The notes beneath the pieces are model-generated. The model was not told where the DNA came from. It searched no databases and was given only the letters and a program-made list of their open reading frames with translations. Both the position numbers and the translations under genes were made by a program. From Punctularia strigosozonata HHB-11173 SS5 (Eukaryota; Basidiomycota; Agaricomycetes; Corticiales; Punctulariaceae), in NCBI RefSeq assembly GCF_000264995.1, contig NW_006767433.1:3475521-3539520 (forward strand): DNA of 64,000 bases, read 5' to 3'. Positions 1 through 64,000 of this stretch are shown piece after piece. Within the stretch, counting starts at the first letter, position 1; every line of letters begins with the position of its first letter.

Positions 1-1
1 A

Positions 2-376
2 GGGTTGACTCCGAAACTGCGAGACGTACCAAACCTCGTGTCTGGGCTCACTTACGTGGCGGCGCCATCATCGAAACACGTCGTGAAACCCGCGACCGGG
101 CCATCGGGGGCGACGAAGCTCTACGACCCCCCAGTGCCTGAATTCGCCGTACTCCAAACGGTTCTACCGGCAGGCGCTTCTGAGGAGCATCCCGCCCTCG
201 ATGGCCCGAGCATCGCGATTGCCACTCACGGTCGGGGAAAACTCACATGGCCTGACGGGGAAACGGAGATCAACACCGGCGAGGTGTTCTTCGTGGGTGC
301 TGGGACGCCGTTGCGGCTGACTTCCCAGGGGGAGGCCGATTTGGTACTACATCGTGCCTTTGTGGAGGCGACTTGA
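2..376 (+). CDS. PMI40: Mannose-6-phosphate isomerase, C-terminal part (5' end outside window)
   Basis: The open frame enters from the window edge and ends at a TGA at 374-376. The first residues read G-L-T-P-K-L-R-D-V-P-N-L, a conserved stretch of type I phosphomannose isomerases, followed by the C-terminal cupin strands (ILPAG-like and G-E-V-F-F-V-G-A-G-T). The enzyme interconverts fructose-6-phosphate and mannose-6-phosphate in the cytosol and so feeds GDP-mannose for glycosylation and wall mannan. About 124 residues are visible, so the zinc-binding N-terminal cupin lies upstream of the window. There is no intron in this part. It is convergent with the enoyl-CoA hydratase gene, about 100 bases apart stop to stop. 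The identification is confident; the length of the full protein cannot be seen. Confidence 0.9.
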   Translation, partial: GLTPKLRDVPNLVSGLTYVAAPSSKHVVKPATGPSGATKLYDPPVPEFAVLQTVLPAGASEEHPALDGPSIAIATHGRGKLTWPDGETEINTGEVFFVGAGTPLRLTSQGEADLVLHRAFVEAT

Positions 377-479
377 AACGTGGCCACGTCATGCGGAACC
401 GGCAAGGTATATTCCGTATGTGCATTTGCGTCGTGGTCGTTACAGGTCCCACTACATGAATCTCGATCGATTGTGCAAT

Positions 480-1827
480 TCACAGTTTGGCTGGGTTCCT
501 GAACTTGGTTCGGCGTTTCTGATGAGGTGCAGATTGTAATGAGCATGATTACCCAAGTCGCAACTCTCCGTCCCCCCGGGATGCCAAGGCGGTGCACTGC
601 AAAAAGACTGCATACCTCCTTGAACGCCGCCAGACCCTCCTATAAGTTCAACTTTGTTTGGCTACTGCAGTGTCCAGTAAAGCATAAATCGCTGACCTTC
701 ATATTGGCCCCGTCGTACACTCTTCGCATTTCTGCGCTGAAAGTCGCTCTTTGAAAAGCGTCTTCGACACCTGCATGTTCTGAGGCGAGGATCAACGAAC
801 GCTTCGTCGCCTGAACTGCATCGGGGGAATTAGCGCATATGGACTTGGCCAGCGCTAGCGCGGTTGGGAGTACGTCGGGAGGCGCAGTCACGACGTTCAC
901 GCTGCACGACCTCGTCAATAAATGCGTGTCTTGGAACGATATCGTGCATACAAATGATACCGATCATGGGCTTCCTGAGCAGTGATGGTTCGTCCCGTGA
1001 GCAATAATTCAGATGCAAGCTATACAAGTACGTTGAGATAGGCTGTATGAGCCGTCGATAAATTTGCACTGGCGAACCTGATGACCGGCTATCTTCAATA
1101 TGCGCGGTATGCCTATGTGAGAGACCCTGGTGAATTAGCATCGATCCTGAACCCGCCACTAGGACAGGCAATGACCTCCTTGGGCAGCGACCACGCCATG
1201 TTTGACTTCCGGGAACCCGAAGATGGCATCCCGGCTAGCGACTACCAGATCGCAGTCGACGATAAGCTGGGGCGTGGCGAGCAAATCAGCGCCGCGCTGT
1301 AGGCCAGATCGCCGCCCGCACCTCCATTCCTCCGCCAAGGGCCAATCCATTGACCGCGGCGATGATGGGTTTCGGGCTGCCGGAAGTGACACTCCGGCGG
1401 GAAATGCTCGCGAAGCCATGGTGAGACGACGCAATCCCGTTGATCTTGGTTTCTGCATCCGATGCATCACTCCCAAACCTGGCGTTGTTGACAATAATGA
1501 GTGCCAATAATAAGATACGGATGCGATATCATGCACATCTTGAGATCTGCTCCGGCACAGAATCCACGACCTGCTCCTGTCACAATAGCAACCCTGACAA
1601 AGTCGTGGTGGCTTGAGAGAATATCCTCCGGGTTGGTGTGCATATTCAACTTGCCATAGGACCGCCTCTGAGTCGAACCAATCTAACAGTGTTTTGATGT
1701 CTGACTCCATCTGCGGGGTCATGGCATTCAAAGCCTCGGGCCGATTGAACGTTATCATGAAGACATGTTCGTCTGGGAACGAGACTTGGAGCTGTTCTCC
1801 ATGGTGAGGTACTGCGCGACTGAACAT
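480..1827 (-). CDS. Peroxisomal enoyl-CoA hydratase/isomerase (crotonase family)
   Basis: Exons read in order: F-M-I-T-F-N-R-P-E-A-L-N-A-M near the start, then L-W-V-A-I-V-T-G-A-G-R-G-F-C-A-G-A-D-L-K (oxyanion-hole motif), then I-I-A-A-V-N-G-L-A-L-G-G-G-M-E, then the D-C-D-L-V-V-A-S block with G-F-P-E-V-K-H-G, and a C-terminal A-S-E-H-A-G-V-E-D-A-F segment. The penultimate exon (639-616) encodes EGLAAFKE. The last exon (518-480) encodes 12 residues ending in Ala-Lys-Leu, a type 1 peroxisomal targeting signal, so beta-oxidation in peroxisomes is inferred. The intron at 1654-1594 begins with GC (GCAAGT), the only choice that keeps the frame. At least six exons. The first ATG is taken at 1827; a longer N-terminus cannot be excluded. 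Confidence 0.83.
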
Positions 1828-4800
1828 CAGGCGCCGTTGGTGAAGGGATCCGGATGAGCGGCGTCAACCGACTGTCGTGGTCCTCGAGGATGGCTGAGGC
1901 TCGGGCCGAAGTCGATGTGTTATTCACATGATCAGAAGCCCCCACCGGAAAGCGCCGGTGCCATGGGGTCACGATCGCAGCATCCCCGGACTTCGTTCCG
2001 TCCCGAGTTCCTGACGCCACGCTGCTCACTTCCGCAAGAACTTCCGAACATGCAATAACATGATTGCAGACACAGATACTGGGTACTATACAGAACGTGC
2101 GCGGAAGCGGAATGCTCTCCCTAACCAATACACGGCTTGTGCTCGATCAACAGCAATGATAACGATAGCGAGAGATGGATGCGACGGTGATATTGTTACA
2201 ATGCAACAACGGGATCGAAGTCCTTCGAGTAGCGAAGCGGAGCGAGGACGCAGATCAGCTGTGTCAGGCCTGCGGTGGGATCAGTCTTGCTCGTAGAGGG
2301 CTCGTGCTGAAGACATACCGGATAGACACCGCAATCACTTGAAAGGGCAGGTTGGCGCATGAGAGCCCCGCCAGCCGCAGTGGCAGCACTGAGGGGCGGT
2401 CATGGAACTGACGGGAGCGCCGTGAGGTTGCGCATGTCCCGTAGCGGGCGTATCGCCGGGCGTGCTATGGCAAGACGCGGTAGAGTGGCACACATCGTGG
2501 AGGGATGCAGTGGTGGAGTGCGAGTGCATGCTGGCGGTAGTGATATTGGCGGAGTGGTAAGACGTCACTGAGTGCGTTGGAGGCAGGTGGGTGGTTGCAC
2601 TGGGTGATCTGAGTACGGTTGCCTGGGATGTCGCGGTCCTTTATACGCAAGCGCTGTACAGCTGCAGCCACCGGCAGGAACGGCCACTAGCATGGCCCAT
2701 GCTCTTGCTACGGATGGGCGATGGATCGGGGTTATACGTAAGAAGTGGTCAAGGGAAACTCGCGAACAACATAGCGCTGTCCCGTGCTCAGCTTGTAGAA
2801 CTTTGGCCATCGATATCTTGATAGAGAGACCGTCGCTTACGAAGATAAGGCGGGTGCTGACTGTGTACCGGTACCATGCAGCTCAGCTGGGATGGGACCG
2901 GCAGTGCGCTGGCCACCTTGGCCAATGGCCGTCGCTTCGTTATCTTGGCCATGTCATGGTCACATTTAGATCCGCAACGCCCGTTATGGTCATGGGGCTG
3001 TGTGAAAGATCTGGCGCCCAACGATCTGTCATCCGTACCGCCGTGGCTTCGTCAAATCGAGCAGGAGGCCGATAAACGTTTTGCATCGGTGCCATGCAAG
3101 CCGCACTCCCTCCGAAACTGAAGATCAATCGAGCGCCACTATCACCCCTTCGGCTGGATTTATCGCCAGTTACCTCAACTGCAATTTGTAGCTAGCGCAG
3201 CCTGGCGTAACCTGATCAGTGCTTCTAGCTCTAGCTACAGAAGATTCTGATCTGAATTCTTGGCCCGAGCAGTCCACTAATGTGGTCCTCGTCGTTTCCA
3301 CCACCGGAAGTCGCTACGTTCAGCCGCTGGCGTCACCGTAAACTGCTGTTCGCCGAGAGCATGCATCCGCTCCGGGCAGCGTTCCGGGGCACACACGTGG
3401 TAGCAGCGAGGTACGAACGATCAGAGGGATGTTCCGTGTCTCCCGGAAACAACAGGTCCGACAATCGGAAAGATCGCTTAGATAGCCAACTTGCCATTCA
3501 GATGCTCGCGTTTCTCATACGGCTCCGCTCTGTGACACTTCAGGATTGTCGTGTAGGGATGGGAGGGGATCGTGGATGCCACTGGATGCCACTGACCATC
3601 GAGCAGCTGGTTTCGAATCAGAATCGATCAGACGAAAGTCATCGCCCACATTTAGATGCGCCACATCACATTTCAAGTCGGTCACTGCCTTCACGCCATT
3701 GGTATTCGCGCTTTATGTTCGCGACAGCTTTCTTTTCTCTCTGCATAAGGCGCCACCAATCACATACGCCGTTAGCTCTGCACTGCATCATCAATATCGC
3801 AGTAGATAGACGCTGCAATCCAGGGGCGGGTCGCACGTGCAGTATTCGTCGTATTAGCAGTAGCTCGGAGCAACGCCCGGCTGAGCGATTGCGCGTTTGA
3901 ATTGCACCTATTCCCGATGAAAGCGCCGAATGCCAAGGTCAAGCGTGCTTCTTCCGCTTCAGCGCTCGCAGATAGGCCGGGGAGATCAGGCACATCTGAG
4001 CTCTCAGGACATTCAATAGAAGTTGCTCATGAGGAAGTCGCAGGCCTTCATGCCATATGAACCGATCAGATTATTGCCATTCGGATAGGTGGTGCGCGTG
4101 TCGTGAGAGCGGTTTCATACGCCCGGAGAAGCAGTCTTGAACAAGTTTTGGATATGACCTGGTCCTTGCGCGGGGATTTGTGGTGCACAAATGGCAGCTG
4201 AGGCTGGACTGGATGTCACGCGTCATGGCAGACTGCAACATCAGCGGAGATAACGCGACTCGGAAACCTGCTTGACTCGATCGGAGGAGATCTGTGCGTC
4301 GTGGAGTCGTTGGCACTGGTACCTCTAAAGGAGAAAGACGCGTAGAATAAACAGCGCTGATTTGATTCGTCAGCTAGCTGACCACAGGAAATTACGTTTC
4401 ATTCCATACTGCAGCGTGTCATCGCGGGTCCAAAATGCCTTCTAGTTGTCGAGTGCATGCCTCAGCCATGTATCAACTATCTTCCACCACCAGCAGTCAC
4501 TCTGTCAGAACATCCATGTTTTGGAGCGTGCCCTAGGTTCCTGCGACCAAGGCAGCGGTGAATCAAGCACCGAGAGAGTCTTGGTTTGACGTTGCGCCCT
4601 GTCACTTGAAGACGATCGGCGTCGAAGCATTACAAATAGACCAGCATCCATTCTAACAAGGTCATATTCAGGGATAGATCACGGTAGAAAACACGTAACA
4701 GTCGGGATCGTCAGAGATGATCACCGGCCGCCTATTGATGCCCGGTTGCGAGCCGTTGAACGCGAGAGGTCGAATTGGAACGACAGCATCGCACTGGATC

Positions 4801-5616
4801 TCGCGCTAGTGGGTCAAGCAGAGTCCTGTCACGTCTTGAAACTACTGTAGACTGACACGAGCATCACGAACTTCATAGCGAGGTTAGCATGTTGTCTTAC
4901 TAGTGCAAGGGGATGGTTGCATGCATGCAAGTAGACAGCCGAGGGAAAGTTTAGCGCTTCTCTATTCACTGTAAGATGACTGCGTGTCACGCGGGCGCGG
5001 TTTCGCTGCTTCTCGCTGCTTCTCTGGATATATCGTGCCGTTACCGAGAAGACGGAGGGGCGAAGGCGTACAAATCATGTCAAGCGAATGCAATTCTGTT
5101 AATGTTTGCACTGGTTGTTCGTCGTTCGAAAAAGGTGAGATTATGCGCTGGCCCACGAGCCTGGGCCCAAAGCCAGACCGAAGGATTATGATTTGTGCGT
5201 CACTCAGATCAAGTCCAGGACCATGTACGAATTTCCTTGATACGCACCGGAGGTCCAAAGAGGTGAGGCATAAGCCTGAAGCCTGAGCCCTGCTCGAGGC
5301 GCGCGACAGTTACACAGTGGCAACACCTCGGGGAACGCACATCGTCATGGTGATATATTTCGTATTCACTGTCGGACGGTGCTATCGACGTTGTAACGTT
5401 TCCACTACTCGCTATAGCAAACCACTTGCATATATCTGAAGGGACAAATGCACGTTTCGACAGTTATAAGCTATTACGCAGTCAAACGAGAATGGGCTGC
5501 ATCGCGGGTTATTTTCCACTACCAGACGCGCTGGTCCGGCATGTGACTTCGATATACCCGTGTAGCTTCATCGAAAACCAGCTTCACCTGTGACGACGCC
5601 TCAGTAATCAGCCTTC
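1828..5616. other. 3.8-kb stretch with no recognisable gene
   Basis: Only short open frames are present on either strand (longest about 206 codons at 3280-3900 on the plus strand). Their translations look like chance frames: biased, without domains, and not joinable across plausible introns into anything familiar. No terminal repeats, transposase motif or tRNA-like sequence was recognised. It is by far the longest gene-free stretch of this gene-dense window, so it may be a decayed mobile element or host non-coding DNA. Confidence 0.55.
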
Positions 5617-6550
5617 ATGGCCTCCCCATCTTCGGAGGGTCAATCCTCGGATGAACGCCTTTTCGACAGATGGCGAAAACAATTCGGATTAATCACCGGT
5701 CTTGGGCTCACCGCGGAGGAACGGGCTCACGAGATGGAGAAACACCACGGTCGGACTTGCGAGAAGTGGAAGACTTTCCTCATGAACTATAGTCAGTATC
5801 ATCCGTGCGTTTGTCAAAAGACGTCGTATATCAACATTACCCCAGCTCATGCATGATCGCGGTGTGCCCGTGTCGACTAGGTCCCGCAACTGTGTTCATG
5901 CTCAAACATCTGAATCTCGTGGGGGCGAACGTCACTTCCGAGCATATTCAATGTTTACCCTGTGACTTCACACGCTCTGGAGGGTTTACCCCGGAACTGG
6001 GAACAGTTATACTTTGCCAAGGGCGATTCTTCAACCGAAATCATATGGAAGACACCCTTGTGCACGAACTCGTACATGCATATGATCATGCAAAGTTCAA
6101 GGTCAATTGGAACGACTTGCGACACCATGCTTGCAGCGAGGTATGTCCCAGTCGATAACCTACCTCTGCACGAGTGTCGTCAATTGTTCACATTGTTGGC
6201 GTCAGATACGCGCCAGCAGCCTCAGTGGCGACTGCAAGTTCACACGAGAAGTGAGGCGCGGGTTCATGTCCTTCTCGAAACAGCACCAGGTGTGTAGGCT
6301 CTACACCATGCCGAGTTGTCTCGCAACGGAATAGGTCATTAACCCGCTGTTCATACTTGAGGCTTGTGTGCGGCGGCGGGCGATCATATCCGTTCAGGCG
6401 AACCCGGCGTGTCCTGACCACGCGACTGCGGAGCGCGCTGTGAATGAAGTGTGGGAGAGCTGCTTCAATGATACACGTCCGTTTGACGAGGTACGGCTTA
6501 GAGTTCTTGTACGACGACTCACTGACGCGCAATCCTGCTAGATATACTAG
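5617..6550 (+). CDS. ATP23: Mitochondrial inner membrane metalloprotease ATP23
   Basis: Five exons join in frame: 5617-5791, 5881-6140, 6206-6289, 6362-6490 and 6542-6550, giving 218 residues. The zinc-protease motif HELVH is at about residues 120-124 in the context V-H-E-L-V-H-A-Y-D. The flanking family blocks are all present: Q-C-L-P-C-D near 83-87, [28 protein letters not shown] and the C-terminal [12 protein letters not shown]. In yeast Atp23 matures mitochondrially encoded Atp6 and helps assemble the ATP synthase F0 sector. The last exon is only 9 bases (Ile-Tyr-stop), yet it gives the expected family C-terminus. The acceptor of exon 4 is a GAG rather than the usual YAG. No cleavable presequence is evident, as usual for this family. 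Confidence 0.93.
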
Positions 6551-6848
6551 CGTGACGACGGTCTGGTTGCCCCGGTGTAGCTAGCGTAGGTCGATATTCT
6601 AAGCCTTAAATATAGACGCACTCCCGCAGTATTTGGATGAGTCCTTATTCGTAGAAATTTCGCGATCATTCGTTGCTGTATTAGAAGCGTGAAAAAAGGC
6701 GTGGAAGCTGATTCGAGACCTTCGGGGTCAGCTGACGACATGTGAACACCGCTGTGAATCTGTGAAAAGGCTTGCGATTGGTCTCACCAGTGCCAGCTGT
6801 TGGTTTGTTCTCCCTCTCTTCAGTCTCCTTGCGACTCTCTCCACGACC

Positions 6849-7724
6849 ATGATGTTCGGAAAGCTCACCCTCCTCGCCGTCATCGCCCCCCTCGTTGCTG
6901 CCCTCACTCTCGACACTCCGAGCAATGTCCAATCCAACAGTCCAGTGACCATCACATTCTCCGGTAGCGGAACCGACCCGTACGTTCGCTGGCCTGGTCG
7001 ACTGTAATTGTATGCTCACTCTGCTGCAGAGTGTTCAGCTTGGAGCTCGTGAACGAGATTTTCCACAACTCCTTTGCCATCGCCAACAACGTTCAGCCTA
7101 CTGCTGGGTCCATCACTCTGACCATCCCTACCGTGCCTGCTGGGTAAGAGATAACGCCATATTGAGGTTGCACTCGTACCCTTTTCTGACCATTGTTCTT
7201 AGTGATGGATACACTCTCAATGCCGTTAACGTCTCGTAAGACATCCGACCAGAACGCTTATTGACATGTGCTGAAGCGGATGGCTAGGGACATCAACACG
7301 GTTTTCGCGAGCAGCAGCAGCTTCTCCATCTCTGCCGCTTCTTCGACTTCCTCTGCGTCCAGCACCGCCTCCGGTTTGTCGTCGTCAAGCAGTGGATCAG
7401 CCTTGACTACGGCGACAGGTTCTACAGCGGTGTAAGTGCCACACTACGGTGTGCCGCTGTCATACTAATGGCGTGAACAGAGTATCCACGACTTCGGGCT
7501 TCGGCACCACGAACTCGGCTTCGGCCGCTTCTTCGGGGGCTAGCACAAGTGCTACTGTGCCCTCTGGCTCCAGCTCTGGTACATCTAGCGCCTCCTCATC
7601 CACCGGCACCAACTTCAACAGCTCCGCTTCTCCCGTCAAATTCGGTTTCACGTCGACTAACGTCGGCAGCCTCGCCGTCATGGGCCTCGCTGCCGTCGCC
7701 GGCATGGCTGTCGTTGCCCTCTGA
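6849..7724 (+). CDS. Ser/Thr-rich GPI-anchored cell-surface protein (Kre9/Knh1-like N-terminal domain)
   Basis: The first ATG pair at 6849 starts a signal peptide (MMFGKLTLLAVIAPLVAA), followed by L-T-L-D-T-P-S-N-V-Q-S-N-S-P-V-T-I-T-F, typical of the small beta-sandwich domain of fungal Ser-Thr-rich GPI proteins of the Kre9/Knh1 group. Further exons supply F-S-L-E-L-V-N and D-G-Y-T-L-N-A-V-N-V, then a long Ser/Thr/Ala/Gly-rich stalk (about 7290-7640) likely to be O-glycosylated. The protein ends in a hydrophobic tail (L-A-V-M-G-L-A-A-V-A-G-M-A-V-V-A-L) suited to GPI attachment. Four introns of about 50-60 bases are inferred. It is probably a plasma-membrane or wall protein; no enzymatic function is evident. 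Exon edges in the stalk are less certain. Confidence 0.75.
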
Positions 7725-8137
7725 GGGTGGACTATCCCAAAAATGGTTTGACTCGAGCGAACTGCATCAATAGGGCCTAGGGTGATAGCTTAATTCTCGC
7801 AAGGACTTGGTTCTATGGACATCTACGTGATTTCATCACTTGAGCGTAGTGGTTTCGTTTCCTGTAACCCGGTAGCTTGTACAGTCTCTACAGTACGGTC
7901 CCGTTATGACGAGTACGCATTGCATCGTATTGCATGGTGTCTGTCCGTCTTTTGTTTGTTTCAGACTGGGTCTAACGAGACCTGGCTTTCTCGGACTCGG
8001 TACGCGTACTTCGGCGATGCCATTTCGAGCAGCTCAAAACGGAAAAAAGGAGGCTGCTGGCCAGTTCGCGCCGTGGATATGACGTAAAGATGTCATCACA
8101 TACTGCACATATACAGGCGGTAATATCGCATCCGGTT
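7725..8137. other. Intergenic, convergent 3' regions
   Basis: About 410 bases between the stops of the GPI protein (plus) and the 49-kDa subunit gene (minus). One short plus-strand frame (7815-8087) has no recognisable content. Nothing else is seen. Confidence 0.5.
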
Positions 8138-10133
<1,996 letters not shown>

Positions 10134-10229
10134 CGGCGGTGACGGCGAGAGGAAAGAGTCGGGACGTGCCGCTTACGCCGTCAACCTGATCTTCCCCCTA
10201 AACCGTGACTGCGCCTCTGCGCGCTTTCA
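10134..10229. promoter_or_regulatory. Compact divergent promoter region
   Basis: Only 96 bases separate the divergent start codons of the complex I subunit (minus) and the MRH-domain protein (plus), so both promoters and 5' leaders must share or overlap this stretch. No clear TATA box is seen. The promoter role is inferred from position only. Confidence 0.4.
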
Positions 10230-11479
10230 ATGCTCCGCTACCTTCCTTCTTTGCTGCTCGTTGGGTCCTTGATCGCGACCTTATGCTCCGCTAAGGATGA
10301 ACGGCCATGTACTGTTCACGGCGAAGACGGGGAATATTTCGACTTGAACCCCCTCAAGGCCAGGTCGGCGTAGTTCACGTGCAGCCAATACCCTCGTCTC
10401 AATCTTAGGTTTATTCTATGCAGCACAGATTATACCTTCCAATCCCCAGGTGGACGCGAGTTCATCATCAATGTTTGCAGGAGCGTCGTATCAGAAACAT
10501 GGTCTCCGAAAGTTGACGACCCGGACAATATCGCGGCTTTCACCCGTGACTTTGGCGGGATCCGCGGCGACTTTTCCTTGGGGTACGAAGGAAACTATCT
10601 GCAGTGCCATTCGTATACTGACATGTTAGAAAGCTCGATGAACAACACCCTGGCGGTTCAAGACCACCACCCACTCCTCCTTCTACAAAACGGGTCTCCT
10701 TGCGGCAAGGTGGACTCGATGAAGGCGTCAACGGCAATACGCTTCATCTGCGATCGAGGAGTATTTGGGGCAGGTTTGCTCCTCAGTCTGTGGCTGAAAC
10801 GCTGAGTCTCATTGCATGCTCCTGGATAGGGACGCCTCAGTTAATCGCCCAGCTCCCACCGGAGGAAGACTCCGCATGCGCCTTCTTCATCGAGTGGCGA
10901 ACGCACGTGAGTGCGATACACGACCTCTCGATTGTCTGACTTACAGCCATTCCGTGCTAGTATGCGTGTCCCGCGGGAGGCCCGTCCCGCATTTGGGGTA
11001 TCATATGGATAATCGTCATGGGGTAAACGGTTGACCGCCAGCATCTGCTGCTACATGCTGACTTCGTCCTCAGCTTGGTCGCGTTGGGGTTACTCTTCAT
11101 CATTGTCGGCGTGCTTTACCGTCGCTACGTCCTGCACCTACGCGGCTTTGCCCAGCTTCCTACCGTTCCTAGCGTATTCAAGTCTTGCGGGGCGGGGTTA
11201 ACGCGCTTACGCGATATGGTTGAAGACGTGTTCTCGCGTCGGAGTGACCCATATGATCGCTATGGCAGCGCTTGGTCCGGCTGGGGTCGAGGGGGTCGAG
11301 TCGGCTTCGATCGGGTGCCAGCTAGCTTGGAGGAAGCCGAGTCTATCCTGGGTTCTGAAGGTGAAGAGACACCCAGGCAGAGTTTCGATGACGGCAACGG
11401 ACCTGCTAACCCTTGGAACAATCATAATGGTCAAGCACGCCCTGCAGGAATGGATGGTGAAGGCGTCATACGGCTGTAA
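10230..11479 (+). CDS. Type I membrane protein with mannose-6-phosphate receptor homology (MRH) domain
   Basis: The ATG at 10230 starts a signal peptide (M-L-R-Y-L-P-S-L-L-L-V-G-S-L-I-A-T-L). The lumenal part has the MRH pattern: C-T-V-H-G near the start, D-Y-T-F-Q-S-P-G-G, F-I-I-N-V-C-R, then N-G-S-P-C-G with S-T-A-I-R-F-I-C-D, and a final A-C-A-F-F-I-E-W cysteine. A single transmembrane helix follows (about 11075-11125: L-V-A-L-G-L-L-F-I-I-V-G-V-L-Y). The cytosolic tail is about 110 residues, acidic and Gly/Asn-rich. At least five introns. Relatives are yeast Mrl1, Atg27 and animal cation-dependent M6P receptors, which sort cargo between Golgi and vacuole. Which of these it corresponds to cannot be decided by eye; the long tail differs from Atg27. 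Confidence 0.78.
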
Positions 11480-11752
11480 CGGTGTCAGACGATGCGCTCG
11501 TGCATGTAGTTCACTTGTTCTATCCATACCCCGGTGAAATATCGAATTCCGACCTTAGACTATTCGAACCGCGGTTCAGCGGTATTGGTACAAGGTCACA
11601 CCGAATGAGATCCCTGGATCTCTGTCTTACGCAGCCTTTGCCACGCATGGATGACAGTTGGGGCACGACTCAGCATTATCACGTCCCTGATTCTACACGT
11701 GCGATAGCGTATTGCTGGATATGGCTGCGCGATAACCCGCCATCACCACCAT

Positions 11753-12980
11753 CTAGACAAGGCGTAGCGGGTGCCTATCCGCTGTGCTGACACCAACATG
11801 AAGTTCCGACCCATTGGCTGAGCGGGCCTCCGGGTCATTATGAAGATCCATCTGGAGCCTTCGTACAAGCCTTGGCAGATATCCACGCTCGGTGTTATCA
11901 TGCCCGCCTGAACCATACGTCAATTCCATCGCAGGCCAACAAGAGCTATGGGACTCACATAGTATCATAGTGCGTCCATTAGCGACAGCTGCGAGGATGT
12001 CATGCTATGAGGCGGGAGATGTTTGTCAGGCTACTGTCTTGGTCAACCCTGCAAGTTCTGCCTACGTGCTGCGCTTCCCCCGTGAAATAAACGTCGGCGT
12101 CGACACCCATGAGAACCGATCCGCCGCCACCAGCGCAGACTGCAATAGTACGGATGGACACATCTTCCGAAGGCGACGCGACTTGAACTGCACATAGTAA
12201 GGATCATTGAAAGGATCATTTGAGAGTGGTAAGTGATAGAAGCGCGTACTTTGTTGTAAGCCAAGCTCTCTCTTGATCCTCATCGCCAGGTCCTTGATGC
12301 CTATCGCTTCCTTGAGCGTGACCTTTCTACACGGCAGCAAGCTCGGATCAGTGTTCGCACGCGTCACCTCCGCCTAACTGAGCATGAGTCGTCGTGAAGC
12401 ACAACCTGAACATGATGAACGAACCCTGTCTTTTTCATCAGACACAATTTCCACTAGCCAGTCGTTGATCCCGCCTTCCACAGTGTCTAAAGCCGTGTGC
12501 GGAGTGTAAACGGAGATCCCCGCCGCAGCGCAGCGGAGCAAAGAGGTTTGCAGTTTGTTATCCAAAGTGAGCCGGGAGACCGGTTTGAAGATCGGCGCGT
12601 GATATGACACGATGAAAGCCGTCGGGGTTGCGAGTGCCTCATCTGTGACTGCAGTCGTAAGACTGTCATCGACGTTGCAGGTGGTCCGACGCATATACAA
12701 GGAGGCGTGTGACATACTCTATGGTCAGAAGGACACGATTGGCATCCGATCGCTGGAATGGCGCCTCTATGGATGCAGAGCGACTCGGTCAGGTCCTGTT
12801 GCCTGATACATTCTAGGTACCGCACCTAGTAAAAGTCCCACCTAGTATGAATGTGGATAAGTTTCTGATTAGACAAGATAATCAGAACGACATGCTGACG
12901 TTGTCCCATTTCTCTGCAAGGTGCAAGGGTGCGATGCGTTCCATAGCCCGGGATACCGTTCTAACGATTGCAGAAGACAT
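11753..12980 (-). CDS. NIF3: NIF3-family protein (NGG1-interacting factor 3 / GTP cyclohydrolase I type 2-like)
   Basis: Exons spliced by eye give M-S-S-A-I-V-R-T-V at the start (ATG 12978-12980), then AEKWDN|VGLLLE|APFQRSD with two short introns, R-V-L-L-T-I-D, S-Y-H-A-P-I-F-K-P, L-L-R-C-A-A-A-G-I-S-V-Y-T-P-H-T-A-L-D, V-T-L-K-E-A-I-G-I, M-G-V-D-A-D-V-Y-F-T-G-E, a split His-His pair, and N-T-E-R-G-Y-L-P before the C-terminal A-D-R-H-P-L. The His of SYH, the His-His pair and the Glu of NTE match the dinuclear metal site of the family. The biochemical role of NIF3 proteins in fungi is not settled. The gene has about six introns, and its first exon is too short to stand out as an open frame. Confidence 0.9.
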
Positions 12981-13122
12981 GACGCCTGAGGGGACGAAGG
13001 TTCGACTTGAACGCCGTGTGATCGCGAGCAATGCATCCGGATCGCGTCGCGCTTCAGACGTTGATCACGTGCCGCTCTAGGAGCGCTTGCATCATCGGGG
13101 TGCGCGACCGTGCTTGGTCGGA

Positions 13123-13133
13123 TCGCTTATAAG
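13123..13133 (+). promoter_or_regulatory. TATA-like box of the glutaredoxin gene
   Basis: A TTATAAG element lies about 10 bases before the first possible start codon (13134/13143) of the glutaredoxin. If it sets transcription start some 25-30 bases downstream, transcripts would begin after the first ATGs and use the internal ATG at 13251. That would bear on the targeting of the protein. Confidence 0.35.
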
Positions 13134-13142
13134 ATGGGAGGT

Positions 13143-13722
13143 ATGCTACGATCTCTCTCTAGAGCGCTCAGCCCCGTCACCCGTCTGTCCGTAGCCACGC
13201 TGTCTTCAACGGCATCCTCATCAAATCCTTCCGCACATCAGCAGCGCGTCATGGCCGTCAAAGATACCGTCGAGGTACGTTGTACCGTTCGCAGAACGCA
13301 CAGAATGAAACGAGTTTGTCTGTAGTCCACGATCGCCGACAACAAGATCGCGATCTTCTCCAAGTCTTGGTGCCCTTACTGCAAGCGTGCCAAGGAGTTG
13401 TTCCGCAAAGAATTCCCCGACGAACAGCCAAAGATCATTGAGTGAGTATATGCTTCCAACATGGCCGTAGCGTCGGGTCATTGATATGGTCGGACAGGCT
13501 CGACGAAGTTGCCGATGGTGCCGCCATTCAAGACTACCTCCAAGATAAGACCGGCCAACGGAGCGTGCCGAATATCTTCGTTAGTCAGTGACTTAAACCG
13601 TACCCATCTACGCCTAGTATTCATGCTTTTGTGCAGATCAGAAACATGTCGGTGGATGCGACGACGTCCATGCCCTTTATGGCGGGGGCAAGCTGAAGCA
13701 GCTCGTGGCCGGAACCGCTTGA
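13143..13722 (+). CDS. Dithiol glutaredoxin
   Basis: Four exons. The active site C-P-Y-C stands in the context F-S-K-S-W-C-P-Y-C-K-R-A-K. It is followed by I-I-E-L-D-E (exon junction), D-Y-L-Q-D-K-T-G-Q-R-S-V-P-N-I-F-V with the cis-proline T-V-P-like loop (here S-V-P), and the glutathione-binding G-G-C-D-D. The protein ends G-K-L-K-Q-L-V-A-G-T-A. It reduces glutathione-mixed disulfides. A 36-residue leader before M-A-V-K-D-T-V-E (13251) is rich in Arg and Ser without acids, like a mitochondrial presequence, so use of the first or the internal ATG may yield mitochondrial or cytosolic forms, as known for yeast Grx2. Another in-frame ATG is at 13134. Confidence 0.9.
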
Positions 13723-15033
13723 GCTCCTGTTTCGTCGAGTTCACGGTGCAGAGTGCCGTAACATCGTACGGGATTGTATCCATATATCCCTGATGAGGTA
13801 TCAAGAAACCTGAGTATCCAAAACCTGATAGACGCGCGATGCTCGGACCCTCTTGAGGCGAGCTATATGCCATCATCTTTGAAATGACCTGCCATTTCAT
13901 ACGAAAGCAGCTCTCTCAAACCTCGCCAAGCTAATTCCAATGTTGCTAATCCTTCTGTCTCGAACTCTGTCAACCTCGAATGCTCCCTGGCCCTGATCGA
14001 TGGCGCAAAGTACTAGGTATCTGTCTTAAATCGTGTTCGTCCGCCAAAGTTCTGAACAAGGTTAGCGGTACACATGGTCGACTGCGTGATGACACAGTGC
14101 CCTGCTCCGTCCACCTGTTGAATCATCTTGGCGTTACTGCCAAAACGTTCGGCAGTCCTGAGTGCCATTGATAAGGGGGTCGCGGATTTGTCTGCGCCAC
14201 AGTTATTTCAGAACATACGATGTTGCAGAAGGATACGATGATGGACGAGATAATAAGAATCGGGGTGTTGAGGTAACCTTGGGGAGACCAAAGCTTCCTG
14301 AATACCGACTCTTGTCGGCGAACGATTGTTGATCTGTATGATATCACAGAAGGGTAGATGAGGCGACTTCATCCCCCACGAGGAGTTCTTGAAGGTGGCG
14401 ACATCGTCCCTGATCGTTGGAGCTGGGTGTGTCGCAATGTATGCATTCTCATCCGCACGCTTTGGGGCGAAGTCAACGACGAAAAGTTGAGAAAGATGAT
14501 GTACGTGCCATGATGATGATGAGCGCCGACGCTGAATACTGTCGGTGGAGATCAATGAGGGCCGCTTCGCGAGTTTCTTTGACAGGCACCATATGTGCTG
14601 GTCAACGATGCCGGTCATCACAGTTACTGCTAGGATATACAAGGCGCCCAGTTGCGTGCGATACCGACTGCGATCATTAAGATGACAGGGTGGGTGAAGC
14701 CCCTAACCAAAGCCCGGCATCATACCAAGGGGTACCAGATGCCAGACTCGACTCGCGTGAGTCCTGGAAGGGTGCGACCCTACAGGGAAACTAGCAGTTT
14801 GTGCGCGCATTCTCGATGAGGGATGTTGTAGTACATTAAGTAGTACTCATGATCAGGTTCCCGGGCGCGTCTGTGGCGTGTGAAATATGGCTGACAACGA
14901 GCGGCCGTGCATTACCTTTGCATCCGGTGTCGTGGAGAAACCGCGGTCACATATACGAACGCATCGCCCATATTATCTGTTTCTTGCATACGAGGCTCAT
15001 GGGCTTGGAAAGGTCGTGATTGTTGCGCCCGAC
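13723..15033. other. 1.3-kb intergenic stretch without a recognisable gene
   Basis: Short frames on both strands (for example minus 14208-14642 and plus 14417-14680) show no family resemblance. The last 150 bases hold an in-frame upstream ATG (14887) of the ubiquitin-conjugating enzyme gene. No repeats or RNA genes are recognised. Confidence 0.5.
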
Positions 15034-18024
15034 ATGTTACCCTCTCGAACCATCGGAAAGGCGCGACGCCGCTCGTCCACTTCAGTCAGCAAGGCTCACA
15101 ATAAGCGTCCAAAGCTCGAGGATCAGGAGAATGAGGAAGAAGACGAGGACATGACTTCCATTCTGCTCCAAATAGAGCAACATGAAGCCAGCGAAGCGCT
15201 TGCACGGCGTCTCCAGAATGAGATGCTACGTACGCAGAGTCAGAGCTCCTCGGCGTTGCGCCCTGGCGACTCTCCGGACGTTATCGTCATCGAGGACGAT
15301 GACGATGCGACAATCGCTAAACGTTTGGCCTCAGAATGGGCCAGGGAAGACAGTGATCAAGACAGCGGAGAATTTCCACCGCCTCGACGCGATGCAGAAT
15401 TGCCCAGACGTACAAGCGACGGGACAGTTTCTGACCGGGGCATATACACTCAGAATGCGTTCGAAGTACCTCCTGATCAGCAACTCATGCCGTATCGTGA
15501 TTTGTTTGTCAGCCCAAAGATCTGCCCCGGGTGCAGATGCAAGATGGAATCCCCGAGAGGACATGTGCGTGGTTCTACATCATCATGCACAGCACTCCGT
15601 TGTGTCTGAAGGCGAAACCTCTAGGTTATGTTCTCTGCGAATGTTCCGCCTCCGACTGTCGTCCGTCTCCTCCATGTGACGTGCAGCCAATGCCATGCTG
15701 TACGTTGCCGAGGTTGCCTCGCCCGTCTGCCTTGCCCGGCAAACTGTAGAGGTCCGTCGAAGAATCCTGGGTGCACTGTGGAGAAGTGCTGTGCTGAAGT
15801 GCGCGCCATCGCCTTGTTTGAAGCATTGGGCGGATTCGATCGTCAATACATTGGCGAGCGCATCGTCAGCAACACTCGCGCGAGAGCCCAGACGGCTACT
15901 CGTAAACAGCCCAATGCAGGCAGCGTTGGGCCCGGAGGCACCGGCTACGGCGTTGGAACTACTGGCTACGATCACCACAGTTATCCCAGCGGTGGGCGTG
16001 CCTGGAAGGCGGATGTGGAAATTGGCATCGACCATCATGCTGCATTAGCAGCGCACTGGGAGGACGCTATCGTTCGCGCACTGAAGACGGTCACGACGTA
16101 TCTTCCGGCTCCATATTCCGAGGACGCGCAAGCATACGATATGCTTCCTCATCCTTCGATTCAACCACTCTTAGCTCTCTCGCAGCTGACCGATTTGCTC
16201 GGCGATCTTCTTCGTAACGACTCCGTCACGGACTGGACGGGTGCGCGCGGGGAGACGTACGCAGCCGTGTTGGGCTTGCTAAAACGCATGGCAGATTGCG
16301 AGTTCACGATCCCGACCTTGGTGCAGGAGCGATGGGCACGCACAGACCGGAATGTTGGGATCGAGGAGTGGATGTGGGGTGAGACCGAGATCGCATGGGA
16401 ACGTGATGAAAGAGGAGGATGCACCGAGCCCAACGGGGAACCAGGCGATTTCGCCCGAAATCCGCCTTTGTACGACTGTTTTAAGAAGCTGACGAAGCAA
16501 TGTGAGGCCTTCCTGGGCGGCGTGGCGCAGCTGATGGAGAATAGCCAGGACGACATCGAGGCAACGATCCAGGCGGCGTCATTGTGTGGGGACATGATCG
16601 CTGCTAGGGATGACATCGATCGAGCCATGGAAGTCTTGGGCAGGACAACTCTGCGCTCCCGGTGTTCCAAGGGCAAATCCAAAGCGGGCGACCCGAAAGC
16701 GGACATGGAGGCTACGTATGCGCAAGCTTGCGAGCGACTCGCTTTCAGGCACGTTACGCTTTCGGTGGCTGGTGCGAATGGGCTGTCCTATCCAACCTTC
16801 CATTACACGAGGGAGGTGCAGTCGACGGCGAATGCCACTCGCCTTCCTAAGGACAGGCTTCGCCTGGTGAAGGAACTCTCCACAATGTCGACGTCGCTGC
16901 CAACAGGCGTATGGGTACGCGTTGACGAAACCCGAAACGACGTGATGTGTGTTAATGTTAGTCCGTCTCAAAGCCGTATATCTGATCATCGTCGGCAGCA
17001 AAATCATGATCGCTGGCCCGGACGGGACACCGTACGCAGGAGGCTTATTCGAGTTCGACTGCTTTATACCACTGGAATATCCAAATACACCGCCTCTGAT
17101 GTACCTCCGCACCACGGCTGGCGGCCGTGTCCGCTTCAACCCCAACCTATATGCAGATGTACGTTCCTTCCCCTTGCACTACAAAGTCAACGCTGATCTA
17201 CGAGGACGTAAAGGGCAAGGTGTGGTACGTCTTCTCATCAACGAATGCGTTACGTTGGTTTACCAAGACGTCGCGTCCTTAGCCTATCTTTGCTCGGTAC
17301 CTGGCACGGACGGTGAATCTGCCGAATCACTCGCGAACGCCTTGCTGACGAGCGCCGCAGTCCAGAAGAGCAATGGTCTTCAAAGTCTACGCTCTTGCAA
17401 GTTCTAGTCAGCATTCAATCCATGATCTTTGTGGATCTCCCCTACTTCAACGAGTGGGTCGCGCGTTCTGGAACGTTGCCCGGATGGGAACTGACTTTTC
17501 CACCACCGCTAGACCCGGGCACGGCAAAGCTAAACCAAAGGACCCGAGGAGTATCGTCTATAACAAGCACATCGCACTACAAACCGTTCGATGGGCGATG
17601 GTCGAGTGGCTGCACGATGACCATAAGGCCGGACTGTGGGGGGTAACGACCCTTCTTCGCTTCCGCCTGTCATGTCGAGCTCAATGGAAACACGATTAGG
17701 ACGTGATCGCCTCTCACTTTGGCATTCGTCGGCAGCCTATACGTGAATGGTGCGTTTCGAGTTGGCCCCGTCGCCATCCCTTCCTCTGCTGACGCGCATG
17801 ACGACAGCGTCGCTAAATGGGCACCGGCCGATCCACGCGTGCGAGCGTACCGTATCAGCTCGACGGCAACTGCAGGTGGATGGTACGAGGATGGCGTCGG
17901 CGCAGGAGCGAGCTCTGCCATACATGGCGCTTCCGAGCAAGGCACGATGGATTTGCTTGCCGAGTACGACAAGCGGATAGCCAAGGTCATGCAGTGGTCC
18001 TTCGTGAACCAGGTGGGGGCCTAG
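15034..18024 (+). CDS. BIRC6/UBE2O-like ubiquitin-conjugating enzyme with N-terminal Cys-rich module
   Basis: Nine exons: 15034-15564, 15625-16946, 16999-17158, 17214-17224, 17283-17312, 17361-17453, 17513-17642, 17700-17749 and 17808-18024, giving 847 residues. The N-terminus is basic then acidic (probable nuclear localisation). Around residues 170-225 a Cys-rich module (C-P-G-C-R-C ... [12 protein letters not shown] ... C-P-A-N-C ... C-T-V-E-K-C-C) suggests zinc binding. The C-terminal UBC domain has [29 protein letters not shown] and H-G-R-P-E-E-Q-W. The catalytic Cys is about residue 675. These motifs match the BIRC6/UBE2O type of large E2, some of which act as combined E2/E3 enzymes. Exon 4 is an 11-base microexon. 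An in-frame ATG at 14887 would add 49 residues. Confidence 0.85.
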
Positions 18025-18141
18025 GTGGTGCACATGTTTTGTATTCAACGGCGAACTCAAGTTATTTGCATCCTGTACGCTAGACCAAAGTGGTTGATGA
18101 CGTGAACTAGTATGTTTACATTGTTCTTGCATCGTACAAAT

Positions 18142-19745
18142 TCATGATTCTTTCTCCTTGCGATGCTCCTGGACAGGACTCGTGAGACGGGTGAAGACAG
18201 GCATAGAATACTTGACTGACGGGAGTGTGCGTGGTTTCGTGGTCGACATGGACGAATGCGCGATCGACGTTGGGCAGGAGTTCCAGCTTGTCCTGGAGCT
18301 GCTGGCTAATGTCGTGCGCTTTCCAAAGCGGTGTCTCGGCGTCCATGACGACGTCAATTTCCACGAAATATTCAGGTCCACTCTGCGAAACGTCAGCGAG
18401 CTGGCGTCGAGAGATAGAGTCGGATGGTACGCACATGGTAGGCTCGTACGGTATCAACTTTTTCTATTTCGTCGCTGAAGGTGGTCGCGTTATAAATCAG
18501 TAGCTGTAGGAACTCGTGCGGGGCCGATTTGCCGGCGAGGAGCTCAAACTCGCGGTAGACGGTCCGTCCCCAGGCGGCGATGACGCCTGCAGCGATGATG
18601 ATCGCCCCCATCGGGTCAAGCCCTGTGTCCCGGGTGATCAACCTGCAGAACCGAACGCTGCAACGAGCTCACGCACACCACTTCAGTTTGGAGCCGCCGG
18701 CAGACATGAGAAGTCCGAACGAGTTGATGAAGAGATCGTTCCGGTGGTCTTCCCAGAGGACCTCGACCTGGGAAGACTGTTTGCGGATGGAGAGGCAGTA
18801 GAGGAAGAGGAGGAACTTGACGCCGAGGGCGGCGGCGACGGCGACGATGGACGGGATGTGGAACTCGTTGCCGTCCGACGAGGTGATGAGCGAACGGGCG
18901 GACTCGACGATGACGACGAGGTTGACGGAGCCCATGAGGAAGCCGTAGATGACGTTGCCGATGGTCTCGAGACGGCTGCCGCCGACGGGCCAGCGGTTGG
19001 CGTCCATGCGGGTGGCCTTGCGATGGAGCCAGAAGAGGAGGACGTTGGAGCCGATGTCGAAGATGGAGTCGATGCCGGTGGCGATGAGGGAGAGGGAGAG
19101 GGCGGAGATGGCGGCGTACATCTGCAGCACGCAGAGGGCAAAGTTGGCGACCAGGCTGGCCCACACGGCGATTTTCACCTAGGACGAAGGGAATGGGGTC
19201 AGCGTTGTTAGTCCCGCAGAGCGAGGTGCGCAAACGCACCGGAAGACGGGCTGCCTCCGCCTGCTCTGCGGCGGCGAGGGTGTGCTCCTCCATCGGCTTG
19301 AGCAGCGATTCGATGAGCTGTTACCGCGCGGGCATGATGAGCGCCAACTCTATCACGGTCGTGACCTGCGGTTCTCGGCTCACCTCATTTTGGCCGCGTT
19401 GGTAGCGCTCGAGGCGGCGTCCCTTGCGGCCTGGATGGCGTTTGCGGAGGTCGGCGAGGGTGGACTCGGGCTGGAGGCCTGCGCGGAGCGTGAACGGATC
19501 GGAAGAGTGCCGCCTGGCGATGGTCGGCGAGCGCTCGACGTCGCGGTCCTGGCCGATGTCTGGGTGTACCGTTGCGTCGGAGTCCTGTAATGAGCCCGGA
19601 ACAACGTGTTAGCGGAAGCAAGAAGCACTTGTCGGAGGCAGGTGACTGGGGGCTGAGGCGAGGGGGTGGTGCTGACCTTCGGGGCGTCGAGGGCGACGGC
19701 GGCGGGGAGGGGGGCGGGGTCGGCGGGGTCGGCGGGGACGACCAT
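18142..19745 (-). CDS. Cation diffusion facilitator (CDF) metal transporter
   Basis: Spliced exons give a soluble N-terminal part ending L-I-E-S-L-L-K-P-M-E-E-H-T, then V-K-I-A-V-W-A-S-L-V-A-N-F and a multi-helix domain. The first metal motif is D-S-I-F-D (DxxxD) and the second H-R-N-D-L (HxxxD), the arrangement of Fe/Zn-type CDF proteins such as E. coli FieF. The conserved P-V-G-G-S-R-L-E block is present. The C-terminal cytosolic domain has E-I-D-V-V-M-D, L-P-N-V-D-R-A-F-V-H-V-D and ends HTPEHRKEKES across a last intron. Role: proton-coupled metal export from the cytosol to an organelle or outside; the metal is not determined by sequence alone. The start is uncertain: the only ATG in this frame before the neighbouring gene is at 19745, but the same frame stays open upstream to 20048. 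Confidence 0.85.
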
Positions 19746-20161
19746 GGAAGCACTGAGGGCTGGAGGCACGACCTCGGGAGTCGGGGGCTGGGACGGATGG
19801 CGGATATTTGGTGGGACGTGTGTGGGATCGCGCGAATCTGGGAGGCCCGAGGGAGCGGATGCGCTGGCGTCGTCGGCCCCGTTCCCTTGTCCTGGTCGCG
19901 ATGGCCCCGATCGCCGGTGGCTGGTGTCGGCGGGTCGTCCGGGTCGTCCGGGTCGGCGGGCGCGGCGGGGCGGTTGACGGCGGCTGGATGGCGCGAGATG
20001 GTCTTGAGCGGGCGGCGGCGAGCGACGGTGGGGGAAAAGCAGCGACACCAGAGGGGCCCCTCTCGGCGGAGATCGAATTGCAGCTCAGCGGCGCTCGTCC
20101 CGCCCACGCCCGCCGCTGCTTATCAGATAACTCCCAGCGAGATCTTCTCTGCCCCGCTGTC

Positions 20162-20750
20162 ATGGCCGCTCCCTCCTCCACTGAGGCAGACGCGCTCCGG
20201 TCCTTGGGCCCCATGCTCTTCCTCCTCGCCCTCCTCGTGTGACCGTCCTTTCCCTCGCTCTCCTCCGCCTTGTCCGTGCTGACTGACCGTGCGTTGACAC
20301 GTACTCGTTCCTTCCGCAGCCTGTGCGCCGTCGCCTGGTGCTTCCTCTCGTCCTGCCTCGGCTTCTCCGTACGACGCGCCCTCGCCTCCTGGTGGGAGCA
20401 CGCCCTCAGCGCCAGCACCACCGCTGGTCGCGGCTCCTACCGCCGCGGCAGGCCCGGTGATCCGCACGATGAGGGCGAGATGTGGGAGATGGACTATCGA
20501 GGCGAGCCCGCCACCGTGTTTTCTCATCCGGACAGCGTTTCACGTTCGTTTTTCCCTCTCCCCTCCACAGCGGGACGCATCGGAAGAGTGGGCTGATCGT
20601 GAGGCTGGGAAACGTGCCCGTGCGTGGTGTTGTCCGCTCGCTGCCCAGGACCATTCTCACAGCTCTCCTGAATATACCCAGGTCTTCCCTCCACGGCGGA
20701 GCTCTGTGCAATCGATCTCATTTATTCTCGACGCGTTGCAAATACTCTAG
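20162..20750 (+). CDS. Small predicted single-pass membrane protein, unknown function
   Basis: Exon 1 (20162-20238) and exon 2 (from 20320) join in frame to give M-A-A-P-S-S-T-E-A-D-A-L-R-S-L-G followed by a strong hydrophobic segment (M-L-F-L-L-A-L-L-V-L-C-A-V-A-W-C-F-L) and a basic/acidic tail with W-W-E-H-A-L, G-S-Y-R-R-G and E-M-W-E-M-D-Y-R-G-E. A further intron (about 20522-20571) would lead to R-D-A-S-E-E-W-A-D-R-E and a stop at 20750; this last exon is the weakest part. I do not recognise a family. The gene lies head to head with the CDF transporter. The region is so GC-rich that all frames are open, which lowers confidence. Confidence 0.45.
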
Positions 20751-21469
20751 ACCCCCCCTCGTGTCCACGTTACGTTCGTGTCGTACGAGTCATTGGGAGA
20801 TCCCTCGCCATTGATAGCGTGCTGTGGCTAACGCGCGAGTGCATGTATTTCATCGCCTTTGACTTTTTCGAACCGCATGAAACGCCGCCTGGCATGGCCC
20901 CGCTTTCCGACCGCACCCCTTGTCCGCGGATGCCTGACATGCGGCGATAAGACTCGCATTAGCATGTTTACGTGCGCCGTCTCTACCTTGAAGTGTAACC
21001 CAACTATGAGGTGCCTGTGCCGATCATGTCCGCCCTTGCAATCCAACGCGACGTCCGCTTGAACGGTCTCGTCTCTCTCCACGTAGGCCACCGCATTCTG
21101 ACACGTGGCGGCGGTACGTTCTGCCGGACGGTCAAGCGCCCGTGTCGCACGACGTCAGTGATCTAAGCGCCCTACCCGTGGTTAGTCGACTCACGTGCCG
21201 TCTCGGCTTGTTCTCCTCATTGCTCTGCCTCGAGCCGTTTCGGTTCTCGAGCCGCACCCGCGCGCGCAGACGCACAACGAATCCGTGACCCAGCGGTCCT
21301 CCAGCCTTACCCCCGCTCAACTCGCCCGCCTCGCACGGTTTCGTCGACCCGCACAGCGGAGCGGGGCTCACTCCATTCCAACCAACCTTGCGCGTGCAGC
21401 ACGCGGTCTCGACCCCACCCCGCGTCCCTCGTGCTTATCTCGTTCCTCTAACATACCGTTTAGGATAAG
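20751..21469. other. Intergenic/5' region upstream of the GCK kinase
   Basis: About 720 bases with short frames on both strands and no recognisable product. The last 250 bases, rich in pyrimidine tracts, probably hold the promoter and 5' leader of the kinase. No repeat or RNA gene is seen. Confidence 0.45.
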
Positions 21470-23569
<2,100 letters not shown>

Positions 23570-23842
23570 TCGGACAACAGCTCTCGCACCCCAATTCACT
23601 TCTTGGCCCCAGGGTGTCTCGTCTTTTTTCCCCTCCTTGTTATCTCGGACACACATCGTACAAGCTTTCGTCCACGCTCATCCTTCATGCAGCCCGCTTC
23701 CTCAATCGCAATGCATGTATCTCCAGTAGTATTACGCTAAGTCCTACTCCGCCCATCCAGACTTGCCCGTTTGTATACCAGGCACAGTGAAGCAATGTAA
23801 TAGTCAATAGTCAGATCCCCCAAGCCGGAATCGTTGAAACTA

Positions 23843-26800
23843 TCACTTGATACTTGATGGCGTGCTGTCGCCGTCCGCGCCCTCCTTCACCGCGGCCTTC
23901 TGCCTCTTCTTTCCGGTCGAACTCTTCTTCTTTGCCCGGGTTACCTTGATGGCTTCGGGTGCTGGCGTGCGCGGCACGTCAATGTCGCCGGCCACGACAT
24001 ACTCCTGGAACGCCGAAGGCGTTGGTGGGAAAGCAGATTCGTTCGTCAACGGTGTCGTCGATCTCGGCGTTGATGACCGAGGAGTGGCGCCAGCAGGCAT
24101 CTCTCCATGCCTATCGACCACGAACGACCCAGGGTTAGATCGCAGTGCCGCGCTTCGTAACGCCGGCAGTCGGTTATCCTGCGCTGCTATTGTATAATGT
24201 CATTCAGCCTGGTGCGAGGGGAAAACCACTCGCCGAGACCTACGTGGCAACAAAACTGGCAGATCATCCAAGCGGACGACTGGAATTGAATCCACGTCGA
24301 CGCCATCGGCTTGAGCTTTGGATGTTGAGGGTCGACCATCCATGATATAGTACGGATCATCCCTCAGGCGCTCCAGACGCTCTGCCTTCTTCTGTCAGGA
24401 CGAACGTTAGTATCGCGAACACACAGCGAGTGCAATGTACATACCCGCTCCATCTCAGCCTGCTCGTCTGCTGTTAACACCTCCGGTTCTGCCGGCGTCA
24501 GCACATCACCGTGTGCATCAATCCGACGCTTCTTCTTCACAGATCTAGTGCTCGTCCCTTCTCGTTCCTTTCCCTTGCCTTTGCTCTTCTTCACTTTCTT
24601 GACCTTGGTACCGATCTCCGCCTCGTCTTCGCCCTGAGCGTCGTGTTCTTCCTTTCTCGGCGGAGGGACAAACCAAGCGTCTAGGTCTAGACCACCGGGT
24701 ACGGGTACGCTGGCCTGCGCTTCGGGAGCGACAGGGTTGAGTTCGTAGGACGAGAACAGCGGTCCGATGAGCATGAGACTCTTGGGGAAGCGAGGTTCGC
24801 CGCTAGTCGCATCGTCTGCAGATATGCTGGGCTCCGGGGCACCGAACCCTTCCTGCGGGCGTATGCGATAGCTGGCCAGGTCAGCCCGAACAAACGCAAG
24901 GAGTTGATATATATTTGCTGCCTGTGGCAGGGAGCCGATAAGTGAAGAGACAGATCAACTGTGATTATTCGAGACATACTCTTTCTTGCACTTCTACGTC
25001 GGGGCTACTCACAAACTCTTCGATCCCGGAGATAGTCGAGTCCACGACGCTCTTGGCGTGAGGCAGGTCGTCGTCCTCCCAGCGTTCTGCAGTATCCGCA
25101 GCCCAAAATCCGAAGACCTTCGAGGCATTCTGCAGGTAAACGGCAACTGTCTCCGAAGATAGCTTGCGCAATCCGGGTTGCAGTAAGAAAGGCAGGAGCT
25201 TGTGAGCCTCGGACAGCTCGCTGCGAGATTGCAATGTTAGCGGTTTGCTGGCCATCGGTATGTGAACGACGTACCTACAATACTCGCCGCATATCCAAGC
25301 AGCAGCCCAGAGCACCTCTGCACAGCTTCCCTCCTCGTCCGCTGTTCTCAGGAATGTATCGTCGCTCAGCAATTTGACCATTAATCCCACAGCAAACGAT
25401 CTTGCCCCTCGCACGCGGACCGCGATGTCGACGAGTTGGTCGCGGATTTGAGAACCAATATTGACGTTCGCAACATACGCTAGGTCAATCAAAACCGAAA
25501 GGTACCATTCGAAATCGGTGACGTTTTCGTACGTTGACTGAGATCCTATAGCAAGTATCCGTTGGACAAGGAGTAATCGATAGGCAGGCGATTTGGTCGG
25601 TGACTGGGCGGCCCTCGGTGTCCCGGAAACGTGATGCGCAAGCGACTGCGCCGCCGACGGTATGATTGGATCGGGTTTCAGTAGGTGCGAAAGCAGTTGT
25701 TGCACGATGGATTGAAGGTTGGACGAATTAACCTAGTTTAGCACATGAGTACGGGAAGTGGGGCTTGACTATTTCCAAATATTACCATCGCAGACACCAG
25801 GTCTAGTGCTCTCATTCGTATCGAAATGTCTTCGTCATCGATGCTGGAGAGAATCAAGTCCTGGTGCTCGGCCACAAGATTAGGATGAGTTGGTACAATC
25901 TTGACCATCGCGAGAAGTGCAATATATTTGACTGTTGCTTTTACATTAGAAAGTATGATTTTCGCAGCAGCAGAATAGCGCACGATTTTGATCCGGATCC
26001 TGCAGGAATGCGGCGAGTTTCGTCACACATGTTCGAGCCAGGCTGTAGCCGTTGTGCCCATGGAGCATTCCTCCAATGATAGCCGTATGAACGCACTCAT
26101 AAAGGAGGGAAATCGCAGGGGTGTTGGTGATGAGGTCTGTGATCGGCGGTTGCAATTTCTTCACCAATCGCGGTTCGTGCGGACATAGGGCGCCGAACTA
26201 TATAGCTCTTCTCAGTCAAAGTCAGCTCGTGCAGTTAAGCTGAGAGCCACACCAGCTTTATTATCTTAATGAGCATCCAGTTGTTGGAGGACGATGTGAG
26301 AAGATGGAACAATTGTGGGGCCAGAGGTAGGTAATCAGCCGGGTTTTGTCGCGCGAGCTCGCATAAAACGTTGATGGTCGCCGCGACCACACCTACGTCA
26401 TGTTTTATCACTCATTATGACGGAAATTATACGGAATACCAACCGGGATCAGGGTCCTCCAGTTTCTCCCGAAGCCTTGTCATACCTTGCTGACGTGCTT
26501 CCGGGTATTGCAAGAAGACTTTATATAGTGCAAGGATCGCTCGTTTTCGTATATGCGCCCGCGAGTGGTTCATCATGGAGATAAGGTCATGCGATAAGTC
26601 CCTGCCCAAGTCAGGGGTGACGATGTCGGAGAGACCGTTCAGTGCAATGGCAACATCGCCTGGCAGGGAGCTGAGATCCTGATGGTTTGATGTTTCAGGA
26701 GTTACATAAACTTTACGTGTGCGCAGATCAAACCTTTTTCAGGAGATTGGTGGTGAGCATGAGCACGTCGGTTTCGGGACCAAAAGACTGTCCAGCTCCC

Positions 26801-27121
26801 AGATAACCAACGCTCTTGAGGTGTATCTTGGGTGATGACATGACCTCAACGACGTGAAAAGATGCCCAACTCATATCATATCCAAGCATATCTAGCTACG
26901 CAAAGCTCGTATATGAGCGAACGCATACGAGGCAGAGCGTGAAGACGACGGCAGACGGAACGCACATATGTAAGCTTCAAGATCGCGCCCGCCTTGAGCT
27001 CCATGTCCTTGCTTTTCACCTCCTTCCTGATCTCGTCCATAGCCTGCGCGATGAACTTGGCCTCATCCTTCTTATTAGCGCGTAAGCCGCGGATGAGATC
27101 TTGAAGCGTACGCTCCCACAT
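23843..27121 (-). CDS. APL5: AP-3 adaptor complex subunit delta
   Basis: The protein starts M-W-E-R-T-L-Q-D-L-I-R-G-L-R-A-N-K-K-D-E and continues into LKLTY|LDMLGYDMSWASF, the hallmark N-terminus of delta adaptin, then K-S-V-G-Y-L-G-A and a long adaptin HEAT-repeat trunk (N-H-S-R-A-H-I-R-K-R-A-I-L-A-L, L-E-D-P-D-P-G-V-V, G-E-Y-C-S-E-L-S-E-A-H). The C-terminal third is a charged linker rich in Lys (V-K-K-V-K-K-S-K-G-K-G-K-E) with no appendage domain evident, as in fungal AP-3 delta. It acts in direct Golgi-to-vacuole transport. About ten introns. The first exon and promoter are repeated beyond an assembly gap (28052-28859), see the repeat entries. Confidence 0.93.
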
Positions 27122-27771
27122 CCCGCTCTTCCCGTGGGCTTCAGAACGAGGAGTAACACCGATCGCAGGAAACTAGTAGTGAGTCGTGTACAGTGCAACT
27201 CCGAACCGGAACGGACAAGCTGGACAGAGATGCAAGCCGACACCCACATAAGCCGTTGGCCTCTTGCAGAGTCAGACGGAGGACCGATGACGGAAAGTGG
27301 CTGTGCTTGGCCTCCTCTCCAGAAATATCGGTGTTGACGGGTACCTCTTCTGAGACCTGATTGCTTGTTCTCACCGTACCTGGGGGACATGTCCATGCCA
27401 CTATGCGGCTAGAGATGTACGCTTGTCTGTGAGAAATCTTGACGGAAAGCCCGCATCACTCAATATCCTGTTTGAGATCGAAACTTGCATTCGTTGTCCA
27501 CTGCCGACCTGTTTATTGGAAGCAATGGTGTGCTAAGCACCATGCTTGCTTCGTCTACCGACTCGGCATGAAGGATAGTTACTACTGGAAAGAACCTCCT
27601 CTGAAGTACGGTGGGAATCCGAGTCGGATGCGCACCCTGGTGCGATGATACCATAGCAGGCAGGTGCCTTTCCGCTTAGGGTAATGAACTACGCTGCTGA
27701 CCGCTCCGTCTCGGAACAGCAGCCACGAGCGTTGTAAGTACTTATATGCAGCCCATACAAAGTATCGGCTT
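26964..27771. repeat. Left copy of an 808-bp perfect direct duplication flanking the gap
   Basis: These 808 bases recur without a visible difference at 28052-28859, offset by 1088. The copy runs from the end of APL5 exon 1 through its start codon (27121) and the intergenic region right up to the first N. About 650 bases (27122-27771) are APL5 upstream sequence with no gene of their own. The perfect identity and the stop at the gap point to unmerged contig ends and not to a biological repeat. Confidence 0.85.
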
Positions 27772-28051
27772 NNNNNNNNNNNNNNNNNNNNNNNNNNNNN
27801 NNNNNNNNNNNNNNNNNNNNNNNNNNNNNNNNNNNNNNNNNNNNNNNNNNNNNNNNNNNNNNNNNNNNNNNNNNNNNNNNNNNNNNNNNNNNNNNNNNNN
27901 NNNNNNNNNNNNNNNNNNNNNNNNNNNNNNNNNNNNNNNNNNNNNNNNNNNNNNNNNNNNNNNNNNNNNNNNNNNNNNNNNNNNNNNNNNNNNNNNNNNN
28001 NNNNNNNNNNNNNNNNNNNNNNNNNNNNNNNNNNNNNNNNNNNNNNNNNNN
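27772..28051. other. Assembly gap (280 N)
   Basis: A run of 280 undetermined bases lies between the two identical 808-bp copies. Its true content may be zero or negative if the flanking copies are the same genomic segment. Confidence 0.98.
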
Positions 28052-28859
28052 ACATATGTAAGCTTCAAGATCGCGCCCGCCTTGAGCTCCATGTCCTTGC
28101 TTTTCACCTCCTTCCTGATCTCGTCCATAGCCTGCGCGATGAACTTGGCCTCATCCTTCTTATTAGCGCGTAAGCCGCGGATGAGATCTTGAAGCGTACG
28201 CTCCCACATCCCGCTCTTCCCGTGGGCTTCAGAACGAGGAGTAACACCGATCGCAGGAAACTAGTAGTGAGTCGTGTACAGTGCAACTCCGAACCGGAAC
28301 GGACAAGCTGGACAGAGATGCAAGCCGACACCCACATAAGCCGTTGGCCTCTTGCAGAGTCAGACGGAGGACCGATGACGGAAAGTGGCTGTGCTTGGCC
28401 TCCTCTCCAGAAATATCGGTGTTGACGGGTACCTCTTCTGAGACCTGATTGCTTGTTCTCACCGTACCTGGGGGACATGTCCATGCCACTATGCGGCTAG
28501 AGATGTACGCTTGTCTGTGAGAAATCTTGACGGAAAGCCCGCATCACTCAATATCCTGTTTGAGATCGAAACTTGCATTCGTTGTCCACTGCCGACCTGT
28601 TTATTGGAAGCAATGGTGTGCTAAGCACCATGCTTGCTTCGTCTACCGACTCGGCATGAAGGATAGTTACTACTGGAAAGAACCTCCTCTGAAGTACGGT
28701 GGGAATCCGAGTCGGATGCGCACCCTGGTGCGATGATACCATAGCAGGCAGGTGCCTTTCCGCTTAGGGTAATGAACTACGCTGCTGACCGCTCCGTCTC
28801 GGAACAGCAGCCACGAGCGTTGTAAGTACTTATATGCAGCCCATACAAAGTATCGGCTT
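28052..28859. repeat. Right copy of the 808-bp duplication, with a second APL5 first exon
   Basis: Identical to 26964-27771. It contains a second APL5 start (28209 on the minus strand) and about 52 codons of exon 1, which then run into the gap, so this partial gene copy is not functional as assembled. The copy ends 29 bases before the start codon of the MFS gene, so the real APL5-MFS intergenic distance is probably about 680 bases. Confidence 0.85.
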
Positions 28860-28888
28860 TGTTGCTTCCTCGAACACGCTTTCTTCAT

Positions 28889-31351
28889 ATGTCTATGTGG
28901 ACCACGTTCAACCAGAGTCTTGTCAAAAATTCTGACGGTGGCGGAACTACCCCGACAAGAGCGTCTCTAGAGCCGGCCCCTGCGGCACATGATGAAATCG
29001 AGGATGTGACTCGTATGGATGAACTCGCGGAGCATGGCCCTCGCGCGCCGCCGGTCATCACTTCGAAAGTTCGGTCTGCAAAGGGTGAAGAAGACGTTGA
29101 TCCAAACAAGGTCGTCTGGACCGAAGGAGAATCAGATAACCCACAAAACTGGTGAGTTCCTTCCCTAATCCAGGAAGCTTTTTTTAATAAAAAAATGAAA
29201 CCCTATTTGTAGGTCAACGCGTTATCGGTGGTGCTTGACATACCTGGCAATCACCATGAGCTTGAATTCGTGAGCCCCATCCATCCAACTGATAATTTTA
29301 TATAGCGGATTGACTGTCTTCTTCCTAACAGTACATTTGCATCTGCAGCGCCAGCTCCCGCAGTTCGCTTCATAGCAGCCGATTTCCACACCTCTGCAGA
29401 AGTCTCTCAACTGGTGACATCAATCTTTCTATTTGGTTATTGTATCGGTGAGAGCTCTGTCGTGCTTTGGAACCACCCAGCGAGTAGTAGTTGACCGGCA
29501 CAAAACCTAGGACCCCTTTTATGGGGTCCTGGTAGCGAAATGTTTGGTCGACGCCCCATCTTCATAATCACCAATACCGGCTACGTCCTCTTCACTATTG
29601 GACAAGCCCTCGCTCCTAACATGGCGACTCTGCTCATCACCCGTTTCTTCGCTGGATTCTTCGGTGTCGCCGCAACAACTAACGTGCCTGGCATGATGTC
29701 CGATATATGGACGGCAAAGGCTCGAGGTCAATCCGCCGTTGCCGTCATTGGTACTATATTCCAAGGTCCGGTGCTCGGTGGCATTATCGGTAGCTTGTAC
29801 GTATGGTGTCTATCTGAATTAGCAGCAGAGTTGGCTGATGTATAGTATCAGCATCGCAGAGAGCTCTCTGGGATGGAGATTGTGAGTGGGCACTAGTGCA
29901 TATTGAACGCGTGCGGTCAATGCTCACATGGTCCCCTTAACAGTATATTTTGGACGATAGTGATATTTGGCGGAGCCGCTTCCATACTAGCATACTTCGC
30001 CATCCCGGAAACGTACCACCCGATTCTATTGAAACGTAAAGTTAGCTCATTTCCTAAGCCTCTCGACCGGTTAGTTTATCCTGTCATCAGGCCCAGAAGC
30101 TACGGCAGGAAGATCCTCTTAACAATCGGAATTTATATGCAGATCATGAACGAGAGGACAACACTCTCAAGGGCATATTACGTCGGACAATTCTTCGGCC
30201 ATTCATCATTCTGTTTGAAGATCCCATAATGCAATTGATCACGGCTTACATGGCATTTCTATAGTGCGTCATGTCTGAGATCCCAACACAGGCCAAGCTT
30301 ACATACTTTCAACGCAGTGGTATCATCTACGGGCTTCTAGACGCGTTTCCTATCGTCTTCGTTGACAAGCGGCATTTGAGTCTACGAGAAAACGGACTCA
30401 TGTTCGTCGGTTTGGGTATTGGCATAATGATCGGCGCTTTCATGTCCCTCCTATCTATGCGACATATAGGGAAACTGGCCGAAAAGTGGCGTGGATCCCC
30501 CCCTCCTGAGCAGCGCCTTCGTGGTGCAATGATTGCGGGGCCCTGCTTGGCTATTTCTTGCTTCTGGCTTGGATGGAGCGGAAATTTCTCATCCGTGCCG
30601 TGGTATGTGCCCGACCTGGCCGTCGTATTAACAGGTAGTAGTATCATCTTGTCGTTCATCTCTCTCATTGTAAGTGAACAATCTGTGCATACAGAGCCGA
30701 GCTGATGTCGGTGTCTAATAGACATACACTATCGGTGCATTTTCATGCTGGAATATATGACAAGTGATGGGATCTGACAGCTCATTTACTTTGCAACATA
30801 GATACATACTTGTGCGTCAATGATACGTTCACGGTCAGAACCGCCTCTGATCAAATGTTGCGTTGATAGGGTTTACAGTGCGTCTGCCCTCTCCGCGACA
30901 ACGACTGTCCGAAGTGGGGTAGCCGCTGCCTTCCCATTATTCACAACACAGGTGAATCCGTTACGCTCCAAAGGCGATATCATCTAACATACGTGCAAAC
31001 GCACAGATGTTCACCAAGGTGCGTGTTTGCTGCTCTTCGTCGCACGTGGTGCACCCTAATTAAAGCTGTCACGGTCCATCATTCTCTCAGCTTGGGGTTG
31101 GATGGGCAGGCACACTCTTAGGACTGGTCGCACTCATGCTCACACCGGGTCCATTTCTGTTCTATAAATACGGCGCTCGCATTCGTCGAAGGAGTCGCTT
31201 CGCTCCTTGCCTGGTATGTTACCATGATTACGGTCCTGTCAACCTTTTTCGCTGATCGTTCGCTTATTTGATTTAGGACCTCAAGATCGCCGAGGAACTA
31301 GAAGCAGAAGAGCGTAAAGCTGGTTCAGAGAAGCCGTCGAACGCGATATGA
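28889..31351 (+). CDS. MFS transporter, DHA1 drug:H+ antiporter type (TPO1/FLU1-like)
   Basis: The start M-S-M-W-T-T-F-N is followed by a cytosolic N-terminus with V-V-W-T-E-G-E-S-D-N-P-Q-N-W|S-T-R-Y-R-W, the typical lead-in of this fungal subfamily. The motif A-like loop reads G-P-G-S-E-M-F-G-R-R-P-I-F. Hydrophobic helices follow (I-T-N-T-G-Y-V-L-F-T-I-G-Q-A, L-L-I-T-R-F-F-A-G-F-F-G, G-T-I-F-Q-G-P-V-L-G-G-I-I-G-S), then the central loop (R-E-D-N-T-L-K-G-I-L-R-R-T) and the second half up to G-W-A-G-T-L-L-G-L-V-A-L-M-L. The tail is D-L-K-I-A-E-E-L-E-A-E-E-R-K-A. About nine introns; 12 helices expected. Substrates in this group range from polyamines to drugs and cannot be predicted here. It is convergent with the first PEBP gene. 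Confidence 0.88.
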
Positions 31352-31454
31352 TGAGGGTAAAGGAGATCATATTGGTCACAGTACCCATGTATGACATTTC
31401 ATACGCTCCAATGACCGACGACAACGATCAAACGTTCCTTATGGTACGTCGTAT

Positions 31455-32262
31455 TCACGGATCGGTAATGACGGCATCAGGTTGCGTCGACACCGTGAAG
31501 AAATTGCCCGCTATGGGTTCTCCTAGTCCGACTTGTTCCGCGAACGCAGTCACGTTAAAGTCTTCAATGCTCGGATCGATACTCGTCGGGAAATCGGCAG
31601 GTTGATGCCATAGCAGTAGGATATACCGATGCGAATCGGAGTTTGTGGGTGGGGACGGCTGCACGAAATCCGAAATAGCTGGGGTGGTATTGAACCTGTA
31701 AAGCGTCGGATTGTGCTGCTATCGACTGGATTGTCGACTCACAGTGGAGTGCCGAAGGACGTCGGTACACCGGCCAAGCGGAATCCTCCTCCAACGAAAT
31801 GGCGAATCTGCGATATATTGGGCTGTTGGGGCGTCGGGGCATCCGGGTCCACCTGATTGCAACGTAGTTCAATGACATGCACAATTCACCCCGCTGGAAT
31901 ATTGCTTACCATAGTGACGACAAACTCTTGATCCGCCGAGATCCCCTTAGTTCCTGCAACGGAAAAGATGGGGCGGTTCACAGTCTCTGCAAATGTATAC
32001 TAAGCAAGGTGTATAACAGGGATCATGAAAATGAATTACGAGGCATAGTAAAGTTGGTTCCTTCGTTGGCTTCTTTGACCGTGTGGTTGAAAAAGAAAGT
32101 CACGCCCAAACCAACCGTAGGTTGAAACACCGGTATAACGTTCGGAGTGATCTTGGCTACCTTGAAGGCTTGCACTGCTGTGCTGGGGCTGGGTGCTGAA
32201 AAAGGCAGCGTGAACGCAGTGGCACTCAAGGCCATGGTGATGCATAAGATCGGAAGCAGCAT
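31455..32262 (-). CDS. Secreted PEBP-family protein (phosphatidylethanolamine-binding / carboxypeptidase-Y-inhibitor-like), copy 1
   Basis: The ATG at 32262 opens a signal peptide (M-L-L-P-I-L-C-I-T-M-A-L-S-A-T-A-F-T). The mature part has A-F-K-V-A-K-I-T-P-N-V-I-P-V-F-Q-P, then V-D-P-D-A-P-T-P-Q-Q-P with R-H-F-V-G-G-G-F (the ligand-pocket motifs of PEBP proteins), S-D-S-H-R-Y-I-L-L-L-W and G-L-G-E-P-I-A-G-N-F-F. Four exons join in frame down to the TGA at 31455. PEBP proteins bind anionic ligands; secreted basidiomycete members have no settled role. Potential N-glycosylation sites (N-H-T, N-F-T, N-T-T) fit secretion. A second related copy lies at 34170-35010 on the opposite strand. Confidence 0.85.
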
Positions 32263-32996
32263 CGCCGACGGAAACGACGTTGAGACAACTGAGTGGACCG
32301 AGGACGTGGAGCCTGAATGCTCTCAAACATTCTGTCCATGATTATAAGCCTTAGCCGCCGTCCACCCGATGCATGGTGCGACGGGTGTGATGGCGAGTTC
32401 CCCGCTTCGTCAGCAACTTCTCAGAAAGTTTGCTTACTGCCTCCGTCATCCATGCAACCCCGGACATCGCACATGGCGGCCCTGCGTGTGGTAACGATGG
32501 CGGAGGCGAGGAAGTTCGTGGGTCGCTTCAGTGGGGCAACGTAAGAGTCAGACTAATATAAGCGACAGTGTCACACAAGGCGACAGAATCTGTCGATAAG
32601 CTGGGATTCCGGTCATGGAGAGCTATATTCGTTCAGTGCAACCAAGTGAATGCACAGCGGGCCAAAGAAGGTTGCCGTCCGATATTTCACGCGAAGTGGT
32701 TGGAGTGAGAAAGACGGTGCCCGTACCAACACGAGCCCCATGATAGCACGAACGAAGCGTATGCCGGTGGCCATGGGAGGAACTATGTAAACAAATACCA
32801 ACCTGGTGATCTCGCCATGCATATTTAGACACGAGATATATTTCGCTGAACACATACGTCATATTGGTGTCTCTATATGACAATCCTCACACGCTTGGAG
32901 AGCCTGGGTCGGTAATCGCTTGGATCAGCAACGAAGAAGAAAAATCCTCAAGTACACAAATCGTGGACGGTAGGGTGCAAACATGGTCTTGCCAGG
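32263..32996. other. Intergenic, 5' region of PEBP copy 1
   Basis: About 730 bases between the PEBP start and the 3' end of the CstF-64-like gene. The short frames show no recognisable product. The region presumably holds the PEBP promoter; no clear TATA box was picked out. Confidence 0.45.
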
Positions 32997-33834
32997 CTAT
33001 TCAATGGGAAGTCCAAGACTGGCTCGCTTGCAATGTCATACGGCGTCAGCGTTGTCACCCACATGGACGAGGCATGCTTACCAATTGCAGAACGTTTGCG
33101 CGCTCGGCAGGAGGCAGTCGATGAACTTCATCCAGAGGCATTTGGACTAGTCGCATCAGCATAGCCTAGAACGAATGGCCTCTTTCAGGCAAGGTCAACG
33201 TTTCAATGAGGAATTCGTGAACCTTCTGATCATCGGGCAAATTCACCAGCGCTTCAGGGAGGGCTGGTGGCGGTTGACTATATCTCGACGAGCCTGCCGC
33301 ATATGCACCCAAATTGAATTCCGGTTTTGGCTGAGTCACGACATTATACTGGTGATAAGTAGATGGGCCGGCTTCAGGCGGGTAATGTGTTGGTGGCCCA
33401 TATGGTGGGATGTTCTGTGGGAAAGGCGGTGCGTTCTGAGGAGTGGATTTGCGGGCTTGGGTGGCCACATGCGGTAACATGGTCGGCTGAGTAACAGGCG
33501 TCGATGTGGGTAGTTGGGTCTGAGTTGCACTGTAAGCGCCAAGCGTTTTCTGTAAAGGGAGAACATCTTGTAAACGATTCGAGCGCATGGAACGAACGAG
33601 GAAGCGCACAGTGAACACGTTGATATCCACCGCATTTAGCCTGACCATAATGGATATAAGCGCATATGCAATTTGGGGTTGCGCATTCAAGATGTTCCTA
33701 GCCTGATCTGGCGTCGTTTTCTGTCACCCAATCCGAGAGTTTGAGAATTTCATGTGTGCTCGCATGGACAAGGTAACCTTCAACGTTAACAGCAACTCTA
33801 TGAGCTGGTCTTCCGGAAGAGTCTGAAAAGCCAT
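32997..33834 (-). CDS. CstF-64/Rna15-like protein with hinge and C-terminal domain but no RRM
   Basis: Splicing gives MAFQTLPEDQLIELLLTLK|KTTPDQAR, then I-L-N-A-Q-P-Q-I-A-Y-A-L-I-S-I-M-V-R-L-N-A-V, the CSTF2 hinge domain that binds CstF-77/Rna14. A Pro/Thr/Tyr-rich linker follows. The C-terminus reads L-P-D-D-Q-K|A-M-L-M-R-L-V-Q-M, H-R-L-P-P-A-E-R-A-N-V-L-Q-L|R-A-S-L-G-L-P-I-E, matching the three-helix C-terminal domain that binds Pcf11. Both outer junctions are short introns, and the final exon encodes about nine residues. An RNA-recognition motif normally precedes the hinge, but the ATG at 33834 opens directly into it and nothing RRM-like lies upstream. It is inferred to act in mRNA 3'-end processing, perhaps as a scaffold or competitor. 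Confidence 0.82.
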
Positions 33835-34169
33835 TATTGTTCTCGTTGCACGAAATCCAGCGAGGTCAAGCTTTAAGCAATCGAAGTTGAGCACTGACTG
33901 CACAAGCGTCTCGATTGGAAGTGGTACGTCGTACGATCATGTGATTGAAGTCAATTCGAAATCACCGGGGCACCTGCATTCGGCCACATGCAATCTTGTT
34001 GCAGATTCCTTCACTACGCATGACCATCCGGACCGCCACATTCCGAAGACTAACTCACTCTTGGCCGTTGCTCCCAGCTTAGGAGACGAACATCATACAT
34101 GATTCTCTGGGCTTTCTATGAGACTCTTTCCCTTGCGCTGGACATCGTGAGTCATCCGTCCACTTCGAT
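33835..34169. other. Divergent intergenic region
   Basis: About 335 bases between the CstF-64-like start and the second PEBP copy. No gene is seen. Candidate start codons for the PEBP copy (34099, 34118) do not connect to it by a convincing intron. Confidence 0.4.
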
Positions 34170-35010
34170 TTGTGCACTCGGTGCACCATACTTGTGTTGG
34201 CGATTTGTATCGTCAATGTGCTGGGTTCGATATTCCTTCGTGTCTCCGGAGGTCCTGGACCTGCGGAAGCGGAAGCAGCATTCAGGGCAGCGAACCTGAC
34301 GCCGGCCGTCATACCCATCTTCGATCCTGTCGTATCTTTGGGCGTTGATTACACCATCAAAGGAACCGTGAAACGAGCAGTACTTGGTACTAATTTCACT
34401 ATGCCGGGTTCGTGTATAAGACAAATCGTCGACATTGATTACTGATGGGCGGCTTAGAGACTCCAACTAGACCCACTTGATCGATAGAGGGAGCTACGTC
34501 TATAGAGCCACACGAGACGTTCGTTATTGCGATGGTAAGGTCACAACAGGCGACCATGCGAATGCCATTGAAGGTCCTTCGTCAAGGTTGATCCCGATGC
34601 ACCGACGCCACAAGAGCCAACCAATGCCCAGATTCGACATTTCGTCGGCGGAGGCTTCATATTGGCCGGTCAACCTTCGAAAGCAGGAACACCACTGTAG
34701 GCGCTTGAACCCAGCTATAATTGGCGCTGGTTTGTTGAACATCGAATATTGCCAGGGTCAATATTACCCCAGCACTTTCGGAGTACCGCCAGCCTTCGCC
34801 TCCGAACACGTCCGACCCACATATCAATACATTCTTACTCTTCAAGCAACCACCAAACTTCCCTCAAAGCCTTGCAGCTGCCAATCTAACGTCCGACGTC
34901 ACGCTTTTCAATATCACTGCTTTTGCGGAGAAGCTTGGTCTAGAAATCCCCTAGCAGGAAACTTCTTGATCGTCAGTACCAATCCAAATGCAACCATCTT
35001 CGAACCCTGA
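34170..35010 (+). pseudogene. Second PEBP-family gene, apparently decayed
   Basis: The order of blocks copies that of the first PEBP gene: a hydrophobic leader (T-I-L-V-L-A-I-C-I-V-N-V-L-G), F-R-A-A-N-L-T-P-A-V-I-P-I-F-D-P, G-T-N-F-T-M-P, then V-D-P-D-A-P-T-P-Q-E-P with R-H-F-V-G-G-G-F, and L-L-F-K-Q-P-P-N-F-P-Q. Two defects are visible. No ATG starts the leader frame, which begins after a stop. Near 34950 the frame ending G-L-E-I-P meets a stop, while the expected continuation L-A-G-N-F-L-I-V-S lies in the next frame, as if one C were missing from the run of Cs. A sequencing error at that run is possible. Introns between blocks still look intact, so decay, if real, is recent. Confidence 0.6.
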
Positions 35011-35176
35011 GTCTTGGATTCGCAATTCTGATATACTTAAGTACATAAGTACCTTGTACAATACATGATGGAGTTTTGTGGAGTTGTGGCTGTGCCAATG
35101 TATATCGCTGTTGTGCCTCGACACATAATCAATCGCTGCTTATTTGCACCGGTGGTACCCAGGCTAAACTCGCAAG

Positions 35177-38100
35177 ATGCCGCCTGTTGACGAGATCGAT
35201 TTCCGTGCACACATCCGGGATTGCCTGCTGGATTATGTACACTCCCATATCACTGTTGATTATCGGTCGTGGTCCTCCGGAGAAGTGACCCGGGTAGGAT
35301 TATCCTCTTTCAGTATGATGCAAGCCCAAGACGTTCTAGTTAGGTCCTCTCGCAATGCATATCGACTGTGCCCCTTGTGGAGAAATGCTCGATATACCGA
35401 CTGGCCGAGCCGTTCGACGTGTTGTATAAGGTTTTGCACCTTCACAACCTGGACGCGTATGACGAAGGATGGTCAGCACACCGCGAGGGTGTTGCACTAA
35501 TCAGGAGCACATTTTCTGCGGTGAAGAGGTCTCTTAGAAGCATGGTGCACTTACTGCAAGATGAAGAACGCAGGTTCCAATGTCTTGTCGTGGTTTCCGG
35601 TGGCCTGACTCGCTTCGCACAGTCGACGATATGCATTCGTACTATATGCCGGATCATCCAGTCCTCACTCGGGAATCCACCAAGAACAGCCTGAAGCTTG
35701 GCATAAAAAAGAAAGTCAATAGAATGCCCGAAGATCATATTGAAATGGTGAAGATGACTGGAATTCTGCGACTTCAGCCTCAGGACAGTGAGCCAAAGGA
35801 GGTGGTGATCGACCTGGAGACCTGCTTGTGCGCATCGTAATCCACACATCAGCTGCATAACTGCATAGTCCTGGCGCATATACGCGGGCGATTGTGCATA
35901 TATGTGTTCATTTTTGATCTGCACAGGAACCTACGGCCCACCATTGATCAGATTTTGCATCGCCATATCGTGCAGTATATGCAGACCATCCCGGCACTCA
36001 CTCCTGCTCCTCGGAGAGAAGAGCAATCGTCACTTCTGGTGTTGCATAACTCCTACGAACTCGCGGACGCGGATTTCCTTACAACCAAACACATGACTCC
36101 ACCCGTATTCTCACGGCTTCAGAATGCTTATTACTCCGGCACACGACAAAACCGAAACGACTCTTTCAATTACGACGCGGTCAAGGATCTGCTACTGCTT
36201 CCGAGTGCTAGTATAGAATCCGACTGCGAATTCCAAGAGCTTGTTGCGGAAGAGCAGCTGCGCGTCGCGGATGGCTCGCGTACGCGATTCCTCTCTGTAA
36301 ATCGTTGATCTAATAGGCCGTGCAGATGCATTTGCGCCTTTATCATCTCCATCCAGTCTTGATACGCTGTCGTTCGAGGACGATGCAACCTTGAACGACT
36401 TCTTGATCTCATCCTCCCCAGAGAGGCTAGCAACCGGCCCACTATTGGCGGATGCAGGATTTGGTACGCCGCCCTCTTGTGTGACGTTCATTTCAATTTA
36501 CCTCGTGCTTCAAGATACCATACTCGTTCCTCGTTCCAGAGAAATTGGCAGTTGCTTGAAGATGGTTCATCAACGGCATAGGTGAGCGATGTGGCTCCTC
36601 GTTCCACGCCCACGTAACTGGACCTCATATAATGTAGTCTACTGGAGCTTTGTGCAGACAACATCCCTAGCTTTCTCTCAAGGCTGAGCACATCTCCTCA
36701 ATCTCGAATCTCCTCCCCGAGGTCTTCTTCTACGTATGCCTGGCCCCCGTCGAATAAGCTCGGTGCACCAGAGAACTCGCCCTCGGAATTTCTTACCTTC
36801 GATGACACCCTCGTTTCCTTATACTCGGATATCCGCAAGCCTGATGCATCAGAGCTGAATATGAAGGACGAAGTTGAACAGCATGACGATTTATTCATGG
36901 AGGGTAACAGACCATGGTCTCATCCAAGAGGTGCTGGTAACTGACTCATTAACCTGTGCAGTTCCCCTTATCGCCGGCCCCAATCACAACAGCACTATCC
37001 GCGATGATCAGGCACAGTATCCCTCCTCTCTAACCGAGTTTCTGGCCCACAAGCCTACCGATATTCCCCTCGCTGACGATGCGACCTTTGAACGGGGACA
37101 GGATCGTGATGCTGCTCTGACGAGGCTCAATTCAAATATTCGGTTCTTGAAGAAAGCCAAAGGGATCCCTGCACTGAATGTCGAATTAAGCTGGAGGTAT
37201 CATATCAAGGTGCCGTGTCCTTGATTGGCATGTTGACGCGATGAGCAGACCATTCACGTATGGCCGATGTATCCCTACCAACGAAGAGGTTTCACAAGCA
37301 AATACTCTAACTACGGAGGAAACGCTTTCACTCTCGAGTACCCGGTACGACTCGGATCAGCGACAACCATATGCTGAACTGGAAACTCTGCTGTGCCACA
37401 TTACAGCTGTCAACGCTGAAGCGCCCACGGAGCAGAGGTCGCGATGCTTTTCCTGGGACAATGTGGAGAGCAGCGCTCTTCCAGGCCTCAGTGATATAAC
37501 TGAGACAGCGGCCACCAGAGCCGATCGGACATGGTTAACCGAGAATAGCCGACGTAGTATGGCCGACGTGTCATCAAGTGAGGGCGAGGAAGTCGACGAT
37601 GAAGCTCTCGATGGCAACCTAATGCCAGTCGAATGCATGCCACCTCACGATCTGCTCCAGGAAAATGTCGACTTCGCTGGTCAACGAACTCAGGACGACG
37701 CTGCCAACCCTCCACTTGAGGACATTCAGTGTGATACACCCCTATATTTGCCAGAGGACAAGTCATGGTTCTGCCTCGATGCTTCGTGTATCGAAACAAG
37801 GCACCTACCTGATATCATTCAAACCCAGGGCGGGATGATTATCATACAGGATAGCCCGGAGCACTCAGATTCTCCCCCGCACGAGTTTCCAAGCCGTGAT
37901 TCGTACAGCTCTCTGCGACAAACATTTGCAAATTGCAGCTCCACCCCCACTCCTGGTCTTCGTCATGCCACGGTAGAATCTACTTCGGGCGTAGCGCCTG
38001 AAAAGTACGAGTTACAACAAACGCTGTGCGGGTTCATGCAACTCCGTGCCGTTGCCGTGGAGGATGGCGTTCAAGAAGTGTCCTCTCCCAGCCCGAGTGC

Positions 38101-38972
38101 ATCCGCAACCACACCATCCGCGGTTGAAGCCCCATGTCCTGTCCTAGGCGTACCTGAAGAAGTTCTTGACAATAATACCCTGCAGCTAGCAGATGACTGG
38201 ACGCCGACTACTAACATGCATCGCTACCTCGCATCCATGGGGCTTGTGCAGAAAACTCTTGTCGCCCGTTTCCTGCAGTCTCACTACGCGGTCGCACTCA
38301 TAGAGCGCAGAGACTTAGGTGGCGTCGATCTCATCTTGGACCACCATACCGCCGTAGTTTACGTCTCCTTGCCGGCTTTACCATCTGACCATCGAAATCT
38401 GCTCGACATGCTGACTAGCATCTCTTGGCGATACTCGCATGTACTTGTCGTGTTCGAAGCTTTCCCTCCATCTTGCCTGTACAAAGCTCGAGACGACAAC
38501 TCTGGGGCTCTGCAACCGCGCGTGTTCTCGGCCCCTGTCGTACGAGCCATCAAGAAGCTGCGGAGAGATCTTGCTATCGCGTCTGCTTGTAACGAAAAGC
38601 GACCGGAGACAAACGTTCATTTCTCATTTGCGCAAAACGCGAAGGAGGCCGCGAAGTTAGCTCGCGCATTCGGTGATCTTGCAGAAGCGGCTGACGCTAC
38701 TGGGGTCATATGGGGCGACAGGGACTGGTTAGGAGACGACGAAAGAGAAGTAGGGATTCGTGCTCTTCACTGTTGCACGTCACTACACTCTCTTAACACC
38801 TTTCCGACAGGGAGAAACAGAACTAGCATCAGTACAGGGAATGAACGCACTTGCAGCCAATATAATATTATCACAGACAAGTCTCCAGTCATTCCTGAGA
38901 CTCACTGCCCAAGAAAGGATGCAGAATTATGGGGCTTTGCTCGGTCCTGACAGAATCGTGCGTCCAGCATGA
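35177..38972 (+). CDS. Putative meiotic crossover factor, SHOC1/ZIP2-like (XPF-like fold plus helix-hairpin-helix)
   Basis: One long multi-exon gene, roughly 1,000-1,100 residues. It starts M-P-P-V-D-E-I-D-F-R-A-H and continues through acidic, Ser-rich exons to a long exon at about 37241-38800. The C-terminal part contains V-A-L-I-E-R-R-D-L-G-G-V-D-L-I-L-D, V-V-Y-V-S-L-P-A-L-P and Y-S-H-V-L-V-V-F-E-A-F, which resemble the XPF nuclease fold. It lacks the full GDXnERKX3D active site. After an intron comes G-M-N-A-L-A-A-N-I-I-L-S-Q-T-S-L and F-G-like L-L-G-P-D-R-I-V, a helix-hairpin-helix pattern. XPF-like fold plus HhH after a large acidic N-terminus is the layout of SHOC1/Zip2. The stop is at 38972, but an intron from 38960 could extend the protein to 39179. 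Internal exon edges before 37000 are only approximate. Confidence 0.6.
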
Positions 38973-39187
38973 CCGGTAGTCCCCAGTTACTGATTGTATT
39001 CCAGGCGATATGCAACGGCTATATTCTACAGCGAGTTCTCGACACGGACCTGCCGCCCAGTTCTCCCTGGCAAACGGACAGCTCGGACAGCTCGGACATT
39101 CACAAGCACGGATATTCCTCCATTCAGAATGCACGATAGACCTACTCAACGTCATCGAAATGATCACGGATTATTCCTAGCTTAAAA

Positions 39188-42100
39188 TTATACAGGCGGC
39201 CTATTATCCTTCTGCGCTGCTCGATGTACATCAGTTACATGCTGAGCTGCCATGTGATGAATTCGTACTTACACATCGTGATCCGGTCCCCTAGAGAGAG
39301 GGCGATCCCTTGTGTTTTGCTGCGGATCCGCACGTGTCCCGTCAGTCCAATCTCCGTTCGCTCCACACTCAGGTTCGCGAGAGCATCTTCCCCTAGTTCG
39401 ATGTGAGCCTTGATCATCAGGAGTAGACATAAACTAATGTCACTAACCGAACAAACTCCGTGCGTACATGTTGGCGGACAAGAAGTCGCAGTCACCCGAG
39501 AGCGCCCCTTCTGGGGTCAGACATGACATATTCGTCGATTTCATGACATGTGCGAGGTAGTCCCGAGGTTCACTGTCGCAGTAATCAATCTACATTATCC
39601 CGTGATCGAGGCGTTGCATCTTACGATATGGTGGTAGTAACGTTTACTCTGTTCTCCCACTCGAACTCGGTCCACATGCTGCGGAACTGTAGACATCTCA
39701 GCGAACGCATGTAGAGGGGAAAACATCCGAGCAAACCTGTGCTTCGGTGCAGTATGCGGGCTTAATGTAGTCCATGATGTCGATGTGTATGTCGTTGAGG
39801 ATGACGCATGATTCTGACATGTTAGAGCCCTCCCATAATATGCTACCGAAAATGACGCCTGTCTCAGTGGAAGAGACCTATATACAATCATGAACGGAAA
39901 TTCGAGCGTAGAAAAAAGGTGCATGCCTTGATGGTCGCTTTGATACTCTGGAAGCTATGCGGGGCAATGGTGTACACTGTGGGTCGCTCGACAAGTTTGA
40001 GATCGCCCAGGGTTGCGAAGTCTAGGCATAGATTTTGCAAGGTATTCGCTGTCTGGTTAACAAGTAACACATCTGCAGAACGAGAAGAGGTCAAAAGGGA
40101 CTAGGAAAGGAAAGGGAAACAAGATACCAAGCACAATGTCGAAGCCTTGCACTTTGACATATGCCTCGGCGTATATAGGATCGGAGAAGCCTAATGTTAC
40201 ATGAGGAGACTTTCCAGGAGATGATAACATGACGTACCTGTTAGTTGCGTGATGCGACTGAGATTCGAGATGAAGTCCTCGCGAATTTCTGTGGCACCTG
40301 TCGCGCGTCCCAGGTCCTCTTCATACTGTATCCGACCGTTAAAATATGATGGTAACAGATGTGGTAGGAGGCACGCACGTCAATGACATCATCTGCAGCT
40401 TTCTTTGAGAATTGTCGAAAGGACAGTAGGTCATCGACCTGAATAATTGCTGCCTTGGAGCTCTCAGCCTCTTTCTTTTCTGCGGCTTTCTTCTGTTTTA
40501 TGCATTCAGTCACAAAATCCATTGCATGACGTGCTATGTCTTTTACCTCTTGCGCTGTCAACATCTTCGTGTAAGCCGATTTGGTATCCTGAAGGAAGGC
40601 CTTCTGTGCAGCAGGCTGATCTTGCAGCTCGCTCAATGTTTTCAGGCAGTCGAGGATGCGTTCTTGCGAATCTTCGTCAATCGGGTGGGCGACGTACTTC
40701 GACTGGCCAACTCGTATGATCGAGGCCATGATAAGCATTGCCTGCGCAGCGTGATGGTAAGTAACAGAGTAGGCTAGAGTCAGTGAGAGGGAAGTATCAC
40801 CTCTGCACGCAGACTGTTCGACGTCTTCCTATCATCTGAGGCAGCGGCAAAGCGTAACACAAGCTTGGTCAAGGCACTAGCAAGGATGGACGCGGTAAAA
40901 AAATCTCCGCCGAGGATAAGCGCTGGAGAAGCTTGATGAGTATGCAGAATATCAGGAGTATAGCGAACTGTACTTCTGAGCGGTGGCTTGAACGCAGATT
41001 TTCCGCTCGACTTCGGAATTGAGAATGCGGTCTCCGTTGCATAGGTGCCGTCCGCCAAGACTTTCGGCCGTCCGCCCTCCTTTTCCTTACTGTCGCCTTG
41101 CTCAGGGCCTTCAACGCCGTTGACCTCGTCTTCCGCTTTTTGTTCGCCGGCAAGAATGGGTATTTCACCAATAATCTTCCTCGTGGCCTTGAACACCTCT
41201 TCTACACCTGCGAGATCCTCTATATATTCTCCCAATATCCAGAGCACACCCCGGAATACCTTGGACGATTTAATCTCCGGGAGTGTTTCCACGAGGCGCG
41301 AGCAGATCGTTTCCCGAAGGTGAGGGAACTTCTCGACGACCTCTCGCACGAATGCTACCACATCCAGCGCCGATGGGTTATTCGAGTCTCCAAGGAAATC
41401 CATTAGCGCGTAGACCACACTTCCTGCTACTTCGGAGAACTTGATGGCGCAAACGTGTATCGATTGGATGAGAAGCTGCCTGTAGTCCGACGACTGCCCA
41501 ATCTAGTATCAGAGCGGTTACGCGGCGAGACCCATGTGGAAAATAACCTTATCAAAGTCCGCGTCCTGAGTTTTTTGAAGTTGTTTTTTCAAGAACAGAA
41601 CGACCTCTTCGACATTTCTGCTGGACGTCATGCTGAGAACAATTGCCAGCGCCTTCCGGCGAACCTCCATGTCAGGGCTTGACCCACAAATCAATGTGGA
41701 TGCCACACCGATTGATGATAATCACTAACCTTGACAGGACCTGCAGTACGTCTAGAATCAAGCTGTCCAAGACGTGACCATGTTTGGACCGCAGAACTTC
41801 CAGCCTATCTAATACAATAAGCTTGACGTTGTTGTCAGACTCTTTACATGCCAAGCTGATATAGCAGGATGCAGCAGCTGCGGGAGTCGCTGTCAATTAG
41901 TTCTCGCATCGCCAGTGATGCAACGAACCTTTGACCGCCGCCGCGTTCTGTGTGAGAGTCGTAAGAGTCGTAGCTGCTTCATACTTGACAGCATTAGAAG
42001 GCGCGGTGAGAAGCTCCAGTATGCATCGGATATAGCGCGCCCGGTGAGTTGAGTCCGTCTTGCAGTCCTGGCGAATGACCTCGATGATGCTCATTTGTAG

Positions 42101-42936
42101 CAGTTCGTCCATGTTGGATATCTGATCATACACCTGCAGGACATATTCCACCGCCTTCGGCATAGCGCAATTTGCGAGGAACACGAACGCGTTCCGCTTG
42201 CATGTTGCGTCAGATTCGGCAGCCAGGAACGTCTGCATGAGCTCTGGAGCATCCGGTATAAGGTGTTCAAACTGGCGATAGATGGTATAGATGGCGAATA
42301 CTGCGTTCTTCCGCACGTACGAGTGGCGGTGTTCGAGGCATGATCGGCAGACGGGAATGAGTGGTTCGAGGAGCTCGACGTCCTTGGAAAGCTTCGTCAG
42401 GAAACGCAGCGTTGCGCCCCGGATGTATTCGTTGGGATGTTGCTAGAAGCTAATCAGAGAAAAGGAGCGACGCCGTGCGCGTGAGCTCACCAGGTCGTTA
42501 CGAATGGCGTTGCTGGGGGTACGTCATCAGACTGCTATCGCCGCTGAAAGGGACGGTAACATACACCACTAGGATCATCTCCTGCTTGAGTTTGCCATTG
42601 TCGTCGTATTTAGGGCAAACTTCCCAATAGAAGTGTAGCAACTTCTTGAGTCTCTTGTCTTTGGACGGCATGACATATTGAATGACCGGCATGAGCATCT
42701 GAGGCTATATCAGAGTATATGAGCTCCGGTTTGGCTTTGCAGCATTCGCTCAAGGCGTCTGGCGTACATACCTGAGGATTTCCATTGATAGTCGAGACTA
42801 TGATCTTGCGCAACGTGTCAAACTTGACTTCGTCCGAGCCCTTTTGTAAAGCCGAGCGCAATTCTTGCACGGTGGGTACTTCATTGGAGTCATCGAAGAC
42901 GACCGTGTAGCATGAAGATTCCCCAGCGGTCGCCAT
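39188..42936 (-). CDS. SEC26: Coatomer (COPI) subunit beta
   Basis: The N-terminus is [14 protein letters not shown] with [14 protein letters not shown]. An adaptin-like HEAT trunk follows: [55 protein letters not shown]. The C-terminal domains have [17 protein letters not shown] and [15 protein letters not shown], matching beta-COP. The last intron leads to a short final exon giving [13 protein letters not shown]. About 15 introns. It is part of the COPI coat for Golgi-to-ER and intra-Golgi traffic. It is convergent with the SHOC1-like gene; if that gene uses its longer C-terminus the two stops are only about 9 bases apart. Confidence 0.94.
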
Positions 42937-43336
42937 GATAAGTTGTACAGGTCGCGGTCAAAAGTATACAGACGATGCATGTGAGGGCCGCCCATGCATG
43001 CACCGCCACCCTACATTCCGAGGCCTGCAGGGCCGTAAACCACCTGTTGAAGATGCACAGTGCTTGCCACACACCAACAAAGATAGATTCCTCATAAAAA
43101 CCACAGGATATGCAATATTCTGCTATCCATACGCACGAGATGCGCCGGACTAATCAGTGTTCGTTAATGGCTGGGGATGACACGTCACCGTTGAAGCTGA
43201 AGGTTGAATGAACCGCAGCTGTTACATCCGGAGCACATAGAAAAATCGTGAATGTTTATGCGAGAATGTAAATCGGAAGACTCTGTATATTAGTATCTAT
43301 GTGCGATGGCGCAATGATCCCCAGCATCATCCATTA
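42937..43336. other. Intergenic, SEC26 promoter side
   Basis: About 400 bases between the SEC26 start and the COQ1 stop, both on the minus strand. It probably holds the SEC26 promoter and COQ1 3' end. No gene or repeat is recognised. Confidence 0.45.
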
Positions 43337-44859
43337 TCATGAGGTCCGATGTACTACTTTCTCTGTCAACGCCTCCAGGGCACTCTTCGCCTCACTGTCC
43401 GGCAGCGGCTCTAGTACTTTCTTTGCTTGTTCGGCGTGGGCTATCGCCAATCTCCGCGTTCGTTCAACGCCAGAGGAACGGCGAACGAGTTCTGCGGCCT
43501 GAGAAACCAGAATATTCAATCGGCAGCAATCGCGAAGCCCGAATATCAGCCTCACCAACTCCACATCTCCCGTATGCTCGAATTTGCGGGCGATCAGAGG
43601 GCCCATTTCAGGGTGCTCCTCCCAAGCGTACAAGGCTGGTCCCGTTGCTAAACCAAGCTTTAGGTCGGCCCCACCCGGCTTGCCCATGGTCGACTCCTTC
43701 GCCTCGTAGTCCATGATATCATCGACCAGCTGCGTGCCTCTAAGTAAGCTGGCGCTAAGAGCACGTTGTTGAGGTATAGACTGACCTGGAACGCTAATCC
43801 GAGGTTGCGACCGTACGCGTAGGCTACCTCCTTCCAAATCTCGCCTTCCCTGCAACCACCCAGCACGACCGCGGCTCGTGAACCTTTTGCCATCAAACTC
43901 GCCGTCTTCAGATAGGTCTTCTTCATGTACATATTCCAATGTGCTTGCAGCACGGAACTCGGTTGCTCGCCATCCGCCAGCGCTGGAGCTGATTCCCGCG
44001 TCTTTTTCATTTGGATTATCTCGCCTTCAACCAAGTTTGAGATCACGCCGGCAATGAGCTCGGTGACCTCGTGCGACCCCAGACGAGATAGGGCTGCAGA
44101 AGCACGGCCAAGCAGGAAGTCTCCACCTAGGACAGAGACTTTGTTTCCAAACGCTTCTGGTGCTGACGGAGCTCCTCGACGGAGAGGGGACTTGTCGATG
44201 ACATCGTCGTGAAGAAGGGACGCAACATGGATCATTTCCACAATTTGGGACAGGCGGCTCTGAGTTGGCAAGATGAGCTGTGACGGGTCGAGGGCGCAAG
44301 GTAGGGACTTCACGTAGGCCGGAGGTTGAGGTAGTGGAGGTCGAGGAGAAGGATTGACCAAAGGAAAGACCTCCGAGAAGGAGCTGGTATGGTCTGGCAT
44401 ATTCGGATTCCAGTCGTTCAGCACATCGGAGCGCGTTAAGGGCGCGTTCAACTCTTCCGCCCGTCCCCCGGCCCCTTCACACTCCATCTTCCAACGCTCG
44501 AACCCCCAATCCGAGCCGAGTCCATTGGTCGCCCTGGCGAAGAGGAGAACAAGGAGAGGTCGTATTTGTTTGGAGGGATGCAAGAAGTAGTATTCTGCGA
44601 TTCGGTTGAGCGAGGGGTGCGAGGTGCCTAGCAAGCTCAGCAAAGTTTTTCGTAGGTGGTTGAGTTCGGGAGCGAGAATGGAGAAGGGGTCGACGCGCTT
44701 TGTAGACGCGTTTTGCGGGGGGATTTTGGGAGGGTTCGGCTGCTCTGGAATCTTGAGCTGTTCTGCAACGGCCGCATATGCTCGGTGGTGCCTTGAGCGC
44801 GCCCGAGCCCATAGCCTTGGCCGAGGCAGGTGCGCATAGGGGCGGGCGTATCGTTGCAT
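43337..44859 (-). CDS. COQ1: Polyprenyl diphosphate synthase for ubiquinone side chain
   Basis: The chosen start (44859, M-Q-R-Y-A-R-P-Y-A-H-L) gives an Arg-rich, acid-free leader suited to mitochondrial import; an in-frame ATG at 44952 would add 31 residues. The trans-prenyltransferase motifs are complete: K-Q-I-R-P-L-L-V-L-L near the start, first Asp-rich motif L-H-D-D-V-I-D-K-S-P-L-R-R-G, G-D-F-L-L-G-R-A, Y-L-K-T-A-S-L, and second Asp-rich motif Q|L-V-D-D-I-M-D-Y split by an intron. The protein ends A-L-T-E-K-V-V-H-R-T-S. It extends isopentenyl units to the long tail of coenzyme Q in mitochondria. A Pro-rich insert of about 60 residues sits between the first helices and the DDxxD motif. 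Confidence 0.93.
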
Positions 44860-45198
44860 GCCGCACAAATTATGAGGAGACCCAGTAGGAGGGCACGGCC
44901 CTGAGTAGAATAAACAGAGAGAAACCGCTGCGAGCCTGCGGATGACGAACACAGGAGGGAGACGTGCGAGTCGGTCGGGCGCGATCGTGGCGGGATTTCC
45001 AGCACGGCCATGTCGGCAATCCTCATACCGATTACTGACGTCGTCCTACTACTCCCGAACAGGGGCGAGGAGTGCGCTACTCTCTCAAGCGTGCGCAGCG
45101 GTGTGAGATGGAAGAGAATTGTATTCGAGTCCCAAAACATAAAACCAGAATTATGCGAGAGCAAGACAATACAACTTTTAGACAACCGCATGCGAGCC
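44860..45198. other. Intergenic, COQ1 promoter side
   Basis: About 340 bases between the COQ1 start and the calnexin stop on the same strand. Presumed COQ1 promoter plus calnexin 3' region. Nothing else is recognised. Confidence 0.45.
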
Positions 45199-47122
45199 CT
45201 ACTTGCGCTTCGTCACGTTCAACTCTTTCTTCTTCTCCTCGCCAGCCGGTGCGACAGGCGCAGTCTCAGTCTTCTTGGCATCATCTGGTGTTGGCGCATC
45301 GGTCTTCTTAGAGGACTGGTCGTGGTTAAATTAGCACGTGCTGACGGTATTAAAATCGAGATCAATCGGCTCACCTTCGTGATTGGCTTCTGAGCGCCTC
45401 CAACGAGGCCAACGAGAGACGCAAGCATGCCGAGGAAAGTCAGCGTCACGCCGAGTAGAGCAGCGCCAGTCTCAGGGTGAGACTTGAAGGCGAGAACAGG
45501 GTCCAGCTTTGCTTGTTCAATGAAGGTTATGACCTTGTAGCGGATGAACGCCGTCGGATTTTCCGAGAATGAAGGAACTTCTTCCTCCTCCTCGTCATCG
45601 ACAACAGCCTTCTTGGCAGTTTCGAGAGGCTTCTTGACGAAGAACGTCTCCTCAGCGAGTTTGCGTGCCTCCTCAGGCGAGTGGCCAACGTAGATGTTGT
45701 CGAAAAGGATGTCCTCGGTCATGGTCCAGAGCTCGATACCGACTCCGCCGATCTTGTTAAGACTTTGCGCCGGGTGCGAATCCTCGAAGTAATCGGGGTT
45801 GGGAATCTTGCGAGGAGCCCATTCACCCTTGTACGCCGGGTTGTCAATCATCGGGGCGTACCACTTGCCCTTGTATGCCGGGTTAGCCTTGTAGGGGCTA
45901 CAGCGATGTATTTAGTCAGGATCCCGGGACATCAATAGGAACAGAACGTACCGCTTCCATTCACCACATCCCGGAGCTTCGTCGCACTTCGGGTTGCGAA
46001 CCATTGGCGGAATCCAGTCGCCGTCCTCCTCGTCGTCCCATTCCTCGGGCTTCTCCGAGTCCGGATCAGGTATAGTCTCGGGCTCATCGTCCAGCCAGCC
46101 CTCAGGCTTGACAGCGTCCTCGTCGGGGATCTCATACGGCGCATCTTCGTCCCAATCTTCGGGCTTCCTCGCCTCGGGATCGGCGATCCTCTTCTCATCC
46201 ACCCAGTCCTCGGGTTTCTTATCTTCAGGGTCGTCGATCTCTTTCGGAGGGTTAACCGAGGGCTTGAAGTCTTCGAGCAGGCTTCCAGTGTTGTGGCTCT
46301 CGCCGTTAAACAGGACATCATAGGTGTTGTTCTGAGGGCTGGGGTACCTCAACTCAGCGCACGCACGCAACAGTACCCGCGAGAGTACTCACTAGACAAC
46401 GAGAGTATACAGGTTGGTGGTCTTCTCAATCGAAGGCTTAGGAGGCTGGGCCAGATGCTTCTCCTCATACTCGCCAGTGATGGGGTTCTTGTGCCGGAAG
46501 ATGAAGTGAACCTATGGATACATAGCGATCAGCACTCGTGCAATGGATATATCCCATGCGGAATACGTACCTTCGTGCCTGGGCAGGTCAAATCAGGGCC
46601 AAACATCACGACCCACGGCGTCTTGTCCTCGAACTCCTTGCCGCTAGTCTGGAATCCATCCTCGAGCAACTTGAGGTAACCACCGCCGCAGTTGCCGCCC
46701 TTTTGGTACTTGACCTCGTATTGGACAACGAGCGGTTCGTCTTTGAAGGAAAGGGGAGCCTTGAAAGGAGCGGAGATTGCGTGGTGGGCAGCCTTGGACT
46801 TCGCCACGAGACCCTTGTCGCCCTCGATGATAACCTCCAGGGGCTCCTCGACCTCCCACTTGCCGACGTAACTAAACGTTTCGCCACCAACGGGAGTCTT
46901 CTTCGTTGCCTCCGAGACTGTCCAGCGCTGGGACCAATCGTCGGTGAACTGCTCAAGGAAGGGTGCCTTGATCTCGGTGGGCTATCATGGACTTCCGTCA
47001 GCGTGTACACGCGCTTCTGGGGTGCGGACGTATACTACCTTGAAGGTGGGCTTCGGCTCCTCCGCCGCGGCTAGGCCGGCAGCGGCGAGCGTCAGAGCCG
47101 TCGAGAACGCTACTGCTCGCAT
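45199..47122 (-). CDS. CNX1: Calnexin (ER lectin chaperone)
   Basis: Start at 47122 with signal peptide [20 protein letters not shown]. The lectin domain has [16 protein letters not shown] and [16 protein letters not shown], with carbohydrate-site and cysteine features of the family. The P-domain repeats are clear ([36 protein letters not shown]), followed by the second repeat type ([22 protein letters not shown]). One transmembrane helix near the end ([15 protein letters not shown]) precedes a Lys-rich cytosolic tail ending N-V-T-K-R-K. The membrane helix separates it from calreticulin. It folds N-glycoproteins in the ER. About six introns. Confidence 0.95.
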
Positions 47123-47389
47123 TGGAATACGAGAGACCAGACCGGGTTGAGGAGTGCGGTGAAGATGAAGTGAGAGCCACGTCAATGGACTCGCGCTCAA
47201 GTATGCATTCGGCTCCCTCGTCGGCCTACGTGGCGTCTCACGCAGCCACATGTCACGGGAATCATTCGGGGAACTTCCTGGAAAGGCGGCGAATTACTCC
47301 GGACTGTGTCCCGCCACGTATACGATAGGACCAATATGTAGAGGATAACGCGTAACAGCACAAACTACAATTACATGAAGGAGCATTCT

Positions 47390-50300
47390 TTAACCTAGCA
47401 AGTCGGCGTGCCCGGATGCAGATAACGCGAGCTGGCGAAAGGCGGTGAGATTCCGTATCCACCGACGACAACAGCAAACGTACCACAAATTCGTCGTCCA
47501 GGTACTTCGACACCGCGATCTGGTCGCCGAGACCCTTACGCCGACGCGTCTTCAGGACAAGATCTCGGGCAAGTGCCTGACCGGACGCAGGTTCCAATGG
47601 CCTGAGTTTGATACTTGTGTCCGTTGGGTCACCTATGCGGATAATCAAACACAGGCGCAAACGTCGGGAAGCAAGCCACATACCAGGGACAATTGCCCAA
47701 TGATCGAATACTTGAAGGCAGAAGGCCTGCCCTTGAGTCGCCGTCCTCAGGTCGGTTTCGAAGCCGTTGGCATCGATCACGGGTATTAACGCCTTCACGG
47801 TATATAGTGGCGATCCAGCTTTGGGGATATCTTGCGTAACGTGTCCGCGTCTCCGCGCAAGCACCGTGTACACTGCTGAAACACAATCCGCTGGCGCCTG
47901 AACCTCAACATAATAAACAGGTTCCATGAGCCGAGGCGTGGCCTACATCCAACAATTAGCATCGGTCGAACGCTCAGCCGTATAATACTAGCTTACCATG
48001 AGAAACGAGGAATAGCAGACGCGACGCGCGGTCGGTACAATCTGGCCTCCTCCGCGGAATATCGGTTCCTGTGCTAAGCTTGCGTCCAAGATGCGAAATT
48101 TCACGTTTCGCATTGCTGGGATGGCTTCAGAACCGGATAGCATGCGAAGAGAAGATGAAAGCGTACGTTCATCGCACAAAGGCCCTTCGCGCGCGCCCCA
48201 CTGGAAGCCTTGCTTAATGTGTTCTTTGACAACACCAAGCAATTTTTTATCGACCTAGCGCACACAGATTTAGCTAAGTTTAGAAAGGGAATTCTCATTT
48301 ACCGTCGAAGGGAGGGTATCGTCCAAGAGAATGTTTGGGCCCTGATCGTCCGGTCCAAACGCCCATATTGATCTTGAAGCGAGCAGATCCCACTGATACT
48401 TGTCCTGGAAGAAGGTGCCCCGCTCCTTGGGTGTCATCTGCATAGTAACACGCCCGGACTCGACGTCCTCCGCGATGCCTTTTTCAAGAGGCTCGGCTAT
48501 CATTGTGATGCGGTTTCTGCGCCGCAGGGCGTCTCAACGCACGTCAAACCACGACCGTGAACTTACTCACTTCTTGTTCGGTGTGTCCGCGTAACACTTT
48601 AATGCGCTGGTCTCCAGCACGGTCTCGCAAAACTTCGTCACTGGATCTGATACTTTGATCTCAATTTCCGAGAACAGCTTGCGCAGGTCGTGCATCACGC
48701 AGTCCAGGTATAGTTCCCCAGTTCCAACCACAACATGTTCTCCACTTTCTTCGACCTTGGTGACCACGAGGGGGTAGGATTTGTTGATGCTTCGCAGGCC
48801 GGACAACATCTTGGGAAGCTCAGAGGGAGCAACCGGCTCAATGGCAATTTTGAGGACAGATTGAGTCATATGCTTGATGGGCCGGAAGATGTGAAGATCG
48901 TCATCGATGTCCACGGCTGAGATTGTAGCTGTTTTGGATATGGACAGATCCACGCCGCCGATAAGGATAAGGTTGCCCGCTGGAGCCTCTTCCATAGGAA
49001 CGAAATATCTGCCTGGCGTGAGCCAAGGTCGAACAGCCAGAAGTGTAGTATCAATACCTGGCGCCGCTAACCCACAGATCGTCAACGGTCGCTATCATCA
49101 TGTCTTCTTCGTCTTCCGGTGAGTATCCCTCGCCGAGTACCTTGACGCTCGCGCCTTTCCGCAGAGTACCGCTCATAACGCGACCAAACGCACGGAAAGA
49201 CTGCGCATCCGTTGTGTGGTATAATTTCGAAATCTGTACCATCACAGGAGCTTCTGGGTCGCATGACTTCATCGCTCGGGCAATATCTGAGTGTTGAGGA
49301 CCAGTGTATGTGCTCTCAACCTGCGTCGAGTCAGAAACCGAATGATCGTGCATTCACGGTTCTCACCTTATAGGCAGCATTTTCGAGTGGGGATGGGATA
49401 TTCTCTGTTATCATATCGACCAGTCCAGTGGAACGACCGAAGAATTGATCTACGACGACCTTCAGGAGAGGCCTAACGTCCATTTTGTACAGCACAGGCT
49501 TGAGGCTGATCCCGAGCTCCGCCAGGGTCTCTTTGAGTGTCTCCTTGTCCTCGCTGAGCACCTGGCTGTATAGCTTGTAAAGAGGCTCGAGAATAAAGTG
49601 TACGAATGACCGGTTCTGTTCGGGATCAACAGCTTTGCGACTGAACTTGCGGGTGTCGTTGTTGAAGTAGATGTCTCCCCAAAGTCTGTCGGCAAAGGCG
49701 CCAACGTCAAGAGAACCTAGGGTCGTAGGATGAGTAAGTAAGATAAGAACCGCACGACATTGACAGATGAAACGTAGATTACCATACGTATCCGCATACA
49801 TCTGTGCGAAGGACCTCAGTGTAAAACAATAGTGCATGTCCGTGCTTGCAAATGCGACATTTCCCAGCTCAGGGCTCAGACGGAGGTCCGGGTCCGGGTT
49901 TATGCCACTAAAAGTATAGTGATGTTAACATAGGTTGAGTCAGGGGAAAGCTGTATGTACGCCATGAAGTTGTTGATTTCTTCGATGGTGTGCTTGATTT
50001 TGTAGTAGGCATCCGCAGGTTTGACCCGCAGCTCGAGGATCAGTCTGTCTATCTTATTGACCACCAGCGTTATCTTGATACGCTCTTGTAGAGCATGCCG
50101 AATGATTGCCTCGGTGTTAACCATGAGCTAGGAACTGGGTCAGACCCATGAACAACCTGATAAAATCTTGGTCGAACCCCTTCCACCACGTCTACCACCA
50201 AGAGGACACCATCAGCAACGCGCATGGATGCGGCAATTTCGTCCACAAAGTTCACATGTCCAGGCGTGTCAATGAGATGCAACAAATGGGACTTCCCGGC

Positions 50301-51094
50301 CGTAGTAGCGAGTATCAGTGACATGGGTTGGGATTTGATGGAAATCTGACGTTCCCGGGAGAGCACATGGGTGTCTGTGTATCGTAGCTAGGAAGTTGGG
50401 CCGTTAATTCGTAGGCTACCGGGAAGAGGACGTACAAACAGACCTGCTTGTCGGAGTCCCAGTCAAGTTTGTGAGTCTCATAAATGAGCATATCTAGGAG
50501 TGCGGTTTTGCCGTGGTGCAAATGGCCCGCGATTGCGACGTTGCGGATCATTTCGGGAAATGCGGTCATGTTGAGCAAGAAACTGGACATCCGTAATGAG
50601 CCGCCGAGATCAAAACAGTACATGATATTTCTTACCCCTTATCATAACGGGTCTCCGGCATGTCCTTCTCCTCAACAGTCCATTTTCGAACCTTGATGGG
50701 AGCGACAATAGGTTCGGAGAGGGGTTGCGTATCCTCCTCCTGGACAAGTGTCTCAACGTCCTGGCCATAGATATCACTAGCAGACGGGTAGTACTGCTTG
50801 TCTTCATGAAGGATGACCGCGTTATGTGTCGGCACTGCGAATTAACACGTCAGGAACGCGTCGCATGAACCATACATAACACTGAACGTCGACAGACGTA
50901 CCGTCGACTTCCATCAGAGAGTTCTCCTCTGCATCCGGCTCTTCGTCAAATCCTTCGAGCGGCGCGGTAGTCGATGCAGCTGCCGATGCATCTCCGCCGA
51001 CAAAGCCAAGTTGCGGGGAGTCGACCTCCTCGTCGGAGTCGAGATCGCCACCGATGTAGTTTCCAAACTCGTCGTAGTCTTCCAGGGATGCCAT
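47390..51094 (-). CDS. SNU114: U5 snRNP GTPase SNU114 (EFTUD2 homologue)
   Basis: The protein starts [18 protein letters not shown], the typical acidic SNU114 N-terminus. The EF2-like GTPase motifs follow: G1 [13 protein letters not shown], switch region [15 protein letters not shown]3 D-T-P-G-H-V-N-F, G4 N-K-I-D-R-L. The later domains carry [20 protein letters not shown] and [12 protein letters not shown]. The C-terminal K-T-R-R-R-K-G-L-G and [12 protein letters not shown] blocks follow, the last after an intron, with the stop at 47390. SNU114 controls Brr2 during spliceosome activation and disassembly. About 14 introns. It shares a 207-base divergent promoter with PFD1. Confidence 0.95.
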
Positions 51095-51301
51095 GTTCAC
51101 GCAAATTATGAAGCGCGGATTAAGAGCTAGGAGTGTTCGCGCGTCGACGCAAGGTGTTGTTTTTTGCGGGACAGGCGACGGCCGAAGCCTTGAGAGTGGA
51201 GGCTGACTTGGTCGAACGAGCGGAAGAGAAGTGTAAGTGGCTGTGTTGTCTGCAAGGAAGCCATTTCTCAGTGCGAGCTTCAACAGGGTCGATAGGATAT
51301 C
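51095..51301. promoter_or_regulatory. Divergent promoter between SNU114 and PFD1
   Basis: The 207 bases between the two start codons must carry both promoters and leaders. No TATA box is obvious. The assignment rests on gene positions. Confidence 0.4.
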
Positions 51302-51891
51302 ATGGCCACCCTCTCAGATGATACGCTGCGGAAGGTCTCAACACGGATACATGCTAGCTTCGGGCTGTATTGACGACGAGACATCACGCTCAGATCCTCG
51401 TACAAATACAGCAAACGGCCATTCAATCTCAACGTGCACTCGCAGTCTCTCGACAACAGACCGCTGCGAAGGAGCGCGAACGGCGTATATTGCAGCTTAC
51501 TATCGATGAAGTCAGCTCTCTAGACCCCGCTGTCAATGTCTACAAGGGCGTCGGTAAAATGTACGATCTGTACTTTCCGAGATGTCTCGGCTCCTGAGCC
51601 TATGTCCCAGGTTCCTTCAGGTCCCTCGCCCGATCATGGACAAGGACTTGAAGAACCAAGAGAAAGAGCTCACTGATGACATTAACAGCCTGAATAAGAA
51701 GGTGACTGCGTTGCTGATGACCCTCCGGGACCTACTTAGCATGACTTCTCACAGTCAAAGTACCTCGAGAAGCAATTCAACGATGCACAGGGCCAACTGC
51801 GCGATATCGTATGTCCATGTCCATTCTCGTTCTATGAGTTTGTCATTGCAGCTCACTTGGTTCGCAGTTCCAAAGTGCGCCGAAACCATAG
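51302..51891 (+). CDS. PFD1: Prefoldin subunit 1
   Basis: Spliced sequence: MATLSDDTLRK|ILVQIQQTA, then coiled-coil residues S-R-Q-Q-T-A-A-K-E-R-E-R-R-I-L-Q-L-T-I-D-E, Y-K-G-V-G-K-M, K-D-L-K-N-Q-E-K-E-L-T-D-D-I-N-S-L-N-K-K, and K-Y-L-E-K-Q-F-N-D-A-Q-G-Q-L-R-D-I|F, ending Q-S-A-P-K-P. The two long helices flanking a beta-hairpin and the length (about 120 residues) are those of beta-type prefoldin subunits. Prefoldin delivers unfolded actin and tubulin to the CCT chaperonin. Four introns. The last short exon (FQSAPKP) is chosen because it matches the family C-terminus; reading through the donor would give an unrelated tail. Confidence 0.9.
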
Positions 51892-52250
51892 TAGGGTAAC
51901 CGAAGCGATGCAATGGTCAAGGACATTACCCATACCCCTAGCTCTGCAAATTCAACGGGAAATATCTCGAGCTTGCCCTCTTAGAAAATGTCGTCCTGTT
52001 TCCGTCTACGATCCAGCCGAAATATCCGTCACGACCATCCGTTGATCCGTTATCAATGCGGATCCGGGCGGAAGCTCCCAAAACCCCTATATCGCCGCTC
52101 GGGTTATAAGCTTCCCTGTAAATCCAGTGTGGCCATCATCTCCCTGATCTGCGCTGGTCTTACCAGCCGCTTCTCATAATCCAGAGGTCTTGTCAGCTAT
52201 CGACTCCACGAATACCAGCAAATCCCGCCCTTGCATTTCCATCTTCGACG
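51892..52250. other. Intergenic, downstream of PFD1
   Basis: About 360 bases with no supported gene. It likely contains the PFD1 3' region and upstream sequence of the small secreted-protein gene. Confidence 0.4.
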
Positions 52251-52748
52251 ATGCGCATCGGTCTTAATGCATTATACACCATCACCACGATGTTATCAGC
52301 GTCAATCTCAACGGCTGCACCAATTCCTTCAGGATTCTATATTTTTGCGGACGTATCTCCGGGCGCCATGAAGAGAGTGCAGTCTTCGCGCTCTGCTGCC
52401 GACGGGGTCTTGACACCCGTATCGTCCTGGATGGAGGCATCGTTCACTCCTACGCGGTTGGACAAGGACAGGATCGATCTTCTATCGATCGTCTACGACC
52501 CGCACAACGGCTCGCTTTATCTCCTCCCAGTACCAAGCCTCGTGGCTTTCTCGGCGTCAAGACATCCCGCGACGTCCGTTTCCAACCCTGCCGCGGTTGT
52601 CAGCCCCAATGAACATGTCGGCGCTGATGCAGCATTTGCCAACGAGCTGAATCCTAGTGTGCCATCCACATCCTCGACACCTCCTCTCTTCAGTAGCATG
52701 GCAATCATGCCAACTACGTACATCTCCATGGGTACCCAGCATGAATAA
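52251..52748 (+). CDS. Hypothetical small secreted protein
   Basis: A single open frame of 165 codons. The first 23 residues (M-R-I-G-L-N-A-L-Y-T-I-T-T-M-L-S-A-S-I-S-T-A-A) resemble a signal peptide. The rest is Ser/Pro/Thr/Ala-rich with no cysteines or recognised domain. Content is low in informative residues, so it could also be a chance frame. It is convergent with the fucosyltransferase-like gene. Confidence 0.35.
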   Translation: MRIGLNALYTITTMLSASISTAAPIPSGFYIFADVSPGAMKRVQSSRSAADGVLTPVSSWMEASFTPTRLDKDRIDLLSIVYDPHNGSLYLLPVPSLVAFSASRHPATSVSNPAAVVSPNEHVGADAAFANELNPSVPSTSSTPPLFSSMAIMPTTYISMGTQHE

Positions 52749-52990
52749 GGTGTGAATGACATTTGCTCAGGGTTATGAATTCGTGTAGCGACAAAAACTA
52801 TCGTGGATCCTGTACTACTACTATAGCACGGTTGTTCCGCTATTGGGACCGCGCCGGAAATATACCTACCTACCTACACGTGTCATAGCACGACCATCAC
52901 CGTCTGCCTGCGATATTGCTCTGCTTATCAACGATAACATCAGTTAGTTGCAACACGGTGCAGTCCATTACTGGACATCACGAAGATGCA

Positions 52991-55154
52991 TCAGAACAAC
53001 TCGAACGCATCCCATTGAGGCACAATTGCACCAGCGTTGTCTATTTCGACCCATCGCTTCCTTCCGTTGTCCATGCTCCCATCCTCATGGTCTCCGCCTT
53101 CCAACCCAAAGGCCCCCTGCCAGCCGAAGCCCACGGCAGCCATCCTGCAGACATTGGAGCTGCCGGTGCCATGTCAGATTTTGAGGTGGGAGCAGTATGA
53201 GGAGGATGTTATACCTGATCCCGCAAATGACTGCTGATGGTTTAATCTCGGCCTCCCATGCCCACATCCCGCTCATCAGGGCAAAATCCGTAATCATTCC
53301 CCTTGTCAACCGCACCCGGTCATCTAGAGGAAGTCCGCTGAATTTCTTCTGCTCGTAGCCCACTTCGCTCGCAATGTCACGTAGTTCCGGGTTTGAGCTC
53401 CGTGCTAACGAGAATATGCGACTGGGATCAACAGCCTCGGCGAACTCTGTTTGCGCTGCAATGGTGTCAGAGGCAATGTAGACGGTTTGCATCTGACCTT
53501 TGGCTCCAAGTGATGCTTCTTGGTGGAACCGATCCCATGTCTCCTGGACAGCATCGGTGTAAAGGGAGATGGGAAGGTAAGAGTTATGATATGCCCATGA
53601 TGAACCTCGCCTGTCCCCTCGTCGAATGTGAACCGCCAGATAGGGCTCTTGTAACTCGCGATCCACTATATTAGCCAATTCCGAGCGGGCGGACCGTATG
53701 AGCGCGGCGTTCTTCGCGTTGGGACGGATAGTTTCCGCGAACGAATGGAAGGCATGCTGGAACATCGGCTTCATTCGATTAAGTGATTTGGCATACCTAG
53801 CATACGCGAAGGTTGATACATATCGAAGTGCGCAAATGATAACCGGACGTACGGATCCTGATATTGTTCGGAAAATGGATGCCCAAGATGCCATTTTGCT
53901 GTCCGAGAATTAACAATCTGGACAAACCCACTCGTTAGATTTTTCGGTCATGTGTTGTGCGATATAATCGAACCCAGTGTCTACTGGAGTTAGCGAACTA
54001 CGCGTAGTTTACTGCGGATAATGCACACCTCGCTGTCCGTGGGCAAGCAACAAGCTCTGTTGCGCAGGTAAGTATGGGGGAACATCACGTTTGTTGTCTC
54101 CTTCACCTTCAGGTGGAGGAGGCCTACAGTTTGGTTCAGGACCCGGTTGCCTTGACTGAACCTGCTGGAAATGGTCGGTCCATCTGGTGGAATGAGCGGA
54201 TGTGATAACCTGGTTGGCAATGGCTCACTTTCCACGATTCCAATAAGTGTCATCAACGAAGAAAGTGCGGTTGCGTTCTCGAGCAAGCGCAGCAACTTGC
54301 GCCATGAGCGCCAGGTCTGCCATCAACCCCACATGACCGTCGAGCATGTAGGTGATGGAACTACTACAGACCGCCGTCGGCTCGTCCTCAGCCACTGGGT
54401 AATGTACACCTTCGTCTACGGAATCAGGATGAGGGACGTCCGCGGGCATTCCGTGCATTGGTGTCCAATAATCGCCATGTCCGTGCATCCACTTCGCGAA
54501 CATCGTTGCGCACTCGTTGCGATATTCCGTCGGTGAAAGGGGGAAGTGCGTGTAGTTCTCGTAGGATATGAAGTTCCCATCGGTGTGATGCACGCCGTGA
54601 GGATTGGAGACGTTTGGTTTCGTCTGGTTTACGGCACTGGCGGGGATTGCCTGGCTCGTGGCATCGAGGACCTTTGGTCGTGTGAGAGAGCTCAGCACGA
54701 GGAATAGCAAGGCGGCGGCCAGTGATAACCCTCCCCATAGAGGAGCATACGATATAACGGAACGTGCCCAACGACGACGCCAGGCTCGCGATGAGTGGGA
54801 GCTGAACTGCGGATTGTCCCTATACTGTATGTCCCCATAAGAAGGGTTGCCGAGAAGCGGCGCGCGTTGACTTCCTGCGTGAGCCAGTTCGTCGTCATCG
54901 TCATCGTGGTCCATGGGACGGAGCTCGATAGAGGTCCTGGGTGTATTAGCATGGCTGGCGCGCGAGTGCGGGGTACGCGGTGTCAAGGCTTGGTACTCCG
55001 CGCCTGTTGGCTCGCCATTGACGAGTATCGTCAACGGCAGTGGGCGCGGCATCGATCGTTGCCAACAAGAAGACCTGGTTGGTGTCACAGCGTGAACAGT
55101 TGTACCAACTGGGCGTGAAGATGAGGGGAGAAAGCGAGATGTATATTCATCCAC
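52991..55154 (-). CDS. Type II membrane glycosyltransferase-like protein (O-/alpha-fucosyltransferase-type fold)
   Basis: A cytosolic N-terminus with an acidic cluster (M-D-H-D-D-D-D-D-E) is followed by one transmembrane helix (W-G-G-L-S-L-A-A-A-L-L-F-L-V-L), giving a type II layout. The lumenal part has T-E-Y-R-N-E-C, D-L-A-L-M-A-Q-V-A-A-L-A, T-F-F-V-D-D-T-Y-W-N, and the signature L-A-V-H-I-R-R-G-D-R seen in GDP-fucose-dependent transferases. It continues I-A-S-D-T-I-A-A-Q-T-E-F, D-F-A-L-M-S and, after a last intron, A-V-G-F-G-W-Q-G-A-F-G with the C-terminus Q-W-D-A-F-E-L-F. Golgi location is inferred. Donor sugar and acceptor are unknown. The start may be 55154 or the in-frame ATG at 55052. 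At least three introns. Confidence 0.75.
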
Positions 55155-55317
55155 ATCTGCGACCAGAGCTGTGCTCTCCCATCATCTCCTTCCCCGAGGT
55201 GCTCCTGGAATCCTGGATACCCCTTGCCTGAACGGGAGGAAGATTCTCACGACTCCCCGCGACTTGTAGAGCCCTCGGGCCTCAGGAATGGGACTTCATC
55301 TCGTGTTGCTTTCCGCC

Positions 55318-56654
55318 ATGAAGCGCGTATCCGCCTTACTCGTCCTTACTCTGCTGGGTATTGCAAACGCTCACGGCGAGCATGGCAAGGCGGAGGGGGA
55401 GACTATTCAGCAGTATGCTCAGCGACATGTATGCGAGTCGACCCTGTACCGAGCGTTGCTGATGCATGTCGTGTTCAGATGTCCACGGAGCACCATATGT
55501 AGGGAATTGCGGAATGCACCTTAACGCTACCGTGCTGACAGAAGCACCACAGAGATACTTTCGATTTAGGCAGCTTTTTCCACCTTCATGACCTAAACCG
55601 GTGCGTGCCACCATGTCGTATGCAGCCACGCTTCTGACCCTGCCCTAGCGACGGCTTCTGGGATAAGGAGGAGATCGAGGCCATCTACGGCGTCCACCAT
55701 GTTTACAACAGGAAGAAGTCCAAAGATGAAGAGGAACATCAGCGCAAGGCGGATCATATAGTGAACACTGTCCTGGCAGCAGTCGACAAGGATAAGGACG
55801 GCAAAATCTCGCGAGAAGAATTCGAGAAAGCAGGCTTGGATGCTTTACCAAACTTCGAGGAACTGGGCGCGGAGGGTCACCATTATGACGTGGAAAGCGG
55901 TGGGTCGATGACCTAGTAATGCTGATGGACGGACAACCTGACTGATTACTTTCATGCTGCCAGAGTTCTTCCTGCATCACGAAGGTTTGTATGCCATGAG
56001 ATTTGCAGACCGTCATGAGCTGAAAAGGAGATAGAAATCTACCATAATACCCCGGAGACTCAAACCGACGAGTCCTACACGCACCCTGAAGACCTGGAAC
56101 ATTTCGCGCACCACGAGGAGATAGAACGCAAGGAAGCTGAAAAAGAAGCCGCTTACCAAGGCATTTCCGTCGAGGAGGCCATTGCGCAGCATGAAGAGCA
56201 CGAAGCCCCTCCGCCTTCGCAACCTGATTCTCAGGTGCCCCTCGCGGACGATGTCCCAGCCGGCAATATCGCTCCCGCGCCTCCTCATGATGACCAGCAG
56301 CTTTCCGACCAACCTCTGAAGGAGCCCCCTCTCCCGAAGGTTACGCGTGTCACTCCCCCGGAGAAGATGGATCCTGTTGAACGATACCGAGAGGCGAAAA
56401 AGGCCAGCGGCGAACAGGAGGGCTGGGGCCAAGGCAACAGTGGATATAAGGCACCCAAAACCCCTACTGAGCGGATGAGGTACGTTGGCTAGGATAATCA
56501 TCACTTGACATGCTAAGGATATGTCCTCGGTCTACAGAAAGAACCTTCCTTACAAGGTGAGACTTGATATTATCGCAATACCAAACCAAGTGCGAATTCT
56601 GACCATCAGGAACGCATGCAGTACAAATTCAAGAAGCAATGGGGCGACTTCTGA
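55318..56654 (+). CDS. Secretory EF-hand protein, Ssp120/nucleobindin-like
   Basis: ATG 55318 opens a signal peptide (M-K-R-V-S-A-L-L-V-L-T-L-L-G-I-A-N-A) followed by H-G-E-H-G-K and Y-A-Q-R-H-M|S-T-E-H-H-I. Two EF-hand loops are readable: D-L-N-R-D-G-F-W-D-K-E-E (split by an intron) and D-K-D-K-D-G-K-I-S-R-E-E. His/Glu-rich segments (F-A-H-H-E-E-I-E-R-K-E) and a Pro-rich part follow, then P-V-E-R-Y-R-E-A-K-K and the C-terminus Y-K-F-K-K-Q-W-G-D-F. Yeast Ssp120 works with the cargo receptor Emp46/47 in the early secretory pathway, and nucleobindins are its animal relatives. About seven introns. A longer in-frame start at 55288 exists but would mask the signal peptide. Confidence 0.83.
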
Positions 56655-57099
56655 TATTATGCACACTTTTTGCCGCCCCCTATTTATGCCTATATGTTCG
56701 ATCGATGTTCGCCGTCGCCATTCCATGTACAATAAATGACCTCTCGATTCGTTAAAGGGCGTTTGCAGTAGTTTTGGATCGCCTTCATAACAGGTCTCTC
56801 CATGACCTCGTACGATCAATATTACCTATATGCCTATACTATGACGGCGAACGCTCGTTATGACTCGAAGCAAGGGTGAAGCATTGGTTGCGGCATCCGT
56901 CATAAGCCATTATCACATGGTCCCCCTAGAATACAGTTGTGCTGTTGTGCGACAATGGAAAACACTTCGTGTTACGGCTACACTCTTAACGATAATGAAC
57001 ACGTTCAGAACCAGTCTTCGGAATGATGCACATGTAACTTCAAAGAGAACATAATCAATGATGAGAATCAGAGCTATAATCTGCCAACGCACTTGCAAC
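56655..57099. other. Intergenic, convergent 3' regions
   Basis: About 445 AT-richer bases between the Ssp120-like gene (plus) and the phosphatase gene (minus). No gene, repeat or RNA is recognised. Confidence 0.45.
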
Positions 57100-58479
57100 C
57101 TACGGCTGGTGCTGGTGCTGAATGAACGCCAACGCCAAAGCTTCATATATCAGAAGAATTTGTTCTTCCCTCTGAACCATGCCCGGCCGCTGCTCGCGTA
57201 AGGCGTCGATTTCCTGAGCGACCATATCGTCACGCAAGTCTTCCGGTAAAGGACCTAGAGGTGACGCCGGTAAGGGAGGAGGGGCAGGTGATAGCGGGGC
57301 CGGAGTGTATGACGGTGACGGAGAAGGCATTAAACCATAAGCACGCATAAGGGATGCAAGTGCAATGAAGGACCCGGTTCGTCCAATGCCAGCAGAGCAG
57401 CCTATGATGATAGCAGGATCCGGATCAAGGTCGTGTCCATGTGGGATCCAAGAGACATCCTTGTTGACTTGGTCGACCAGCCTGATGAAATTGAGGAGTT
57501 TCGGTCGCTCCTCCACCTCTGGAACTCCATGATCTGGCCAAGCGTGGAAGAGCAGATGATTGAAAATGATCGGCTCCGACATATCTTCTCCGGAGGCGGT
57601 GAGCGGAGTGATTGAAACATGGCTTATGATGCAATGCGCGTCGTCCATGTTTGAGCTATTGAGCAGTCGCACACGAAGAGGAGGTGCATGATGGCTCTCC
57701 TCCGAACGAATGGCCCAATGATCCCCAACCTCTGAAGGGAAGTAGACGTGTGCCTTCTGGGTTCCACTTTCAAAATTACGAGTGAGCTGAACGATCGTCC
57801 TCACGCGACTAGTCCTATATGTTTCCGCCGCCGCAACAGATATGGACTCCGGGGGACGAGTGCTAGGCTGAAGCAGAAGACTCAAGCTTCCGGGATGCAA
57901 GCTAGTGTCAGTCATAAGTCCTTCGCCAGGCAGAATGAGACGACTCACAATGTATGTGCGGTGTTTGGGAGTGGAGCCTGCGTTGCTATCCACCACTTCC
58001 CTGAAAGGTGCGATCTGAGAGAATGTTATCTTGCATTATAACGGTGAATAACCACCTCCGGCCAGCTCGCGGACCCAGTTCGCGTTCAGGTATCGGCCTC
58101 CGGTGTTCGTACCGATCTTTTCTATTTGCTCCTGGCCACTTTCGAGGTGCCCTTCATAACCTTCGCCGACTACAACTCGTGTGCGGTCGTACGGTTCTAG
58201 ATGATAGTATCGATTGCAGCGTTGGGCCTCGTCATCGCATCCTGCGGATACAGCATAGTATCGCACGAGCGCCTCTTCAGGGCCGGAGATTCCGGGAACC
58301 GAGTTGGCAAGCATCGAAGCAACTTTTGACCGGCGAGTTGTGCGTGAAGGCATGGCACGGCGGCGGGATTGCGATCTCGCAGCATCGCGAATTCGCTCCC
58401 GTTTCGAGAGTTCCACGATGACTCTCTCTAGATGGGTATGGTTGTGAGACGTGTGCAACCATTGCGGAATGGCGCTCAT
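57100..58479 (-). CDS. Protein tyrosine phosphatase
   Basis: The first exon starts M-S-A-I-P-Q-W-L-H and contains the typical lead E-E-A-L-V-R-Y-Y, R-C-N-R-Y-Y-H-L-E-P-Y-D-R-T-R-V-V-V and R-Y-L-N-A-N-W-V-R-E (substrate-binding region). The second long exon has the WPD loop (F-H-A-W-P-D-H-G-V-P), the P-loop I-I-I-G-C-S-A-G-I-G-R-T-G-S-F and an A-Q-E-I-D-A-L-R-E-Q-R-P-G-M-V-Q motif (Q-loop). The cysteine and arginine of CX5R are intact, but the residue before the cysteine is Gly where classical PTPs have His. A Pro/Ser-rich insert of about 35 residues follows the P-loop helix. It probably dephosphorylates phosphotyrosine, perhaps on MAP kinases. One intron is evident. Confidence 0.88.
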
Positions 58480-58652
58480 GGCTGAGTAGGATGTTTAGCG
58501 GTGAACTGAGTGCAAGTGTTGTGAGTGGTTAAATAACGATCGCAAGCACAAAAGGTCCTCGTCCACACAAAGGTTTGGTGGATCCGATGTCGTCATCGAT
58601 TCATATCTTCTTGTATTTGCATCGCCACGACAACCGCTTTACAGCATCCAAC

Positions 58653-59210
58653 ATGAAAGATGAAAAAGGTCTAACGGACTTGATCACCCCGGATACCCGC
58701 ATCAAGTCAGTGGTTTCCGAAGTACTGTGAACCCTTGGCAACGCCTACTCGTGATGACAGGGTCAGCTCAACGCTCGACAAGTCCGTGGGGAAGATATAC
58801 CTGACCGACGGAAGCCCAGAAACGTGCTGGACCTCCCGAGAGGCAAGTGCAACTGATCCATTGAAGGTTACTTACTCATGCCTCCTCAGGGTTCGTCGCA
58901 ATACATCCAACTTACTTTCTCGTCGCCCGTCCGCCCCAAACGGATCGTACTCACCTTTCAAGGAGGCTTCGTTGGAAAGACATGCATTATTGAAGCGCTC
59001 CCTAGCACTGGTACAGAAGGAGATCGATTGCTGCCAGTCGCGCGGATTTATCCTGAAGATGTCAACCGCGAACAAGCATTCGAACTACCGGAAAATATCG
59101 ACATATCAGGCTCCGGAGTCTCGCAGATCAAACTGACTTTCGAAGAGAGCTCCGACTTCTTCGGTAGAGTGACTGTTTACAATTTACGAATACAAGGCGA
59201 TGTCTTGTAG
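58653..59210 (+). CDS. NR2C2AP: NR2C2AP (TRA16) homologue, single discoidin/F5-8C-like domain protein
   Basis: Three exons: 58653-58705, 58761-58842 and 58890-59210, giving 151 residues. Family blocks: V-S-S-T-L-D-K, L-T-D-G-S-P-E-T-C-W-T-S, Q-Y-I-Q-L-T-F, L-T-F-Q-G-G-F-V-G, I-Y-P-E-D-V-N, I-K-L-T-F-E-E-S-S-D-F-F-G-R-V-T-V-Y-N-L. These match the whole length of animal nuclear receptor 2C2-associated protein, a one-domain discoidin-like fold of unclear molecular role. The second intron starts with GC (GCAAGT) and not GT; it restores R-E|G-S-S-Q-Y. It is divergent from the phosphatase gene (about 170 bases) and convergent with BMT5. Confidence 0.88.
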
Positions 59211-59411
59211 CTCGTTATCTGCATATCAAGCAAACACCTTTGTGCACTTGGCAGAGGGCTTAACTGCTGTCACTGGTTAATGCGATGAGGACGAAGGTCA
59301 GCTTGACGCTCGGACGAGCCGCCTGTCCCACCATTACACTGGGGTGTGAATGAACGCGAGCTAGGGAAGGCGCGCGCACCGCGCATACGAAGACGGACCG
59401 GGCAACCCCTG

Positions 59412-60482
59412 CTATGCCGCAAGACAGAATTCCCAGGTCCTGTCCTCGCCACCTTGCCCCGTGGTCCCGGCGCCATTGGCCCGTTCTCCCTTCGTCATAC
59501 GGTGTTCGTATCCCTTCCAGGCGCTCCTATGAAATAAGAATGAGCGAACTTGCGTATATTGAGGGTTGTCTGGCGCTGATGCAGGCGGATGCTTGGCCAA
59601 TTTCGGCACATCCCTAGGTAAAGCTCATCAGCGGATGAAACCCCGTGTCTACTAAGACACACACCATAGGGTATACGGCGTTACGTTCCGTAGCGTGATT
59701 AGCAACGTTCCTCTATACCCTGCGGTACGTTGCTGTGTCCCTTCTTCCCCAATAGGTTCAATATCGCCTTCGTCGTCGCTATCTTCGCTTGTTTTCTGCT
59801 TCTTTCGAGCGGTTGGGCTCAAGGGAACAGGTCCTGGACGAAGGAAAGCGGATGCTGACCGCAAGAATCCTAGGATGAGTAGCTGATTTGATAGTATGTT
59901 TCTATCTTGATCAGAAATCCCGCTGCCTATAGATGACATCGGCCTTCAGCATCGCGTCACTCAGTCGGCATACTCACCCGCATGAGGGAAGTTCCATACG
60001 ATCCTGTCATATTGGCGACCCCGGAGTTTGCTAGCTTTTTCTAACCTCGTGGCATCCACCCCAAATAGCACCTCCACACCTGCTTGTCGTAAGCCAGCGA
60101 CGATTTCCTTGGCATCTGTGTACTTGTTGTAACAGTCTTCTTCAGAATCATACGCGGTCGCTGTTATATTGCCAGGGGGTAGGTAGTTCAACGGATCCGA
60201 CGAGCTAGATGGTTCGGAATACGTGACAGGCGTATGGAGTGCTAGAGCGCGCGTGAACGAGAAATTCCCTTCCCCAACAAGGAGTATCCTATCCGTCGGA
60301 GAGAATGGCACGGTCACCCTGGGCGGATGCGCTTTGCCCTTCCCTTTTGCTTTCTGCCGCCCGATGGAAATATTCTTCTGTTCTGCAGCCTTGCGAGAAC
60401 GCTCTGCCTTTTGGTTCTTCTTTAACCGCGACTGCTGAGAGATGAGGGCCGCCTTGAGGCCTTTTTTGCTCGGCTTTGGCAT
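59412..60482 (-). CDS. BMT5: 25S rRNA uridine-N3 methyltransferase, BMT5-like
   Basis: Start M-P-K-P-S-K-K-G-L-K-A-A-L at 60482 with a Lys/Arg-rich nucleolar-type leader. The SAM-binding strand is R-I-L-L-V-G-E-G-N-F-S-F-T-R-A-L-A. It is followed by T-A-T-A-Y-D-S, V-L-F-G-V-D-A-T-R-L and D-R-I-V-W-N-F-P-H-A-G, the DUF2431/BMT5 signature. Later exons give N-Q-L-L-I-L-G-F-L-R-S-A, an acidic loop (S-E-D-S-D-D-E-G-D), L-R-N-V-T-P-Y-T-L-W|D-V-P-K-L-A and the C-terminal R-T-W-E-F-C-L. Yeast Bmt5 makes m3U2634 of 25S rRNA. Three exons. In-frame sequence continues upstream of 60482, but the leader chosen is the best match to the family start. Confidence 0.88.
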
Positions 60483-60657
60483 GATGGGTGTGTGCGAAGG
60501 CAAAACACGCGATCCAGCAGAGGCTGTGCTTTCCACAGATTCGATCGGGAGGCGCGTGCGTGGGCGCAGTGCCACGTCTCGAGTAGCAGATCATAACATT
60601 CCTTGTCTTGCAACACAGACTCTTCAATAGCTCCTGTCGCTCCTTTCGCCCTCTACT

Positions 60658-60973
60658 ATGGTTAGAGAAGACACAATCTTTGGCTATCTGCTCGCTAACC
60701 ATTGGCGATCGACTCTTGTAGCCCACCGAATTCGAGAGGAGACAGAAGAATCAGCAGTTCGCCAACGCTGCTCGTGCTGGCAAGAAGCCGGTACATGCAT
60801 CTCGGCGAGACCAGCTTGCAAAGCGGAGCCCTGTTAGTCTAACAGCGCTAGCCGTTGTCGTCTTTGTTGTATGCGGAGGAGGTGCGCACCCTATAGCAAG
60901 ATACGAGGCAGTACTGTACTGACTAGTATATGTCACAGTTCTGTTCGAGCTGGCACGATACATCTTCTTATGA
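60658..60973 (+). CDS. YSY6: RAMP4/SERP1-type ER stress-associated protein
   Basis: Three exons: 60658-60660 (the ATG alone), 60722-60881 and 60939-60973, giving 65 residues, the usual length of the family. The sequence reads M-P-T-E-F-E-R-R-Q-K-N-Q-Q-F-A-N, K-K-P-V-H-A-S-R-R-D-Q, K-R-S-P-V-S-L-T-A-L-A-V-V-V-F-V-V-C-G-G|V-L-F-E-L-A-R. The tail-anchored helix and the K-R-S-P-V-S motif are diagnostic. RAMP4 sits at the Sec61 translocon and stabilises nascent membrane proteins under stress. The gene is too short and split to stand out as an open frame. It is head to head with BMT5, 175 bases apart. Confidence 0.9.
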
Positions 60974-61747
60974 GCGTTGCTCTTGCGACCGCCTTGCGAC
61001 TGTGCTCAAAAGGCCCACGGCGGCCCTTCGGCATTGTATTACTACCATGATATATATCGCTTTCTTCGCTTTCGTTCAGTACACCGGAAAGCGGGATGGG
61101 CGGCCGTAGAAGGCTGCTTGATATACTGATTCGTACGCAACCCTACGAGTAAAATCCACACCGAGGACTGCCTGCTCTATGAATAGGTCTGCAACCGTGC
61201 TCGCGAGCGTGCGGTCAATGATATCTTCGGGATTTGCTACAGTGAATTACGACCGCGAATACGATGGAACAAGCCGCAGCATCGGAAATGTGTGCTGGAG
61301 AAGAAAAGTAGAGCGTCAATCTCAAAGAAGCTCGAGGAATGACATGCTCGAAGGGGAATCGCGAGGTCAGAGAACGAACAGGTTGGAAGGTAAGGTGGTA
61401 AACACGCCGCAGGGGGTGAACACCGCGCACTGAAAGGAAGTGTGGGCGGTGGTCGGTTCAGGAGCATGAACGATGATCGTAGGCGACAGTCATTATCCGT
61501 GCCCATTTCCTTCCACTCCAGCGGGAGCGAACGCACATGACAGATATTTTGAGCTTGTATATAGCCATGTCGGATCGAGCGCTGAAGCGCCCGTGAACGA
61601 AGTTGCGCGTCATTTTGAGGTAAGCCGTTTGAAGCGATGCCGTCGTTGACTGGGTTGCTGAAACATGATGGAGCTTAGCCGAGTCAACACGAAAGTGTGA
61701 TACGATGCGAACCTTCGATAGTCTGCGACCGACGATAGGCATTGTCT
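60974..61747. other. Intergenic, convergent 3' regions
   Basis: About 770 bases between YSY6 (plus) and the hypothetical minus-strand gene. Short frames show no family resemblance, and no repeat is noticed. Confidence 0.45.
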
Positions 61748-62233
61748 TCAAGCAACGCCGCTTCGCCAGTGCTCCTGGGGGACCGCAGCGGAGCCAGCGG
61801 GCAGACCGTAGGAGGTGGGCGTATATGCAGCGGCGTAGCCCTTCTGACTTTGAGATGGGCGTTTCTCGCCCACGGGTTGCTCCGTGCAGTTCGCAACGTC
61901 TGGAGTGTTGGGAGAACGTCGGCCGAGGATAAAGAAGAAGTTCCGCTTGGAAGCTCTGGGCTTTGGCGAGGTTTGGCGCTCAGGCTGAGGCGTCGGTGCG
62001 TGTCCGGCAAAACCGTAGCTGGTTTGGAGGGCGCCGAAGGCAGCGGAGTAGTCCTTGGTCCCTTTGACTTTGGGGATAGTGGCGGAAATGAGAGTGTTCA
62101 CCGACGAAGCGGGTGACGAGAGGCGATCGTAAGGCGCCTTCGCGATGGCGGACCTGTTGCAAGTCTGCAGAGAGGTCTGGGTGAAGACCTTGACGGTGTC
62201 GACGGGATACAGGACGGTGGTGTTCATGGGCAT
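61748..62233 (-). CDS. Hypothetical protein with a Lys-Asp-Tyr-x-Ala-Ala-Phe-Gly motif
   Basis: A single exon of 161 codons starting M-P-M-N-T-T-V-L-Y-P. The middle holds V-K-G-T-K-D-Y-S-A-A-F-G-A-L-Q-T-S-Y-G-F-A-G, which looks like a constrained short motif; the end repeats a variant (Q-K-G-Y-A-A-A-Y-T-P-T-S-Y-G-L-P-A-G). Between them lies a basic stretch K-P-R-A-S-K-R-N-F-F-F. No signal peptide or membrane helix. I do not recognise a named family. A TATA-like element about 100 bases upstream supports it as a real gene. Confidence 0.6.
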   Translation of the reverse strand: MPMNTTVLYPVDTVKVFTQTSLQTCNRSAIAKAPYDRLSSPASSVNTLISATIPKVKGTKDYSAAFGALQTSYGFAGHAPTPQPERQTSPKPRASKRNFFFILGRRSPNTPDVANCTEQPVGEKRPSQSQKGYAAAYTPTSYGLPAGSAAVPQEHWRSGVA

Positions 62234-62330
62234 AGCTGATGAAGTTATGGGTTGGGGAATGGTACTAGCGGCTGATTGACGGCTGCGGTGAGGATTGCTC
62301 GTTGAACGACCTATACATGGCGGGCACCAG

Positions 62331-62340
62331 TTTATATAAG
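62331..62340 (-). promoter_or_regulatory. TATA-like box upstream of the hypothetical gene
   Basis: CTTATATAAA reads on the minus strand about 100 bases before the start codon at 62233, a usual distance for a fungal TATA box. The GC-rich context makes it stand out. Confidence 0.5.
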
Positions 62341-63100
62341 GATTTGGTTGAAGTCGGTCTGTCTTAGACCATTCTGCACGCGCAGCAGGGCCGTCAAGCA
62401 CGGTTCGCGCACCCGCAGAGTGACTCTGCGCACGGAACCGCAGCAAGCATGATCAAGTAAGTGGGCGTACCACTGAAAATCTGTGTTTCCCGCGCCGATG
62501 ACGGCGGAGAAGCACGCGCCCAGCCAATCAGAGCCGGAGAAACGGAGGCCGATCGCCCAGGGGTTGGTGGCTGCGCAGTGGCTGCGCTTGCGACGTTCCA
62601 GGCTTCCGAAGTCGTTCGTGACTCGTCAAGCAAGTCAGGCCAAAGTCAGGCAAGCACGCAGTCATCTTCGCAGCCGTGTCTCGCGCAGAATTCAGACACC
62701 GCCGATATAGCAACCCAGCGCCCATAGAAATGGCTGTACGCTATCGTAACTGCCGTCCAAGTCGAATATCAACTCCGGAGAACTACACCCACCGGTGTAA
62801 CAGCAATGACGAACTGAGGGCTTCCATGCGGAGATACGCTCACGATATACGTGCCAACCACGTACGGGTCAACCCCATTGGAAAGGAGACCTTGCTATAC
62901 CCAGCATTGCTGTAGCTCGCATCTTTGTCCGGGATTTGTTGGATCCATAACAATACGCGGTTCCCGAAGTCTCGATCTCGGTAGACACGATGATCACGTG
63001 ACGGTATCGGATCTAGAAAGCGCGTAGGATCGTATAAGTACTCGGGGATTAAATGTGCCGTGCCCTGTCTTATACGGTTAGAAATACCGTTACAGCTTGG

Positions 63101-63439
63101 TTACAGCTGTTCCGGATGATAACGAGAAAGTCGCCTCGTTTTTTGCGCGACGCGGCTCGATGCTCCTTCCTAATCGAGCATTGTCCCAATTCCAATATGG
63201 GCAAGTCATGCCATCACGATGAGTATGTACATATGCTAGAGGCTCATATCATTCTTATCACCCACTGGTATCACGAACAAGGCGCCATAGATATGCATAC
63301 AGCTTTGTATACGGGCAAACGAGGTGCTGTAGACATGCATGAAGCGCGAACATCGTATCTTCCCAATTAGACAATGGCTTGGACGGAGAGAAAAAAACGA
63401 CGCGACTTTCTCATTAAGTATCATCCGGAACAGCTGTAA
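63101..63439. repeat. Foldback (MITE-like) inverted repeat, about 340 bp
   Basis: The left arm (63101-63147, starting TTACAGCTGTTCCGGATGAT) is matched by the reverse complement of the right arm (63391-63439). Similarity is roughly 85-90 percent over 47-49 bases. Weaker matches continue inward (ATTGTCCCAATT at 63179-63190 against ATTGTCTAATT on the other side). The spacer also holds two similar copies of a roughly 30-base segment containing ATGCAT (near 63275-63345). No coding capacity and no clear target-site duplication. A non-autonomous DNA transposon remnant or another hairpin-forming sequence would fit. Confidence 0.6.
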
Positions 63440-63678
63440 CGTGTGCATGGCAATCGGCGGGGCCGTTCGCCGTAGATAACGTTCAATAAGCATGGTCGTA
63501 TGCATCTTGTTGGCAGGTTCCTATAGCTCCGTACGGCATCGAGGCTCGTGCCGAATCCAATACGAGGTTGTCATTAGGATGTATTCTATGTTACTATGTA
63601 GAAAGAGTGGTTGGATATGGCGTCTCAGTCGATGGTTTGAGAACACATAGAATCTACAACGCACTGGCAATGCAACGA

Positions 63679-64000
63679 TCACAGGGTTTTCGACATTTCC
63701 TCCTTCTGACCCTCCTCCAAGCTCTTCTTTAAGCCCTCGAGCGTCCTGGCCAGCTTTCCTCCGCTGGCCTCGCTCAACACCATCGCGAGCTGCGTCGCCG
63801 GCGCACTCAGCAGCCCCACAATTTGTGCCCTCAGCGTGCTTAACGTGGGAAGCTTTGAAACCTCGTCGAGCCCTTTCGTCGAGAATACCCGCCCCTCTAT
63901 GAGCGCGCCCATAACCGACAACTGTGGTGGTAAATCATCTCGAACGCGTTTCAGCCGCCGGCCAGGCGTGGCAGGGTCCGCATTTTTGGCTGCCTCCTCT
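63679..64000 (-). CDS. Mitochondrial ribosomal protein uL10m, C-terminal part (5' end outside window)
   Basis: The frame runs in from the right edge (E-E-A-A-K-N-A-D-P-A-T-P-G-R-R-L-K-R-V) to a stop at 63679. It contains L-S-V-M-G-A-L-I-E-G-R-V-F-S, S-K-L-P-T-L-S-T-L-R-A-Q-I-V-G-L-L-S-A-P-A-T-Q-L-A and L-A-R-T-L-E-G-L-K-K. The L-x-x-L-R-A-Q-x-V-G-x-L-x-x-P block and the trailing helix are typical of L10-family proteins, and the divergent extra residues fit a fungal mitochondrial form. It anchors the stalk proteins on the large mitoribosomal subunit. About 107 residues are visible. Confidence 0.78.
   Translation of the reverse strand, partial: EEAAKNADPATPGRRLKRVRDDLPPQLSVMGALIEGRVFSTKGLDEVSKLPTLSTLRAQIVGLLSAPATQLAMVLSEASGGKLARTLEGLKKSLEEGQKEEMSKTL

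Follow-up and report, generated by a model that had tools for sequence, protein, structure and literature searches.

Does a long, interrupted gene of the basidiomycete Punctularia strigosozonata, lying in a 64,000-nucleotide stretch of contig NW_006767433.1 (hereafter, the window), encode a relative of the meiotic crossover factors SHOC1 and Zip2? Interfering crossovers are under the control of the SHOC1/Zip2 proteins, whose rapid divergence makes them easy to overlook. In the accessible portions of three papers, Zip2/SHOC1 is described as having an XPF-like domain plus (HhH)2, where HhH denotes helix-hairpin-helix; human SHOC1 binds branched DNA and lacks nuclease activity in vitro; yeast Zip2 carries Spo16 on its XPF-like domain and Zip4 on its N-terminal part; and the Zip2 complex stabilizes early joint molecules, leading to class I crossovers (PMC5962103; PMC6155065; PMC13245411). 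Since SHOC1 homologs have already been reported in fungi (Macaisne 2008, as quoted in the accessible part of PMC5962103), a SHOC1/Zip2 gene is to be expected in such an organism. The gene studied here very probably encodes a fast-diverging SHOC1/Zip2 homolog. This reading is supported, mainly through the HhH part of the product, because the core of the protein, and chiefly this part, resembles Arabidopsis SHOC1 (AtSHOC1) beyond shuffled sequences and decoys.

Gene model

Splicing by hand yields a single gene of 11 exons on the plus strand, from 35177 to 39139, with a product of 1136 amino acids. One frame is open from the ATG at 35177, and all ten introns are of the GT-AG type and 41–90 nt long, which bears out the multi-exon gene proposed in an initial annotation of this DNA. 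The features of the hand-spliced model are as follows.

35177..39139, plus strand: whole coding gene, ATG at 35177 and stop codon TAG at 39137-39139 (hand splicing and a codon-use check of the frame)
35177..35293, plus strand: exon 1
35344..35581, plus strand: exon 2, with a weak-looking donor, GTCTTG
35623..35836, plus strand: exon 3
35927..36279, plus strand: exon 4
36326..36463, plus strand: exon 5
36515..36581, plus strand: exon 6, 67 nt, its frame disfavored by codon use
36638..36903, plus strand: exon 7
36962..37196, plus strand: exon 8
37249..38749, plus strand: exon 9, long, holding an acidic linker and the XPF-like region
38213..38749, plus strand: XPF-like region lacking the ERK triad, from residue 865; Z of about 6 for the whole core and 3.2 for this part alone against AtSHOC1
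38811..38957, plus strand: exon 10, first HhH region, with a match to Pfam SAM_6 and Z of about 9 against the AtSHOC1 HhH region
39005..39139, plus strand: exon 11, 135 nt, probable second hairpin and C-terminus, beyond the interval of the initial annotation, its frame disfavored by codon use

Codon use, with eight neighboring minus-strand reading frames (1870 codons) as the training set, ranks the chosen frame best of the three plus-strand frames in nine of the 11 exons, the exceptions being exons 6 and 11. The initial annotation had ended the gene at 38972, a stop that is met only when the donor at 38958 goes unused. Because both ends of the intron at 38958-39004 look plausible, with GTGCGT as the donor and ATTGTATTCCAG, ending in TTCCAG, as the acceptor, and exon 11 would supply a second hairpin, the gene most likely runs on to 39139, the earlier stop being a possible alternative end. 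Little in the sequence of exon 11 supports the second hairpin itself. The peptides quoted in the annotation are present on the plus strand at the places given for them (IERRDLGGVDLILD at 38300-38341, VVYVSLPALP at 38354-38383 and GMNALAANIILSQTSL at 38838-38885). The large acidic N-terminus noted there also stands, with a net charge of -61 over residues 1-864 (15.5% D/E vs 8.4% K/R), and residues 865-1041 are neutral in charge.

Comparison of the core with Arabidopsis SHOC1

The Arabidopsis SHOC1 and PTD sequences were taken from a table in PMC9957857, and the comparisons with SHOC1 concern this one SHOC1 sequence. The core of the window protein, defined as residues 865-1107, gives a local alignment score of 75.5 against the AtSHOC1 core, where shuffled sequences average 35.7 (sd 6.6; Z 6.0); this score was reached in six of 60,000 full shuffles and in none of 20,000 shuffles confined to stretches of ten residues. 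A control with the sequence reversed scored 30.5. Across 12 settings of matrix and gap penalties Z ranged from 3.7 to 6.1, the score being reached by 0–8 of 3000 shuffles, and stricter settings gave a weaker result (7/2000 shuffles for local and 170/2000 for global alignment). When the core is divided, the HhH part alone reaches Z 9.1 against AtSHOC1 (0/20,000 shuffles) and the XPF-like part alone Z 3.2 (166/20,000), and the crossed pairs are null. The blocks are collinear with those of AtSHOC1, the XPF-like part lying upstream and the HhH part following in the same order, and include a shared block in which LTSISWRYSHVLVVFEAFP of the window protein corresponds to LTSLSFSFSTCIMVFEGEP of AtSHOC1. 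Among 25 segment pairs drawn from the two proteins, the pair of cores ranks first at Z 5.9, followed by a runner-up at 3.6.

Although the cores are similar in direct comparison, the gene is too diverged from AtSHOC1 for whole-protein BLASTP, of which the best stretch covers 21 residues at E 0.28 and the rest have E of at least 1; a full-length local alignment with AtSHOC1 likewise does not rise above shuffles, 369 of 500 of which reach its score. Two candidate matches outside the core were rejected. First, an N-terminal stretch, PVDEIDF...VDYR, paired by BLASTP with AtSHOC1 57-84 (E 1.0), lies in segments (residues 1-200 of both proteins) whose alignment is not above shuffles (99/600). Second, off-diagonal pairs of window residues 1-200 and 1-420 with AtSHOC1 400-700 (Z 3.6, 4/600 shuffles, and Z 3.1, 6/600, respectively) were deemed chance among 25 overlapping pairs. 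The N-terminus had also been called poorly conserved, which holds as far as AtSHOC1, the one protein compared, is concerned: matching N-terminal segments are not above shuffles.

This missing likeness between the two N-terminal parts is one of the points in favor of a reading in which the exons come from two genes, or from a decayed gene, with an N-terminal part that has nothing to do with the core; the hand-chosen splice sites and the unfavorable codon use of exons 6 and 11 are others. Such a reading, which would be compatible with a SHOC1/Zip2 core, is nevertheless unlikely, given a single open frame over 11 exons and 10 GT-AG introns, in nine of which exons codon use favors the frame chosen.

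Decoys and other members of the XPF family

As decoys, 89 chunks were made from stop-to-stop frames of the window, AtMSH4, AtZIP4 and the remainder of AtSHOC1. Against the window core they reach a maximum Z of 4.4 (mean 0.5; n=89), and against the AtSHOC1 core a maximum of 3.9 (n=89). With Z of about 6 for the entire core and about 9 for its HhH part, both thus exceed the decoy maximum of 4.4, but the XPF-like part taken alone, at 3.2, falls below it. The proposal of the initial annotation that the gene is a SHOC1/ZIP2 homolog is therefore supported, the core matching AtSHOC1 in order and above all 89 decoy chunks.

The window core scores within the decoy range against human XPF (Z 2.4), PTD (0.0) and a pair of ERCC4 proteins from bacteria (-0.6 and 1.0). 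The HhH region of the window protein, at Z 9.3 against AtSHOC1 (0/5000 shuffles), yields Z of only 0.8-1.25 against those of human XPF, PTD and the two ERCC4 proteins, and the AtSHOC1 HhH region itself reaches human XPF (Z 4.7) and PTD (Z 3.6). By these alignments, the link between the gene and the XPF superfamily is indirect and runs through SHOC1.

The same comparisons bear on whether the product might be another non-catalytic XPF-family subunit, of the Eme1/Mms4 or ERCC1/Rad10 type or like FAAP24, which would act in repair with a catalytic partner and would not be a meiotic ZMM factor. Pseudo-nucleases of the XPF family share the layout seen here; yet, in direct comparisons covering AtSHOC1, human XPF, PTD and the two ERCC4 proteins, the core resembles AtSHOC1 and shows no such similarity to the others, and the 864 residues before the core fit SHOC1, which has 1594 aa in the plant and, according to the accessible part of PMC6155065, 1481 aa in mouse, so that this alternative appears quite improbable.

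The active-site region

The initial annotation had described blocks similar to an XPF-type nuclease fold without the complete catalytic motif. A search of the XPF-like region for the ERK triad found none, and the active-site motif GDXnERKX3D is not kept there, in agreement with that description. In one alignment VDLILDHHTAVVYVS of the window protein stands opposite VDLMLSPAVCLLWYD of AtSHOC1; matched by eye to GDYILTPEMCVERKS of XPF, it retains one aspartate, and E-R-K is replaced by V-Y-V. This register depends on omitting a 15-residue loop of AtSHOC1, and with the loop kept the aligners place the strand differently. A separate ERR, within a peptide quoted in the initial annotation, precedes the active-site position, and AtSHOC1 has ERD there.

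Profile and structure searches

The only family that matches the gene above a Pfam cut-off is SAM_6 (PF23395, "SAM-like domain"), which matches the HhH exon with E 3.4e-7 and 30.8 bits in a 72-aa frame, the cut-off being 27. Of ten pieces showing the match, six (46-93 aa; 28.1-30.8 bits) lie over the cut-off and four (157-1136 aa; 21.3-26.8 bits) under it, namely three pieces of 157-285 aa and the whole 1136-aa protein, the latter at 21.3 bits. SAM-like and HhH domains are related folds. The first HhH region matches both SAM_6, on short pieces, and the HhH region of AtSHOC1. In scans of the pieces and of the whole protein, ERCC4, DUF7102 and DUF5587 gave no match; human XPF, put through the same kind of scan, matched ERCC4 above the cut-off (E 8.7e-34) and HHH_5 just below it. 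Matches to YkoP, Arnt_C, DUF7096 and GHL13 (E 0.032-0.2) were taken as chance.

DUF5587 (PF17825; 1449 profile positions) is presumably the vertebrate SHOC1 family, and this assumption agrees with a weak match, at E 0.017, between its positions 1043-1100 and the HhH region of AtSHOC1, three shorter pieces of which give E 0.075-0.1 or no match. With 78 positions, the SAM_6 profile has roughly the length of an (HhH)2 domain, and that of DUF7102 (PF23394; 176 positions) roughly the length of an XPF-like domain; DUF7102 thereby approaches the length of the XPF-like region of the gene, in which no DUF7102 match was found. We take both to be fungal families that co-occur in the same proteins. In 14 control genomes, the SAM_6, DUF7102 and DUF5587 profiles matched nothing, for which reason these genomes are uninformative. 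Relatives of the gene were found neither in a genome-contig nor in a viral-contig collection, neither of them fungal; ERCC4 relatives occur at three loci of the former and at none of the latter.

The initial annotation had named the lack of any XPF/HhH match in profile or structure searches as grounds for refuting the SHOC1/Zip2 reading, and for the XPF-like part these searches did come out null. An HMM built from human XPF and two plasmid ERCC4 proteins gave the core a score reached by 72 of 2000 shuffles, the whole protein one reached by 303 of 2000 and the reversed core one reached by 579 of 2000, the query sequences carrying a spurious stop symbol close to their ends. In hhalign, alignment of the core with human XPF plus four ERCC4 proteins from bacteria gave scores reached by 41 of 300 shuffles locally and 226 of 300 globally. 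Searches of PDB sequences returned chance-level matches alone (E of at least 0.53): one for the long exon, two for the core and one for a two-sequence profile of the core and AtSHOC1. An XPF-family profile retrieved XPF, FANCM, MUS81, ERCC1 and FAAP24 chains from the PDB, with no Zip2 among the best 60 of 71 matches.

Predicted structures were uninformative. From the single sequence, AF2 modeled the XPF-like exon with a pLDDT of 43, and Foldseek with this model gave a best E of 0.054 and no XPF-family chain among the best 50 of 805 matches. The isolated HhH exon, also from the single sequence, was modeled as one long helix with a pLDDT of 89.9 and no hairpin, and Foldseek with this model found no match. 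Because Zip2 is missing among those best 60 of 71 PDB matches and the models come from single sequences, the null profile and structure tests for XPF are judged weak, and both AF2 models, as predictions of this kind, carry little weight either way.

That the gene encodes a SAM-like-domain protein of some other role, resembling the XPF-like part of SHOC1 by chance, would suit SAM_6 being the only family above a cut-off, the null XPF profile tests and the XPF-like part alone falling in the decoy range, but it is very improbable, as the SAM_6 match falls on the very stretch that aligns with the HhH region of SHOC1 (0/20,000 shuffles) and the exon upstream of it aligns with the SHOC1 XPF-like part in the correct order.

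Proposed role

The SHOC1/Zip2 homolog proposed here shares with SHOC1, Zip2 and MZIP2, which are ZMM proteins of the ZZS complex, an XPF-like region followed by HhH, the absence of ERK and a long part before the core; it differs in that the gene has little beyond the HhH region, AtSHOC1 extending for more than 400 residues past its core. To XPF/Rad1, Mus81 and the bacterial ERCC4 nucleases it would be similar in the expected fold and domain order, but it lacks their ERK triad and any significant profile match to them. The product is most likely a nuclease-dead XPF-like protein that would bind branched DNA with a Spo16-like partner and promote class I crossovers. The core would adopt an inactive ERCC4-type fold joined to (HhH)2, pair with a partner like Spo16 or PTD, and bind, but not cleave, D-loops and Holliday junctions; the N-terminal part may engage a Zip4-like protein. 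In meiotic cells of the fungus, this would stabilize early joint molecules and channel them into class I, or interfering, crossovers. A Zip2-Spo16-Zip4 arrangement such as that of yeast is what we infer for this product; in humans, SHOC1-SPO16 pairing was not observed, according to the accessible part of PMC13245411.

Implications for fungal meiosis

A text search, covering the accessible parts of the literature, found no description of a basidiomycete SHOC1 or meiotic Zip2. In the accessible parts of the basidiomycete texts that name Zip2, the name refers to a zinc transporter or to the budding-yeast protein, or stands in a reference-list entry. For Flammulina, the accessible part of one paper lists homologs of zip4, msh4 and msh5 and no zip2 or SHOC1 (PMC7567395), and in the main text of a paper on Coprinopsis meiosis (PMC2944786), Zip2, Zip4, ZMM, Spo22 and Msh4 are all absent. 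Because fungal homologs have been reported and none was found described in a basidiomycete in the text accessible to this search, the gene is classed as a further example of the already known SHOC1/Zip2 type, with a possible link to a Pfam family for which we know of no function.

This link could matter beyond the single locus, and the gene offers a way to name an uncharacterized Pfam family. As a member placed in this lineage, it also provides a target for gene-removal experiments in a model mushroom. We know of no assigned function for either DUF7102 or SAM_6, and we lean towards the view that the two represent the XPF-like and HhH domains, respectively, of a fungal SHOC1/Zip2 family. If this is true, the ZZS crossover machinery would become traceable across fungi in which it is unannotated, with the present gene as a bridge to plant SHOC1.

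Genes flanking the SHOC1-like gene

The candidate SHOC1/Zip2 meiotic crossover gene lies on the + strand, with the following features on its two sides.

33166-33723, - strand, homologue of cleavage stimulation factor subunit 2, with a CSTF2 hinge domain match
34122-34954, + strand, short frames, spliced in appearance, 5′ of the SHOC1-like gene
40780-42442, - strand, gene with Adaptin_N matches in two frames
43660-45911, - strand, adjoining genes for a polyprenyl synthetase and a calreticulin-family (calnexin-like) protein

Judging from its domain matches, the gene at 40780-42442 probably encodes a coatomer or adaptor subunit, and it appears to be convergent with the SHOC1-like gene on the opposite strand. 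The short upstream frames perhaps constitute a small gene of their own; a Pfam scan of one piece (34739-34954, + strand) gave no match. The window contains a run of unknown bases, an assembly gap at about 27750-28100.

Plasmid-borne ERCC4-HhH proteins

A set of 149 plasmid records, of which 133 come from Pseudomonas, carries ERCC4-HhH (nuclease and helix-hairpin-helix) proteins resembling human XPF; plasmid NZ_CP049142.1 is an example. In 145 of these 149 records the match spans 80% or more of the XPF query, with identity below 60%.
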